From: an uncultured Amphritea sp.
Lineage (GTDB): Bacteria > Pseudomonadota > Gammaproteobacteria > Pseudomonadales > Balneatricaceae
Reading direction: 5' to 3'
DNA: 64,000 nt
NCBI RefSeq assembly: GCF_937127095.1
Contig: NZ_CAKZLP010000019.1
Span: 186,001 to 250,000, forward strand
Below the pieces are notes generated by a model that ran no database searches, was not told the origin of the DNA, and was given only the letters and a program-made list of their open reading frames with translations. Position numbers and translations under genes: made by a program. Positions 1-64,000 of this stretch are shown here, piece by piece (position 1 is the first letter of the stretch; each line of letters begins with the position of its first letter).

Positions 1-85
1 AGCAGGCTGCTATAGACTATTGTGGCAGCTTTGTTGTTTTTATTCTCAGGGATCTGTTAGCAGGTTCGAATTTTTGGTGGAACAG

Positions 86-1201
86 ATGAAGCGTGTAGGT
101 TTTGTAGGTTGGCGCGGAATGGTTGGTTCCGTGCTGATGCAGCGCATGATAGAAGAAGGTGATTTTGATCATATCGATGAGCCGGTCTTCTTTACAACGT
201 CCCAGGCAGGTCAGCCAGGTCCGGATATCGGTAAAGATATTCCGACCCTGAAAGACGCAACATCCATTGATGAACTGAAACAGATGGATGCCATTATTTC
301 CTGTCAGGGCGGCGACTACACGAAACAGGTTTATGGTGCTCTGCGTGCTGCAGGCTGGGATGGCTACTGGATCGATGCCGCATCTTCACTGCGGATGGAA
401 GACGATGCCATCATCGTACTTGACCCGGTTAACATGAATGTCATCAAAGACGGACTGGCTAATGGCGTAAAAACCTATGTCGGCGGTAACTGTACAGTGT
501 CTCTGATGCTGATGGGGCTGGGCGGTCTGTTCAGTGCGGGTCTGATCGAGTGGATGACCTCCATGACCTATCAGGCAGCATCCGGTGGCGGTGCACGTCA
601 TATGCGTGAACTGATCTCACAGATGGGCGTTATCAAAGAATCGGTAGCGGCTGATCTGGCGAACCCTGCCAGCGCAATTCTGGATATTGACCGTCAGGTG
701 GCCGCGACTATTCGTTCTGGTGCGATGCCAACCGATAATTTTGGTGTGCCTCTGGCGGGCTCTCTGATCCCATGGATCGATACCCGTCTGGATAATGGTC
801 AGAGTCGCGAAGAGTGGAAAGCCTATGCCGAAACCAACAAGATTCTGGGACTGAGCGCTAATCCGGTACCGATTGATGGTACCTGCGTGCGTATCGGTGC
901 GATGCGCTGTCACAGTCAGGCATTCACTATCAAGCTGAAGCAGAATGTGCCGATGGATGAGATCGAATCCATGATCGCGGAGGCGAATGACTGGGTGAGT
1001 GTGGTGCCTAATGAACGTGATATTACCGCCCGTGATCTGACGCCTGCCAAAGTCACCGGTACGTTGAGTGTACCTGTGGGACGCCTGCGTAAGATGAACA
1101 TTGGGGATGAATTCCTCAACGCCTTCAGCGTGGGTGATCAGTTGCTGTGGGGTGCGGCAGAGCCGTTACGCCGTATGCTGCGGATTCTGCTGCAGGGCTG
1201 A
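86..1201 (+). CDS. asd: Aspartate-semialdehyde dehydrogenase
   Basis: Protein from ATG at 86 ([21 protein letters not shown]) with [17 protein letters not shown] and [19 protein letters not shown] motifs typical of Asd; the upstream ORF extension is probably not coding. Confidence 0.95.
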
Positions 1202-1218
1202 TTCATCGAAACAGATAT

Positions 1219-1244
1219 AACCGGCTGAAAAGGCCGGTTTTTTT
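1219..1244 (+). terminator. Rho-independent terminator after asd
   Basis: aaccggc-tgaaaa-gccggtt stem followed by a T run. Confidence 0.8.
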
Positions 1245-1632
1245 GTATCTGCAGGTGTGATTCAGGTCAACGAAACCGATATAAATAGTTTTAAGTCGTG
1301 TTGTTAAGTACGGTCACCAACTTAGGTAGTGTCAGTTCAGTGGGTTGTTGATTTTGTGTTTAGGTTAAAATATTTTTTATGTTTTGCTTATAAGTCTATG
1401 AAATATATGATTTTATATTTTTAATTTTGAACATTTTAATGGTGTGTGACGATGTCGGTTCAGTGCAGGGCGGTTTTAAATACTGAAGTTTCGCTATTTA
1501 TGGCCGATCTGGGTTGTTGATTAAACATGGGTTTTAATGAATACTTTGCCCAATAAAACTGGATACGTAACTTTCTGAATATTGACGACTTTTGTGATGT
1601 TCAGGACCAGGGGAAATTAAGGAAGCGAAAAT

Positions 1633-4260
1633 ATGCTGCGCAAATTAGCCCTAAGTTTGGCAATTGCAGGTGTCTTAGGAACCTCAAATGCAAATGCGCT
1701 TGGTCTCGGTGAAATTAGAATTACATCAGCGTTGAACGAGCCTCTGCAAGCTGAGATACAGCTTTTGCAGATGCGGTCAGTCGATCCGCAACAGATTCTT
1801 CCAAGAATGGCCAATGTCGATGAGTTTGCTCTGGCCGGGATAGAGAAGTTACGTTTCCTCTCTGATGTAAAATTTGAGGTGAAGCCGGGTGCTTCTGGTC
1901 GGGGTATTATTATCCTGACGTCATCGGCTCCCGTTAAAGAGCCGTTCCTCAACTTTCTGGTAGAGGTTAACTGGCCCAGCGGACGTCTTGTTCGTGAATA
2001 CACTGTGCTGCTGGATCCCCCTATCTATGATCCGACACCTGCTCCGGTTGCTGTTCAGCCAGCACGTTCTTCTGCAGCGAGCGCACCTGCTTCTGTTGCG
2101 GTAAAGCCGATGGCGCCCCAGGCACCGGTTGATAATATCCGTACCCGCATGACCGACGGTCAGGTGTATGTTGATGTTAATGATACCCTTTGGGATATCG
2201 CCAAACGACATAAGCCTAGCAACACAGTCTCTGAAGCGCAGATGATGTTGGCGCTCCAGCGCAAAAATCCCGATGCTTTTCGCAATAACAACGTTAATCA
2301 GCTGAAAGCTGGCGTTGTTATGAGCCTGCCTTCGTTGGAAGAGGTTCAGGCGCTGAATCAAAAACAGGCAAATGAAGAGTTCTGGCGTCAAACGCAGATG
2401 TGGAAGCAGGGTGTAACCCCGGCTGCTCAGCCACAGCAGATGGATAATTCTGGCGGTGCAGAGGGTGCTGATAAAGCGGCGGCCACCGGAAAAAAGGGTG
2501 AAGAGGTTGCAGCCAAATCGGCGCAGGGGCAACTGAAGATAGTTTCCCCTGATGCCAAGACTGATACCAGCGCGGTATCAGACCAGGCGGCTGGCGCTGA
2601 TATGAGTCAGGCAGACTCTGCTCTTCTGGAAAAAAATAAACAGCTTGAAACTGATCTGGCTTCAGCGCTTGAAAGTGTCGATCAGATTCAGCGTGAGAAT
2701 GCAGAGCTGACCGGGCGGGTTGATGCGCTTGCGCAGCAGATGGAAACGCTACAGCGCATGCTGGAACTGAAAGATCAGCAGCTGGCGGATCTTCAGGCTG
2801 AGTTGGAAACAGCCAAGAAACAACCGATCGCAAGTCAGGTAGCGGCTGCACCTGAGCCGCAGGCGCAACCTAAAAGCTTGTTGGAAGAGTTTGGTCTTTA
2901 TATTGGTGCCGCTGGTGGCGCTATCATAGCGTTCCTGCTGGCGCTATTGTTTATGCGTCGGGGCAAAAAAGAAGATTCATCCGAGGCTGTTGTGCCGGGT
3001 CAGACTATTGATGTCGATCAGCCGCAGGATAAAGACGCTACCGTTATTCCGGCAGTTGCTGCCGCTGCTGCAGTCGCCGCTGCAACTGAGTCCGATGAGT
3101 CGCTTGCTGAGGAAACTGATCTGGATGAGCTGGATCTTGATCTGGATATGGATCTCGATAAAGTTGAAGCCGCAGAGTCTCAGGATATTGATGAGCAGGA
3201 GTTTGATCTTGGGTTTGATGAAGACTTTGGTCAGACACCGGTTGCTGCAGCTTCGATGGAAGATGAAGATGAGGTTGATGATGCTCTCGATTCAATTCTG
3301 GGAGAGGGCGCAGCAGAGTCTTTTGACCTGGATGATCTGACAGCTCAGTCTGATCTGGGTGATCTTGGTGATCTGGGGCCTCTTCCTGAAGTGCCAGAGG
3401 AACCTGAGGAGCCAGAGGCTGATAGTATAGAAGACTTATTGGCTGGTGGAGACGTTGAGGAAGAAGCCGTTGATGATGATACAGATCTAGAGTTCGATAT
3501 ACAGCCGATGGCTGATGTCAGCGAAGACGCAGAGCCAGCAAATGAGCTTGAAGATGATCTGGATCTCGACTTCAGTCTTGATGTTGCAGATGCAGAGCTT
3601 GAAAATGTTGAGCTTGAGGATGCTGAGAGCGCTGATTTCGATGAGGGTGATTCGCTTGATTTGGTGATGGATGATTCTGTTGCTGATGAAGATGACGACT
3701 TTGCTGATCTTGATTCTCTGTTGGGTGAAGAAGAGAGCGCTTCAGATGCTGACGATGAGTCAGCGGACGCTGAGCTGGATGCGCTGCTTGCCGGTGTCGG
3801 TGATGCTGATGTTGAAGAGCTGAATGCTGCGGACAGTGATACTGATCTTGATCTTGATCTTGATGATGATCTGGATGCTGACCTTCAGGCGCTGCTGGAT
3901 GGTGCTGATGATGAGGTTGTCCTGGATGAGGAAGAGTTTGCTGCACCTCAGGCCGATGATGAATCTCCTCTTGGCCATGATCTTGATGCTGAGCTGGATT
4001 CTGAGCTGGAAATGCTCTTAAGTGATGCGGGCAGTGATGAGCTTAGCCTCGATATGACGGATGATTCTGAGGATGATTCTTTAGATGGTTTGAACCTTCT
4101 TGAAGGTGCTGATGAGGTTGAGACTAAGCTTGATCTGGCGCGGGCCTACATCGATATGGAAGACTTGGATGGCGCCAAAGATATCCTCGAAGAGATCGTT
4201 AAAGAGGGTTCTGAAGCTCAGCGTTCTGAGGCGAACAGCCTGCTAAACACCATTAGCTAA
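1633..4260 (+). CDS. fimV: FimV-like inner-membrane protein (LysM-like region, TM segment, long acidic D/E-rich region, C-terminal FimV/TPR-like motif)
   Basis: N-terminal LGLGEIRITSALNEPLQAEIQLL, TM segment near aa 420-440, acidic low-complexity region, C-terminal ETKLDLARAYIDMEDLDGAKDILEEIVKEG; located upstream of truA. Confidence 0.93.
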   Translation: MLRKLALSLAIAGVLGTSNANALGLGEIRITSALNEPLQAEIQLLQMRSVDPQQILPRMANVDEFALAGIEKLRFLSDVKFEVKPGASGRGIIILTSSAPVKEPFLNFLVEVNWPSGRLVREYTVLLDPPIYDPTPAPVAVQPARSSAASAPASVAVKPMAPQAPVDNIRTRMTDGQVYVDVNDTLWDIAKRHKPSNTVSEAQMMLALQRKNPDAFRNNNVNQLKAGVVMSLPSLEEVQALNQKQANEEFWRQTQMWKQGVTPAAQPQQMDNSGGAEGADKAAATGKKGEEVAAKSAQGQLKIVSPDAKTDTSAVSDQAAGADMSQADSALLEKNKQLETDLASALESVDQIQRENAELTGRVDALAQQMETLQRMLELKDQQLADLQAELETAKKQPIASQVAAAPEPQAQPKSLLEEFGLYIGAAGGAIIAFLLALLFMRRGKKEDSSEAVVPGQTIDVDQPQDKDATVIPAVAAAAAVAAATESDESLAEETDLDELDLDLDMDLDKVEAAESQDIDEQEFDLGFDEDFGQTPVAAASMEDEDEVDDALDSILGEGAAESFDLDDLTAQSDLGDLGDLGPLPEVPEEPEEPEADSIEDLLAGGDVEEEAVDDDTDLEFDIQPMADVSEDAEPANELEDDLDLDFSLDVADAELENVELEDAESADFDEGDSLDLVMDDSVADEDDDFADLDSLLGEEESASDADDESADAELDALLAGVGDADVEELNAADSDTDLDLDLDDDLDADLQALLDGADDEVVLDEEEFAAPQADDESPLGHDLDAELDSELEMLLSDAGSDELSLDMTDDSEDDSLDGLNLLEGADEVETKLDLARAYIDMEDLDGAKDILEEIVKEGSEAQRSEANSLLNTIS

Positions 4261-4353
4261 CACAACAGGCCAGGTGTATGCCTGGCCCGGTTCGATTAAC
4301 TGCCGAGAAATGATTGAATATGCAGCGGGATAAAACCCAGTTTGAAAATCAGC

Positions 4354-4380
4354 AAAGGGCGACTTCGGTCGCCCTTTCTT
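4354..4380 (+). terminator. Strong UUCG-capped hairpin terminator after fimV, lying inside the annotated N-terminal extension of truA
   Basis: aaagggcgac-ttcg-gtcgcccttt, perfect 10-bp stem followed by a T-rich tract. Confidence 0.8.
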
Positions 4381-4430
4381 ATGATGTTGCCAGTGAAAGT
4401 TCTGGATCAGGTAGTTTCCACTCAGAGGGC

Positions 4431-5282
4431 TTGGATTCAGAAAGCTCTGAATCTCAGTCAGAAAATCCACAACGCGCAGCCGTCAGTCGCTATGCGCTCT
4501 GCGTAGAGTATGCTGGCGCAGCCTACCGTGGCTGGCAAACGCAGAAAGAGAAAGATGTCGCTTCGATACAGGAGACTGTCGAGCAGGCGCTCTCTGCAAT
4601 AGCGAATGAACCGGTTAAGGTTATCTGCGCAGGGCGTACCGATGCCTGTGTCAGTGGCACTTATCAGATTATTCATTTTGACACCGCTACGCAGCGCCCC
4701 GACCGGGCCTGGGTGATGGGTACTAATACCAAACTTCCTGATGATATTGCAATTCGCTGGGCTAAACGGGTGGATGATAGTTTTCATGCCCGTTTTTCTG
4801 CGCTGGAACGACGTTATCGCTATCTGATCTACTCTGCACCGGTCAAGCCGGGGCTGCTGAGTCGGGGGGTCACCTGGACCCATAAAGAGATGGATATGTC
4901 ACGGATGCAGGCGGCGGCAGACTATCTTCTCGGTGAACACGATTTTACCTCGTATCGGGCAATTGCCTGTCAGGCGAAAAGCCCGGTGCGTGAAGTCAGA
5001 GCGATGGATATCTATCGGGCGGGAGAGTTGATCGTTATCGATGTACGAGCTAATGCTTTTCTGCATCACATGATCCGCAATTTTGCCGGAGTATTAATGA
5101 AAATCGGTGCCGGGGAGGCTGAGCCTGTCTGGGCTAAAGAGGTGCTTGATGCCCGGGATCGCACTCAGGGGGGCGTGACTGCGCCGCCCTATGGTCTGTA
5201 TTTTGTCGATGTTAAATATCCGGATCGGTTTGAGTTGCCAAAATCGGAGCTGGGGCCTTATTTCCTGATGCAAAACGGTTAA
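4431..5282 (+). CDS. truA: tRNA pseudouridine(38-40) synthase TruA; start uncertain (longest ORF starts at 4314)
   Basis: YALCVEYAGAAYRGWQTQ, CAGRTDA motif, FLHHMIRNFAGVLMKIGAGE; the conserved region starts well downstream of the first ATG. Confidence 0.88.
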   Translation: MDSESSESQSENPQRAAVSRYALCVEYAGAAYRGWQTQKEKDVASIQETVEQALSAIANEPVKVICAGRTDACVSGTYQIIHFDTATQRPDRAWVMGTNTKLPDDIAIRWAKRVDDSFHARFSALERRYRYLIYSAPVKPGLLSRGVTWTHKEMDMSRMQAAADYLLGEHDFTSYRAIACQAKSPVREVRAMDIYRAGELIVIDVRANAFLHHMIRNFAGVLMKIGAGEAEPVWAKEVLDARDRTQGGVTAPPYGLYFVDVKYPDRFELPKSELGPYFLMQNG

Positions 5283-5339
5283 CCTCAGGCCCTCCTATCT
5301 GTTACTATTGGGATCTTTCTAATTAGCCTGATCCAAGTG

Positions 5340-5960
5340 ATGCGAACCCGCGTAAAAATCTGTGGAATTACCCGGCTGGGGGATGCGCTAGCAGCGATAG
5401 ACGCCGGTGCTGATGCGCTGGGCTTTGTTTTTTATCCGCCCAGTCCCCGGTATGTTGAGCCTGCTGTAGCGGAGGTTATTATCAAACAATTGCCGCCCTT
5501 TGTGTCCACGGTGGCGTTGTTTGTCAATGAGTCTCCCGAACAGGTCAGGGCTGTTCTGGATCAGACGGGTATCGATCTGCTGCAGTTTCATGGTGATGAA
5601 TCGCCGGAATACTGCAATCAGTTCAATCACCCATATTTCAAAGCTCTGCGAATGTCTCCGGACATTGATGTAGCGGCTGAAACTGAACGCTTTGTCGCTG
5701 CCCGTGCGATTCTGCTGGATGCGTATCGTCCAGGAGTCCCCGGTGGTACAGGTGAGGCGTTCGACTGGGACCGCATCCCAGCTGATATCGATGTCCCTCT
5801 GATTCTTGCGGGTGGCCTCGATCAGCACAATGTGGCACAGGCCATATGCCAGGTTAAACCCTATGCTGTTGATGTTAGCGGCGGGGTGGAAGCGGCTAAA
5901 GGCCTAAAAGATAGTTCAAAACTAATATCATTTATGAATGAGGTAGCTCGTGCTAACTAA
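5340..5960 (+). CDS. trpF: Phosphoribosylanthranilate isomerase
   Basis: [36 protein letters not shown]; upstream of trpB. Confidence 0.96.
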
Positions 5961-7173
5961 AGAAGATCTCGCGATCGCAAAGCAGATGCCCGATGCAGGT
6001 GGTCATTTTGGCCAGTTTGGGGGCCGTTATGTGTCTGAAACCTTGATGGCTGCTCTCCAGCAGCTTGAACAGACCTACGAAAAGCTTTGGCGGGATCCAC
6101 AGTTTCAGGCTGAGTTTGACTATGACCTTGCCCACTATGTAGGCCGGCCATCACCGTTGTACCACGCGGAACGCCTTTCCCGTGAGCTGGGCGGTGCACA
6201 AATCTACCTGAAACGTGAAGACCTGAACCATACAGGTGCTCACAAAGTGAATAACACCATTGGTCAGGCTTTGTTGGCTAAGTTCACCGGTAAACCCCGT
6301 GTTAGCGCAGAAACCGGCGCAGGTCAGCACGGTGTTGCGACGGCAACGGTTGCTGCCCGGCTGGGGCTTGAATGTACTGTCTATATGGGCGAAGAGGATA
6401 TTCGTCGTCAGGCTCTCAACGTTTACCGGATGAAACTACTGGGCGCTGAAGTTGTCTCTGTTACATCGGGCACCCGCACTCTGAAGGATGCGATGAACGA
6501 AGCGATGCGTGACTGGGTTACCAATGTTGATAATACTTTTTACATCATTGGCACCGCGGCCGGTCCGCACCCGTACCCAAAACTGGTTCGTGACTTTCAG
6601 TCCATTATTGGTCGTGAAGCGCGTCAACAGTGTCTGGCGCAGACCGGTAAATTACCGGATGTGTTGCTTGCCTGTGTTGGCGGTGGTTCTAATGCTATCG
6701 GTCTGTTTCATCCATTCATCGAAGATGAGGGTGTACGCATGATCGGTGTGGAAGCGGGCGGTTATGGGATCGAAACCGGCCAGCATGCGGCACCTTTGAG
6801 TTCGCATTGCAAGCCGGGTGTCTTGCATGGCAACCGCACCAGCCTGATGTCCGATGAAGGTGGTCAGGTGATTGGGACTCACTCCGTTTCAGCCGGTCTG
6901 GACTATCCGGGCGTAGGACCTGAGCATTCTTACCTGCAAGAGATCGGCAGAGCAGAATATACCGCGATCAACGATGATGAAGCATTGCATGCATTCCGTC
7001 ATCTGACGCTGACCGAGGGTATTATGCCAGCGCTGGAATCCAGTCATGCTGTGGCTGAAGCGATGAAGATTGCGCCAACGATGGGCAAAGATCAGATTAT
7101 TCTGGTTAACCTGTCAGGACGGGGCGACAAGGATATCCATACCGTTGCAGAAATTGACGGTATTAACTTTTAA
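5950..7173 (+). CDS. trpB: Tryptophan synthase beta chain
   Basis: [54 protein letters not shown] start overlaps trpF. Confidence 0.97.
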
Positions 7174-7196
7174 GCCCTGACTGAGTGAAGATTAAG

Positions 7197-8000
7197 ATGA
7201 GTCGTATTACTGAGTGTTTTAATAATCTGAAAAGCCAGGGCCGCAAAGCGCTGATCCCCTATGTGACAGCCGGTGACCCTGAGCCTAAAGTAACCCTGCC
7301 ACTGATGCATGCACTGGTCGAATCCGGTGCAGACATTATTGAACTGGGTATTCCGTTCTCTGACCCGATGGCCGATGGCCCGGTTATTCAGCTGGCCTGT
7401 GAACGTGCCTTACTGCACGGTACACGTTTGGTCGATGTGCTGGATATGGTGGCTGAGTTTCGCAAGACCAACCAGACCACCCCGGTCGTTTTAATGGGCT
7501 ATCTGAACCCGATTGAAGTGATGGGCTATTCAGTGTTTGCAGATAAAGCCAAAGCGGCAGGACTGGATGGTGTTTTGACGGTTGATCTGCCACCGGAAGA
7601 AGCTAATGAATTTAACCGGCTGATGAAGGCCTCTGATATCGATGTGATCTACCTGCTTGCGCCAACCACTGAGGTCGAGCGGGTTAAGAAGATCTGTGCG
7701 GCAGGTAGCGGTTATGTCTACTACGTATCGGTAAAAGGGGTCACCGGGTCTGCCTCGCTGAATGTTGCTGAGGTAGCGGAAAAGCTGGAGATGATTCGCA
7801 AATATACAGATATGCCTGTTGGTGTGGGCTTTGGTATTCGTGATGATGCGTCAGCCCGGGCGATTTCCCAAGTGGCCGATGGTGTCATTGTCGGCAGTGT
7901 ACTGGTTAATAAGATTGCCGAGCTTGCCGGCAATCAGGAACAGATTCCTGGCGCGGTTGCAGCGATTACTGCAAGCATGCGTCAGGCCATGGATAAATAA
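7197..8000 (+). CDS. trpA: Tryptophan synthase alpha chain
   Basis: [45 protein letters not shown]. Confidence 0.96.
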
Positions 8001-8031
8001 AGGCTGCCATTGGCAGAAGCTGGAGTGATTA

Positions 8032-8934
8032 ATGAGTAACTGGCTGGATAAAATTGTTCCTTCCCTGGTTCGTTCCGAGAAGAAGCGAAATAATATCCCG
8101 GAAGGTCTTTGGAAGAAGTGTCCAAAGTGTGAGTCCGTGTTGTATCGTCCGGAGCTGGAAAAAAACCTGAATGTCTGCCCTAAATGTGATCATCACATGC
8201 GGCTGACGGCCCGGGTTCGTTTGAATTCGTTCCTTGATGAAGGTACCACGCGTGAAATCGGCGCTGAGGTAGAGCCGGTAGATCATCTGAAATTCCGTGA
8301 TACCAAAAAGTATAAAGATCGTCTGATCGCTGCGCAGAAAGAGACCGGCGAGAAAGATGCCCTGATCGCTATGCGTGGTGAGGTCAAAGGTCTTGCTGTG
8401 GTGGCGGTTGCCTATGAATTTAAGTTTATGGGCGGCTCCATGGGTGCTGTTGTCGGTGAGCGCTTTGTGCGTGCGGCTAATATAGCGCTGGAAGAGCGTA
8501 TTCCGATGATCTGCTTCTCTGCCAGTGGTGGCGCGCGGATGCAGGAAGCGTTGTTCTCGCTGATGCAGATGGCAAAAACCAGCGCTGCGCTGGAGCGTCT
8601 GAAGCAGGCGGGTGTTCCCTATATCTCTGTACTGACTGATCCGGTTTATGGTGGTGTTTCAGCGTCGCTGGCGATGTTGGGCGACCTGAACATCGGCGAG
8701 CCGGGTGCACTGGTTGGTTTTGCCGGGCCGCGGGTTATTGAGCAGACCGTACGTGAAAAGCTTCCGGAAGGGTTTCAGCGCAGCGAGTTTCTGCTTGAGC
8801 ATGGTCAGATCGATATGATCATCTCCCGTGGCCAGCTACGTGATCGCCTCTCTTCGATGCTACGCATCATGCAGGGGTTGCCTAGTGTGTCTGATACAGC
8901 TCCTGAATCAGACTATGAAGCAGCCGTAGTCTGA
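8032..8934 (+). CDS. accD: Acetyl-CoA carboxylase carboxyltransferase subunit beta
   Basis: Zinc-ribbon [10 protein letters not shown]...NVCPKCDHH and carboxyltransferase [15 protein letters not shown] / [10 protein letters not shown]. Confidence 0.97.
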
Positions 8935-8949
8935 CCGAAGCTCTCTGAT

Positions 8950-8984
8950 AAGGCCGCTGTAGTTTATTTAGCGGCCTTTTTATT
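8950..8984 (+). terminator. Rho-independent terminator after accD
   Basis: aaggccgct...agcggcctttttatt. Confidence 0.75.
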
Positions 8985-8999
8985 GTCTGGAATAAACTG

Positions 9000-10292
9000 A
9001 TGTCCGAAGCACGCTTTACTACCCTGCAGCAGTGGCTGGAATGGATTGAAAACAACCACCCGGTTGATCTGATAGAGCTGGGTCTTGATCGTGTGCGTAT
9101 GGTTTACCAGCAGATGTCGCTGGACCTTAGCTGCAGTCGGACCGTCATTGTCGGTGGCACTAACGGTAAAGGTTCAACCGTTGCGATGCTTGATCAGGTG
9201 TTGCGCGATCAGGGAGTGACCGTTGGATGTTTTACCTCGCCTCATTTTCTGCGCTATAACGAACGGATTAAGCTTGCCGGTCAGCCGGTCGATGATGCGC
9301 ATATTATTCGGGCATTTGCGGCGATAGAGCAGGCTCGCGGTGATGTTCGCCTGACCTACTTTGAATACAATACGCTGGCGGCATTGCATGTGTTTGCGGC
9401 CGAAAAGCCAGAGGTGATGCTACTTGAAGTGGGGTTGGGTGGTCGCCTTGATGCGATCAATATTGTTGATGCGGATATCTCCGTGGTTACTACAGTAGCA
9501 GTAGATCATATCGACTGGCTGGGTGATAACCGGGAGCAGATCGGTTATGAAAAGGCCGGTATCTATCGCGCCGGCCGTCCCGCTGTCTGTGGTGATCCGA
9601 ATCCGCCGGAAACGTTAACCCGTTATGCTGATGAAATAGGTGCACGCTTATATCAGCGGGGCAGAGATTTTAACTGGCAGCAAACCGATAACAACAACTG
9701 GCTTTGGCAGGGAGAGCAGATGGATGGCGGCATTTTGACTGTCTCCGGTTTGCCTGAGTTGACCCTGCCAAAAGCGAATGCGGCAACGGTTATGCAGGTG
9801 CTGGGATTATTGGGCATGATGCCTGAACCTCAGCAGTTAAAAGAGAGTCTTTCGAAGGCTTCACTGACCGGTAGAATGCAGCAGATTCGCGTTGCTGATA
9901 CCGATTATATCCTCGATGTTGCCCATAACCCTGAAGCGGCTGAATATCTTACGGGTCAGCTGCGTGAAAAACCTGCAGAGGGGCGTACGCTGATGGTGCT
10001 GGGGATGCTGGCCGATAAAGATATTGATCAGGTGTTGAGTCTGCTGCAGCCGGTGATTGATCAGTGGTATCTGGTTAGTCTTAAAGGTGCCCGCGGGCAA
10101 TCGGCACAGGTGTTATCGGAAAAACTGACGAGCCTGGGTGTAGCCGTTACTCTCCAGACAGCTTGTGATACTGTTGCGGATGCGCTGGAAACTGTACAAA
10201 AAGAAGCGAGCAGGGGTGATCGGGTGATCGTTGCGGGCTCTTTCTTTACTGTGAGTGATGCATTAATTGCACTGAATATGGATGGTATATAA
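9000..10292 (+). CDS. folC: Bifunctional folylpolyglutamate synthase/dihydrofolate synthase
   Basis: GGTNGKGSTVAMLDQVLRDQGVTVGCFTSPHFLRYNERI; position after accD. Confidence 0.95.
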   Translation: MSEARFTTLQQWLEWIENNHPVDLIELGLDRVRMVYQQMSLDLSCSRTVIVGGTNGKGSTVAMLDQVLRDQGVTVGCFTSPHFLRYNERIKLAGQPVDDAHIIRAFAAIEQARGDVRLTYFEYNTLAALHVFAAEKPEVMLLEVGLGGRLDAINIVDADISVVTTVAVDHIDWLGDNREQIGYEKAGIYRAGRPAVCGDPNPPETLTRYADEIGARLYQRGRDFNWQQTDNNNWLWQGEQMDGGILTVSGLPELTLPKANAATVMQVLGLLGMMPEPQQLKESLSKASLTGRMQQIRVADTDYILDVAHNPEAAEYLTGQLREKPAEGRTLMVLGMLADKDIDQVLSLLQPVIDQWYLVSLKGARGQSAQVLSEKLTSLGVAVTLQTACDTVADALETVQKEASRGDRVIVAGSFFTVSDALIALNMDGI

Positions 10293-10294
10293 CA

Positions 10295-10846
10295 GTGAAT
10301 GACGGCTTTAAACAGCGTCTTGCCGGCGCGGCAATTCTGATTGTAGCGGCGGCAATTCTTCTGCCGATCTTTTTTGATGGTGCCGGATATCGGGAGCGCC
10401 AGTTAGAGAGTGCGATTCCTCCTCCGCCGGTTGAGCCTCAACTGGTGACCATAGCACCTGAAAATAAACCGCTGCCTGATACAACGACGCCTGCTGAGCC
10501 TGCAGAACCGGTTACGGTTGCTGTCATGCCGCAACAGGTTGCGGAAGCGGTCGCGAAGCAAAAGCCGCTTATCGAAGAGCGCGATGATCCGCCTGCGCTG
10601 GATCAGGAAGGCGTACCCGTCGCCTGGAGTCTGCAGCTGGCAAGCTTTAAGGATGAGGATAACGCTAAGGGGTTGCGAACAAAGCTGATTAAAGCGGGTT
10701 ATAAGGTCTATATTCGCAAGACGGACGATCTGGTAAAAGTCTTTGTCGGTCCGGATATTCAGAAAACCCGCCTGACTGCTTTACAGGCCAGTATTCAGAA
10801 AGAGTTCGGTCTGGAAGGCATTATAGTCCGCTTCACGACGCGATAA
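10295..10846 (+). CDS. dedD: SPOR-domain protein (DedD-like)
   Basis: N-terminal TM helix, Pro-rich linker, C-terminal SPOR repeat WSLQLASFKDEDNAKGLRTKLIKAGYKVYIRK; folC-dedD-cvpA-purF order. Confidence 0.85.
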   Translation: MNDGFKQRLAGAAILIVAAAILLPIFFDGAGYRERQLESAIPPPPVEPQLVTIAPENKPLPDTTTPAEPAEPVTVAVMPQQVAEAVAKQKPLIEERDDPPALDQEGVPVAWSLQLASFKDEDNAKGLRTKLIKAGYKVYIRKTDDLVKVFVGPDIQKTRLTALQASIQKEFGLEGIIVRFTTR

Positions 10847-10915
10847 ACGTTGGGTTAAGCGGAGAGCTCTGGTAGAATTCTGCCCTTGATTCAGATCCTG
10901 AAGTAGATTCTTAGT

Positions 10916-11425
10916 ATGCAACTAAACTGGGCCGATTGGGCAATTATCGGCATCATCACAATTTCCGGATTATACAGCCTGCGCGGCGGTTTTATGAAAG
11001 AGGCACTGTCGCTGGTTACCTGGGTGGCAGCGTTCATCGTCGCCCGACTGTTTGCCCCCTCATTGAGTACGCTGCTGGAAGACCTCCTGCAGACGCCTTC
11101 ACTGCGCTTAGGTGCAGCCTTTATACTACTGTTTGTTGCCACTTTGATGGTGGGAGCCGTGATTAACAACCTTATCAATATGCTGGTTCAGGCAACCGGT
11201 CTGAGTAGTACTGACCGGATTCTGGGCATCGGTTTTGGCGTTGTCAGAGGCGGTCTGATTGTTATCGTTATTACTGCATTACTGGTGCGCTCACCGGTAA
11301 TTGAAGATAGCTGGTGGGCCGAATCACAACTGATTCCGCACTTCCTGCTGATGGAATCCTGGACACGGGATACCGCTGCTGACATAGGCCAGATGATCTG
11401 GAATCTCAGCGGGCGGAATAGCTAA
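10916..11425 (+). CDS. cvpA: CvpA family protein
   Basis: NWADWAIIGIITISGLYSLRGGFMKEALSLVTWVAAF; upstream of purF. Confidence 0.93.
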   Translation: MQLNWADWAIIGIITISGLYSLRGGFMKEALSLVTWVAAFIVARLFAPSLSTLLEDLLQTPSLRLGAAFILLFVATLMVGAVINNLINMLVQATGLSSTDRILGIGFGVVRGGLIVIVITALLVRSPVIEDSWWAESQLIPHFLLMESWTRDTAADIGQMIWNLSGRNS

Positions 11426-11479
11426 ACGAATTTTTCATTTATACTTGCTGTAACTAACTAAATACCTGAGGTAGCCTTA

Positions 11480-12994
11480 ATGTGCGGTATAGTTGGCATC
11501 GTAGCCAAATCTAATGTGAATCAGACGATTTTTGATGCATTGACAGTGCTACAGCACCGTGGCCAGGATGCCGCTGGTATGGTGACCTGTGAGGCAGACC
11601 GTTTCTTTATGCGTAAAGACAATGGGCTGGTGAACGAAGTCTTCCGTACCCGTCATATGAAACGTTTAATGGGCAACATGGGTATTGGCCATGTGCGTTA
11701 TCCTACCGCAGGTAGCTCCAGTTCAGCTGAAGCGCAGCCATTTTATGTCAACGCGCCTTACGGTATTGCGCTGGCTCATAATGGTAACCTGACTAATACC
11801 GCAGAACTGCGTGAGCAGATGCGCAAAGAGAACCTGCGCCATATCAACACCACCTCAGACTCTGAAGTGCTGTTGAATATTATGGCACATGAGCTGCAGA
11901 AAATTGGCAAACTGGTTCCCGGCGCTGACGATATCTTTGCGGCCATTAAGTCGGTGCATAAGCGGGTTCGGGGTGGTTACGCGGTGGTTTCGGTGATTAC
12001 CGGGTACGGCATTGTTGCATTTCGTGACCCTCACGGCATTCGCCCACTGGTGTATGGTAAGCGTGATACTGACGCAGGCACTGAATATATGGTGGCGTCT
12101 GAGTCGGTTGCTCTGGATATCTCCGGGTTTACCCTGATCCGTGATGTGGCGCCGGGTGAAGCGATCTTTATCACTCAGGATGGCGATGTTCACACCCTGC
12201 AGTGTGCTGAAAATCCTCAGTTGCACCCCTGCCTGTTTGAATATGTTTATCTGTCGCGTCCGGACTCCATTATTGACGAAGTGAACGTCTATAAGTCCCG
12301 TATGCGGATGGGGGTTAAGCTGGCTGAGAAGGTGATGCGTGAGCGTCCCGATCATGACATCGACGTTATTATTCCGATTCCTGATACCAGCCGTACCGCT
12401 GCCCTGGAGATGGCCCACCATCTGAACGTTAAGTTTCGCGAAGGCTTTATCAAAAACCGTTACATCGGTCGGACCTTTATCATGCCGGGTCAGACTCAGC
12501 GGACGAAGTCGGTGCGCCGTAAACTTAACCCGATTGAACTGGAGTTTAAAGGTCGGGTAGTGATGCTGGTCGATGACTCTATCGTGCGCGGAACGACTTC
12601 GCAGCAGATTGTGCAGATGGCGCGGGAGATGGGTGCGAAGAAAGTTTACTTTGCCTCTGCTGCGCCCGCTGTGCGTTTCCCGAATGTGTACGGTATCGAT
12701 ATGCCATCGGCGAATGAGTTGATTGCACACGGACGTACCGATGACGAAGTGGGTAAAGAGATCGGTGCAGACTGGATGTTGTATCAGGATCTGGATGATC
12801 TGAAAGACTGTCTGCTGGCGGGCAATAGTTCAGTGACCGGCTTTGATGCGTCTGTCTTTGATGGTAAATATATTACCGGTGACATCGATGAGGCTTATCT
12901 CAATCGCATCGATGCAGAACGTAACGATATTGCCAAAGGTGGCGAAAAGAAATCATCAACCAATCAGAATGCTGATCTGCACGCGACCATATAG
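11480..12994 (+). CDS. purF: Amidophosphoribosyltransferase
   Basis: [14 protein letters not shown] Ntn glutaminase start; [29 protein letters not shown] PRTase motif. Confidence 0.97.
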
Positions 12995-13039
12995 CGGATT
13001 AGCAGGACTGTATTATTGAATTAATGGGAACTATGGCTG

Positions 13040-14257
13040 ATGTCCAAGTCCAGCTTTGAGCGTCCGGAGCGGATCCAGTTTGAGGATGCTGACTATGAGT
13101 TCAGCACCCTGGCGATCCGTGCAGGACAGCACCGGAGTGATGAGGGAGAGCATAATGATGCGATCTATCCCACCTCCAGCTTTGTGTATTCCAGCGCCCG
13201 GGAAGCGGCTGCCCGCTTTGGTGGCGAGGAAGAGGGGAATATCTATTCCCGGTTTACCAATCCAACAGTCAATGCCTTTGAGCGCCGTATGGCCGCTCTG
13301 GAAGGCGCTGAGCGTGCGGTTGCCACCTCTTCAGGTATGGCGGCTATTCTCAGCACCTGTCTGTCGCTGCTGAAGCAGGGCGATCATGTGGTCTGTTCAC
13401 GCAGTGTGTTCGGTTCTATCGTTTCACTGTTTGATAAGTACCTCAGCCGTACCGGTATCAGCGTCACCTACGTTGACCCGACAGATATCAACGCCTGGGT
13501 TGAGGCGGTAACACCCGCGACGCGGATGTTTTTTCTTGAAACCCCCTCCAACCCGCTGGCAGAACTGGGTGATATAGAAGCGGTCTCTAAACTGGCGCAT
13601 GAACATGATGCACTGCTGGTGGTCGATAACTGTTTCTGCACTCCAGCATTGCAGCAGCCGCTGAAGCAGGGCGCGGACATCGTGGTTCACTCAGCAACCA
13701 AATACCTGGATGGTCAGGGGCGCTGTGTGGGTGGTGTGGTTGTCGGTCGCGACAAAGAGATGGAAGAGGTGTACGGCTTTATCCGTACCGGTGGTGCCTG
13801 CCTCAGCCCGTTTAATGCCTGGGTCTTTATGAAGGGGCTGGAAACACTCGAACTACGGATGATGGCTCACAGTGCCAGTGCACTGGCGATGGCTCTCTGG
13901 CTGCAACAGCAACCGGGTATCGACAAGGTTTACTACTCAGGTCTGGAAGAGCATCCACAGCACGGGCTGGCGAAAAAACAGCAGCGGGCATTTGGTGGCG
14001 TGCTGGCATTTGAAGTGAGCGGTGATAAAGCGGCTGCGTGGCGTTTTATCGATGCGACGCAGATGATCTCCATTACCGGAAACCTGGGTGATGTCAAAAG
14101 TACCATTACCCACCCGGGCACTACCACCCATGGACGGATGAGCGCCGAAGCCAAAGCTGAAGCGGGCATTAAAGACAATCTTATCCGACTGTCAGTGGGG
14201 CTTGAATCCCTGGACGATATTAAGTGCGATCTGCAGCGGGGTCTGGCTGCAATCTAA
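13040..14257 (+). CDS. metZ: O-succinylhomoserine sulfhydrylase
   Basis: PLP Cys/Met metabolism family (VVHSATKYLDGQGRCVGGVVVG); downstream of purF as in pseudomonad-like genomes. Confidence 0.9.
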   Translation: MSKSSFERPERIQFEDADYEFSTLAIRAGQHRSDEGEHNDAIYPTSSFVYSSAREAAARFGGEEEGNIYSRFTNPTVNAFERRMAALEGAERAVATSSGMAAILSTCLSLLKQGDHVVCSRSVFGSIVSLFDKYLSRTGISVTYVDPTDINAWVEAVTPATRMFFLETPSNPLAELGDIEAVSKLAHEHDALLVVDNCFCTPALQQPLKQGADIVVHSATKYLDGQGRCVGGVVVGRDKEMEEVYGFIRTGGACLSPFNAWVFMKGLETLELRMMAHSASALAMALWLQQQPGIDKVYYSGLEEHPQHGLAKKQQRAFGGVLAFEVSGDKAAAWRFIDATQMISITGNLGDVKSTITHPGTTTHGRMSAEAKAEAGIKDNLIRLSVGLESLDDIKCDLQRGLAAI

Positions 14258-14272
14258 GCTGAGTCTGATGAA

Positions 14273-14311
14273 GATGCCCGCCCGATGCAGATCGGAGCGG
14301 GCATTTTATTT
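14273..14311 (+). terminator. Terminator-like hairpin after metZ
   Basis: atgcccg...cgggcattttattt. Confidence 0.6.
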
Positions 14312-14373
14312 GTATTTGATTTCATAGAGTTATTGTCTCTAGTAAATGTTATTTATAGACTTTAAGGGTTAAT

Positions 14374-15324
14374 TTGAAGATAGTTCTGGCACCGATGGAA
14401 GGGGTGGTTGATGCGCCCATGCGGGAGATCCTCACCCGTATTGGCGGGATCGATCAGTGCGTCACGGAGTTTGTCCGTGTCTCTGAACGGGTGTTGCCCG
14501 CCAAAGTCTTTCGCAAAATTTGTCCTGAGTTGTTTAACGACAGTTATACCAGCTCGGGTACCCCGGTGATCCTGCAACTGCTCGGCAGCGATCCGCAGGT
14601 TGTCGCGGGTAATGCCCGTAAGGCTGTGAGTATTGGTGCCAGAGGGATCGATCTCAACTTTGGTTGTCCGGCAAAAACGGTCAATAAAAGTAAAGGCGGT
14701 GCCATCCTGCTGAACGAGCCTGAACTGGTGCATAAGATAGTCTGGTGGGTACGCCAGGCGGTGCCTGACCATATTCCGGTGACAGCGAAAATGCGTTTAG
14801 GTTATCACGATAAGTCCCAGGCGCTTGAGAATGCGGCAGCGATTGCTGATGCCGGTGCCAATGGTCTGACGGTGCATGCCCGCACCAAAGAGGAAGGTTA
14901 CCGGCCTCCGGCCCATTGGGAGTGGATCGCCCGTATCAGAGAGCATGTCACTATACCGGTGACAGCTAACGGAGAGGTGTGGAACTGGCAGGACTACCAG
15001 CGCTGTCGTGAGGTGAGCGGCTGTGATGATGTGATGATTGGGCGTGGCTTAGTTGCGGCACCTGATCTGGGTTTACGGATTAAAGCACTGCAACGGGGCG
15101 ATGACCCGGACCACCTGAGCTGGCCTGAGATGCTGATTCTGCTACAACAGTTTCTCGAAATGGTGGAGCAACAGCTGGCACCTAAGTACGTCCACGGCCG
15201 GATCAAGCAGTGGTTGAAGATGATGTCACGTGAATACCCTGAAGCGATGCAGATGTTGCAACAGATGCGCACCCTGAAACAGGTCCCCGAAGTGCGGCAG
15301 TTTTTGCATCAGTATTCTTTATAA
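14374..15324 (+). CDS. dusC: tRNA-dihydrouridine synthase (DusC-like)
   Basis: APMEGVVDAPMREILTRIGGIDQCVTEFVRVS, GIDLNFGCPAKTVNKSKGGAILL, TVHARTKEEGYRPPAHWEWIARI; TTG start. Confidence 0.9.
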   Translation: MKIVLAPMEGVVDAPMREILTRIGGIDQCVTEFVRVSERVLPAKVFRKICPELFNDSYTSSGTPVILQLLGSDPQVVAGNARKAVSIGARGIDLNFGCPAKTVNKSKGGAILLNEPELVHKIVWWVRQAVPDHIPVTAKMRLGYHDKSQALENAAAIADAGANGLTVHARTKEEGYRPPAHWEWIARIREHVTIPVTANGEVWNWQDYQRCREVSGCDDVMIGRGLVAAPDLGLRIKALQRGDDPDHLSWPEMLILLQQFLEMVEQQLAPKYVHGRIKQWLKMMSREYPEAMQMLQQMRTLKQVPEVRQFLHQYSL

Positions 15325-15364
15325 GAACTTTTCTTAAGAGCTTTTTATAAGAGCTTTTGATAAG
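15317..15364. repeat. Degenerate short direct repeats at the dusC 3' end
   Basis: tttataagaacttttcttaagagctttttataagagcttttgataag. Confidence 0.6.
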
Positions 15365-15395
15365 TTGTCGAATCTCATTTAGCATTGAATATGCC

Positions 15396-15462
15396 GTGGC
15401 TAGATCGCGGCTTCGCCGCTGGCTAGTGGTTAGAACGTCGCTGCGCGACTGGCTAGAAAAAG
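15396..15462 (+). repeat. Left copy of a 67-bp inverted repeat made of small hairpins
   Basis: gtggctagatcGCGGCttcGCCGCtggctagtggttagaacGTCGCtgcGCGACtggctagaaaaag; reverse complement matches 16748-16814 with 2 mismatches. Confidence 0.93.
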
Positions 15463-15873
15463 ATTAAAAGCCGTAGCTCGTTGTTCGAACGTCACAAAAG
15501 GCGTGACTTGCTTGTCGCTCGAAAGAGCAAAGAAAGAATCGTTAGAAGTATCATCAGTCCAGCTCTACCAAAAACAGTACGTAATTTGTATGTATAAACA
15601 GTATATTTTGTATATCGCAGAGGTTATGCTCGTTGAATCGTTAGAGAAGGCTCGTTTTGCTGCTTGATGAGTTAGCAAAACGTCTGAAAAACAAAGGGAT
15701 AGGTTGAAACGCTGGCGGAATATTACGCCGGGCCCGGAATGCAACTGCGCATTCTCGTTTTTGTCTTAAGGGAGATCGCGGTGTCGGTTTTTTTCCTCTT
15801 TATTATCTGATAGTTACCTTTCCTTTAATAAATTCAGTTCGGCATGCATATGCGCCGGCGTAGTATTAAGATG

Positions 15874-16702
15874 TTATACACAAAGGAGAACCCATGCCTG
15901 ACCCAAAGATTGATTCCTTTCCATCCGAAGTAGCAGAAAAACTTCAATACTATGTTTACCGGTTAATTGATCCTAGGAACGGAGAAACCTTTTATATCGG
16001 GAAAGGTAAGGGCAATCGTGTATTTGCTCATGCTCGCGGTGATATTGAGACTGATTCCCTGTCTGAAAAAATGACCCGAATCAGATCAATTCACATAGCG
16101 GGATTTGATGTTGCTCATGTTATTCACAGGCATGGATTGTCTGAAAAATCAGCTTTCGAGGTTGAAGCCGCTTTAATAGATGCTTATCCGGGGATAACCA
16201 ATATTATGGATGGTCATGGGAATAGTGATTTTGGTGCTATGCATTCTTCCGAAATCATAAAGAAATATTCCGCAGAAACTGCAAAGTTTGAACACAAAGC
16301 TTTGCTTATCAGCGTTAATCGAAGCGCTCTGGATAGCTCACTTTATGAAGCCACTCGCTATGCTTGGCGTTTGAGCAAAAAGAAAGCGAATGAAGCAGAG
16401 GTTGTTTTAGCAACTGTACAAGGCTTAATTGTGGGCGCTTTCGTTGCGGATGAGTGGATAGAAGCAAATACAGCAAATTTTCCAGGAAGAGAGACGGTTG
16501 AAGGGCGCTACGGATTCAAAGGGCATGAAGCTCCAGTAGAGTTACAACAACAGTATGTAGGTAAGCGCACACCAGATGAATTTCGCAAAAAGGGTGCGTC
16601 TAATCCTATAAAGTATACATGGTAGGTTATTGTGTATAACAAGCAGCTACACACGGATATTTTGCTACGCTGGCGCTCCGCAAAATCCCGGTGAGCTGAG
16701 CG
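15874..16702 (+). mobile_element. Candidate lone integron gene cassette (no integrase in the window)
   Basis: GTTATAC at 15873-15879 is the exact reverse complement of GTATAAC at 16634-16640; ORF starts about 20 bp after the left boundary and stops 9 bp before an attC-like site. Confidence 0.75.
15894..16625 (+). CDS. GIY-YIG nuclease-superfamily protein (LEM-3/COG3680-like)
   Basis: YYVYRLIDPRNGETFYIGKGKGNRVFAHARGDIE motif; aaaggag RBS upstream. Confidence 0.85.
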   Translation: MPDPKIDSFPSEVAEKLQYYVYRLIDPRNGETFYIGKGKGNRVFAHARGDIETDSLSEKMTRIRSIHIAGFDVAHVIHRHGLSEKSAFEVEAALIDAYPGITNIMDGHGNSDFGAMHSSEIIKKYSAETAKFEHKALLISVNRSALDSSLYEATRYAWRLSKKKANEAEVVLATVQGLIVGAFVADEWIEANTANFPGRETVEGRYGFKGHEAPVELQQQYVGKRTPDEFRKKGASNPIKYTW

Positions 16703-16708
16703 TTAATG
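16634..16708 (+). other. attC-like integron recombination site
   Basis: GTATAACAAGCAGCTACACACGGATATTTTGCTACGCTGGCGCTCCGCAAAATCCCGGTGAGCTGAGCGTTAATG: R (TAAC/GTTA) and L (CAGCT/AGCTG) boxes with a spacer, then an imperfect stem (CAC/GTG, GGA..TTTTGC/GCAAAATCC) with unpaired bases on one arm. Confidence 0.8.
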
Positions 16709-16747
16709 CCCGCTTTGCATTATCGTGGCTACTGCTGTTTTTCTTTG

Positions 16748-16814
16748 CTTTTTCTAGCGAGTCGCGAAGCGACGTTCTAACCACTAGCCAGCGGCGAAGC
16801 CGCGATCTAGCCAC
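16748..16814 (-). repeat. Right copy of the 67-bp inverted repeat
   Basis: ctttttctagcgagtcgcgaagcgacgttctaaccactagccagcggcgaagccgcgatctagccac; 65/67 identity to reverse complement of 15396-15462. Confidence 0.93.
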
Positions 16815-16895
16815 TGCTTTCAAAGCGATCTAGCTACTGCTTTCGAAGCGATCTAGCCACTGCTTTCAAAGCGCTCTAACCACTGCTCTTAAAAC
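16804..16895. repeat. Four tandem 23-bp units, the last overlapping the amrS stop codon
   Basis: gatctagccactgctttcaaagc / gatctagctactgctttcgaagc / gatctagccactgctttcaaagc / gctctaaccactgctcttaaaac; the first three contain gcttt-c-aaagc-type hairpins. Confidence 0.9.
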
Positions 16896-17964
16896 GAACT
16901 ACCTGCCGCTGTGCTCCCCAGCTCCCCGGTGTCGCCTCAAACTTTCCTGCCAGCGGTGTTTTGCAGTGATTGCAGCAACCGTGTTTATCAAGATTCCATT
17001 CGCCCAGCTGGTACTGGCAGCGCTCAATCAATAACTGGCCGCAGTGGCTGCAGTACGTTGAGCCGCTGTTGGTTGCGGCAACATTGCCGGTATACACATG
17101 TTTCAGCCCGCAGCTGAGTGCGATGCTGCGCGCTTTTTCAAGGGTTTGTAGTGGTGTGCGCTGCCTGTCCTGCATTTTGTAGTCAGGATGGAAGGCGGTA
17201 AAGTGCAGAGGCACCCAGGGGCCCAGTTTTTCGTATATCCACTCACACATTGCTTGCAGTTCAGCGGCATCATCATTCTCACCGGGAATGATCAGGTTGG
17301 TAATCTCGACCCAGCAGTCGGTCTGATGTACCAGGTAGATGAGGGTGTCCAGTACCGGTTGCAGATGGCCGCCACAGAGTTTGTGATAGAAGCGTTCACT
17401 GAAGCCTTTCAGATCGATATTCGCCGCATCCATATAGCGGAAAAATTCAGCTCTGGGATCGGGCAGGATAAAGCCCGCCGAGACCGCGACAGAGTGGATG
17501 TTCTGTTCCCGGCAGGCCTGGGCGACGTCAACTGCATACTCCATAAAAATGACTGGGTCGTTGTAGGTGTAAGCGATTGAGCGGCAGCCTGTTTTGACGC
17601 AGGCATCGGCGAGCATCTGTGGGCTTGCCTGGCTGGCGAGGGTGTCCATCTGCCGGGATTTGCTCATATCCCAGTTCTGGCAAAACTTACAGCTCAGATT
17701 GCATCCCGCGGTGCCGAATGACAGCACCGGGGTGCCGGGCAGAAAGTGATTGAGTGGTTTTTTTTCAATCGGATCGATGCAGAAACCACTGGAGCGTCCG
17801 TAACTGTACAGTACAATTTCGCCCGCTTCGCACCCCCGGACATAACAGAGTCCGCGCTGGCCCTCTTGCAGTTTGCACTGGTGTGGACAAATATCACACT
17901 GGGTTCGCCCATCTTCAGAACGATGCCAGTAATGGGTTGGATGGTGGGGATTGACTGATTGCAT
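16876..17964 (-). CDS. amrS: AmmeMemoRadiSam system radical SAM enzyme
   Basis: CDICPHQCKLQEGQRGLCYVRG, CNLSCKFCQNWD radical-SAM CxxxCxxC, next to Memo and AMMECR1 genes. Confidence 0.93.
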   Translation of the reverse strand: MQSVNPHHPTHYWHRSEDGRTQCDICPHQCKLQEGQRGLCYVRGCEAGEIVLYSYGRSSGFCIDPIEKKPLNHFLPGTPVLSFGTAGCNLSCKFCQNWDMSKSRQMDTLASQASPQMLADACVKTGCRSIAYTYNDPVIFMEYAVDVAQACREQNIHSVAVSAGFILPDPRAEFFRYMDAANIDLKGFSERFYHKLCGGHLQPVLDTLIYLVHQTDCWVEITNLIIPGENDDAAELQAMCEWIYEKLGPWVPLHFTAFHPDYKMQDRQRTPLQTLEKARSIALSCGLKHVYTGNVAATNSGSTYCSHCGQLLIERCQYQLGEWNLDKHGCCNHCKTPLAGKFEATPGSWGAQRQVVRFKSSG

Positions 17965-18017
17965 TGGGGCGGATGACCTATACTGAGCGTATGAGTACGT
18001 TTGCTATCTAAGGATCA

Positions 18018-18803
18018 GTGTATATGAGAATTAAGCAGTCTGCTGTCGCCGGTATGTTCTACCCGGATAATCCTGACGAACTTGCGCTGATGGTCAGTCA
18101 GTTATTGGCAGATAACCCGCAGCAGGGTTGCAGGCCGGTGGCTATTCAGGTGCCCCATGCGGGCCTGATCTATTCGGGAGGGATTGCCGCAAAAGCCTAT
18201 AACCGCATCCGCCCCTATCTCAAAGAGATCCGCCGGGTTGTGCTGTTGGGGCCTGCGCATCGGGTGCCGTTGCGGGGGATGGCGGTGATCGGGGCTGAGA
18301 TGTGGCAAACTCCGCTGGGGCCACTTCAGATCGATCGTGAGCTCGGGGCTAAGCTGGTTGATGACGGGCTGGCGGTAGTCAACGATACTGCGCATGCGCA
18401 GGAGCATTGTCTGGAGATACAGCTGCCTTTTTTACAGCTGTTGGATGGTGCATTGAAGGTGTTACCGGTGCTGGTGGGGCAAACGCCATCAGAGGATGTT
18501 GCTGCACTGATCAGCCGTGTGCTGCGGGAGCCGCACACGCTGCTGGTGATCAGTAGCGACCTGAGTCATTTTCACCCTTACGCAGAAGCACAGCAGATCG
18601 ACCGGGCAACGTTGCAGCAGATTAGCCACCTTGCGACCGATATCAAGCCGCAACAAGCCTGCGGCTGTAATGCCCTGAACGGTATGTTGACCTATGCAGC
18701 AGAACACCGACTGGAGGCAGAGCTTCTGGGTTACTGTAATTCCGGGGATACCGCCGGTGATCAAAGCCGGGTAGTGGGGTATTCGTCCTATGCATTCTAT
18801 TGA
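18018..18803 (+). CDS. amrB: AmmeMemoRadiSam system protein B (Memo-like)
   Basis: AVAGMFYPDNPDEL, VPHAGLIYSGGIAAKAYNRI, VVLLGPAHRVPLRGMAV, SSDLSHFHPY. Confidence 0.94.
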   Translation: MYMRIKQSAVAGMFYPDNPDELALMVSQLLADNPQQGCRPVAIQVPHAGLIYSGGIAAKAYNRIRPYLKEIRRVVLLGPAHRVPLRGMAVIGAEMWQTPLGPLQIDRELGAKLVDDGLAVVNDTAHAQEHCLEIQLPFLQLLDGALKVLPVLVGQTPSEDVAALISRVLREPHTLLVISSDLSHFHPYAEAQQIDRATLQQISHLATDIKPQQACGCNALNGMLTYAAEHRLEAELLGYCNSGDTAGDQSRVVGYSSYAFY

Positions 18804-19380
18804 GCGTTACAGCGCGACTGAACAACAGTTGTTGCTTCATCTTGCCCGCGACACGGTTGCCCGTGGGCTGGCGGGCCAGGAGCCTCAACGCCCCTCAGCC
18901 GAGAATATTCCTGCGTGGCTGGAGAAGTCGCGAGCCTGCTTTGTTACCCTGAAGCTCGACGGGCGGTTGCGTGGCTGTATTGGCAATCTGGAAGCGAACA
19001 GTTCGTTGGTTGATGCGGTATTGCGCAACAGTTATCTGGCCGCATTCCGGGATCAGCGTTTTGATCCGGTGTCTGCAGCTGAGTTGGCAAAGCTGCAGTA
19101 TGAGATCTCGGTGCTGACGCCAATGGTGCCCTTGCCAGTCAGTAGTGAAGCTGATCTGCTGGCTAAGATCCGGCCGGGTATTGATGGTTTGTTGTTCGAA
19201 GCTGAAGGGCACCGCTCTACCTTTCTGCCGTCGGTGTGGGAGCAGTTAAATCAGCCAAAGAATTTTCTGAATCAGTTACGACAAAAGGCTGGGCTTGCGG
19301 CGGATTACTGGAGCGATGATGTAAAGTGCTGGATCTATCAGGCGATTAAAATTGGGGAAGATGAGAGTGATTCGGGTTGA
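18790..19380 (+). CDS. amrA: AmmeMemoRadiSam system protein A (AMMECR1 domain)
   Basis: [44 protein letters not shown]. Confidence 0.94.
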
Positions 19381-19858
19381 GGTAACGGACATTACGACGC
19401 TGAATGTTGACGCGATCGTTAATGCCGCCAACAGTTTATTGCTGGGTGGCGGCGGTGTTGATGGCGCGATTCATCGTGCGGCTGGTCCCGGGTTGCTGGC
19501 TGAATGTCGGACTATCGATGGTTGTCCTACCGGTGAGGCCCGTATTACCCGGGGCTATGAGTTACCCGCGAAGTATGTGATTCATACGGTAGGTCCGATC
19601 TGGCAAGGGGGAGGCAGAGGAGAGTCCCGGTTGTTGGAATCCTGCTATCTTAATAGTTTAAAGCTGTGTCCGGCTTATCAGATTAAACGTATTGCTTTCC
19701 CTGCCATCAGTTGCGGAATCTACGGATATCCCAAAGCTGAGGCGGTCGCAATTGCAACCAGCGCGGTATCGGCGGCTTATAAAACGTTTGGTTTGGAAGA
19801 GGTTATCTTTTGCTGTTTTGATCAGGAGATGGCCGGGCTTTATATACAGGCTATATAA
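19361..19858 (+). CDS. Macrodomain protein (O-acetyl-ADP-ribose deacetylase-like)
   Basis: [62 protein letters not shown]; overlaps the amrA 3' end. Confidence 0.92.
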
Positions 19859-19890
19859 ACAAGCTCTATAAACAGGCTTTATCAACAAGC
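19837..19890. repeat. Degenerate short tandem repeats across the macrodomain stop codon
   Basis: tatatacaggc tatataaacaagctc tataaacaggctt tatcaacaagc. Confidence 0.6.
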
Positions 19891-19922
19891 GCTGGCATCG
19901 GGCGGTTAGTTACCTATCTTAG

Positions 19923-19968
19923 CAGAGAGTAGAACAGAGAGTAGAGCTGAGAGTAAAACAGAGAATAG
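19923..19968. repeat. Degenerate 11-13 bp tandem repeats
   Basis: cagagagtagaa cagagagtagagct gagagtaaaa cagagaatag. Confidence 0.6.
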
Positions 19969-19980
19969 CGGCATAAATTA

Positions 19981-20010
19981 AAACAGGGAGCTTCAGGCTC
20001 CCTGTTATCT
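19981..20010. terminator. Terminator hairpin downstream of the Hsp20 gene
   Basis: aaacagggagc-ttca-ggctccctgtta. Confidence 0.65.
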
Positions 20011-20050
20011 GATGGCTATTGAGCTAACGAACTGTCGGGTTAACGACGAA

Positions 20051-20470
20051 TCAGTTGATGTCGATAGCGCGGGGCTTCATCGCTTCTGGGATCTCCTGAA
20101 CAAGATCGACATGCAGCAAGCCATTTTCCATCGATGCCTCGGTCACCCGGACATGGTCAGCCAGCTGGAATTTGCGCTCAAAACCACGAGCGGCGATCCC
20201 CTGGTGCAGATACTGGCGCTCAGTTTCATCGGCATTTTTGCTGCCGGTCACCGTCAGCATACCGTGCTCAGTGTTGATAGAGACTTCAGACTTTTCAAAA
20301 CCCGCAATTGCCATCGTGATGCGGTAAGCATGCTCGCTGATCAGCTCAATATTGTAAGGTGGGTAGCCGTTCTGGGTTTGTTCGTTGCGGGTGGCGTTGT
20401 CGATCATGGATGCCAGACGATCAAAGCCGATAGCGGAACGGTAGAGTGGAGCAAGGTCAAATTGACGCAT
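20051..20470 (-). CDS. ibpA: Small heat-shock protein (Hsp20/IbpA family)
   Basis: MRQFDLAPLYRSAIGFDRLASMIDNATRNEQTQNGYPPYNIELISEHAYRITMAIAGF with alpha-crystallin domain. Confidence 0.95.
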   Translation of the reverse strand: MRQFDLAPLYRSAIGFDRLASMIDNATRNEQTQNGYPPYNIELISEHAYRITMAIAGFEKSEVSINTEHGMLTVTGSKNADETERQYLHQGIAARGFERKFQLADHVRVTEASMENGLLHVDLVQEIPEAMKPRAIDIN

Positions 20471-20474
20471 AATA

Positions 20475-20554
20475 ATATCCTCATAGAGCAATATGTTTTC
20501 AGTTGCCTATCACAATGATCAGGCCGTTAACGGACCTCTTCTGAGCCTCCGTTA
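20475..20554 (-). promoter_or_regulatory. ROSE-like RNA thermometer in the ibpA 5' UTR
   Basis: Minus strand: TAACGGA..TCCGTTA, CCTgATCA..TGATAGG, then AUAUUGCUC-UAU-GAGGAUAU sequestering the SD with a bulged G in UUGCU, 4 nt before ATG. Confidence 0.8.
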
Positions 20555-20571
20555 ATACACTTTATAAGGAC

Positions 20572-20610
20572 AAAAAAAAGCCTTTCAAGGGAAAGGCTTC
20601 AATTTTTTTG
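20572..20610 (-). terminator. Terminator downstream of the DUF2185-like gene
   Basis: aaaaaaaagcctttc-aagg-gaaaggcttcaattttttt. Confidence 0.75.
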
Positions 20611-20637
20611 GCTGTTTTATAACCACTTTTTTTGTGA

Positions 20638-21045
20638 TTAGTGTTTAAACTCATCAATATCGTTGGTGATTTCGACTTCCACCCGGTCTGCCGGAATCTT
20701 AAAGTCATATACCCGCTGCCATCCTTCAGACTCTGGAGTACGCTCCCATACGGTACCGGCGTTGTACTCCACCAGTTCGGTAAGGGATGGGTCCAGCATG
20801 GTCATCTTTTCGACGGCTACCGGAATCAGGTTGGTTACCTCATCTTCGAGGAACTCAGGGGTCTCATAGCCGGTAAACATCCGCCAGCCGGTGTCATTCA
20901 GATGGGCAGGCACGGTTTTGTACATAAAGCGTACCGGTAGCTTTTCATCGAAGACCAGCCTTGAGACAAGCGCCAGAAAGCCATTTTTCGTTTGGGCAGT
21001 TTCATCTTCTTTGCTTAAAGGCTTATCGATATCGTCGAGACTCAT
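20638..21045 (-). CDS. DUF2185 / Imm33-like protein
   Basis: LNDTGWRMFTGYETPEFLEDEVTNLIPVAVEKMTMLDP resembles DUF2185. Confidence 0.65.
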   Translation of the reverse strand: MSLDDIDKPLSKEDETAQTKNGFLALVSRLVFDEKLPVRFMYKTVPAHLNDTGWRMFTGYETPEFLEDEVTNLIPVAVEKMTMLDPSLTELVEYNAGTVWERTPESEGWQRVYDFKIPADRVEVEITNDIDEFKH

Positions 21046-21177
21046 AACAGCTCCGGTTTTATGTGTTTTTACGAAGGCGGTATTCTACGCATTTTTGGGG
21101 CTAAAGTTTAGCGAGAAATAGCCCTTTAGTGATGGATGACAACCCAGCCAAACAGGGAGGGTATAAACATCGTCTTC

Positions 21178-22107
21178 TTAATCTTGCATTTTTGATTGTC
21201 GGAACTGTTTCGGTGTCACGCCGCACAGCCGTTTAAAAAAACGGCTGAAATAGGCAGGGTCTGAAAACCCCAACAAGTGTGAAATGTCTGCAGCGGACTT
21301 ACCTGTAAATATTAAGTTGCGCTGGGCTTCGGTGAGGACGCGCTGGTGAATCAGGCTGAGAGCGGTTTGTTGTCTCAGCTTTTTACATATCTCATTAAGA
21401 TGGGCTGCTGTGACCCCCACGTTATTCGCGTACCAGTCAACGCTGTGCTCCTGGTCGAAATGGCTTTCTAGCAGATCAGTAAATCTTTTTAGTCTTTGTT
21501 CTGAGCGGCTTTCGGGTTGTCCTTCTGCTTCGCTCATGAGTGCATGTTTTCGGGTAATCCAGATTCCCAGAGAGAGTACCCGGTTTTCCATCAACAGGTG
21601 GCGGTAGATCTCCTTTCCTGAGCACTCTTCGTTAAGAGAGGAGAGTAGATCATTCAGGTAGTTCTGGTCGGTTCCTGTTGAATAGGTGGTTGCCGTACCG
21701 TGGGTCCATGAGGGGTCATCAAGCACTTTTTCCAGTTGTTTTAGCAGGGGGCGGGCGACCGCCAGTACATAGCCGTTGGAGCCGGATTCCCAGCGGAATG
21801 TGTGAACACACTGCTCGGGAATGACCAGCAGGTCACCTGCGCTTATCAACAGCGAACGATTATCAACCTGGGCGGAACCCTGTCCTTCGAGGACAAAGAA
21901 CATCTGCATCAGGTCCCGGTGTCTGTGGGGCTTTATCTGCCAGTCATACAAGGCGCTTCGCAGACTTAACTGTTCACAGTGAACCATATCCTCTAACGGC
22001 CAGGCCGTGGATTCGCCATAGAAGTCGGTAATAGGAATAGGGTGGTGAGAGTTGTTATTTGTCATTCTGAAATTGGCTAATCCATGATTTGTACAATAAT
22101 AAAGCAT
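21178..22107 (-). CDS. AraC-family transcriptional regulator (PobR-like)
   Basis: N-terminal cupin (HRHRDLMQMFFVLEGQGSAQVD), C-terminal HTH (DISHLLGFSDPAYFSRFFKRLCGVTPKQFR); divergent from ligAB. Confidence 0.9.
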   Translation of the reverse strand: MLYYCTNHGLANFRMTNNNSHHPIPITDFYGESTAWPLEDMVHCEQLSLRSALYDWQIKPHRHRDLMQMFFVLEGQGSAQVDNRSLLISAGDLLVIPEQCVHTFRWESGSNGYVLAVARPLLKQLEKVLDDPSWTHGTATTYSTGTDQNYLNDLLSSLNEECSGKEIYRHLLMENRVLSLGIWITRKHALMSEAEGQPESRSEQRLKRFTDLLESHFDQEHSVDWYANNVGVTAAHLNEICKKLRQQTALSLIHQRVLTEAQRNLIFTGKSAADISHLLGFSDPAYFSRFFKRLCGVTPKQFRQSKMQD

Positions 22108-22214
22108 GAAATTTGCATTTTATCCATAGTTAATGTGCGTAATATACAACTTGTAGAAAGCGCTAATATTTTGATACTAGGGTTTTGGTAGTCCCGCAAC
22201 TCAATGGAGTCACT

Positions 22215-22580
22215 ATGACTATAAAAAAAATGCGTGCTATTCCAGGCACTACTTTCTTCGATGGGCCGATGTCCACGAAGGGCTATCCCGTGAATAAAAT
22301 GTTCTTCTCCTTTAATTCTAAGGAGGGCCGTGATGCCTTTGTCGCCGATGAAGAGGCTTACATGGAGAAATTTAAGCTGAATGAAGCTCAGAAGCAGTGC
22401 GTGCGTGATCGAGACGTTCTGGGGTTGATTCGTGAGGGCGGTAGTATTTATTACCTCGCTAAAATCGGACCGATTCTGGGTCTGAATGTACAGGATTTCG
22501 GTGGTTTACAGACTGGACAAACCACAGAAGAGTTTCAAGCATATCTGGACAGTCAGGGGATAGGTAAAAACAATGGCTAA
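22215..22580 (+). CDS. ligA: Protocatechuate 4,5-dioxygenase alpha subunit
   Basis: IPGTTFFDGPMSTKGYPVNKMFFSFNSKEGRDAF...IYYLAKIG; overlaps ligB. Confidence 0.92.
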   Translation: MTIKKMRAIPGTTFFDGPMSTKGYPVNKMFFSFNSKEGRDAFVADEEAYMEKFKLNEAQKQCVRDRDVLGLIREGGSIYYLAKIGPILGLNVQDFGGLQTGQTTEEFQAYLDSQGIGKNNG

Positions 22581-23412
22581 AATAGTAGGCGGTATCGGTT
22601 CATCACATATTCCAGCCATTGGCGTTGCAATGGATAAAGGCCTGGAAGACACCCCATATTGGCGCGACTTCTTTCAGAGCTATGTGCCTCTGAGAAAGTG
22701 GTTTAACGAAGTTGATCCAGACATTCTGATTATTTTTTATAACGATCATGGTCTGGAGATGTTTCTGGATAAGAAACCTACCTTTGCCGTGGGTACGGCT
22801 GCCGAGTATGAGAATGCCGATGAAGGCTGGGGTATTAATCCTATTCCTCCCGTACGGGGCGAGACTGAGTTGTCCTGGCACATTGTGAATGAGCTGGTTG
22901 AGAACGATTTCGATCCGACTGTTTGTCAGGAGATCAAAGTCGATCACGGTCTGACTGTGCCGCTGACCCTGATGTACCCGGGCAAGGATTACGCTAAGGT
23001 TAAGGTTATTCCGATCTGCATCAACTGTGAACGTCACCCGATGCCTAAGCTCTCGCGCAGCTATGCATTTGGTCAGCAGATTGGCCGTGCGGTTGAATCA
23101 TTTGGTGGCGATCAGAAGGTTGTTGTCATGGGTACCGGTGGTCTGTCGCATCAGCTGGATGGCGAGCGGGCAGGTATCATCAATACCGACTTCGACATCG
23201 AGTGTCTGGATAAGATGGTATCTGATCCTGAGGCACTGACTAAATACAGTCTGGAAGATATTGTTGAACTGGCCGGTGGTCAGGGCGTTGAGCTGAATAT
23301 GTGGATGGCTATGCGTGGCTGTCTGACCGGTAAAGTTACCGAGGGCTACCGTAACCTGATCGCGCCGATCTCCAATACGGCTGCGGGTATTCAGTTACTG
23401 ATCAACGATTAA
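22573..23412 (+). CDS. ligB: Protocatechuate 4,5-dioxygenase beta subunit
   Basis: MAKIVGGIGSSHIPAIGVAMDKG, FYNDHGLEMFLDKKPTFAVGTAAEY; extradiol class III (LigB) family. Confidence 0.93.
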   Translation: MAKIVGGIGSSHIPAIGVAMDKGLEDTPYWRDFFQSYVPLRKWFNEVDPDILIIFYNDHGLEMFLDKKPTFAVGTAAEYENADEGWGINPIPPVRGETELSWHIVNELVENDFDPTVCQEIKVDHGLTVPLTLMYPGKDYAKVKVIPICINCERHPMPKLSRSYAFGQQIGRAVESFGGDQKVVVMGTGGLSHQLDGERAGIINTDFDIECLDKMVSDPEALTKYSLEDIVELAGGQGVELNMWMAMRGCLTGKVTEGYRNLIAPISNTAAGIQLLIND

Positions 23413-23439
23413 ATCTATCGTTTTCAGGTAACCTGAAAT

Positions 23440-23477
23440 AAAAAAGCCCTGATCTCGTGTCAGGGCTTTTTTGTTTT
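23440..23477 (+). terminator. Terminator between ligB and the convergent reductase gene
   Basis: aaaaaagccctgatctcgtgtcagggcttttttg. Confidence 0.8.
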
Positions 23478-23535
23478 AAATTTAGAGCTTTGAATTTATA
23501 GCTTTAAGTTCATGGCTTTAAACTTAAAGTTTTGA
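23477..23535. repeat. Degenerate short repeats at the 3' end of the flavin reductase gene
   Basis: tttaaatttagagctttgaatttatagctttaagttcatggctttaaacttaaagttttgag. Confidence 0.55.
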
Positions 23536-24453
23536 GATCAGTGTCTTCAGGTTTTGCTTCAGCTGATCAGATTGCTCAGAAGATATTGAGGCCAGTAGCC
23601 GGGCTTCTTCAGCCAGCGCTAACTGTTTCATCTTTTCACCGATCTCAGAGCCTTTAGCTGTGATGCGTGCGGTGTTATCAGACACTTCAACAAGCCCTTT
23701 CTCTGCCATCCAGCTGATGGTCTGATTGAGCGCTACTTCAGGTTGCATCACCCGCTCAGCAAGTTCCTGGGTATCGATCTCCGGAGAGGAGATCATGCGC
23801 GCAAGGATACGCCACTCTTCCGGGGTGATATCGTGGTGTTGCTTTAGTTTTGGGTAGAGCTCAGAACTAAAACCCTGGTAAGCAGCGCGTAACAGATAAA
23901 GCAGATAGCTGCCAATGAAATCATCTTCCTGTGATGCTGCTGCTTGTGAGCTGTTCATCTCCGGGTGCTGAGAAGAGATCGCATAGCTTCCCCGGGCAAA
24001 TACCAACGGTTCAACACTATCGTTGTAACGGTAGTCAATCACTTCACCCACTAAAATCAGATGGTCGCCACCTTCATAGACCGCCCAGGTTTTACATTCA
24101 AACTGTGCGGCATAATCATCCAGAATAGGAGAGCCGCCCAGGCCTGAGGTATAAGCTGCATTGGCAAATTTGTCTTCGCCCCGGCTGGCAAAATTATTCG
24201 ACGTGGACACCTGATTCTGACCTAAGACGTTCACCGCAAAATGCTCTGCATTTTCGAAGGCGGACAGACTATGAGCGCCTTTGTCGATGCTCCAGAGTAC
24301 CAGAACAGGATCCATCGACACTGAGTTGAAACTACTTGCGGTGACGCCAACCGGCTTGTCTTCAGCATCCAGTGTGGTAATGACCGTTACGCCGGTGGGA
24401 AACTGAGAGAGTGCGCGGCGAAAATCTTTTGGGTCGAATTCTGTCTGAGACAT
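23524..24453 (-). CDS. Flavin reductase with C-terminal MarR-like domain (C1 component of a two-component flavin hydroxylase)
   Basis: N-terminal FPTGVTVITTLDAEDKPVGVTASSFNSVSMDPVLVLWSI flavin reductase; C-terminal winged-helix-like HHDITPEEWRILARMISSPEIDTQELAERV. Confidence 0.88.
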   Translation of the reverse strand: MSQTEFDPKDFRRALSQFPTGVTVITTLDAEDKPVGVTASSFNSVSMDPVLVLWSIDKGAHSLSAFENAEHFAVNVLGQNQVSTSNNFASRGEDKFANAAYTSGLGGSPILDDYAAQFECKTWAVYEGGDHLILVGEVIDYRYNDSVEPLVFARGSYAISSQHPEMNSSQAAASQEDDFIGSYLLYLLRAAYQGFSSELYPKLKQHHDITPEEWRILARMISSPEIDTQELAERVMQPEVALNQTISWMAEKGLVEVSDNTARITAKGSEIGEKMKQLALAEEARLLASISSEQSDQLKQNLKTLISKL

Positions 24454-24590
24454 AGAGGGTCACCTTTGATCAATAGGGGGGATCGTTGTAATTATTATTG
24501 TAGCTGCCGTGCGAGGGCAGGACAAAGATTAATATGTTAACTAATTATAGAGTGCGCAGGGTGATAAGACATATATTTTCCACTGCTTTA

Positions 24591-24606
24591 ATTGTACTTT
24601 CCATAG
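24591..24606 (-). promoter_or_regulatory. Candidate AraC-type operator upstream of the reductase
   Basis: Minus-strand CTATGGAAAGTACAAT, with a second GTGGAAAATA 21 bp downstream; shared with 25817-25832. Confidence 0.5.
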
Positions 24607-24664
24607 ATAAATTATTTCAATAAAATAATAATTTAAGTTAGGTTTGTATTTTATATATCTGAAA

Positions 24665-25618
24665 TTATTGATTATTTTTATCTTCTCTATACTGGCTTGC
24701 TGTAATTCCTGCATTTCTACGGAAGAATCTTGCGAAGTATGCGGGGTCTTTAAAACCCAGTTGATAGCTAATCTCTGTAATCGGTGCTGAGGAGTATGTT
24801 AGCAAGCGACGGGCTTCCTGCATCAGGCGTTCCATGATGAGACGTTTGGACGGAAGGCCGGCCAGACGTCTGCATATCTCATTGAGTCGCGCCTCGGTGA
24901 CGCTGATCATCTCAGAATACTGTGCCAGGGCAAGATGATCCTGATAGTGGGTTTCAATCAATTCATTGAAACGGTGAAATATTCGAACATCCTCTTTCCG
25001 GGTTTTTTGTTTCTGGTGGGTTTGATCTGAAAGTCGGGCGATATCGATCAATACCAACTGTAATAACGCTTTTAACGCCAGAGTATGTTCGATGCTGCTA
25101 TGGTCATTCTCATCTGCCATAAGGCCTAACAGGTAGAGCATCTGCTTTGCGTTCAGATCCTGCTCGGGCGATAACGCGACGCATAGAGGGGTGTTCATGA
25201 TGCCGCTATTTCCCCAGTGGGTGGGTCTCATGCCGCTCATCAGCTCCCATACCAGTTGTTGTCTTGCGGTAATTACATGGCCGGTGGCGTCATTGTCGGT
25301 AACAAACGCATGGGGGATGGTTGGCGGTGTGAGAAAAAACATCGGTCCTTCGACGGTATAACTGGTTTCATCCAGGTGTACACGAACCGTGCCGCTGAGA
25401 ATGACATGAATCTGATAAAAACGGTCATGATGATGAACCGGCATATTGCGGCCAAAGAAATTTGCCAGCTTTTCCAGGTGCTCATAATGTATTTCAGCGT
25501 CGATGTAATGCTGATCGTAAGCTTTACCGATATCGATGTTGGGGATATCGGTCGTTACGTTGTTACTTTGCGCGAGTGGGCTGGATTGACTACTCATCGT
25601 TGTTCGCATCTCAGTCAT
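24665..25618 (-). CDS. AraC-family regulator (HpaA-like)
   Basis: Cupin MPVHHHDRFYQIHVILSGTVRVHLDETSYTVEGPMFFLTPPTIPHAF and HTH EISYQLGFKDPAYFARFFRRNAGITASQYR. Confidence 0.88.
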   Translation of the reverse strand: MTEMRTTMSSQSSPLAQSNNVTTDIPNIDIGKAYDQHYIDAEIHYEHLEKLANFFGRNMPVHHHDRFYQIHVILSGTVRVHLDETSYTVEGPMFFLTPPTIPHAFVTDNDATGHVITARQQLVWELMSGMRPTHWGNSGIMNTPLCVALSPEQDLNAKQMLYLLGLMADENDHSSIEHTLALKALLQLVLIDIARLSDQTHQKQKTRKEDVRIFHRFNELIETHYQDHLALAQYSEMISVTEARLNEICRRLAGLPSKRLIMERLMQEARRLLTYSSAPITEISYQLGFKDPAYFARFFRRNAGITASQYREDKNNQ

Positions 25619-25816
25619 GGGCTCAGTTACTCAGTTATACTCAATTATAGTGGTTAAGATTCGATGTGAACGTTATCTCTTTTGAATATGGATTTGTACA
25701 AGCTGCATCTCATGGTGTAGAACAGTATGTCGTTGTATTCACATGAAAACATCCAAATACAGGGCTTTCGCAGGGTTTTTAAATAATCACCAACCTGATT
25801 ATACTTCATATATTAA

Positions 25817-25832
25817 CTATGGAAAGTGCAAG
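25817..25832 (+). promoter_or_regulatory. Candidate AraC-type operator upstream of the oxygenase
   Basis: CTATGGAAAGTGCAAG, with a second GTGAAAG about 20 bp downstream; 14/16 identity to minus strand of 24591-24606. Confidence 0.5.
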
Positions 25833-25993
25833 TTAGACTGTGAAAGATCCATTCTCTTATGCTGCTAGCTCATCAATAATGTAGTCATGAATTTGATAGC
25901 AAGCTTTGCTCTGGTTGCGTAATACCTATAAGTCAGGCAAAGAGCCGGTCAAAGTTTCTGTCACTAAAACAATAATGAGAAAGGTAATGAGTA

Positions 25994-27169
25994 ATGGAAC
26001 GATCCAATCCAATGCTGGGTGAGCTCAAAAAAATTCTGCCTGCTATCGCCGCAAATGCTGTGCAGGCTGAAAAAGAGCGTAAAGTGCCGGATGAGAATAT
26101 TCGTCTGTTAAAGTCAATCAATCTGCATCGTGCTCTTCAGCCGAAAGCGTATGGTGGCCTGGAGTTGTCACTGCCTGAGGTTACCGATTGCATTGCGGCG
26201 CTTGCCGGAGCCTGTGGCGGTACTGCCTGGGCTTTCAGCCTTCTGATTACTCACAGCCATCAGATGGCGATGTTCTCAAAGCAGGCTCAGGATGATTTCT
26301 GGGGCGATGATCCGGATGCGGTGGCCAGTAGCTCTATTGCGCCTTTCGGTAAAACCGAAGAGTGTGAAGGCGGGGTTATCTTTAACGGTGATATGCGTTG
26401 GAGTTCAGGTTGTGACCATGCTCAGTGGGCGATTCTGGGCTTCCTGCGTGACAATAAAGAAACCGGTGAAAAAGACTACTGTTTCGGGGTTATACCTTCC
26501 AGCGATTATGATATTGAAGATGACTGGTACTCTGCGGGTATGAAGCCTTCTGGCACTAAAACCCTGAAGATCAAGCCGAACACCTTCATCCCTGAGCATC
26601 GTATCGAACGTGCAAAGGCGATGATGAGCGGTCAGTCTTCAGGTTTTGGTTTGTACCCTGACAGCAAGATCTATTACACACCGTACCGTCCTTACTTTGC
26701 CTGCGGTTTTGCGGCCATGGCACTGGGTATCGCTGAGCGGATGCTGACCGTCTATACCGAGATGACGAAAAACCGTACCCGTGCCTATACACTGGCCAGC
26801 AGTGGTAAGGAGATCCCGCCGCTGATGCGTCTGGCTGAGGCGACTCATCAGGTATCTGCAGCGCGTGCGTTCATGGAAAAAACCTGGGATGAGCACAAAG
26901 CTTTTGGTGAACAGAAGCGCTATCCAACCGATGCTGAACTGGCTTTCTGGCGTACTAACCAGGCGTATGCGATTAAGATGTGTTGCGAGGCGGTAAATCG
27001 CTTATTTGAAGTGTCAGGCGGTTCAACCTGGATTCACGACAATGAGATTCAGCGTCTGTGGCGCGACTGCAATATGACTGCGGCGCATGCGTATACTGAT
27101 TATGACGTGTGTAAGCAGATTCTGGGACGCTCGCTGATGGGAATGGATCCCGATCCTACCATGGTTTAA
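25994..27169 (+). CDS. Acyl-CoA-dehydrogenase-fold flavin monooxygenase (C2/HsaA-like oxygenase)
   Basis: LQPKAYGGLELSLPEVTDCIAALAGACGGTAWAFSLLITHSHQMAMF; pairs with the C1-like reductase nearby. Confidence 0.88.
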   Translation: MERSNPMLGELKKILPAIAANAVQAEKERKVPDENIRLLKSINLHRALQPKAYGGLELSLPEVTDCIAALAGACGGTAWAFSLLITHSHQMAMFSKQAQDDFWGDDPDAVASSSIAPFGKTEECEGGVIFNGDMRWSSGCDHAQWAILGFLRDNKETGEKDYCFGVIPSSDYDIEDDWYSAGMKPSGTKTLKIKPNTFIPEHRIERAKAMMSGQSSGFGLYPDSKIYYTPYRPYFACGFAAMALGIAERMLTVYTEMTKNRTRAYTLASSGKEIPPLMRLAEATHQVSAARAFMEKTWDEHKAFGEQKRYPTDAELAFWRTNQAYAIKMCCEAVNRLFEVSGGSTWIHDNEIQRLWRDCNMTAAHAYTDYDVCKQILGRSLMGMDPDPTMV

Positions 27170-27186
27170 TGTTTTTAATCTTTTGA

Positions 27187-27217
27187 AAAGCCCGCGATTA
27201 TCGCGGGCTTTTTTTTG
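27187..27217 (+). terminator. Terminator after the oxygenase
   Basis: aagcccgcga-tta-tcgcgggcttttttttg. Confidence 0.85.
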
Positions 27218-27336
27218 TCAGGTTGCGACCAATAATCCTATCTGTTCCAGCTAATATTATTTTTTAAAAGTGTTAGTATTGCTGACAGAGTTTTGCCGAT
27301 CTTGGCTAAAACGGTTTTTTAAACATATAGGTTTGC

Positions 27337-28191
27337 ATGAAAGCACCAAAATCTCTTCTGCCTCTGATCGATGAGGGTTTAATCGACGAAGTCATTAGCC
27401 GACTAATGAGCGGCAAAGAGGCTGATATCTACATCGTCAACTGCTCCGGTCAGATACGTTGCGCCAAGGTTTATAAAGATGCGGTGAAGCGTAGTTTTAA
27501 AAATGCTGCTCAGTATCAGGAAGGTCGGAAAGTTCGCAGCGGTCGCCGTGCCCGGGCGATGGAAAAAAATTCTGCATATGGTCGCAAGCAGCAGGAGGAG
27601 ATCTGGCAGAATGCTGAGGTCGATGCGCTGGCAAGACTCTATCGGGCGGGTGTGCGTGTGCCGGAAACCTATGGCTGCATCGATGGTGTACTGCTGATGG
27701 AGCTGGTGGTCGACGATCAGGGCGATGTTGCGCCTCGTCTTGGGGATGTACTGCTCACTGAAGAGCAGGCGCTGGAAGATTATGCGGTAATGATGCACTA
27801 CGTTAAGCTGATGCTGTGTGAAGGTATTGTGCACGGCGATCTGTCTGAATTTAACGTGCTGGTGGATGAATATGGTCCGGTCGTGATTGATCTGCCGCAG
27901 GCTGTCGATGCGTCAGCAAACAACAGTGCGCGGGCAATGTTGCTGCGTGATGTTAATAATATGACCCGTTACTATTCCCAGTTTGCCCCTGTTTTGAGTC
28001 TGTCGCGCTATGGTGAAGAGATGTGGTCGCTCTATGAAGAGGGCGAGCTGAAACCGGAAACCGAGCTGACCGGTCTGTATGACGGTGACGCTGAGGGTGC
28101 AGACGTTGATTCTGTATTGGAGGAGATTAAAGCGGTCATGCAGGAAGAGCGTGAACGGCAGGAGCGGCTTAAAGAGGCAGAGGAGGTTTAA
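27337..28191 (+). CDS. RIO-family protein kinase
   Basis: SGKEADIYIVNCSGQIRCAKVYKD, MLCEGIVHGDLSEFNVLVDEYGPVVIDLPQAVD. Confidence 0.92.
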   Translation: MKAPKSLLPLIDEGLIDEVISRLMSGKEADIYIVNCSGQIRCAKVYKDAVKRSFKNAAQYQEGRKVRSGRRARAMEKNSAYGRKQQEEIWQNAEVDALARLYRAGVRVPETYGCIDGVLLMELVVDDQGDVAPRLGDVLLTEEQALEDYAVMMHYVKLMLCEGIVHGDLSEFNVLVDEYGPVVIDLPQAVDASANNSARAMLLRDVNNMTRYYSQFAPVLSLSRYGEEMWSLYEEGELKPETELTGLYDGDAEGADVDSVLEEIKAVMQEERERQERLKEAEEV

Positions 28192-28245
28192 TTTGCGTTA
28201 AGCCGTCTCCGCCAGGCTGGCGCTCTACAGACTGTTGCTGAAATA

Positions 28246-28272
28246 AAAAACCCGCCTCAGGCGGGTTTTTTG
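28246..28272. terminator. Bidirectional terminator between the RIO kinase gene and acnA
   Basis: aaaaaacccgcctcaggcgggttttttg. Confidence 0.85.
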
Positions 28273-28299
28273 TCAGTATTTTTCGCTTACGCTATTCTG

Positions 28300-31017
28300 T
28301 TATGTATTTGCGGCGATAATATCTCGTAACACCATCGGCAGGATCCCTTTATGACGTATCTGATCCAGCTCTGATGAGGTATCGATACGTGAAAGCAGTT
28401 CTATTTGCTGAGAAGAGCCATCCGCTCTGTGAATGGTCAGCTCTACAGATCCCCTGGGCTCAAGTGTATTAATACCATTCAGGTCAAAGGTTTCTGAGCC
28501 ATCCAGATTGAGCGAAGCGCGTGTCACCCCTTGCGGTAGTTGCAGCGGTAAAACACCCATTCCCACCAGGTTGGATTTGTGAATACGCTCAAAACTTTCA
28601 GCAATAATCGCTCTGACACCCAGCAAAGCAGGCCCTTTCGCGGCCCAATCACGTGACGACCCCGTGCCATATAGCTTGCCGCCAAACACAACGGTGGACG
28701 TGCCTTCTTCACGGTAGCGCGCAGCGGCATCGTAAATCGACATTTGAGCAGGTTCGCCTTCAGCAGGGTGATAACTCGTTACCGCGCCAGTAGTGCCAGG
28801 CAGCATCAGGTTTCTGGCTTTACCATTGCCGAAAATACTGCGCAGCATCACGTGGTGGTTGCCCCGGCGTGACCCAAGCGATGTCAGGTCGCCCTCTGCA
28901 ACACCTTGTGAGATCAGGTATTCGCCAGGAGGGGAGTCTGCGCGTATGCGGCTTACCGGTGAAATATGGTCTGTGGTTGTGTTGTCATCACACATCACCA
29001 GCATGCGCGCCCCGGCGATATTGTTTAACGCATCTTTTGGTGTTTCCAGTGAGAAACCGTCGAAGAAAGAGATCTCCTGGATGTAGGTTGAATCTGGATC
29101 CCAGTCATAAACAGGACCGGTAGGCGATGCCAGGTTCTGCCAGGTATCAGGGCCGTCGAGAGAGTTCTCGTAGGTTTCTCTGAAGGCTTTCGGGTCCATA
29201 CACGCATGCATCGTCTGAGTAATTTCAGCGTTGCTCGGCCAGATATCTTTAAGGAAAACATCATTGCCTTTGGCATCCTGACCAATGGGCTGAGTGGTGA
29301 CATCAATATTCACGTTGCCCGCAATGGCCATGGCAACGACCAGAGGGGGTGACATAAGGAAGTTGGTATCAACATCCGGATGCACACGGCCTTCAAAGTT
29401 CCGGTTACCGGATAAAACAGAGGCTGCGATAATGTCGTGGTTTTGTAATGCGGCTTCGATGCTCGGGGCCAGAGGGCCAGAATTACCCACGCAGGTTGTA
29501 CAGCCATAGCCGGCGGTATTAAAACCCAGTGCATCCAGATGCTGTTGCAGTCCCGCCTTGGTTAAAAAGTCGGTTGCAACCGGTGACCCCGGTGCCAAAG
29601 ATGTTTTAACGCCATCAGGTACTTTCATCCCAAGCTCATTCGCTTTCTTGGCAAGTAAGCCCGCTGCAATCAATAAGCCGGGGTTGGATGTATTGGTGCA
29701 GGCCGTAATCGCCGCAATTACGATGTCGCCATCTTTCAATTCTCTTTCAGGTAACGGTGCGTAAATACCGGCTTCATCTGCTTTCATTGGCGTCACGTTA
29801 ACCACTTCAGGGTTGCGTTCTCCTTCTGCAGCCGCTTTTCTGAAAACGTTGCCAAGCTCAGCCAGCGGCAGCCTGTCCTGAGGCCTTTTAGGGCCCGCCA
29901 CAGAAGGTTCAACAGTAGAAAGATCAAGCTGAAGAAGATCGGTATAGCGCGGAAGAGTCTGACCTGGCGTCCAGGCCATATTTTGTGCTTTATAAAATGC
30001 GAGTGGCAGATCACCATCCCTGCCGGTTGCTCTCAGGTACTCGGCAGAGATTTCATCAAATGGGAAAAAGCCCATGGTTGCGCCATATTCAGGCGACATA
30101 TTGGCGATGGTTGCACGGTCAGGCAGGGAAAGGTTAGCGCACCCTTCACCGATGTATTCAACAAACTTACCAACAACACCCCCTGGATATTTTCTCAACA
30201 TCTCTGTGATGGTGAGTACCAGGTCTGTCGCGGTGACACCTTCCCTTAATGCGCCTGTGAGTTCAACACCCACCACTTCGGGTGCCAGCATCTGCATGGG
30301 TTGGCCAAGCATGGAGGCTCCGGCTTCAATGCCACCAACGCCCCAGCCCACAATACCTAAAGCGTTAGCCATTGGCGTATGGCTATCCATACCAATGAGG
30401 GTATCCGGGGTCATCAGCCCATTAATGTTGAGGTAGCCCTGTGCCAGATACTCCAGGTTAACCTGATGAACAATGCCGGTTTGCGGAGGAATAATCCTGA
30501 TGGTTTTAAATGCCTGCGCGCCCCATTTCAAAAAGGCATAACGCTCCCTGTTTCTGGCCGCTTCCAGTTCGCCATTGATTCTCAGAGAAGCGGGGCTACC
30601 GGTATTGTCCATTGTCACCGTGTGATCGATAACCAGATCTGCGCGTACCAAAGGCTCAATGATCGCGGGGTCCATGCCCATGCGCTGCACTGCTGAACGC
30701 ATAGCCGCAAAATCGACAATGGCGGGGGTGCCACTCAGATCGTGCATAATGACACGACCTGCGGTGAAAGGAATTTCGATCGGCTTTGTGCCCTGATGTT
30801 CTGTCCAGCGTCCAAGCGCCTGAACCTGTTCAGCGGTTACACCGTTCTGGCCAACATTCCGGGCGATACCTTCCAGGATAGGGCGAAGAGAAAAGGGAAG
30901 TTCATCAAGGTTTATACCAAATAGTTCAGCGGTATCTGGAAGGCTATGGTAACGGTGTGCTGTTCCGGGAAGTGTTTTTATGGAACGGGCGGGATCAAAA
31001 TCGATAGGACTTGTCAT
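28300..31017 (-). CDS. acnA: Aconitate hydratase AcnA
   Basis: IRP/AcnA-type 905 aa protein: ACTNTSNPGLLIAAGLLAKKA, GYGCTTCVGNSGPL, SVLSGNRNFEGRVHP, YGTGSSRDWAAKGPALLGV. Confidence 0.93.
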   Translation of the reverse strand: MTSPIDFDPARSIKTLPGTAHRYHSLPDTAELFGINLDELPFSLRPILEGIARNVGQNGVTAEQVQALGRWTEHQGTKPIEIPFTAGRVIMHDLSGTPAIVDFAAMRSAVQRMGMDPAIIEPLVRADLVIDHTVTMDNTGSPASLRINGELEAARNRERYAFLKWGAQAFKTIRIIPPQTGIVHQVNLEYLAQGYLNINGLMTPDTLIGMDSHTPMANALGIVGWGVGGIEAGASMLGQPMQMLAPEVVGVELTGALREGVTATDLVLTITEMLRKYPGGVVGKFVEYIGEGCANLSLPDRATIANMSPEYGATMGFFPFDEISAEYLRATGRDGDLPLAFYKAQNMAWTPGQTLPRYTDLLQLDLSTVEPSVAGPKRPQDRLPLAELGNVFRKAAAEGERNPEVVNVTPMKADEAGIYAPLPERELKDGDIVIAAITACTNTSNPGLLIAAGLLAKKANELGMKVPDGVKTSLAPGSPVATDFLTKAGLQQHLDALGFNTAGYGCTTCVGNSGPLAPSIEAALQNHDIIAASVLSGNRNFEGRVHPDVDTNFLMSPPLVVAMAIAGNVNIDVTTQPIGQDAKGNDVFLKDIWPSNAEITQTMHACMDPKAFRETYENSLDGPDTWQNLASPTGPVYDWDPDSTYIQEISFFDGFSLETPKDALNNIAGARMLVMCDDNTTTDHISPVSRIRADSPPGEYLISQGVAEGDLTSLGSRRGNHHVMLRSIFGNGKARNLMLPGTTGAVTSYHPAEGEPAQMSIYDAAARYREEGTSTVVFGGKLYGTGSSRDWAAKGPALLGVRAIIAESFERIHKSNLVGMGVLPLQLPQGVTRASLNLDGSETFDLNGINTLEPRGSVELTIHRADGSSQQIELLSRIDTSSELDQIRHKGILPMVLRDIIAANT

Positions 31018-31174
31018 ATTTTATACCTCACGCAGATAGGACGTTTCTGAACTTATAACCTTTTAGGCACGAGCTTCCAGTCATGATTGGAGCTGCCCGA
31101 TCTCTCTGTTAGTTATATTTTCAGCCGTTTAACGAGCCGCTATTACCTGCAACATAAATCGTTATTTTGTTAGG

Positions 31175-31186
31175 ATTGTCGACAAT
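31175..31186. promoter_or_regulatory. Perfect 12-bp palindrome ATTGTCGACAAT upstream of acnA
   Basis: Exact palindrome; resembles FCD/GntR-type operators such as those of GntR-type PrpR. Confidence 0.5.
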
Positions 31187-31876
31187 ACTAGTCATTGATC
31201 ATCTTAAATCAAGGCTGAAGGTGTTGTTTTTGTCTAAATTACAGACAATCTACGACTATTTGCTAGTGCATCTGGCCTTTTTTGAAAATTTTATAAGTGG
31301 TGTCGGGCTGGTGTATGCAACGCAGAATGGTTGTGACGCTTGTCAATTGAGAGGCTATTGAATGAATAATGGATCAGGATTGAAGAAGCATGGCGAAGCC
31401 AAATGGGCGACTAAATTCAAGCCAATGAGAGAAGAGTTTCATGGATGGCGATCGAGAATGTCTCTATGCCTGAGTGATCGGCGAGCGCCAGTCAATTTTC
31501 TGCATTTTTGTTACAACTATACTCACCCCGTCAGTACTCGGAGGCTCTGCATGCTCTGAAGACGACCGGCATCAAGCGACTGTTAATGGTGTCTAACTGA
31601 TCGATTAAATCACTATCGACACGAGAGTCGGTTAACCAATCCTGTATTAAGGACGGATGGACTCGCCCCGCGTGTAAAAATATGTATGCCTACAAAGAAT
31701 GTAAGCCTACAACCAATGTATACCATCTGGAAAACGTTGATTTTGCTGGCATTTATTTTATTTATATCGACTATAAGCTTAATTTAAATTGTTTTCATTG
31801 AGCTGTTTGTAACTTTTTCCTTATAATCTGTTACCGATTCATAATTAGAATTAACTGAGACGAGACGCTTTACGCT

Positions 31877-34672
31877 ATGAGTTACTATTCTGACTACCTA
31901 GAAGAAATCGAGGTTCGTAAAAAAGACCTTGGACTGAATCCCAAACCGATTGATAGCGCTGAGCTACTTTCTGAAATCATTGCCCAGATTAAAGACGTTG
32001 GTAATGAACATCGCGAAGCATCTTTAAACTTTTTCATCTACAACACTCTACCGGGTACTACTCCAGCGGCTGGCGTTAAAGCGGCTTTCCTGAAAGATAT
32101 TGCTCTGGGTAAAGAAACGGTTGCAGAGATCTCTCCTGAGTTCGCCCTTGAGCAGCTTTCGCACATGAAAGGTGGCCCTTCTGTTGAAGCTCTGCTGGAT
32201 ATCGCTCTGTCTGACAATGCTCAGGCTGCTGCTGCGGGTGAAGTTCTGAAGTCTCAAGTATTCCTGTACGACGCTGACTACGCTCGTCTGGCTGATGCTT
32301 TCAAAGCGGGCAGCGCCATCGCTAAAGATATCCTGGAAAGCTATGCAAAGGCTGAGTTCTTCACCAAGCTGGATGACATCCCAGAGAAGATCAAAGTTAT
32401 TACCTTCATTGCTGCTGAGGGTGATATCTCTACTGATTTATTGTCTCCGGGTAATCAATCTCACTCCCGTGCTGACCGTGAACTGCACGGCCTGTGCATG
32501 ATTTCGCCAGCAGCTCAGCAGGAAATCGCAGAGATGGGCAAACAAAACCCTGACGCTAAAGTGATGCTGATCGCTGAAAAAGGCACTATGGGTGTTGGTT
32601 CTTCCCGTATGTCTGGTGTTAACAACGTTGCACTTTGGGCGGGTGAAAAAACATCCCCATACATCCCATTCATCAATAACCGTCCGGTCGTTGCAGGTAC
32701 TAATGGTATCGCGCCTATCTTCCTGACGACTGTTGGTGTAACCGGTGGTATCGGTCTGGACCTGAAAAACTGGGTTAAGAAAACCGACGCTAACGGCGAA
32801 GTTGTTCGTGACGCAAACGGTGACCCGGTTCTGGAAGAAGCATATTCTGTTGCTACCGGTACTGTTCTGACTATCGACACTAAAGCTAAGAAGCTGTACA
32901 ACGGCGACCAGGAGCTGGTTGATATATCTGACGCTTTCACGCCACAAAAAGTGGAATTCATGAAAGCGGGTGGTTCTTACGCGGTAACCTTCGGTAAGAA
33001 GCTGCAAACTTTCGCTGCTGAAACGCTGGGTGTTGAAGCGCCTGCTGTGTACGCATCCTCTAAAGAGATCTCTATCGAAGGCCAGGGCCTGACAGCTGTT
33101 GAGAAGATTTTCAACCGCAACGCAGTCGGTGTTACTTCTAAGACTCCTCTGCACGCAGGTTCTGACGTTCGCGTTAAAGTGAACATTGTAGGTTCTCAGG
33201 ACACTACAGGTCCTATGACCTGTCAGGAACTGGAAGCGATGGCTGCTTCTACTATCTCTACAAGCGTTGATGGTGCTTTCCAGTCTGGTTGTCACACAGC
33301 GTCTGTATGGGATAACAAAGCTAAGGCAAACACGCCCAAACTGATGGCGTTCATGAACGCGTTTGGTGTCATCACCGCGCGTGACCCGAAACACGTTTAT
33401 CACTCAATGACTGACGTTATTCACAAAGTACTGAATGACATCACCGTTGACGACCGTGCAATCATCATCGGTGGCGACTCTCATACCCGTATGTCTAAAG
33501 GTGTTGCGTTCGGTGCTGACTCAGGTACCGTTGCGATCGCACTGGCGACGGGTGAGTCCGCCATGCCAATTCCGGAGTCTGTGAAAGTAACCTTTAAAGG
33601 TTCTATGAAGCCTCACATGGACTTCCGTGACATCGTACACGCGACTCAGGCACAAATGCTGAAGAAGTTCGGTGGCGAAAACGTCTTCCAGGGTCGTGTT
33701 ATCGAAGTACAGATCGGTACGTTGCTGGCTGACCAGGCTTTCACCTTCACTGACTGGACTGCAGAGATGAAAGCGAAAGCTTCTATCTGTATTTCTACCG
33801 ACGATACGCTGATCCAGTCTCTGGAACTGGCTAAGTCCCGTATCCAGATCATGATCAACAAGGGTATGGATAACGAAGCAGCTATGCTGCAGGGTCTGAT
33901 CAACCTGGCTGACAAGCGTATCGCTGAAGTGAAATCCGGTGAAGCGCCTGCACTGGCTCCGGATGACAACGCTAAGTACTATGCCGAGCTGGTTGTTGAC
34001 CTGGACGTAATCGATGAGCCAATGATTGCTGACCCGGACGTAAACAACGAAGATATCTCTAAGCGTTATACCCACGATGTGATCCGTCCTGCTTCATACT
34101 ACGATGGCCGTAAGGTAGATCTGGGCTTCGTTGGTTCTTGTATGGTTCACAAAGGCGATATGCAGATTATCGCTGCGATGCTGCGTAACCTGGAGAAGAA
34201 AGGTCCTATCACCTTTAAAGCGCCTCTGGTTGTTGCGCCACCGACTTACAACATCGTGGACGAGCTGAAAGCAGAGGGTGACTGGGAGTTGCTGGAGAAA
34301 TTTGCTGGCTTTGAATTCTCTGACGAGAATCCAAAAGAACAAGCACGCACCAAGTACGAAAATATTATGTACCTGGAGCGTCCCGGATGTAACCTGTGTA
34401 TGGGTAACCAGGAAAAAGCAGAGCCTGGTGACACCGTGCTGGCTACGTCTACCCGTTTGTTCCAGGGCCGTGTTGTAGAAGATACAGCAGGGAAGAAAGG
34501 TGAGTCTTTGCTGGGCTCTACGCCAATGGTTGTACTGTCTTGTATCTTGGGTCGCTTCCCGACTCTGGCAGAGTACAAAGAAGCGGTTGAAGGTATCAAC
34601 CTGACCTCTTTTGCTCCACCGAGCCAAGACTTGAGCGTAGCACCTACTGCTATCCCGGCCGTACGTATTTAA
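31877..34672 (+). CDS. AcnB-family aconitase-like hydratase, divergent 931-aa form
   Basis: [70 protein letters not shown]; clearly diverged from the adjacent canonical AcnB. Confidence 0.88.
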   Translation: MSYYSDYLEEIEVRKKDLGLNPKPIDSAELLSEIIAQIKDVGNEHREASLNFFIYNTLPGTTPAAGVKAAFLKDIALGKETVAEISPEFALEQLSHMKGGPSVEALLDIALSDNAQAAAAGEVLKSQVFLYDADYARLADAFKAGSAIAKDILESYAKAEFFTKLDDIPEKIKVITFIAAEGDISTDLLSPGNQSHSRADRELHGLCMISPAAQQEIAEMGKQNPDAKVMLIAEKGTMGVGSSRMSGVNNVALWAGEKTSPYIPFINNRPVVAGTNGIAPIFLTTVGVTGGIGLDLKNWVKKTDANGEVVRDANGDPVLEEAYSVATGTVLTIDTKAKKLYNGDQELVDISDAFTPQKVEFMKAGGSYAVTFGKKLQTFAAETLGVEAPAVYASSKEISIEGQGLTAVEKIFNRNAVGVTSKTPLHAGSDVRVKVNIVGSQDTTGPMTCQELEAMAASTISTSVDGAFQSGCHTASVWDNKAKANTPKLMAFMNAFGVITARDPKHVYHSMTDVIHKVLNDITVDDRAIIIGGDSHTRMSKGVAFGADSGTVAIALATGESAMPIPESVKVTFKGSMKPHMDFRDIVHATQAQMLKKFGGENVFQGRVIEVQIGTLLADQAFTFTDWTAEMKAKASICISTDDTLIQSLELAKSRIQIMINKGMDNEAAMLQGLINLADKRIAEVKSGEAPALAPDDNAKYYAELVVDLDVIDEPMIADPDVNNEDISKRYTHDVIRPASYYDGRKVDLGFVGSCMVHKGDMQIIAAMLRNLEKKGPITFKAPLVVAPPTYNIVDELKAEGDWELLEKFAGFEFSDENPKEQARTKYENIMYLERPGCNLCMGNQEKAEPGDTVLATSTRLFQGRVVEDTAGKKGESLLGSTPMVVLSCILGRFPTLAEYKEAVEGINLTSFAPPSQDLSVAPTAIPAVRI

Positions 34673-34694
34673 TCACTGATAATGTGATTAACGA

Positions 34695-34727
34695 AAAAGC
34701 CCTGATCATTCAGGGCTTTTTTTTTTG
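34695..34727 (+). terminator. Terminator after the acnB-like gene
   Basis: aaaaagccctgatcattcagggctttttttttt. Confidence 0.85.
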
Positions 34728-34942
34728 CGGGTTGGCTTCTCATTCTTATCCAGGGCGGCTAACGTTTCGTTAGCCGCGCTTTTCTCCGAACGTATCGCGT
34801 ACTCTAATTGTCGCCCTGTTTCTTTTACGAGCGCCTCATGCGGGTTATGCCCCGTTATTACTATCATCTTTACAGCAATAGACTGGCAGACTGTTGTAAA
34901 GCTAATCTCGGATAAAGATAAGGCTGACTTCAACGATTCCAC
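34706..34942 (-). CDS. Small hypothetical protein (78 aa), uncertain
   Basis: Open frame with GTG start; Lys-rich C-terminus overlaps the terminator. Confidence 0.3.
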   Translation of the reverse strand: MESLKSALSLSEISFTTVCQSIAVKMIVITGHNPHEALVKETGRQLEYAIRSEKSAANETLAALDKNEKPTRKKKSPE

Positions 34943-35037
34943 GGGAATATTATGAGTAGAGTGACTGAGGTCAGAATAATTATTGAGGTCAGAAACATTA
35001 AACCGGTCGCTCAGATCGAGCAGGGCTGAACAGGCAT

Positions 35038-35076
35038 AAAAAAATCCGGTGTTGATATCAACACCGGATTTTTTAT
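35038..35076 (-). terminator. Terminator downstream of acnB
   Basis: aaaaaaatccggtgttgatatcaacaccggattttttatt. Confidence 0.85.
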
Positions 35077-35139
35077 TAAGCCCTTGTTAGAGCTCAAATG
35101 CTTATGTGAACAGCATAGCGCCAACAGACGGGTTTTCGA

Positions 35140-37734
35140 TTATGCCGTAGCGATAACGTTAGAAGCCTTGTCGATGTAAGAATCGATCTGGTCGAAGTTC
35201 AGGTAGCGATATACATCGGCAGCCATGCTATCGATCTGAGTCGCGTATTTCATGTACTCTGCAACCGTCGGTAGTTTACCCGTCAACGCTGCGACTGCTG
35301 CCAGTTCAGCAGAAGACAGGTAAACGTTAGCGCCGGTACCTAAGCGGTTAGGAAAGTTACGGGTAGAGGTAGACACAACAGTAGTGTTATCGCCTACACG
35401 TGCCTGGTTACCCATGCACAGAGAGCATCCTGGCATCTCAATGCGTGCACCGGCTTTGCCAAAGATGTTGTAGTAACCCTCTTCAGTCAGCTGAGCTGCA
35501 TCCATCTTAGTCGGTGGAGCGATCCACAGACGAGTTGGCGTTGTCGTACCCGCAGCTTCAAGCAGCTTACCAGCAGCACGGAAGTGGCCAATGTTGGTCA
35601 TACATGAACCGATGAATACTTCGTCGATCTTTGTGCCAGCAACCTCGGACAGCAGTTTAACGTCGTCCGGATCATTAGGGCAGGCCAGAATAGGCTCTTT
35701 AACGTCAGCCAGATCGATTTCGATAACCGCCGCATAATCTGCATCGGCATCGCCTTCCATCAACACAGGGTTAGCCATCCATTCCTGCATGCCCGCGATA
35801 CGACGTTCGATAGTACGTGGGTCTCCGTAGCCTTCAGCTATCATCCATTTCAACATGGTGATGTTTGAGCTAAGGTATTCTTTAATGGGGGCTTCGTTTA
35901 GTTTGATTGAACAAGCAGCAGCTGAACGTTCAGCAGCGGAGTCAGACAGTTCGAATGCCTGCTCAACTTTCAGGTCTGGCAGACCTTCAATTTCCAGAAT
36001 ACGCCCAGAGAATATGTTTTTCTTACCGGCTTTCGCAACCGTCAGCAGACCTTGCTTGATGGCGTAATAAGGGATAGCGTTAACCAGATCGCGCAGCGTA
36101 ATACCGGGCTGAAGCTTGTCGCCCTTAAAGCGAACCAGTACAGACTCAGGCATATCCAGAGGCATAACGCCGGTCGCAGCAGCGAAAGCGACCAGACCCG
36201 AACCTGCCGGGAAAGAGATACCGATTGGGAAACGGGTGTGAGAGTCACCACCGGTACCCACAGTATCAGGCAGTAGCATGCGGTTCAGCCAGGAGTGAAT
36301 AACACCATCACCAGGGCGCAGAGACACGCCGCCGCGGTTCATGATGAAGTCTGGCAGCGTGTGGTGAGTCTGAACATCTACAGGCTTAGGATAAGCGGCA
36401 GTGTGACAGAAAGACTGCATCGTCAGGTCAGCAGAGAAGCCCAGGCAAGCCAGGTCTTTTAGTTCATCCCGGGTCATAGGTCCCGTAGTATCCTGAGAGC
36501 CGACAGTCGTCATTTTAGGCTCGCAGTATGTGCCTGGACGAACGCCTTCAACGCCACAGGCTTTACCTACCATCTTCTGCGCCAGGGAGAATCCTTTGCC
36601 GGTATCAGAAGGCTGTTCAGGTTTGCGGAACAGATCAACAGGCCCCAGACCGAGGGCTTCACGGGCGCGATCAGTCAGACCACGACCGATGATAAGAGGG
36701 ATGCGTCCGCCAGCGCGAACCTCATCCAGGATCACCGGCGTCTTCAGACTGAACTCGCAAAGCAGTTCGCCGGTTTCAGCATTCTTGGCAACACCTTCAT
36801 ACGGGTAGATGTCAATGACGTCGCCCATGTTCATTTTTTCAACATCCATTTCGATCGGCAGTGCGCCAGCATCTTCCATAGTGTTGAAGAAAATTGGCGC
36901 TATCTTACTACCGAAGCAGTAACCACCTGCACGCTTGTTAGGTACATGCGGGATATCGTCACCGAAGAACCATAGAACAGAGTTAGTTGCAGATTTACGC
37001 GAAGAACCGGTTCCCACAACATCGCCTACGTATGCAACAGGATAGCCTTTTGCTTTTACTTCTTCGATCTGAGTGAGGGGTCCTACGCTGCCTGGATTAA
37101 CCGGTTCGATACCTTCGCGCGCCATTTTCAGCATTGCATTTGCGTGCAGTGGAATATCAGGGCGGGTAAAGGCGTCCGGAGCAGGGGACAGGTCATCGGT
37201 ATTGGTTTCACCCGTTACTTTAAAGACGCTAACGGTAATCTTCTCTGGCAGTTCTGGTTTAGACGTAAACCATTCACCGGCAGCCCAGGACTCAAGAACC
37301 TGCTGTGCGAAAGCATTGCCGGCAGCCGCTTTGTCCTTAACGTCATGGAATGCGTCAAACATCAGCAGTGTATGGGACAGTGCTTTAACAGCAGTCGGGG
37401 CCAGTTCTTCTTCGTCAAGTGCTGTAATCAGAGCCTGAATGTTGTAACCGCCCAGCATAGTGCCCAGCAGTTCGACAGCTTTGATTTTGCTGATAAGTGG
37501 AGACGCCGCTTCACCTTTTGCGATTGCAGCCAGGAATCCGGCCTTAACATAGGCTGCCTGGTCAACACCAGCAGGGACCCGGTTTTCCAACAGCTCCAGG
37601 ATAAATACTTCTTCGCCAGCAGGCGGGTTCTTAAGTAATTCAACCAGGGCTGCAGTTTGATCTGCATCAAGTGGTTTCGCTGGCACGCCTTCCTGAGCGC
37701 GTTCTTCTACATGTTTACGGTAAGCTTCAAGCAC
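35140..37734 (-). CDS. acnB: Bifunctional aconitate hydratase 2/2-methylisocitrate dehydratase
   Basis: [79 protein letters not shown]. Confidence 0.97.
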
Positions 37735-37960
37735 GATATACCCCTCATCTGTTATCTTTGTCAGACAATACTGGTATGCGATGGTCTGACAGTAGGTCGG
37801 AAATCTTAGACCCGAATCTTGAATTGGTGCGTGATTTTTAGCCTAAAAGTACGCTAAAGTTACGATTCGTAAGAGATTTTCCCGCTAATGCTTTAGGTTT
37901 AGGCTGAGTAGTTGTTCGTCTAAGTTAATGTATTTGTAGTTAATTTAGCGGCTTGGATCT

Positions 37961-37980
37961 ATGTGATATAGATCAACATT
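37961..37980. promoter_or_regulatory. CRP-like palindrome upstream of acnB
   Basis: ATGTGATATAGATCAACATT resembles TGTGA-N6-TCACA. Confidence 0.35.
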
Positions 37981-38158
37981 ACCTCTTGTGAGTAAGGAAA
38001 GCATCAGGTATTTATGTATGATGTTAATAAGGTCACTAAAATGTGTAGTGAATATTACCCAGCCGCACGTTTTTATATTAACGTTATTTACAAGTTAGTC
38101 CGGTTGAGTGATGTTCAGATACCGGATTTGAAAAATCTAAGTAGTCGAGGGCGGGCTT

Positions 38159-38611
38159 GTGAATTCACCAATTTGGGCTGCAGTTTCCGGATGGGAACTG
38201 AACGCTGAACTTGAAGGGCTAAATGCTCTGAATATCGAGACTCTTTTTACCGCACTGGAGGGTAAAGAGCTAATCTATGATGGGCCGCACAAGTCTGTAC
38301 TGCTACATCATTTCAGTCGATTAGTGGCTTCACGGCCAAATAATCTGCGTAGCCAGGTGCAGAGGGTTTATCTCTCAATCTTATGCCATGACGAAGCAGA
38401 ACTGACCGGCGCACTTCTGGATCTTTATCTGACCCTTGATGGTCGGGGGCTGGCACTGCGTAAAAGGCTTCTGGATCAGGGTGCTGAAATGTTGAGAAAA
38501 GAAGAGCTGGATCTGTTTAGTGAAATTCTGGCAGATGGCGATAATTCGAGACTGTTACAGTTAAGTAAACAGAAATCAGTGTTGTGTAACGGTAACTTTT
38601 CACTACATTAA
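38159..38611 (+). CDS. Hypothetical protein heading the Roadblock cluster
   Basis: 150 aa ORF with GTG start, co-oriented with downstream genes. Confidence 0.55.
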   Translation: MNSPIWAAVSGWELNAELEGLNALNIETLFTALEGKELIYDGPHKSVLLHHFSRLVASRPNNLRSQVQRVYLSILCHDEAELTGALLDLYLTLDGRGLALRKRLLDQGAEMLRKEELDLFSEILADGDNSRLLQLSKQKSVLCNGNFSLH

Positions 38612-38646
38612 TAATTTTTTTATTTTTATTTTCTCGCTACAACGGG

Positions 38647-39963
38647 GTGGACGAAGTCGTGGGGGTATCTCATATCAAACTGAATAAGCGTGCTGCAAGC
38701 AACGTCATTAAGCTGGGAGTCGTCGGCTTTGAGTTGCAATCTAAAACAGCGATCGATCTGTTCTTTATGCAGCACCAGAACCTGTACAGCCTTGTTTCAA
38801 CTGAGCAGGCAGATGTACTTATCATTGATATGGAGCACCCGGCGGTTAAACCTGTGGTTGAGCAGTACCGGGATAGCCGTCCAATTATTGCAGTCACTGC
38901 CACCGAAAATCAGTTTTCCGGCTTTGAAACTCTGCGCAAGCCCTTAGAAGGTAAGCGCCTGATAAAAGCAATCAAACAGTCCGTCGAACGTTTTGTACCT
39001 AATGAGCGCGATCAGAATACTGCTTCCAGCGTCAATAATGAGGGTGAAAAAGCCTTTCAGGAATATCAAAAGCGACTCGCGTCAGGCCGTCAGGCAATGG
39101 CAGACTACAAAACGATTACGTCTGATCGCGTTCTGAGCTCCTCTCAGGTACGTCAGCGTTTTCAACTCGATCAGGATCGCGTACCGGCTACAACCAGCAA
39201 TGGTGACGAAGTTGTTAGTTTCGAAACAGCGGCAAATGCGGGTAATCAGACTGCACAGCCGGTTTCTTCCTCTTCGGCGCTGACCTCTCCGACAGTTGCT
39301 CCCGTTGAACGAAAAACTGCAGAAAAGAAACCGCAGGATGTTAAAGCGCGACTGTCCTATCAGATGGTTTATGAGTGCTGTGGTAATGCCCCTGATGTGA
39401 ACATGTATGAAGTGGATCAGCGTCGCCGTGTTTTCTTTAAAGAGGATTCGACCCTGCTGGCGATTTTACAAGAAGTGATTGTTGCGGGTGAAGCCCAGAA
39501 AGTTCCTGTTGAAATCACCGGTTTGCCCGGTACTCTGGCATATCTGCCAGAGCATAAGAAGTTTCTTTTTGACTTCAGTGAAGACCTGCTGATTCCGCTG
39601 GCCCTGACGCGTTTTGGTTATCAGGAACTGACACTCAATGTACGGGCTGATCTGGATCTTGATCGTCCGAGTGTTGCCGGATCTAAGGTTTCTCTTGTTG
39701 ATAGTGATGAAATGATCTGGAAGCTGGCGCTTTGGACCTCAAAGGGCCGCCTCAACCGCGTTATCGACCCTGAGAAGCCTCATCGTCTGACCCGGCGTCT
39801 GGATTTTGATCATTTGCTGGCAATACCCCATGCAACCACCATTAGCAGTTTATGGGGACGGCATAGCCTGTCCGCTTTGGAAGTGGTTAAAGTGTTGAAG
39901 ATTCATCAGCGTTATGTGTTTTCATTTATGACTGCCGCCTATGCCCTGGGGGCATTTAAGTAA
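38647..39963 (+). CDS. Receiver-like N-terminal domain plus uncharacterised C-terminal domain
   Basis: N-term VIKLGVVGFELQSK...ADVLIIDME...IIAVTATE...LRKPLEGKRLIKAIKQ resembles a response-regulator receiver; Ser/Thr-rich linker; unrecognised C-terminus. Confidence 0.7.
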   Translation: MDEVVGVSHIKLNKRAASNVIKLGVVGFELQSKTAIDLFFMQHQNLYSLVSTEQADVLIIDMEHPAVKPVVEQYRDSRPIIAVTATENQFSGFETLRKPLEGKRLIKAIKQSVERFVPNERDQNTASSVNNEGEKAFQEYQKRLASGRQAMADYKTITSDRVLSSSQVRQRFQLDQDRVPATTSNGDEVVSFETAANAGNQTAQPVSSSSALTSPTVAPVERKTAEKKPQDVKARLSYQMVYECCGNAPDVNMYEVDQRRRVFFKEDSTLLAILQEVIVAGEAQKVPVEITGLPGTLAYLPEHKKFLFDFSEDLLIPLALTRFGYQELTLNVRADLDLDRPSVAGSKVSLVDSDEMIWKLALWTSKGRLNRVIDPEKPHRLTRRLDFDHLLAIPHATTISSLWGRHSLSALEVVKVLKIHQRYVFSFMTAAYALGAFK

Positions 39964-40049
39964 TAGCAGTGGTCAATGGGCCTTTCTAATTGTCAGTCGT
40001 GTCATGGCAATATGGTATTTAGTAACTTATAAATGTAGCCGGAGATATT

Positions 40050-40688
40050 TTGGTGGGAGATTATAATCAGGACTCCATTCGTTATATCGCTATCACCCCT
40101 AGCGGAGCCTATTTTGCAACATTGAATTCAGCTCCGGATGATGCGAGAGCGATGTTGTTGCAGTTACTATCAACGGATTTTGAGCTGCTTTACTCGCTCG
40201 AGCTGGTGGCTGAATTGGCAGATCTCGACGAGACTCAGGCTATGGGGTTGTTTCAACAGCTCCTGGATCGGGGGTTTGTTGCTCTGTCCGAAACCCCGCC
40301 TGAAATTAAGCGTGGGCCTCTGGAAGATATTCTGCCCGACCTGCTTAAGCAGATCTCTGACAGTGGTAAAGCGCTGTTGGCCGATGATCAGGGTTTTTGC
40401 CTTTCCTCAACAGGTTACTCTGTTGAACAGTCTGAAACCCTGGCGGCACTTGCAGCCGACCTGTTGTCACTGCAAGAGCGTCATAAACATATTTTAACCA
40501 GTGATCTTGGTGTAGCGGGTGACTCCTGGGGCATTATGAATGCCGTAGGGCAAAGTCAGGTGGGTTGTTGGGTGATTTATATCGGTCATCAGCGTTTTAC
40601 ACTGGTGATATCTGATATGCCTAAGCTGAATCAGCAAGCATTTGCTGAAATTCTGGCAAGTCTGGCGCGGCGTTATCTTGATTATTAA
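40050..40688 (+). CDS. Roadblock/LC7-like protein with N-terminal winged-helix-like region
   Basis: C-term ALLADDQGFCLSSTGYSVEQSETLAALAADLLSLQ resembles a Roadblock/LC7 fold. Confidence 0.6.
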   Translation: MVGDYNQDSIRYIAITPSGAYFATLNSAPDDARAMLLQLLSTDFELLYSLELVAELADLDETQAMGLFQQLLDRGFVALSETPPEIKRGPLEDILPDLLKQISDSGKALLADDQGFCLSSTGYSVEQSETLAALAADLLSLQERHKHILTSDLGVAGDSWGIMNAVGQSQVGCWVIYIGHQRFTLVISDMPKLNQQAFAEILASLARRYLDY

Positions 40689-40740
40689 CTTTAGATTTAA
40701 TGAGCTCCCATAAAGGGAGATTAAATGGAAGGAGTGTTCT

Positions 40741-41103
40741 ATGCGTTCTGAGATGCTTACCTCAATTTTGAGTGATCTCAACGGCACATCAGCTGATATC
40801 GAAGCCTCTGCAGTTATTTCTACAGATGGTCTGATGATTGCGGCCCTGCTGCCATCAAGTATGGATGAAGACCGTGTTGGTGCTATGAGTGCCGCAATGT
40901 TGTCTTTGGGGGAGCGTACGTCAAAAGAGCTTGCCCGGGGAGATCTTGAGCAGGTGCTGGTAAAAGGGGATGAGGGATATATCCTGATGATCCATGCAAA
41001 CCAGGACTCAGTACTAACTGTTGTTGCTAAACCAAATGCACGTCTGGGTCTTATATTCCTTGACGTTAAGCGTGCGGCAGAGGCGATCGGTAAGATCCTT
41101 TAA
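40741..41103 (+). CDS. Roadblock/LC7 domain protein (MglB-like)
   Basis: LNGTSADIEASAVISTDGLMIAALLPSSMDEDRVGAMSAAMLSLGERTSKELARGDLEQVLVKGDEGYILM. Confidence 0.88.
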   Translation: MRSEMLTSILSDLNGTSADIEASAVISTDGLMIAALLPSSMDEDRVGAMSAAMLSLGERTSKELARGDLEQVLVKGDEGYILMIHANQDSVLTVVAKPNARLGLIFLDVKRAAEAIGKIL

Positions 41104-41183
41104 TCGTTAACATCGGGCACTGATTAAGGGTTAAACGGCTGTCATGGATGATGTGCAGTGCCTGTGCGAAGAAGGCTTTAAGT

Positions 41184-41654
41184 ATGTCTGAACAAGACAC
41201 ATTAGAAGTACGTACTGTTGAAATAAGCTATTTTGATGGTACGAAACGCACGGCAGAGATTGTTGATCGGGAAGTTCCCTATCCTGACGGCAAGCTGATC
41301 GTGTCCCGTACTGATCCGCAAGGTATAATAACTCATGCGAATCAATCGTTTATAGATATGTCTGGTTACAGCGAAGAAGAGTTGATCGGTACTAATCATT
41401 ACATTTTGCGCCATCCTGATATGCCCGCAATCGCTTTTAAAGGTCTTTGGGACACGATTGATCAAGGTACAAAATGGCATGGTTATGTCAAGAATCTGCG
41501 CAAGGATGGTGCCTATTACTGGGTTAAAGCGACTGTTATTCCCAATATTCGTAATGGCCAGCTGGTCGGCTACACATCGGTGCGGCGAAAGCCTTCGCGC
41601 AGCAAGATTGAAGAGAGTGAAGCGCTGTATAAAACATTGATGGCTGAGGAGTGA
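41184..41654 (+). CDS. PAS-domain protein (Aer-type PAS, stand-alone)
   Basis: KLIVSRTDPQGIITHANQSFIDMSGYSEEELIGTNHYILRHPDMPAIAFKGLWDTIDQGTKWHGYVKNLRKDGAYYWVKATV. Confidence 0.88.
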   Translation: MSEQDTLEVRTVEISYFDGTKRTAEIVDREVPYPDGKLIVSRTDPQGIITHANQSFIDMSGYSEEELIGTNHYILRHPDMPAIAFKGLWDTIDQGTKWHGYVKNLRKDGAYYWVKATVIPNIRNGQLVGYTSVRRKPSRSKIEESEALYKTLMAEE

Positions 41655-42406
41655 TGGCGATGACATTTAATCTCACGGTCAGCCCTGACTTCGCACCTGA
41701 TCACATTTCAGGCTGGTACTTTTTTAATACCTGGCTTCAGCGCAAACTTGACGTCGGTATTCATCTTGAACTGTATGATAACTTTGAGGCGCAACGTAAC
41801 GATATCCGTGCTGATAAGTTTGATATGATTTACGCGAACCCATACGATGCTTCGATGCTGGTTCGGGAGATGGGTTTTCAGGCTATTGCGCGTCCTGCCA
41901 GTAAATCAGATGAAACGGTTATTGCTGTCAATGCCGAATCTTTATTTCAAACGGTCGAAGATCTAAAACCGGGCAGCAGGGTAGCGACGACAGATGATCC
42001 GGATGTGCATACCATGGGCATGATAATGCTCGAGTCTGCGGATCTGGATAAAAGTAATACCGATATCAAACAGCATAGCAGCTATGTTGTGGTGGCTAAA
42101 AATCTGTTGAATGGTGATGCGGACGCGGGATTCTTTCTTAAAGAAGCCTATGATGAGCTCTCCGAGCTGATCCGTTCTAAAATGCGGGTCTTGGTCAGTA
42201 GCGAGATCAGTGTTGTGCACCATAGCTTGTTGGTTGGGCCTCGAATGGTTGAACATATTCCGGCTATTCAGACCGCATTACTGACCATGCAGGATGATGA
42301 TAAAGGTAAGGGTGTGCTTGAAAGTATGGATATTAAGCACTGGGAGCCGATGGACTCTGAACAAACAGAGTTTATGATTGACCTGATAGATACGCTTATC
42401 GAATAA
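41651..42406 (+). CDS. PhnD-like substrate-binding-fold protein without a signal peptide
   Basis: AQRNDIRADKFDMIYANPYDASMLVREMGFQAIARP...LKPGSRVATTDDPDVHTMG; N-terminus MAMTFNLTVSPDFAPD has no hydrophobic leader. Confidence 0.8.
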   Translation: MMAMTFNLTVSPDFAPDHISGWYFFNTWLQRKLDVGIHLELYDNFEAQRNDIRADKFDMIYANPYDASMLVREMGFQAIARPASKSDETVIAVNAESLFQTVEDLKPGSRVATTDDPDVHTMGMIMLESADLDKSNTDIKQHSSYVVVAKNLLNGDADAGFFLKEAYDELSELIRSKMRVLVSSEISVVHHSLLVGPRMVEHIPAIQTALLTMQDDDKGKGVLESMDIKHWEPMDSEQTEFMIDLIDTLIE

Positions 42407-42434
42407 ATCGTGTCGCATCGTTAAATAGTTAAAG

Positions 42435-42462
42435 AAAACGCCTCAATTGAGGCGTTTTTTAT
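42435..42462. terminator. Bidirectional terminator between the PhnD-like gene and the MCP gene
   Basis: aaaacgcctcaattgaggcgttttttatg. Confidence 0.85.
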
Positions 42463-42480
42463 GTCCGGCATCCCTATTAA

Positions 42481-44127
42481 CTAACTGCTAACTTTGAAGC
42501 GTTTCATTTTTCCATAGAGTTCACTGGCAACGTGCTTAAAGGAGATGGCGATTGTCTGGGTTTCCTGTGACAGACCGCTGGATACTCTGTTCTGGTCATT
42601 CAGCTGAGTCAGGTTGCGGTTGATCTCATCGGTTACCAGGCTCTGCTCTTCTGTTGCAGAGGCGATCTGAATGGCCATGTCATTCACCAATGTTGCTGAT
42701 GTTTCAATGTCGTTCAGCAGTTCCTGGGTGCTCTCCACCAGTTCAACGGAAGAGCTGACCTGTTCTGATCCTTCCCTGATTGAGCTGACAGCCTGACTGA
42801 CGCCTGATTGCAGCTTTTCAATCATCGCCTGAATCTCTTCAGTGGAAGCCTGTGTCTTACTCGCCAGAGAGCGCACCTCATCGGAAACGACAGCAAAACC
42901 CCGACCATGATCTCCGGCCCTCGCTGCTTCAATCGCGGCGTTTAGCGCGAGCAGGTTGGTCTGGTCAGCAATGCCTCTGATAACGTCAAGGACGGAGGCA
43001 ATGTTTTCGGACTCTTTCGCCAGATCTGAAATAACCTTTTCGGAATGTGTAACTGAGCGGCTGAGGTTTTGAAACTTGATAACCGAATTGTTAATAATCT
43101 CTTTGCCCCGATGGGATATATCAACTGTCTTGGCTGTTTCTGATGCGGTATGCTGCGCATTTTCAGCGACATCGCGAATCGCAGTGCTGAACTCCTCAAC
43201 TGCGGTAGCAATCATCTCAACGCCCTGGCTTTGTTCGTTGACAATTTTCATGCTGCTGTCTGCTGAATGTTCCAGTTGCTCAGAGTTGCTGTTCATTGAC
43301 TCTGCTTGCCGGCGAATATCTGCGATCAATACCTCTAGGTTTGTGACAAAGGTATCAAAGGCACTCGCGAGCTCCCCAAGTTCATCCTTTCTCTCAGAGT
43401 TGATTCTCAGTGTCAGGTCTCCATCCCCCTGGCTGATATCCTCAATGCTTTTTGTCAGACGCCGGATGTTTGCGACTAACAGTTTAGGGGTTAAAAAAGT
43501 AAACAGGCCGGCAATGATAAGTACTATAAAGATGAAGGCGCCTAACCCGAAGGATACCTTTGAGAGCTGGTGTGCCAGACTGTCACGCTCGCGAAGTGAC
43601 TGCGCATCAAGCTCTTCACCTGCAAGGTTGTATAAGTCTCGAAGGCTCTTAAACGCAGTCAGTGCTTCGCCATCGCTCAACGAGTGCGCAGCGTCTGTTT
43701 TGCCTTCTTTAACAAGTACAAGCACCTGCTCAGCTTTGCTTTTCCAGTTTTTGAATCGTGTATCAAAAGAGTCAAGCTTACGGATGATTTCAGGATAGTC
43801 TGCCATCAGCTCTTTATACTTGTTCATTCGGTCCAGAGCTTGTTGAGCATTCTCATTAAAGTCTTTGAGTGTTTTCTCGTTGGTATTTCCCAGCAGATAC
43901 TCCAGCTCAGCTTCTCTGGCCTGGTACAGGTCTCTGTCTGCATTTAATATACTTGAAATTGCTGGCAGGTAATTCTGACCAAAGGTGTTTATCCCGGATT
44001 TAAGGTCATCTGTCAGAATTTTGCCCGCGGTAGCGACGATGAGTATCGCAAGGGTGAGCATTACCATGGTTATGGATAATTTAAAGCGTATGCTTTGAAT
44101 TGGGCTGGATTTCATAAATACTCTCAA
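42481..44127 (-). CDS. Methyl-accepting chemotaxis protein
   Basis: Two TM segments, HAMP, and signalling tip [51 protein letters not shown]. Confidence 0.95.
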
Positions 44128-44402
44128 CCTGTACTGGCGGTGTTTGTTTTAGTGTGTTCACGGATAAGAATAACTGGCAGTTGATATTAATCAATGCAAA
44201 TACATCTCATAGTGACAGTTGTTGTATTGTTCTTCCGAATATATTTTTTTACATAAGGCTTATATCGGGATGCTAAAGTGTTTTAAAAATTAGCTGTGTT
44301 GCGATAGGGGCGTTGCGAAGTTGAAGTTTAAGCCGGGGGAGGGAGTAGAAAGGGGTGCAAAGAGATTGCCTCTGAATCCAGCGGATTCAGAGGCTGAAGG
44401 GC

Positions 44403-45443
44403 TCAGGAAGTGCAGCTTTCTGCCAGTGCTTTTGCCCGGTTGTAGACTTGTTTGGCGGGTAGTCCATTGGCTTCCAGCGCATCGATGTAGGTTTTTGAAG
44501 CTTTATCCAGAAGCGGTTTCCAGGCTGGGTTTTCTGCGCCCCCATCAATGGTATAAATGGTATGTCCAGCGTCTATCGCTTGTTGCTTGCCGACATTATC
44601 GAGCGCGTCAAATACTTCACCGGCCTTTTTCGCCCACGCCAGTCCGGAGTTCTTATCGATTACAGTCTGAAGGTCTGCAGGCAGAGCGTCATAGGTGTTC
44701 TTGTTCATAGTGACAATGAAAGACAGCGTATAGAGTCCACCGACTTCTGTGTGGGTATTGGCAAGTTCATTCAGGCGAAATGAGGCCATTGCTTCCCAGG
44801 GAAAGGCTACGCCGTCAATAACGCCTCTTTGCATTGAAGGGTATGATCCAGGCGCTGGCATTCCCACAGGCTGAGCGTTCAATTCTGTCAGCAGTTCTGC
44901 TACGACCGTGGTCGGACGGCGGATACGCAGGCCGGAAAGGTCCGCGGGCACTTTGATCAGTTTATCTTTCGTATGCAGCAGACCGGGGCCGTGGGTATAA
45001 AGGAAAATAGGCTTAGTATCTTCATACTCAGCCGCAATCAGCTTCTCATCAAGCAGGCTTTGTAGAATACAGGAGCCATTGACTGCGTTTTTCGCAACCC
45101 CAGGGAGCTCGACAATTTGCGTAAGTGGGAAGCGGTTAGCTGAATAACCCTGAACGGTTGCTGTCGCATCCATAATTCCATTTTTGACTGCATCATATTG
45201 AGCCGGTGGTTTAGCCAGGGTACCTGATGGATAAACCTCTATAGATATTCTTCCGCCCGATTCCGCTTCAATTTTATCAGCCCAGGGCTGAATCAGATTC
45301 TTGTGAGGGCCAGAGACAGCAGGCCACAGATGCCCCAGTCGAATAGTGAATTCGGCGGCCTGGGCTGAGGATAACGGAACTAAGGCCAGAAGGGATGCTG
45401 ATATGAGATTTGTGGCTATGATTCGAGTCAGACGTTTCGACAT
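44403..45443 (-). CDS. TRAP-type substrate-binding protein (DctP family)
   Basis: Signal peptide ending SSAQA; EFTIRLGHLWPAVSGPHKNLIQPWADKIEAESGGRISIEVYPSGTLAKPPAQYDAVKNGIMDA. Confidence 0.92.
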   Translation of the reverse strand: MSKRLTRIIATNLISASLLALVPLSSAQAAEFTIRLGHLWPAVSGPHKNLIQPWADKIEAESGGRISIEVYPSGTLAKPPAQYDAVKNGIMDATATVQGYSANRFPLTQIVELPGVAKNAVNGSCILQSLLDEKLIAAEYEDTKPIFLYTHGPGLLHTKDKLIKVPADLSGLRIRRPTTVVAELLTELNAQPVGMPAPGSYPSMQRGVIDGVAFPWEAMASFRLNELANTHTEVGGLYTLSFIVTMNKNTYDALPADLQTVIDKNSGLAWAKKAGEVFDALDNVGKQQAIDAGHTIYTIDGGAENPAWKPLLDKASKTYIDALEANGLPAKQVYNRAKALAESCTS

Positions 45444-45820
45444 TGTATCTCCTATGCATCATTTATATGATGCGCAGACTTTTTAGCGATAACGTCCTGA
45501 TCTTACTGTTGGTGTAATGGTCAGGCAGGGGTCTTATATGGCTGTTATCGGCTAAGCCGGTCCGCTATGTGTTTATTTTTATAAGATATATAGGTTTGTT
45601 CAGGTTTTTCTAACGATTGAGTACGATTGACAGGCGTCTCAGTGAAGTCCTGTTCAGTCGTTTATCTAGGCTTTGTAGATAGCGATATTCAATGCTCAAA
45701 AAGAAAAAAATGTTACTATGAGCGCCAGTTTGTATCGTTACCTGATTCCTGTTTCTGCAGCCCTTGCGGTTGAGGTTAAAGCCTTGTCAGTGCTTTCAAT
45801 CGTGTAAGAAATATAGATTA

Positions 45821-45960
45821 TTGGATTCAAAAATGTAAAGTGTTTTTGATTGCGCTACGTTGGCTATGCTTTTTTTTGGATTAAAAACTCAGTAAAAACA
45901 GTCATATGAGATGTTATTGTTTTTTGATTTTTCATGTAAGTTTTTGGTTTTTGTATCCAA
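45821..45960. promoter_or_regulatory. Three TTGNATNCAA-type candidate GntR operators upstream of the GntR gene
   Basis: TTGGATTCAA 45821-45830, TTGGATTAAA 45876-45885, TTGTATCCAA 45951-45960. Confidence 0.4.
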
Positions 45961-46036
45961 GTAAGCTGTAATCAGATAGCTTGAACTATCTGGTTTGGTT
46001 TTAGACAGTGGTTTAGAAACAACGCTAGGAGTATTG

Positions 46037-46762
46037 ATGAGTAAGCAGGGGCAGCGAGTTATTTTATCGTTACGACAGATGATTGTGAACGGAGATCTGG
46101 CGGCAGGTGAGCGGCTGCGCGAAGAGTCGCTGGCTGAACGCTTAGGTGTTTCACGGACGCCGATCCGTGTTGCGCTGAAGTTGCTGGCTCAGGAGGGGCT
46201 ACTACAGACGGTGGGTGCGCGGGGTTATGCCGTACGTGAGATCAGCACTGAAGAGATCAGAAATGCGGTGGATGTACGTGGGGTTCTTGAGGGGATGGCT
46301 GCACGTTTGTTGGCAGAAGCCGGGATGACTGACGTGGTACGCGACACCCTTAAACAATGTCTGGATAAAGGCGATGAACTGTTTTCCGCAGGTTCAATTG
46401 ATGAAGAGGATGTGGTGACATTTCATGATCTGAATATGAATTTTCATAACACAATCATTGAAAATTGCGGTAATGGTGCGGTTAAAGGAGCCATTATGCT
46501 GAACGATCATATCCCTTTCGCATCGGTGCACTCCATCGCTATTGACAGTTCGGCGATGGACCGGGAGTATTTGCGCCTGACCTTTGCTAATGTTCAGCAT
46601 CACTTAGTGTTTGATGCACTGATCAACAGACAGGGGGCTCGGGCAGAGGCGCTGATGCGTGAGCATGCTAACGCTGCACTGCGTTATGCGGACATCTTTC
46701 GTGTGGGTAGTGCCGATAACGGTGCTATCAAAATGTTACGTTCCGAGCAGTTGCCAGAATAA
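46037..46762 (+). CDS. GntR-family regulator with FCD domain
   Basis: LRQMIVNGDLAAGERLREESLAERLGVSRTPIRVALKLLAQEGLLQTVGARGYAVREIS. Confidence 0.93.
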   Translation: MSKQGQRVILSLRQMIVNGDLAAGERLREESLAERLGVSRTPIRVALKLLAQEGLLQTVGARGYAVREISTEEIRNAVDVRGVLEGMAARLLAEAGMTDVVRDTLKQCLDKGDELFSAGSIDEEDVVTFHDLNMNFHNTIIENCGNGAVKGAIMLNDHIPFASVHSIAIDSSAMDREYLRLTFANVQHHLVFDALINRQGARAEALMREHANAALRYADIFRVGSADNGAIKMLRSEQLPE

Positions 46763-46819
46763 CTGAGGCAGCTTTTAAACTCAGGATTAACTGCAACATA
46801 AGCGTGACTAAGCGCCGCA

Positions 46820-49800
46820 TTATCGCTCTATTGTGTAGATAATATCCCCTCCGTTATGCTGTGTGGCCGATTGGGTTTCTACGCTCCAGGCATCATTCAG
46901 CTTATAGCGCATAAAGAAGGTATGGGTGGGCTCCAACAGGCCGACGCCATATTTAACATACAGGCGGGGTGAGAGGTATTTACCGATATACAGAGATGTA
47001 TCGGTGGCAGTGTCTCCCCCGGCAACCCCTAGTTCGTCAATATTGAAGGTCTCGGAAATCTGCTCGGCAACTGTGTTGCCTCCCTTGAGTGTCAGTGCGG
47101 AAGCTGCTTTGAATAGCAGCTCCTGCTCGGTCATTGAGCTGCCGCCCTCGCCGGGAGCATGCCCGAACATCAGATAGGACAGCTGGCTGCTTTCTGGCAT
47201 TGAGGGATCAGAGAACAGGCTGAGTCGTGGTTCATTCAGCGTTCCGGAGACTTTCGCTCCTGCGGTTACCTCACCAATGACCCGCGACACTCGCATATCA
47301 AGCCCTGGGTTGTCCATCGGACCGCCGCTGTATACCAGGCTGCCCCGGTCGATGTTCAGATCCTGTCCATACAGCCGATACTGGCCTGACGCGACCTGCA
47401 TGATGCCGGTTGCCCGCGTCACCTGACGGCCATCATCTTCAATCAGGACGCTGCCCAATAACCGTCCTTCAAATCCTAGTGCATCAAGATAGACTTTATC
47501 CCCCAGGGTGATCCTGACCTGTGCATCCAGTACACGTTTTATAGCCGCTTCGATTTGTGTGTCACTGGACGGATCGATAATCACCACATCATCAGATATA
47601 GGCGCAGTCGCCTGGATATCCGGTGGTTGTATTTTAGCTTCCGGTATTGTGATCTCGCCCCGTAACCTGAGCTTTTGCGGCTCGATATTCAGTTTGATTG
47701 AAGGGGAGACCCAGGCCTGAATCTCTTCCGTGGCGATCGCTTGAAAACGCTCACCTTGAAGTGAGACTTCACCGCTATCCGTGACCGGGTTGTATTGACC
47801 GCTCAGCGCTACAGGCCCATTGCCAGAGTGCATCTCCCCCTTGAGTTGAAGTGCGTTATTTCCCGGGGTGCCGATGACGGACAGGTTGATCCCCTCAAGC
47901 CTGATACCCAGTGCGGGCAGGTCGGCAGTTGCATTACTCAGTGTCAGGTGGCCCTCAACGACAGGTTTATCTATAGTGCCAGCGATCGATATCTTTGAAC
48001 TGATGCTGCCGGTGATCGCCTGAAGCTGGGGTGTGAACAGCGAAATAAACTTGAGATCATCCAGCGCCAGGTTCAGGTCGCCATCGAGGTTCTGCCCAGC
48101 GTTGAGGTCTTTAATGCTGATGTTGGCTTCTAGCTGTCCTGTGGGCTGTTGCAATGGGACAACGATATCAGCCTTTAGCTGGTTGTTTCGCCCATTAATA
48201 TTGATGGTTATTTCATCAGCGATGATATGCAGATCATCCTCTTCAAGCAGTAATTCGCTCTCTTTTAGCACCACAACCCCTTTTATTCTTGGTGGGTTAT
48301 TGGGCGACTGGGAAAATGTCGCATGGGTCTGCAGATAACCTTTCAACTCACTTTGATTGGGAACCCAGGGGGCCAGATGGGTTAATGAGAGTCGTTGAGT
48401 GTCCAGTTGCCCCTGAATACCCTCAACAGTTGACCAGTTAGCGCTGAGGCATAGCGAACTGTTCTCTTTAGCGGTGGATTCGAGGCAGAGGGTATTTAGT
48501 TGTGCATCGGTTTCACTCAGCTGCACCGGTACCGGCTGCTGTAATTGCCAGTTACCCAGCTCCTGTTGAATCAGATTCAGCTTATTCAGCGTGCCATTCC
48601 ACTGAGCGTCTTTCCAGCGTCCACTAAGGTTGAGCTGCAAATCTGCCGGTCCCTCTTCGGTGTTGAGTGTCAGGGTGTGCTGATCGGTGGTTCCCTGTCC
48701 ATCGATGCTGAGTTGTTTCCAGCGGTTACCCGCGATATTAAGCTGCGAGGCTGACAGTTGAATATGTGAGAGGGCGGAAGTGCTCAGGTTGATATCCAGA
48801 TCAGCGGTAAATGAGGCGGCTTGATCTGTATTAAATGCCAGATTCTGGCCGTCCAGTTTGGCAACCAGGTGCGGAGCATCTTGTGTGCCTGTCAGCGAGC
48901 CTGATCCAGTCAGGTTGCCTTGCAGGCTGGGTAACAGCTGGTTCAGATTCGGGGAGTTGACTACCCAAACCAGATCCAGCTTTTCATCAATGGCGCCACT
49001 CGCTGTTATCTCGGTGGTGGCGATGTTCAGCTGCAAATGGGGAATCCCCAGTTTATCGCCATTAACCCTGAAAGTGCCGTTACCCGTCAGCGCTTCGCTG
49101 CGAAGCTCACCACTCAGTGAGTTGAGTATTAGTTCCAGCTGCAGTGGTTTGTCTGCTGGTTGCGCTCCGTTTACCGCTGCCTGAAAATTGAGTTTTCCTG
49201 GCCATTCAGCCCAGTGACTCCCCGGATTAAGTTGCTTACCAGAGGCGTTAAATCTCCAGCTTAACGCTGGCTGCCAGGCCAACTCCCCACTGACCTGCAC
49301 GACTCCCTCTAGGGTCTTTCCACTCAGCATTATCTGACTTAACGCATGCTCGTTGCCGCTGCCGGTGAGTGTCCATTGGCCAGTCGGGATGTCTGTGCCA
49401 GCAACGGAACTGTTGAGGCTGAACTGATAGCGCTGCAGGTCGCCGCTGATCTGCAGTTTACCTGTGGGGCTGACATACGCAGCTTTGCCGGTCATAGGGT
49501 AGTACAGATCATTCCACTGGCCGTTAATGTCAAAACTGATGGGGGCGCTGGCGATGTCGACTTCGCCCTGGAGTTTAAGTGTTAAGCCTTTGCGCTGCTG
49601 ACTGTCTGGGTTATCAGCTGTACCGCTGTGTTGCTGTTTAACCTGCGTCAGGTCCAGTTGCTTGATGCGCAGAATATTATCTGCAAAGTGCAGCTGAAGC
49701 TTGAGTGATAGCTGCGTTTCGCCCATCTCAGGCAGACGTGTTTGCAATTGACTCGTGAGGCTGGCCTGGTCGCTATCACCCTGTGCTTCAATTGTACCGG

Positions 49801-50746
49801 TAAGGGTGCTGCCGGATAACTCAGGGGTGAACTGCCCAAGTTCGGTTTTAATCTCACTCAGGCTGAGTTGACCCTGTGGCGCTTCAAGCAGGTTCTCCAG
49901 TGTTGCAGAGAGCTGCGTGCTGAGCAGGCCGGAGAGTGTCTGTTGCACCGCCAGGCCATTTTTATCTCCTTTAAGTGTTCCGGTTATCGTGCCATGCCCC
50001 GTCAGCGTTTGCTGTTCCGCCAGGTTGAGTGTCCATTGGGTGTTCAGTTGCACCGGGAACTGCCCGCTGGGTTGAAGTTGCCCGCTAACATCGATACTGG
50101 CTTGTGGGGCGACCAGGTGCAGTTGATCGAGGATCAGTGTATCTGCATCCGTATGGAGGCGGAGTGAAAACTGTGAAATTTCAGTTGCTGGGGCAGGCTC
50201 ACCTGCCGCAGTCGAATTTATCAGTTTTAACTGACTGATGTTCAGTGAGTCGATCTGTAACTGTATAGGCAGGGTAATATCGGCTAATACCGGTGTGGTG
50301 GCAGTGTCCTCAGGGGCTGTTTCTGCGCTGCTTATCTGAGTAATAACCGGCTCTTCTATGTTCAGTTGAACTATGTGTAGCTTGCCGGATAACAGGGCGG
50401 CCGGTTGCCAGTCGAGGGTGATACGACTAAACGAAGCGGTTAACTCCGGTTGGGTATAGGTGATCTGCTGAAGGTCCGGTTGATTCAGTATCGAGCCGTT
50501 GATTTGGCGGATTTGCAGTTGGCCAGGCAGCCACGTCTGACTGATCGAGATCAGTTGCTGAAGACCGCTGTTAGTGCCCACGAAGTAGAAAAACACAACG
50601 ATAAGCAGTATGCAAAGGAGGGCGAGCAGCGATAACGCTACTTTAATGAAGCGGTTCATAATACGTCGGCGATGGCGTTTTTCAGGCTGCTTGTTAGATG
50701 ATGGCTCTGAAGGCGGTGTATTGGCCGCTATAGGGGGATGGGTCAC
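46820..50746 (-). CDS. tamB: Translocation and assembly module protein TamB
   Basis: Very long repetitive beta-rich protein with N-terminal TM; C-terminal DUF490 (MSYLMFGHAPGEG..., LYIGKYLSPRLYVKYGVGLLEPTHTFFMRYKL). Confidence 0.95.
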   Translation of the reverse strand: MTHPPIAANTPPSEPSSNKQPEKRHRRRIMNRFIKVALSLLALLCILLIVVFFYFVGTNSGLQQLISISQTWLPGQLQIRQINGSILNQPDLQQITYTQPELTASFSRITLDWQPAALLSGKLHIVQLNIEEPVITQISSAETAPEDTATTPVLADITLPIQLQIDSLNISQLKLINSTAAGEPAPATEISQFSLRLHTDADTLILDQLHLVAPQASIDVSGQLQPSGQFPVQLNTQWTLNLAEQQTLTGHGTITGTLKGDKNGLAVQQTLSGLLSTQLSATLENLLEAPQGQLSLSEIKTELGQFTPELSGSTLTGTIEAQGDSDQASLTSQLQTRLPEMGETQLSLKLQLHFADNILRIKQLDLTQVKQQHSGTADNPDSQQRKGLTLKLQGEVDIASAPISFDINGQWNDLYYPMTGKAAYVSPTGKLQISGDLQRYQFSLNSSVAGTDIPTGQWTLTGSGNEHALSQIMLSGKTLEGVVQVSGELAWQPALSWRFNASGKQLNPGSHWAEWPGKLNFQAAVNGAQPADKPLQLELILNSLSGELRSEALTGNGTFRVNGDKLGIPHLQLNIATTEITASGAIDEKLDLVWVVNSPNLNQLLPSLQGNLTGSGSLTGTQDAPHLVAKLDGQNLAFNTDQAASFTADLDINLSTSALSHIQLSASQLNIAGNRWKQLSIDGQGTTDQHTLTLNTEEGPADLQLNLSGRWKDAQWNGTLNKLNLIQQELGNWQLQQPVPVQLSETDAQLNTLCLESTAKENSSLCLSANWSTVEGIQGQLDTQRLSLTHLAPWVPNQSELKGYLQTHATFSQSPNNPPRIKGVVVLKESELLLEEDDLHIIADEITININGRNNQLKADIVVPLQQPTGQLEANISIKDLNAGQNLDGDLNLALDDLKFISLFTPQLQAITGSISSKISIAGTIDKPVVEGHLTLSNATADLPALGIRLEGINLSVIGTPGNNALQLKGEMHSGNGPVALSGQYNPVTDSGEVSLQGERFQAIATEEIQAWVSPSIKLNIEPQKLRLRGEITIPEAKIQPPDIQATAPISDDVVIIDPSSDTQIEAAIKRVLDAQVRITLGDKVYLDALGFEGRLLGSVLIEDDGRQVTRATGIMQVASGQYRLYGQDLNIDRGSLVYSGGPMDNPGLDMRVSRVIGEVTAGAKVSGTLNEPRLSLFSDPSMPESSQLSYLMFGHAPGEGGSSMTEQELLFKAASALTLKGGNTVAEQISETFNIDELGVAGGDTATDTSLYIGKYLSPRLYVKYGVGLLEPTHTFFMRYKLNDAWSVETQSATQHNGGDIIYTIER

Positions 50747-52503
50747 AGATCAGCCCCCAGATTAAAGTGCAGATGTACGCTGTTACTGTCACCATTATCC
50801 TGTGGTACGGCCAGGTCAAAGCGCACCGGTCCGACCGGAGAGAACCAGCGCAGGCCGATACCTATACCGGTATGCAGGCTGACATCCACATCATCAAAGG
50901 CGTTTCCGCTGTCGATAAATGCAGCTACCCCCCAGTTCTCTTTGAATCGGTATTCAATTTCTGCACTGCCGACCACTAAGTTCCGCCCACCAATGACATC
51001 ATTACTGGCATTGCGTGGCCCAAGGCTTTGGTAATCATAGCCCCGTACACTGTTATCACCCCCGGCAAAAAATCGCAGGCTGGCTGGTAGCAGATCAAAA
51101 TCATCGACCCAGGTTGTGCCTGCTTCAGCGCGCCCAAGCAGGCGAATATTATTGCTCAGGCTGTATATTCCTTTTGCGTTCAGCCGCAGCTGGACAAAAT
51201 CTTCAGTCGACAGCAGTGTCTGGCTGCTACCCCGTAGTTGCGTGGACAGGCTATAACCGTTTTTAATCCGTAAACGGTCTCTGGTTGAGATTGTGCTGTA
51301 GGTTATCTGGGGGATAAGGAAATAAGAGGTATCGGTTACGCCACTGAAGGTTGATTCCTCCTGCTGATAATTTAGCGCAATAACCTGCTGCCAGCGTCCC
51401 CGTTGTTGCTGTTTGGATATACCAATGGAGTAACTTCGGGTTTCAACGCTGTCTGAATTTTCATCCATCAGATTGAATAGAATGGCATAGCGGTCCTCGC
51501 GCGGATTTTCTCCGGGAATCGAATACTCTGCTGACAGGTTGGTAATTATTTCTGAGGCCAGTAACTGGGTGTTGAACTGGTGACCCTGGTGATTCACCCA
51601 GCGTTTAGTCATACCTAATTTAGTTCGCGCACCGGTATCGGTACCGTAGCCTAAACCGGCATGGTATTTAGTGCGCTTATTGGTTTCCAGATCGACAAAT
51701 ACGGGTACCTCTGTGTCACTCATCTGGTTCCACAGGGGGCGCACCTCGACGCGCTGAAAATAGTCGCTATCGATCAGCGCTGACTGCAGATCGATCAGAC
51801 TGCTGTTCTGTACCGGATCACCGGGTGAGAAAGAGGCATATGATTTAAGGTATTCATCATCAAAGGGGTTAGGGGCAAAGGAGATCTCACCGATATTAAA
51901 ACGGGGGCCGCTGTCAAAGTGAAGCATCACTGTTGCGGAATACTCCTTCAGGTTTACTTCGACACGATGAAGGGTCAGTTTTGCCTGATAATAGCCCCGT
52001 TCAACGGCTAACGAGCTGAGCTGTTTTTTTAGCTGTTCATACTGGCTGTGTATCAGCGGTGAGCCAAGCTTCAGGGTCGTTTTGGCTAACAGTTGTTTAA
52101 ACGCGATATCTTTATCTGCAGCTCCGCTGAGCTGGACATCAAATTTTGAAATCAATAACAGCTTTCCAGGGGTGATACTGTAGTGGGCATGCCAATCCTG
52201 CTCAGCTTTGTTCAGCTCTGCATTAATCTGCGGCTGATAAAATCCCAATGGTTGCAGTGCTGTTTTTATCTCGTCTTCAGCAAGATTGTGCAGATATCGC
52301 AACCGACTGGGGTTAATTACCTCCAGGTTTTTCAGTTGCTCAATGCTCAGAACACTGCGGATATTGATTTCCTGTTCTTCGTTGACCCCATCTATTGTTA
52401 TGGTGAGGTTGCCTGCAAGAAGTTCAAGGGGGCTGCTGAGCAGTATAAGAAGTATCAGGCGTGTAAGAGTCATGGTTTGTTTTCTGGCGCTGGCAGGAAG
52501 CAT
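50743..52503 (-). CDS. tamA: TamA outer membrane protein (BamA/Omp85 family)
   Basis: POTRA region then surface-antigen barrel FFAGGDNSVRGYDYQSLGPRNASNDVIGGRNLVVGSAEIEYRF. Confidence 0.95.
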   Translation of the reverse strand: MLPASARKQTMTLTRLILLILLSSPLELLAGNLTITIDGVNEEQEINIRSVLSIEQLKNLEVINPSRLRYLHNLAEDEIKTALQPLGFYQPQINAELNKAEQDWHAHYSITPGKLLLISKFDVQLSGAADKDIAFKQLLAKTTLKLGSPLIHSQYEQLKKQLSSLAVERGYYQAKLTLHRVEVNLKEYSATVMLHFDSGPRFNIGEISFAPNPFDDEYLKSYASFSPGDPVQNSSLIDLQSALIDSDYFQRVEVRPLWNQMSDTEVPVFVDLETNKRTKYHAGLGYGTDTGARTKLGMTKRWVNHQGHQFNTQLLASEIITNLSAEYSIPGENPREDRYAILFNLMDENSDSVETRSYSIGISKQQQRGRWQQVIALNYQQEESTFSGVTDTSYFLIPQITYSTISTRDRLRIKNGYSLSTQLRGSSQTLLSTEDFVQLRLNAKGIYSLSNNIRLLGRAEAGTTWVDDFDLLPASLRFFAGGDNSVRGYDYQSLGPRNASNDVIGGRNLVVGSAEIEYRFKENWGVAAFIDSGNAFDDVDVSLHTGIGIGLRWFSPVGPVRFDLAVPQDNGDSNSVHLHFNLGADL

Positions 52504-52929
52504 AGGGTTCGATTATACCGGGTAACGTTGCTATTTATACTGCAATTCAGAAATCAGCATCCGCTGTCCCGTGTTTTCATATTGGTGATGTAACTCCTTT
52601 GCTTGTTCACTTCGATATCAGGTGGGGAATTTCTGGCTTTATTGCTTCTCTGAAGATGCTGATGTCAAAGGTGAGGTGGCTATTACACTATTTAGTTGAC
52701 CCTCTGCTGCAGATAAAGTTTTATATAACAGTAGTAATAGGGGCCGGTGGTGAATTTTGCTTTTTTTTAACAACTTTCATCAGCCGGCTATCGGTTTGGC
52801 TGAGAATGGTGTATATCGTCATCGGCAACAGCGCTAACCAGCAATTCAGAGTGTGCCGGATGATTTTGAGTGCTTTGACCGGGATCTCGGGTCATACTCA
52901 ATTCGCGGATTAGTGAGGGAGGCGTTATC

Positions 52930-53382
52930 TTGAGTAAAGAGAGTAAGCCGGTTATCGGTTGGCGTGAATGGGCATCATTACCCGATCTGGGAATTGAGCA
53001 GATTAAGGTTAAGGTGGACTCCGGTGCCCGCACCTCTGCGTTGCATACGTTTCGGGTGGAGCCTTTCCAAAAAGATGGTCAGGACTGGGTCAGTTTTGAT
53101 GTACACCCAAATCAGTATGATCTTGAAAAGGTTGTCACTTGTGAAGCTCCTGTTAGCGATATACGTACGGTTACCGATTCAGGAGGCCATCAGAGTCAGC
53201 GTTATGTAATACAGACAGACATTGTAATTGGTGCTCAGCGCTACTCTATCGAGCTGACACTGACAAATCGAGATACCATGCGTTTTCGGATGTTACTGGG
53301 AAGAACGGCAATGAACGGCCGTTTTTTGATAGATCCTCAGGGAGCATACTTAACTTCACATGGCATACATCCGCCAGAGTAA
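52930..53382 (+). CDS. rimB: Retropepsin-like protease (COG4067, RimB-like)
   Basis: VKVDSGARTSALHTFRVEPF...MRFRMLLGRTAMNGRFLIDP; immediately upstream of rimK. Confidence 0.85.
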   Translation: MSKESKPVIGWREWASLPDLGIEQIKVKVDSGARTSALHTFRVEPFQKDGQDWVSFDVHPNQYDLEKVVTCEAPVSDIRTVTDSGGHQSQRYVIQTDIVIGAQRYSIELTLTNRDTMRFRMLLGRTAMNGRFLIDPQGAYLTSHGIHPPE

Positions 53383-53394
53383 TAAGGTTTTTTA

Positions 53395-54312
53395 ATGAAA
53401 ATTGCTATTTTGTCCCGTAACTCATCCCTATATTCAACCCGTCGTCTGATTGAAGCCGCAGAGGCAGCAGGCCATGAGGTTAAAGTATTGGACGTATTGC
53501 GCTGCTATATGAACATCAACTCCGAGGAACAGAGTATTCACTTTAAGGGGGTTGATCTGGGTAAGTTTGATGCGGTGATTCCCCGTATAGGCGCATCGGT
53601 TACGTTTTATGGCACAGCGGTTCTGCGTCAGTTAGAGATGATGGATGTGTATCCTTTGAATGAGTCTGTCGCCATCAGTCGTTCGCGGGATAAGTTACGT
53701 TCGATGCAGCTATTATCGCGCAAGAAAGTTGGCTTGCCGATTACCGGATTTGCTAACAAGCCCAGTGACATTCCCGATCTGTTAGATATGGTCGGTGGTG
53801 CACCGGTTGTGCTTAAGCTGCTTGAGGGCACTCAGGGTATCGGTGTAGTGCTGGCAGAGACCCGTAAAGCGGCAGAGAGTGTGCTGGAAGCCTTTATGGG
53901 CATGAAAACCAACATCATGGTGCAGGAATTCATTAAAGAAGCCGGTGGTGCTGATATCCGCTGCCTGGTGATCGGCGATAAAGTTGTTGCGGCGATGAAG
54001 CGTCAGGGTAAAGAGGGGGAGTTCAGGTCCAATCTGCATCGTGGCGGATCGGCTTCACTGGTTAGAATTACTCCGCAAGAGCGCGCAACAGCAGTCCTGG
54101 CGGCTAAAACGATGGGGCTGAATGTAGCCGGTGTTGACCTGCTGCGCTCAGAACGGGGGCCTCTGGTGATGGAGGTGAATTCAAGCCCTGGTCTTGAAGG
54201 TGTGGAGCGGGCTACCGGTAAAGATGTGGCCGCGAGTATTATCAACTTTCTTGAGAAAAACGTTGCGGCTAAAAAGCATCCAACCCGTACCCGCACCCGT
54301 GGGAAAGGATAA
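53395..54312 (+). CDS. rimK: Ribosomal protein S6--L-glutamate ligase
   Basis: [32 protein letters not shown]-grasp; [23 protein letters not shown]. Confidence 0.96.
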
Positions 54313-54318
54313 ACGATC

Positions 54319-55374
54319 GTGTCTTCGCTGAACCGTCCAATAGAGATTGCGGGTTGTATTGTAAAGCCAGGTGAGCGGAAAACTATCCACGTAGACCTGG
54401 CGAGATTGTATACCAACACCCATCTGGATCTTGATATTGAAGTTATCCATGGGCGCCGTTCCGGCCCCACGCTGATGGTGTGCGCTGCTATTCATGGGGA
54501 TGAACTCAATGGGGTAGAGATCTGTCGTCAGTTATTAAAGTACAAATCTTTGCACCGCATCGCGGGAACCCTGATTATTGTTCCGGTGGTTAATATTTTT
54601 GGATTTATTCAGCAGAGCCGTTATCTTCCGGATCGACGTGACCTGAATCGCTGCTTTCCCGGCAGCGAGAAGGGGTCTCTGGCGAGCCGGATTGCTTATA
54701 TATTCCGCACCCAGATTCTCAGCCACTGTACCCATGTACTTGATCTGCACACCGGGGCGATTCATCGCAGTAATATGCCGCAGATCAGAGCTAACCTGGA
54801 CAATCCTATAGCCAAGGAGATGGCCAATGCGTTTGGGGCTCCGGTGATTATTGATTCAAAGCTCAGGGACGGATCTCTGCGTCAGTGCGCCGATGAGGCC
54901 GGTATATCACTGATTCTCTATGAAGCAGGTGAGGCGCTGCGGTTTGATGACCGGGCCATTCGTGGCGGGATTCGCGGAGTATTGAATGTGGTGCGTTATC
55001 TGAAAATGTTACCGCAACTGAAGAAAACCAAAAAAGCCCTGACGCCTGTCGTAGCGAATTCATCAGCCTGGATTCGCACCAACTCTGACGGGGTTTTTCG
55101 CTCGGTGGTGTCCGTAGGTCAGCGGGTCAGCAGGGGCCAGCAGATGGGGATTGTTGCTTCACCCTTTGGTACGCATGAAGAGGAGGTGATAGCGCCTAAC
55201 TCAGGAATTATCATCGGACAGAATAATATCCCGGTGGTCAATGAGGGCGATGCCCTCTATCATCTGGCCCGTTTTGAGGCCAGCAGTCTCGCTGCTGAAA
55301 AACAGGTTGAACGGATTACAGAAGAGATTGAAGCCCAGCAGATGCCCGAGGATTCTGAGTTTGGGTACATATAA
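54319..55374 (+). CDS. Succinylglutamate desuccinylase/aspartoacylase family protein
   Basis: TLMVCAAIHGDELNGVEICRQLL, PDRRDLNRCFPGSEKGSLASRIAYIF, VLDLHTGAIHRSNMPQIR. Confidence 0.92.
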   Translation: MSSLNRPIEIAGCIVKPGERKTIHVDLARLYTNTHLDLDIEVIHGRRSGPTLMVCAAIHGDELNGVEICRQLLKYKSLHRIAGTLIIVPVVNIFGFIQQSRYLPDRRDLNRCFPGSEKGSLASRIAYIFRTQILSHCTHVLDLHTGAIHRSNMPQIRANLDNPIAKEMANAFGAPVIIDSKLRDGSLRQCADEAGISLILYEAGEALRFDDRAIRGGIRGVLNVVRYLKMLPQLKKTKKALTPVVANSSAWIRTNSDGVFRSVVSVGQRVSRGQQMGIVASPFGTHEEEVIAPNSGIIIGQNNIPVVNEGDALYHLARFEASSLAAEKQVERITEEIEAQQMPEDSEFGYI

Positions 55375-55475
55375 TTCAATTGGTTAAGCTGGTTATGTAA
55401 AGTGAAATGTTGGTTTTAGTTGGTTTGAAACCTGCGTTTTCTTTAACGTTCTGCCATCAGTTTTTTATTTCCGGC

Positions 55476-55961
55476 TTAGTATTTAATGGCGTTTTTAACC
55501 AGCGCATTGCTGAGTTTACGAATGTTTCGCGCCATATCCCGAGCCAGATTCAGGGTGATAACCCCGAAATCGAATGGGTAGTTTTCATGTATACGGGCGA
55601 ACAGATCTGAAGTGATTTCGAGCACCCGAGTGTCGCAGTTTGCAATGGCGTAGCCTGCGTGATCGTGAAGCGCAATCATGGCAACAAAACCTACTTCTTC
55701 ACCAAAACTAATATCACGGGTGTTGTAGAGTTGGCCGTGGTGGAGCTTAACAAAGCTAAGACTCCCCTCCAGCACGACGAAGAAGGCATCGCCTTTATCG
55801 CCGCTGTCAAACACCTTTTCACCTTCAGCAAGCTCAAGTATGCGGCCCTCTTCGAGAACAAAGTTGATACAATCATCTGAGAGTGCTCCGAAAAGAGAAC
55901 CCTGGCGGATTGTTTCCTGAGGCAGGCGATTATGAATGGCCTCTGCAGTTATCGTTTTCAT
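55476..55961 (-). CDS. Cyclic nucleotide-binding domain protein
   Basis: LELAEGEKVFDSGDKGDAFFVVLEGSLSFVK...ISFGEEVGFVAMI; no HTH. Confidence 0.88.
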   Translation of the reverse strand: MKTITAEAIHNRLPQETIRQGSLFGALSDDCINFVLEEGRILELAEGEKVFDSGDKGDAFFVVLEGSLSFVKLHHGQLYNTRDISFGEEVGFVAMIALHDHAGYAIANCDTRVLEITSDLFARIHENYPFDFGVITLNLARDMARNIRKLSNALVKNAIKY

Positions 55962-56029
55962 CGCTGACTGAATTATTGACCCTTTAAGGTTAGCCTAGTA
56001 CAGATCTGCTGCATTAGGTGAATATATTG

Positions 56030-56377
56030 TTAGAGGAACTGCTCAATATTAAGCGGCTTGCTGTCGCCCAGCCACATAATATATTTAGTATGGTCATCAA
56101 GATCGTTGCCGGTAACGGGGTGGATAAACAGGGTAAGACCGTTACGGTTTAGCATTAACCAGGGCAGCACCTCGCCAATTTGTTCGGCGCTGAATGAAAG
56201 CTGACAGCTCCACTCCGGGTGGGGGCCGACCAGTTTCTGGTGAACTCTGCCCATCGCGACGCCCAGTATATAGCGGGCTTGTTCACAAAACTCTTCAGCT
56301 TGATGGAGGCTGTTAGAATCAAAATAGACATGTGCATGATAGGCTGAAATTTGTGAAGACGGCTGGGTCATAATCAT
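56030..56377 (-). CDS. DOPA 4,5-dioxygenase family protein
   Basis: ISAYHAHVYFDSNSLHQAEEFCEQAR...VGPHPEWSCQLSF...LTLFIHPVTGNDLDDHTKYIMWLG. Confidence 0.9.
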   Translation of the reverse strand: MIMTQPSSQISAYHAHVYFDSNSLHQAEEFCEQARYILGVAMGRVHQKLVGPHPEWSCQLSFSAEQIGEVLPWLMLNRNGLTLFIHPVTGNDLDDHTKYIMWLGDSKPLNIEQFL

Positions 56378-56567
56378 TCCTGTATGTGTCGGCAGCGTTA
56401 GATCATAGATTAAAGCAATTTTCTGAAGCAATTGTTATCGTAAAACTGAATACCACTGAAACAAAAGAGATAGGCTATAAATCTCTATATCTGCGATCCT
56501 GTATGACCAATTAAGTGTAAAATCAGCGCCTTAGATAACCGGGCAACAGCGTTAACAGGAATATACG

Positions 56568-56996
56568 ATGAACAAGACCCATGTGCAGGCATCACTAACA
56601 CTGGATGCGGCTCTGGTGATTGCGAAGGCCGCAATCAGTAAAGGAAATGAGCTTGGCTTTAAAATGATTGCAGTGGTGGTTGATACGGCGGGCAACCGTC
56701 TGGTTTCCCTACGAGAACCGGGTGCACCCATGCCCGCGATGGATTTTGCAGAGAAAAAAGCCTATACCGCTGCCAACTTCAAATCACCGACTGAGAAATG
56801 GACGGAGATACTGGAAGGGCGTCCCATCGTGGCTAATGGTTTGGCGCAACATGAAAAGGTCGCACTGTTTGGTGGTGGCTTACCGATTTTTATGGAGGGC
56901 AGTGTGGTCGGGGCCATCGGCGTATCGGGGGGGAAAGTGCCTGATGATATACAGTGCGCTGAAGCGGGTGTTGCAGCGTTTAATGCGCTGATCTGA
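56568..56996 (+). CDS. GlcG/HbpS family protein
   Basis: ASLTLDAALVIAKAAISKGNELGFKMIAVVVDTAGNRLVSLREPGAPMPAMDFAEKKAYTAANF. Confidence 0.92.
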   Translation: MNKTHVQASLTLDAALVIAKAAISKGNELGFKMIAVVVDTAGNRLVSLREPGAPMPAMDFAEKKAYTAANFKSPTEKWTEILEGRPIVANGLAQHEKVALFGGGLPIFMEGSVVGAIGVSGGKVPDDIQCAEAGVAAFNALI

Positions 56997-57014
56997 TCTG
57001 ACCTGGAGTGCAGA

Positions 57015-57392
57015 GTGTTTAGCTGGATAGCTCGTTTTAGAAAAGCTGACATCAAAAAGCTAATTATTATAGGCATCGGTTACTCAAGTCATAACCTGTC
57101 CAAAGCGCTATTGGCAACGGGAGGTTATCAGATAATTGCCTATATCGATGAAGAGCCCTGGAATCACCTGAACCAGATGAACGGCGCAAAACTTTACTAT
57201 CCCAGTGAGCTGTTAGCGTTGGCAGAAAAGCATCGTGTCGATGGCGTGTTGAAATTTGAGGGCGAGGGGTGGCAGCCAGACAATCAGTCTCTGGTCGCAC
57301 TTAAAAAATTATCGGCGGTATATATTGATCTGGACGGGAGTCTGAAGACGGACGAACAGGTCAGAATGGTTAATCAGTGCTTATTGTTTTAA
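57015..57392 (+). CDS. Rossmann-fold CoA-binding-like hypothetical protein
   Basis: IKKLIIIGIGYSSHNLSKALLATGGYQIIAYIDEEPWNHLNQMNGAKLYYPSEL. Confidence 0.65.
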   Translation: MFSWIARFRKADIKKLIIIGIGYSSHNLSKALLATGGYQIIAYIDEEPWNHLNQMNGAKLYYPSELLALAEKHRVDGVLKFEGEGWQPDNQSLVALKKLSAVYIDLDGSLKTDEQVRMVNQCLLF

Positions 57393-57414
57393 TAGAGGAA
57401 AGCGACTGGCTCGC

Positions 57415-57597
57415 TCAGCGGTGAGCCAGTGGACTACGGATGAATTCAGGCAGTTCTGCTGATAGCAGGTTGGTTAGTTTTTTAGCGATATTAGAGAAGA
57501 ACTCTTGCAGATATTCTGCGCGCATGCGATCAGCTTCTGCAATAACTTCATTAAGGTCATAGTCAGTGGATTCCTGTCCGTATAAGTGTTTGCTCAT
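57415..57597 (-). CDS. Small conserved-looking hypothetical protein (60 aa)
   Basis: MSKHLYGQESTDYDLNEVIAEADRMRAEYLQEFFSNIAKKLTNLL; internal ATG preferred over the longer ORF start. Confidence 0.6.
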   Translation of the reverse strand: MSKHLYGQESTDYDLNEVIAEADRMRAEYLQEFFSNIAKKLTNLLSAELPEFIRSPLAHR

Positions 57598-57880
57598 GAT
57601 TGTCTTCCTTTGAATATTTAAGATAGAAACTATTCTAGACTTTGGTCTAAGACTAAACAAACGAGTAATTCTTGAATAAAAGATTAGAAAAACTCATCTT
57701 TTCTGTTGCGATGAGGTTGGTAAAATAACGGCTAGGCTGCAACAGGATGATAGCTTATCGAATTTTTCTATAGCGATAGCAACATATGGATTCGTTTTTG
57801 ACTAACCGGTTTTCTATCATTGCCCCTCAGTTCTGACGATTTTATTCATCGCTTCTTACCCTACTTACAGGCCGCTTTCA

Positions 57881-59071
57881 GTGTTCGGAATATTGCGTAA
57901 GTTTTTTCTGCCAGTCGTTTGTCCCTCGGCAATTGTTTCAACCATTCACCAGGCATTACTGGTGGTGCTGCCGTTGTATGTGTTGACGATTGGCGGATCG
58001 CTGGCTGAATCCGCAATGATTATCGGGCTTAAGGGGATCGGTATGATGGTTGCAGATCTGCCTGCGGGGCTTCTTTTGGCCCGTTTTGGCGATAAGCGGG
58101 TGATGCTCGGGGCAGCAGTAACCTCATCGCTGGCGCTTGGGCTGATGGCGTTGTTTCCGATGCTCTCGGTATTAACCGCTTCGGCACTGTTACTGGGTTT
58201 TGCCCATGGCAGTTGGCTGGTAGGGCGTATTGCTTATGTTACGGATACTGCGGCTCCGGGAGAGCGCGGCAGGGTTATGTCTTTGTCTGCGGGTACCATT
58301 CGGCTGGGTAATGTAATCGGGCCGTTACTGGCAGGACTTCTTATTGCCGCGCAGGGATATCAGTTTACCTTGGGTGCATTTGCTGTCAGTTCTCTACTGG
58401 TCGTTTTGTTTGTCTCCTTATGGGTTTCCTATATCAAACCTCATGGGCAGGATAATCACAGTGTTCTGGCCTTGCGCGATGCGCTGGTAGACAACCATAA
58501 GGTTTTTCTGACCGCGGGCGTCGCATCGTTGGCACTGATGCTGGTGCGTGCATCCAGAGCGTTGCTGCTGCCTCTGACAGGCGCTGCACTGATGCTGGAT
58601 GAAACCAGTATCGGTATCGCTATCTCTATTGGTGCGATGATAGACACGCTGCTGTTTTATCCTGCTGGCAGTATGATGGATCGTATTGGGCGTAAACCGA
58701 TCTTTATCGCCAGTCTTGTGCTGCTGGGCCTGAGTATCAGTCTGTTGCCTCTTGCCGAGGGGTTATGGAGTCTGGTGTTAATTGCCTCATTGATGGGGGT
58801 GGGCAATGGTGTTTCAGCGGGGGTAATTATGACCGTAGGATCTGATCTTGCGCCGAAAATGAACCGGGGGGGATTCATCGGTATCTGGCGTTTGCTCTCG
58901 GATGTCGGTTCTACATCCGGGCCACTGATCATTGGCCTGATCGTTAAACTTTCAGGCCTTGCGATGGCAACTTACAGTATTGGATTTCTGGGACTGTTGG
59001 GAGGGGCTTTCGTGGTAAAAGCGGTTACAGAAACGCATCGAAGGCCCGCTGAAACTAAACCTGATCGCTGA
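57881..59071 (+). CDS. Major facilitator superfamily transporter
   Basis: Multiple TM helices; LPAGLLLARFGDKRVMLGAAVTSS; PAGSMMDRIGRKPIFIASLVLLG. Confidence 0.93.
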   Translation: MFGILRKFFLPVVCPSAIVSTIHQALLVVLPLYVLTIGGSLAESAMIIGLKGIGMMVADLPAGLLLARFGDKRVMLGAAVTSSLALGLMALFPMLSVLTASALLLGFAHGSWLVGRIAYVTDTAAPGERGRVMSLSAGTIRLGNVIGPLLAGLLIAAQGYQFTLGAFAVSSLLVVLFVSLWVSYIKPHGQDNHSVLALRDALVDNHKVFLTAGVASLALMLVRASRALLLPLTGAALMLDETSIGIAISIGAMIDTLLFYPAGSMMDRIGRKPIFIASLVLLGLSISLLPLAEGLWSLVLIASLMGVGNGVSAGVIMTVGSDLAPKMNRGGFIGIWRLLSDVGSTSGPLIIGLIVKLSGLAMATYSIGFLGLLGGAFVVKAVTETHRRPAETKPDR

Positions 59072-59085
59072 TTCCTCGACCAGGC

Positions 59086-59829
59086 TTACAGCTGCTCTTT
59101 TTTGGCCACTTTGTGACGGTCTTCTGTCATACCGTGTTGCCAGTAGCTGCTGATATACATCTTGCCTTTCTCTATCGGTGGCTGGGTTTTGATGTGACTG
59201 CGAGCTTTAAGCACCTCTTCGAGTTCTGCGGCTATCCAGACTGAGGGCTGCCCCGCGAGCCAGGGTAGTTGGAGTATCGCATCACTAAATTTTTTCAGAT
59301 CACCTGGTTCAGGGTTGATTATCCAGATCACTTCAAGGGCCGCCGGGATGGTGATGGCATCCAGAGCAGCTTTATCCTCCTCTGAAATAATCTCCAGAAC
59401 GAGATAACCCCGTGCATCTTCCGGCAACTGCTTCAGGTTATTCCGGATCGCGGGCATCGCTGTCATATCACCAGCGATCAGAAACCAGTCTGCGGGCAGT
59501 GATATCGGTTTGCCAGGGCCAGGGCCACCAATTTGGATCGTATCACCAGGCCTGGCCGAATCGGCCCACACAGAAGCAGGGCCGCCGTCAGTATGGATAA
59601 CAAAGTCCAGTTCCATTGTGCACTGCTCATAATCGATCTGACTGATGGTATAGGTACGCAGGCAGGGTTTCTGCTCATCTTCCTGTGGAAATACCAGCTT
59701 AATGTAGTTCCCTGCAGCGTTTTCCGGATATTGGGCAATGCCTTCGCCATATACAGTTATGCGGCGCATATTAGGGCTGATGAGTAGGTTTGATTTGACG
59801 GAAAACTGCAGAGGCGTTGGTTTGGCCAT
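59086..59829 (-). CDS. Siderophore-interacting protein (FAD-dependent ferric reductase family)
   Basis: NMRRITVYGEGIAQYPENAAGNYIKLVFP, RTYTISQIDYEQCTMELDFVIHTDGGPASVWADSARPGDTIQIGGPGPGKP. Confidence 0.9.
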   Translation of the reverse strand: MAKPTPLQFSVKSNLLISPNMRRITVYGEGIAQYPENAAGNYIKLVFPQEDEQKPCLRTYTISQIDYEQCTMELDFVIHTDGGPASVWADSARPGDTIQIGGPGPGKPISLPADWFLIAGDMTAMPAIRNNLKQLPEDARGYLVLEIISEEDKAALDAITIPAALEVIWIINPEPGDLKKFSDAILQLPWLAGQPSVWIAAELEEVLKARSHIKTQPPIEKGKMYISSYWQHGMTEDRHKVAKKEQL

Positions 59830-59996
59830 TGATACTCCGGAAGTGGGCGTTAATTACGCTTAAAAAGATACCATTTTAAGCCCTTGACTTAAATAGTTGA
59901 CTCTAATGGTTGGTTATTGGTTCTGTTGAATCGCAAGTGGGTAAACACTGGCTAAATAACGTTGCACAAAAGTGTTGTACTGTCATGCAGGTAAAT

Positions 59997-60020
59997 AAAA
60001 AGGCCTCGCAAGAGGCCTTT
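59997..60020 (-). terminator. Terminator downstream of the lig degradation operon
   Basis: aaaaaggcctcgcaagaggccttt; T run on the minus strand. Confidence 0.75.
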
Positions 60021-60071
60021 GACATTGATGCTTAAACAGCACCAACGTGGGACGTGGGGGAAGTTATAAGA

Positions 60072-60944
60072 TTATTTTTCCCAGTAGAGTCGCATTGGGT
60101 TATCAATCAGCAGCGCCTGTTGCAGCTCAGCAGTCGGTGCAATCATCGGGATAACATCAACCAGTTTGCCGTCATCAGGCACATGAGACTTCATGTTGGG
60201 ATGTGGCCAGTCGGTACCCCACAGCACCCGGTCCGGGAACTTCTCAACCAGGGTGCGGGCGAATGGTACTACATCGCTGTAATCCGGCGCTTGCAGTGTC
60301 AGACGCTCAGGGCAGCTGACTTTGGTCCAGACATTGGTGTTTTCAGCCATGAGATTGATAAAGCGCTGAAAATCTTCGTGATCAACACCGTTGGCAACAT
60401 CGGGGCGGCCCATATGGTCAACAACGATGGTGGTATCAAGCTGCTTGAGGAACGGGATCAGGTCTTCCAGGTCCGGCGCTTCAAAGTAAACCACGATATG
60501 CCAGTCCAGCTGTTTGATCTTCTCAGCAACACTGAGAAACACCTCTTTTGGCGTAGTATCAACCAGTCGCTTGACGAAGTTAAAGCGTACGGCGCGCACA
60601 CCGGCTTCATGCATCACTTGCAGCTCTTCCATGCTGATAGCCGGGTCGACAACAGCGACGCCACGTGCCAGCTCACCGGCTGTATTCAGCGCATCGATCA
60701 GGGCAGCGTTATCGGTGCCATGGCAAGAGGCCTGAACGATGACATTGCGTTCAAAGCCGAGATAGTCGCGCAGGGCAAAGAGCTGCTCTTTAGATGCGTC
60801 GCAGGGGGTGTATTTACGCTTTGGATGGTAGGGAAACTTATCCGCCGGGCCAAATACGTGGCAGTGTGCGTCTACAGCACCAGCCGGTACTCTGAATTCC
60901 GGTTTACTTGGGCTGTCATGGAATGGAAGGTAATCAGCGTCCAT
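60072..60944 (-). CDS. ligI: 2-pyrone-4,6-dicarboxylate lactonase
   Basis: Amidohydrolase: PAGAVDAHCHVFGPADKFPYHPKRKYTPCDASKEQLFALRDYLGFERNVIVQASCHGTDNAAL. Confidence 0.92.
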   Translation of the reverse strand: MDADYLPFHDSPSKPEFRVPAGAVDAHCHVFGPADKFPYHPKRKYTPCDASKEQLFALRDYLGFERNVIVQASCHGTDNAALIDALNTAGELARGVAVVDPAISMEELQVMHEAGVRAVRFNFVKRLVDTTPKEVFLSVAEKIKQLDWHIVVYFEAPDLEDLIPFLKQLDTTIVVDHMGRPDVANGVDHEDFQRFINLMAENTNVWTKVSCPERLTLQAPDYSDVVPFARTLVEKFPDRVLWGTDWPHPNMKSHVPDDGKLVDVIPMIAPTAELQQALLIDNPMRLYWEK

Positions 60945-60990
60945 TTTTTATTCCTATTCTTTCGTTGGCAAAGGCGCGGTTGGCCAGGCT

Positions 60991-62049
60991 TTAGCTGGCA
61001 AACACTTCGCCATCAAACAGTTTGCGGGCGGTACGCAGGATAGCAGCGCTTATCGCTTCGCCCTGATCATTCATCTGCAGAATCACCGTCATCTCACCGA
61101 TCGGGTGTTCTACCGGCATTGTCTTCGTGGCACCCGCAGGGATATCCGCCAGTGCGTGCGCAGGAGAGTCCGGCAGAATGCAGGCGGTGGCAACACTGAC
61201 AGCGCCTAATACTCCAATCGATGCGTGGCAGCGGTGGGGGATAAAGGTGCGGGTGGAGATTGAACCGCCCTGAGTCGCCCGGCTGACCATGCTCATTTTA
61301 GGTACCGATTTGTGGGTGACATCACCCAGATTCATCATCGGGCCAGCCTGCAGGCGGATCGATTCTAAACGTGATTTCAGCGCTTCGTTCTGTTCCAGCT
61401 GTTCCCGGGTTTCCGTGCCGGTAATACCCAGGTCTTCCGCTTTAATAACCACGACAGGCATACCGTTATCGATACAGGTAACCGCTACGCCATCAATGAT
61501 GTCGACCTGGTTGCCGGTTGGCAGCAGGGCGCCGCAACTTGAACCGGCAGTGTCCTGAAAGGTAACCGGAATGGCGCTGGCGGTGCCAGGAACGCCGTCG
61601 ATACGGGCATCGCCCAGATAGCTGACTTTACCGTTCGGGGTCGGCACCTGTTCGATGGCGATCTGACCGGTGTTCTCCATGTAGATAGCAACAGAGGTTT
61701 CATCTGCGTCTACAGCGACCAGTCCGCGTTCTATTGCAAACGGGCCGATACCGGCGAGAATGTTGCCGCAATTCTGCGCATCAGTCACGGTCGCCTGATC
61801 GACGAACACCTGAAGGAACAGGTAATCAACATCGACACCAGGACGTTCCGATTTTTTAACCACGGCCACTTTCGACGTCAGTGGATCGGCACCACCGATA
61901 CCGTTGATCTGACGAGGGTCCGGCGAGCCCATAATGGCGAGCAGAAAAGCATCCCGCTCCGCAGTATCCGTCGGCAGATCTTCAGCGAGGAAGTAGGCAC
62001 CCTTGGAGGTGCCGCCACGCATCCACATACAGCGGGCTGAATCAGACAT
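60991..62049 (-). CDS. PrpF-family protein, probable 4-oxalomesaconate tautomerase
   Basis: [57 protein letters not shown] at 62049 overlaps the preceding gene. Confidence 0.88.
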
Positions 62050-62719
62050 ATTTGAGGCCTTTTTCTTCCAGGCGAGGGCGCATGTTGTAGATATCCAGCC
62101 CCAGCTCACCATTGGCCATACGCACGCGTTTATCCTCTTCACGTGCTTCACGGGCGAGTGCTTCTGCCAACACCTCTTCCGCTTCTTCGCGGCGAACGAC
62201 GACCACGCCATCATCATCAGCGATGATGATATCACCCGGGTTAATGATCTCATCGGCACAGGCCATCGGGATATTGACTGAACCCAGGGTCTCTTTAATG
62301 GTGCCCTGGGCAAAGACATGTTTAGCCCAGACAGGGAAGTTCATCTTACGCAGATCACGGGTATCGCGAACACCGGCGTCAATGATCAAACCAACGACTC
62401 CACGAGCCTGTGCAGAGGTCGCCAGCAGATCACCAAAAAAACCAAAGTTAGACGGGGAGGTAGGTGCAAACACCATGATATCTCCCTCCTGGCATTGCTC
62501 AATTGCCACGTGCATCATCCAGTTGTCGCCCGCTGCGCCAGAGATGGTGATCGCGGAACCGGCAATGGTGACATCCATCTGAATCGGGCGCAGGTGATCG
62601 GCTAACAGACCACGGCGGCCCTGAGCTTCATGTACTGTCGCCACACCGCACTTACCCAGCGCTGCAATGACTGCCGGATCAGCTCGCTCAATATTTTGTA
62701 CAACAACATTCTCTTGCAT
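62042..62719 (-). CDS. ligK: 4-carboxy-4-hydroxy-2-oxoadipate aldolase/oxaloacetate decarboxylase (RraA-like)
   Basis: [75 protein letters not shown]. Confidence 0.9.
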
Positions 62720-62763
62720 AACTGCTCTCCTAAAGTGTCAGTTCTGAATATGGCAAGCTGAGC

Positions 62764-63780
62764 TTATTCTGCAATTTTCAAACGGCTGAATACCCGACGG
62801 GCATTGCCTTCAAAAATCATCGTTTTCTGCTCTGCGGACAGCTTACTGTTGTTGTCGATATAGCGCTTGGTGTCATCGAAGTAATGACCGGTTTCAGGGT
62901 CGATACCGCGCACCGCGCCAATCATCTCAGAAGCAAACAGGATGTTTTCAGTTGGAATAATATCCAGCAGCAGGTCGATACCTTTCTGATGGTATACACA
63001 GGTATCGAAATAGATGTTTTTCAATGCCGAGATCTCCAGTGGCTCATAGCCCTGGTCCTGCATCAGGCCACGGAAACGACCCCAGTGATAAGGCACCGCG
63101 CCGCCGCCGTGAGGGATGATGATCTTCAGTTCCGGGAAGTCTTTGAAAACATCAGACATCACCAGTTGCTGGAAGCCTGTAGTATCGGCGCCAAGGTAGT
63201 GTGATCCGGTGGTGTGGAAACAGTCGTTACACGAAGCACTGACGTGAATCATCGCCGGTACGTCCAGTTCGCACATCTTTTCATACAGCGGATAGAAAGA
63301 GCGGTCAGAGAGTGACGCATCCTGCCAGTGACCGCCAGATGGGTCCGGGTTCAGGTTGCAGCCGATAAAGCCCATCTCTTCGACGGTACGCACCAGTTCA
63401 GCCACTGATTTAGCCGGATCAACGCCGGGAGACTGAGGCAGCTGAGCGACCGGTGCGAAGTTTTTAGGATACAGATCACAAACCCGTTTGATCAGGTCGT
63501 TCTGGTGCTCGGTCCAGTACTGGCTGGTGTACTCATTACCGATATGGTGTCCCATCCAGCTTGCACGGGGAGAGAAGATGGTCAGATCTGTGCCACGTTC
63601 CTGTTGCAGGCGCAACTGGTTGTTCTCGATACTTTCGATAATCTCGTCATCGCTGACAACAACCTTGCCTTTTTCACCCTTGAAAGTAGGGTCCTTGGCT
63701 ACAGCGGCTTTTTGCTGGTCGCGATATTCACCAACACCGGGAGGTGTGGTGGTGTAGTGTCCATGACAGTCGATAATCAT
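62764..63780 (-). CDS. ligJ: 4-oxalomesaconate hydratase (LigJ-like amidohydrolase); start approximate
   Basis: MIIDCHGHYTTTPPGVGEYRDQQKAA; GCNLNPDPSGGHWQDASLSDRSFYPLYEKMCELDVPAMIHVS. Confidence 0.92.
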   Translation of the reverse strand: MIIDCHGHYTTTPPGVGEYRDQQKAAVAKDPTFKGEKGKVVVSDDEIIESIENNQLRLQQERGTDLTIFSPRASWMGHHIGNEYTSQYWTEHQNDLIKRVCDLYPKNFAPVAQLPQSPGVDPAKSVAELVRTVEEMGFIGCNLNPDPSGGHWQDASLSDRSFYPLYEKMCELDVPAMIHVSASCNDCFHTTGSHYLGADTTGFQQLVMSDVFKDFPELKIIIPHGGGAVPYHWGRFRGLMQDQGYEPLEISALKNIYFDTCVYHQKGIDLLLDIIPTENILFASEMIGAVRGIDPETGHYFDDTKRYIDNNSKLSAEQKTMIFEGNARRVFSRLKIAE

Positions 63781-64000
63781 CTGCGCTTCTCTCATACCTT
63801 GTTGTTGTGTGCCTGCCGATCTGGCTATGGGCAAAGCCTGAGAGGCGGGTACCTGACAGGTAAGTTCTGCATAGCAAAGATAGCAAATATACCTTAAAGG
63901 TATTCTGAACAGCCCTTTAAAGGCTATTCAATTTTTAAAGTGATGGTATTAGTTTTTGAGATAGACTATGTTTTATAGATAGTTTTTCAGAGGATGCCAC

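What the first reader, a model, noticed from the sequence alone, without database searches (positions are those of the whole stretch)
15874..16702. Lone integron-type gene cassette carrying a GIY-YIG nuclease-like ORF, with no integrase in the window
The left boundary GTTATAC is the exact reverse complement of R'' GTATAAC at the start of the attC-like site, which is what a circularised cassette's own simple site requires (extended: GTTATACAC / GTGTATAAC). The ORF fills the cassette with only about 20 bp and 9 bp of flanking sequence. No intI, attI or second attC is visible, and both sides run into core genes (dusC and amrS). It would be a single-attC element inserted away from an integron platform, possibly delivering a nuclease or defence-like protein.
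Basis: partly seen in the sequence, partly recalled or inferred. Interest (0 to 1): 0.75.

Follow-up and report, generated by a model that had tools for sequence, protein, structure and literature searches.

The report
Integron cassette at an integrase-less attI
A small mobile gene cassette carrying a predicted anti-phage protein sits in one of many spare docking sites (copies of the integron attI site with no integrase gene beside them) scattered over the chromosomes of a group of gammaproteobacteria, which suggests that one integron enzyme can serve many loading docks.

Summary
In detail: 15875-16702 is a genuine integron cassette. An attC covariance model built without this site finds it as the only significant hit in the window (16634-16708, E=3e-4). 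The same cassette, 98.4% identical and ending at the same crossover points, occurs with unrelated flanks in another gammaproteobacterium. Its ORF is a PD-T4-3-type GIY-YIG anti-phage protein.

The recipient is not a random secondary site. The ~290 bp left of the cassette (15582-15874) is an attI arm: in four congeners the same sequence lies between a divergent intI and its first cassette. Twelve full-length copies have no intI, each with a different cassette after AATG^TTR. The dusC copy is shared by three species with different cassettes in each. Other attI lineages in the genus are dispersed too, and such copies followed by attC sites occur in further genera. In three genomes 60 of 64 attC hits lie within 8 kb downstream, same strand, of an attI copy (about 0.7 expected); 40 belong to intI-less copies. 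Most "CALINs" here are therefore arrays at dispersed attI satellites. Filling by IntI in trans, and how satellites spread, are inferred, not shown.

The parts
14374..15324 (+). dusC-like tRNA dihydrouridine synthase, left neighbour (core gene)
   Evidence: Pfam Dus 5.6e-77; found in all 18 genus genomes searched
15393..15462 (+). left copy of a 70-bp dispersed REP-like repeat; right copy inverted at 16748-16817
   Evidence: 96% complementary arms; dispersed through the genome
15463..15585 (+). satellite-type upstream segment shared with intI-less attI copies at other loci (G001 C10:239k, G007 1545k; partly G003 1762k and G007 1962k)
15582..15874 (+). attI left arm of an intI-less (satellite) attI; crossover after G15874
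   Evidence: full-length homologues at 15 other places in the genus, 4 of them abutting a divergent intI; conservation stops at AATG^TTR
15586..15601 (-). LexA-box-like remnant TTGTATGTATAAACAG; intI-linked copies in G001, G003 and G007 read CTGTATRTATATACAG
   Evidence: alignment; regulatory role inferred
15875..16702 (+). mobile gene cassette, 828 bp
   Evidence: 98.4% identical 833-bp block with the same ends in L029, flanks unrelated
15894..16625 (+). ORF 243 aa, PD-T4-3-type GIY-YIG anti-phage protein
   Evidence: PADLOC PDLC04031 2.9e-117; Pfam LEM-3_GIY-YIG 5.8e-11; PDB 9u75 1.1e-88
16634..16708 (+). attC site (R'' GTATAAC 16634-16640, R' GTTAATG 16702-16708)
   Evidence: covariance model R1, 26.8 bits, E=3.1e-4, site not in training set
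16703..16722 (+). conserved array-end sequence TTAATGYCCGCTTTG
   Evidence: similar sequence after the last attC of the dusC arrays in G001 and G009 and of several other arrays
16748..16817 (-). right copy of the 70-bp REP-like repeat, followed by 23-bp tandem units to about 16893
   Evidence: also just after the last attC at this locus in G001 and G009
16876..17964 (-). amrS-like radical SAM gene, right neighbour
   Evidence: Pfam Radical_SAM 7.5e-16

Best explanation
The window holds one gene cassette (PD-T4-3-type anti-phage nuclease plus attC) recombined into a dispersed, integrase-less copy of an integron attI site between dusC and amrS. Shown by sequence: the cassette ends, the attC, the attI homology up to the exact crossover, the absence of intI here, the multi-copy dispersal, and different cassettes at orthologous satellite sites in different species. 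Inferred: an SOS-controlled IntI made elsewhere in the cell recombines circular cassettes (attC bottom strand) with these satellite attI sites in trans, so one integrase can feed many chromosomal platforms. Unknown: how the satellites spread, and which IntI filled this one, since the cognate intI is not found in this assembly and the only intI present (C60) belongs to a related attI lineage.
For: attC by an independent model. Exact cassette boundaries in L029. Sixteen full-length attI copies in six genomes, four intI-linked, ending at the same crossover with different cassettes. Same dusC platform in three species with different cassettes; other shared platforms on the pabB side (G001, G003) and beside an RND transporter gene (G007, G013). 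G007 is one contig and G003 two, so assembly gaps do not explain the copies. No intI remnant beside the 12 family A satellites (only the open frame upstream of intI in the G007 query matches) or beside 22 of 23 other satellites, with positive controls (for five of them less than 700 bp of upstream DNA could be checked). Other attI lineages are dispersed, with attC downstream, also in other genera. 60 of 64 attC hits lie downstream of attI copies against about 0.7 expected; in G000, which gave no training site, 8 of 9. Several satellites share satellite-specific upstream sequence at different loci, so they multiplied as satellites.
Against: No recombination was measured. G000 lacks the cognate intI in this assembly, so present activity here is unproven. 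Differences at orthologous sites could partly come from homologous recombination between strains. The attI arm is defined by homology and position, not by IntI footprinting. The attC model and some attI families were derived from these same arrays, so part of the 60/64 is not independent. One satellite (G003 844k) has a weak, possibly intI-derived match (E=0.004), so intI loss may explain some copies.
Confidence: 0.8

Rival explanations
1. Degraded integrons: each intI-less attI is a former complete integron that lost intI by deletion (the usual view of CALINs).
For: [quoted passage not shown] the satellites keep the intI promoter side including LexA-box relics; one weak intI-like fragment at G003 844k.
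Against: No intI remnant at 12 family A and 22 of 23 other satellites; left ends of homology cluster near the LexA box; several satellites share satellite-specific upstream sequence at different loci, so they multiplied without intI; about 9-16 attI copies per genome with only one or two beside intI.
Confidence: 0.2
2. Off-target insertion: IntI put a cassette into a random secondary (attG) site.
For: Single attC, no intI nearby, between core genes; attG insertion is reported in the literature (cited in PMC12444791).
Against: The left flank is a full attI arm homologous over about 290 bp to intI-linked attI, and the same junction takes different cassettes in three species.
Confidence: 0.03
3. 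A mobile element with terminal inverted repeats (the 70-bp repeat pair) carries attI plus cassettes as a unit and brought it between dusC and amrS.
For: Inverted 70-bp repeats bracket the unit here and in G001/G009, and related copies lie near other arrays.
Against: The repeat is a dispersed REP-like sequence with dozens of hits per genome, often single and far from arrays; several satellites lack it on one side; no target duplication was established.
Confidence: 0.1

Closest known systems
Complete chromosomal integron (intI-attI-cassettes)
   Same: attI arm, G^TTR crossover, cassette with attC, LexA-like box on the far side of the arm
   Different: no intI at this site; in the three scanned genomes only 1 of about 10, 2 of 16 and 1 of 9 attI copies have intI beside them
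CALIN (cluster of attC sites lacking an integron-integrase)
   Same: cassette array without neighbouring intI
   Different: has its own attI; PMC8618304 lists off-target insertion, intI loss and rearrangement as proposed origins, not dispersed attI copies; only one attC here, below the default of two in IntegronFinder 2 (PMC9024848)
attG insertion (Loot et al. 2024, cited in PMC12444791)
   Same: cassette away from intI
   Different: recipient is an attI homologue reused across species, not an unrelated genomic site
PD-T4-3 anti-phage protein
   Same: near full-length match to the PADLOC model and to PDB 9u75; PMC12409345 describes PD-T4-3 as a single-gene GIY-YIG defence active against some T-even-type phages, mechanism unknown
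   Different: here it is an integron cassette; activity not tested

Membership tests
Integron gene cassette | ORF plus attC between two G^TTR crossover points, cassette start complementary to R'' | tested here: met
Integron gene cassette | found as a unit in unrelated flanks | tested here: met
   L029, 98.4% over 833 bp, flanks differ
attI site | lies between intI and first cassette, conservation ends at the crossover | tested here: met
   homologues so placed in G001, G003, G007, G009
attI site | bound and recombined by IntI | not testable with these tools
   needs an assay
Complete integron | intI adjacent to attI | tested here: not met
   no intI remnant within 3 kb upstream; the genome's intI is on C60
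CALIN | attC sites without intI, at least two by default in IntegronFinder 2 | tested here: not met
   one attC in the window; other satellites have up to seven
attG insertion | recipient is neither attI nor attC | tested here: not met
   recipient is an attI homologue
PD-T4-3 defence protein | full-length match to the family model | tested here: met
   PDLC04031 2.9e-117, residues 5-243 to model 2-254 of 256
PD-T4-3 defence protein | protects against phage | not testable with these tools
   needs plaque assays

The most novel reading that the evidence does not exclude
Distributed integrons: in this gammaproteobacterial family, attI sites have multiplied without intI into genome-wide sets of docking platforms (about 9-16 per genome in the three scanned), served in trans by one or two SOS-controlled integrases, so that most cassettes sit at satellites and most CALINs are satellite platforms rather than relics.
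Probability: 0.6. Interest if true: 0.85.

Novelty: new variant of a known kind. Interest (0 to 1): 0.75.

Why it matters
Integrons are described as having typically one attI beside the integrase (PMC9024848). Dispersed attI platforms would mean that one SOS-induced enzyme can load genes into many places, each with its own neighbours and expression setting; that a large share of CALINs may be working machinery; and that tools which do not look for attI (IntegronFinder does not outside class 1, PMC9024848) mislabel them. It also gives a direct test of how specific IntI is for attI and how attI sites multiply.

Tried and rejected
Rfam had no hit in the window. My first attC scanner settings missed the site; relaxed settings found it but also chance hits, so a covariance model was built instead. 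I considered the 70-bp inverted repeats as transposon ends and left this as unproven, because they are dispersed REP-like repeats. An attempt to name the organism by a plasmid match failed. Viral contigs held no relative of the ORF. A tree of attI copies does not separate intI-linked from intI-less copies, which fits repeated origin or gene conversion; G009's dusC attI is closer to its own intI-linked copy in its 3' part (98% against 87%) and to the orthologous dusC copy in its 5' part (94% against 74%). Sigma-70 scan of the region: no more sites than in shuffles. Paper searches found no report of dispersed intI-less attI copies, but only open-licence PMC papers are held, and mostly matched unrelated words.

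Full report
Check of the observation. The fold alone is only modestly better than shuffles. I therefore built a covariance model from 19 attC sites of related arrays, leaving this site out. It gives 26.8 bits, E=3.1e-4 at 16634-16708 and nothing else significant in 64 kb. The strongest proof is external: a gammaproteobacterial MAG (L029) holds window 15873-16705 at 98.4% identity, with unrelated flanks starting at the crossover points and further attC sites downstream. In its left flank I read the start of an intI-like frame, so there it appears to be the first cassette of a complete integron; this last point is my reading of the sequence printed, not a separate search.

What the cargo is. The 243-aa ORF matches PADLOC PD-T4-3 over nearly the whole model at 2.9e-117 and the structure 9u75 at 1.1e-88. 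PD-T4-3 is a single-gene GIY-YIG anti-phage system of unknown mechanism, active against some T-even-type phages (PMC12409345). Relatives occur in many phyla and on plasmids.

Where it sits. In seven congeners dusC and amrS are separated by under about 100 bp. In G000, G001 and G009 the place is occupied. Homology between them runs from dusC through about 490 bp and stops at window 15873-15876; then each has different cassettes. The 290 bp left of the cassette recurs at 15 other full-length places, 16 copies in six genus genomes in all; in G001, G003, G007 and G009 one copy abuts a divergent integron integrase. The alignment is conserved up to AATG^TTR and not beyond; in G001's dusC copy the bases after AATG differ. 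By position and homology this is attI. The intI-linked copies carry a LexA-like box; in the satellites it is intact, degenerate or lost.

Satellites are platforms. attC-bearing arrays follow family A satellites: two attC at G000 C11, three at G007 1545k, seven at G007 1962k, four at G007 3117k. G000 C66, G003 1762k and G013 have a cassette-like ORF but no attC or only a weak one. Orthologous platforms in different species have different first genes (dusC; pabB side; RND-transporter side). None of the 12 satellites has an intI remnant upstream.

Generality. Left flanks of other intI-less arrays showed further attI lineages: B (the C60 integrase's own), C (no integrase known), D (the G001 C9 / G003 2028k integrase's own) and a short match E. 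A concatenated query found many copies of these in the genus, and extra copies in other genera: G070 and G074 (g11), G078 and G081 (g12), partial ones in G042 and G046 (g7). The attC model finds sites downstream of several of these. In G000, G003 and G007, 60 of 64 genome-wide attC hits lie within 8 kb downstream on the same strand of an attI copy, against about 0.7 expected; 40 of them belong to intI-less copies. Caveats: the scan scored 150 candidates per genome, 14 of the 19 training sites come from G003 and G007, and some attI families were defined from these flanks. G000 contributed no training site and shows 8 of 9.

Mechanism. Cassette capture at attI by IntI is established knowledge. 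That IntI acts in trans at satellites is inferred from precise junctions, absence of intI, and species-specific contents at shared sites. In G000 the cognate intI is not found; the C60 IntI is 65-68% identical to the cognate lineage and its attI core AATTAAAATG^TTA resembles AGTATTAARATG^TTA here, so it may act, or the cognate may be lost or unassembled. How satellites multiply is open. Shared upstream sequence between satellites at different loci shows that at least some multiplied without intI. Gene conversion is suggested by G009's mosaic copy.

Literature. CALINs are described as probably degraded integrons, and attI as not searched for outside class 1 (PMC9024848). Proposed CALIN origins are off-target insertion, intI loss and rearrangement (PMC8618304). 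Xanthomonas CALINs sit at relatively conserved positions (PMC12444791). I found no description of dispersed attI copies, within the limits of the library.

Verdict. The cassette is ordinary in kind; its landing site is not. I rate the whole as a new variant of a known kind, interest 0.75.

Noticed in passing
G000:C60:203525-204466 (L007 13511-14488), attC at L007 8315-8386: The genome's only integron integrase, with its own attI lineage (B) and one large cassette-like block holding a 961-aa helicase-like and a 639-aa gene.
   Followed up: partly
window 16703-16722; L045 6532, L046 2871, L126 2245, L127 2588/4038/5090, L134 2379, L234 2779: Arrays of several attI lineages end in a shared sequence GTTAATGYCCGCTTTGGGTC right after an attC. 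It may be the right half of the ancestral site or a terminal element; unexplained.
   Followed up: partly
window 15393-15462 and 16748-16893: REP-like 70-bp repeats and 23-bp tandem units, dispersed in the genus and frequent next to cassette arrays.
   Followed up: partly
L105 5193-6041 (G000:C66): A protein resembling REP-associated tyrosine transposases (my reading of its sequence) lies just beyond an intI-less attI.
   Followed up: no
L214 (G003 844k), about 100-210 bp before the attI match: Weak intI-like fragment (43 aa, E=0.004), possibly a relic of a lost integrase.
   Followed up: no
G007 2626556, G009 C1:60987, G001 C13:308750, G012 C13:89939, G003 1166298: Partial copies of the attI arm lacking the crossover end; function or decay unknown.
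   Followed up: no
attI arm in congeners (e.g. G009, G007 copies): A Shine-Dalgarno-like AAGGAG and an ATG open a short frame running through attI towards the first cassette, recalling leader frames in class 1 attI; in the window copy the frame ends early.
   Followed up: no
G003:C1:1514670-1515608: The family A integrase of G003 contains an in-frame TGA, so it may be inactive.
   Followed up: no
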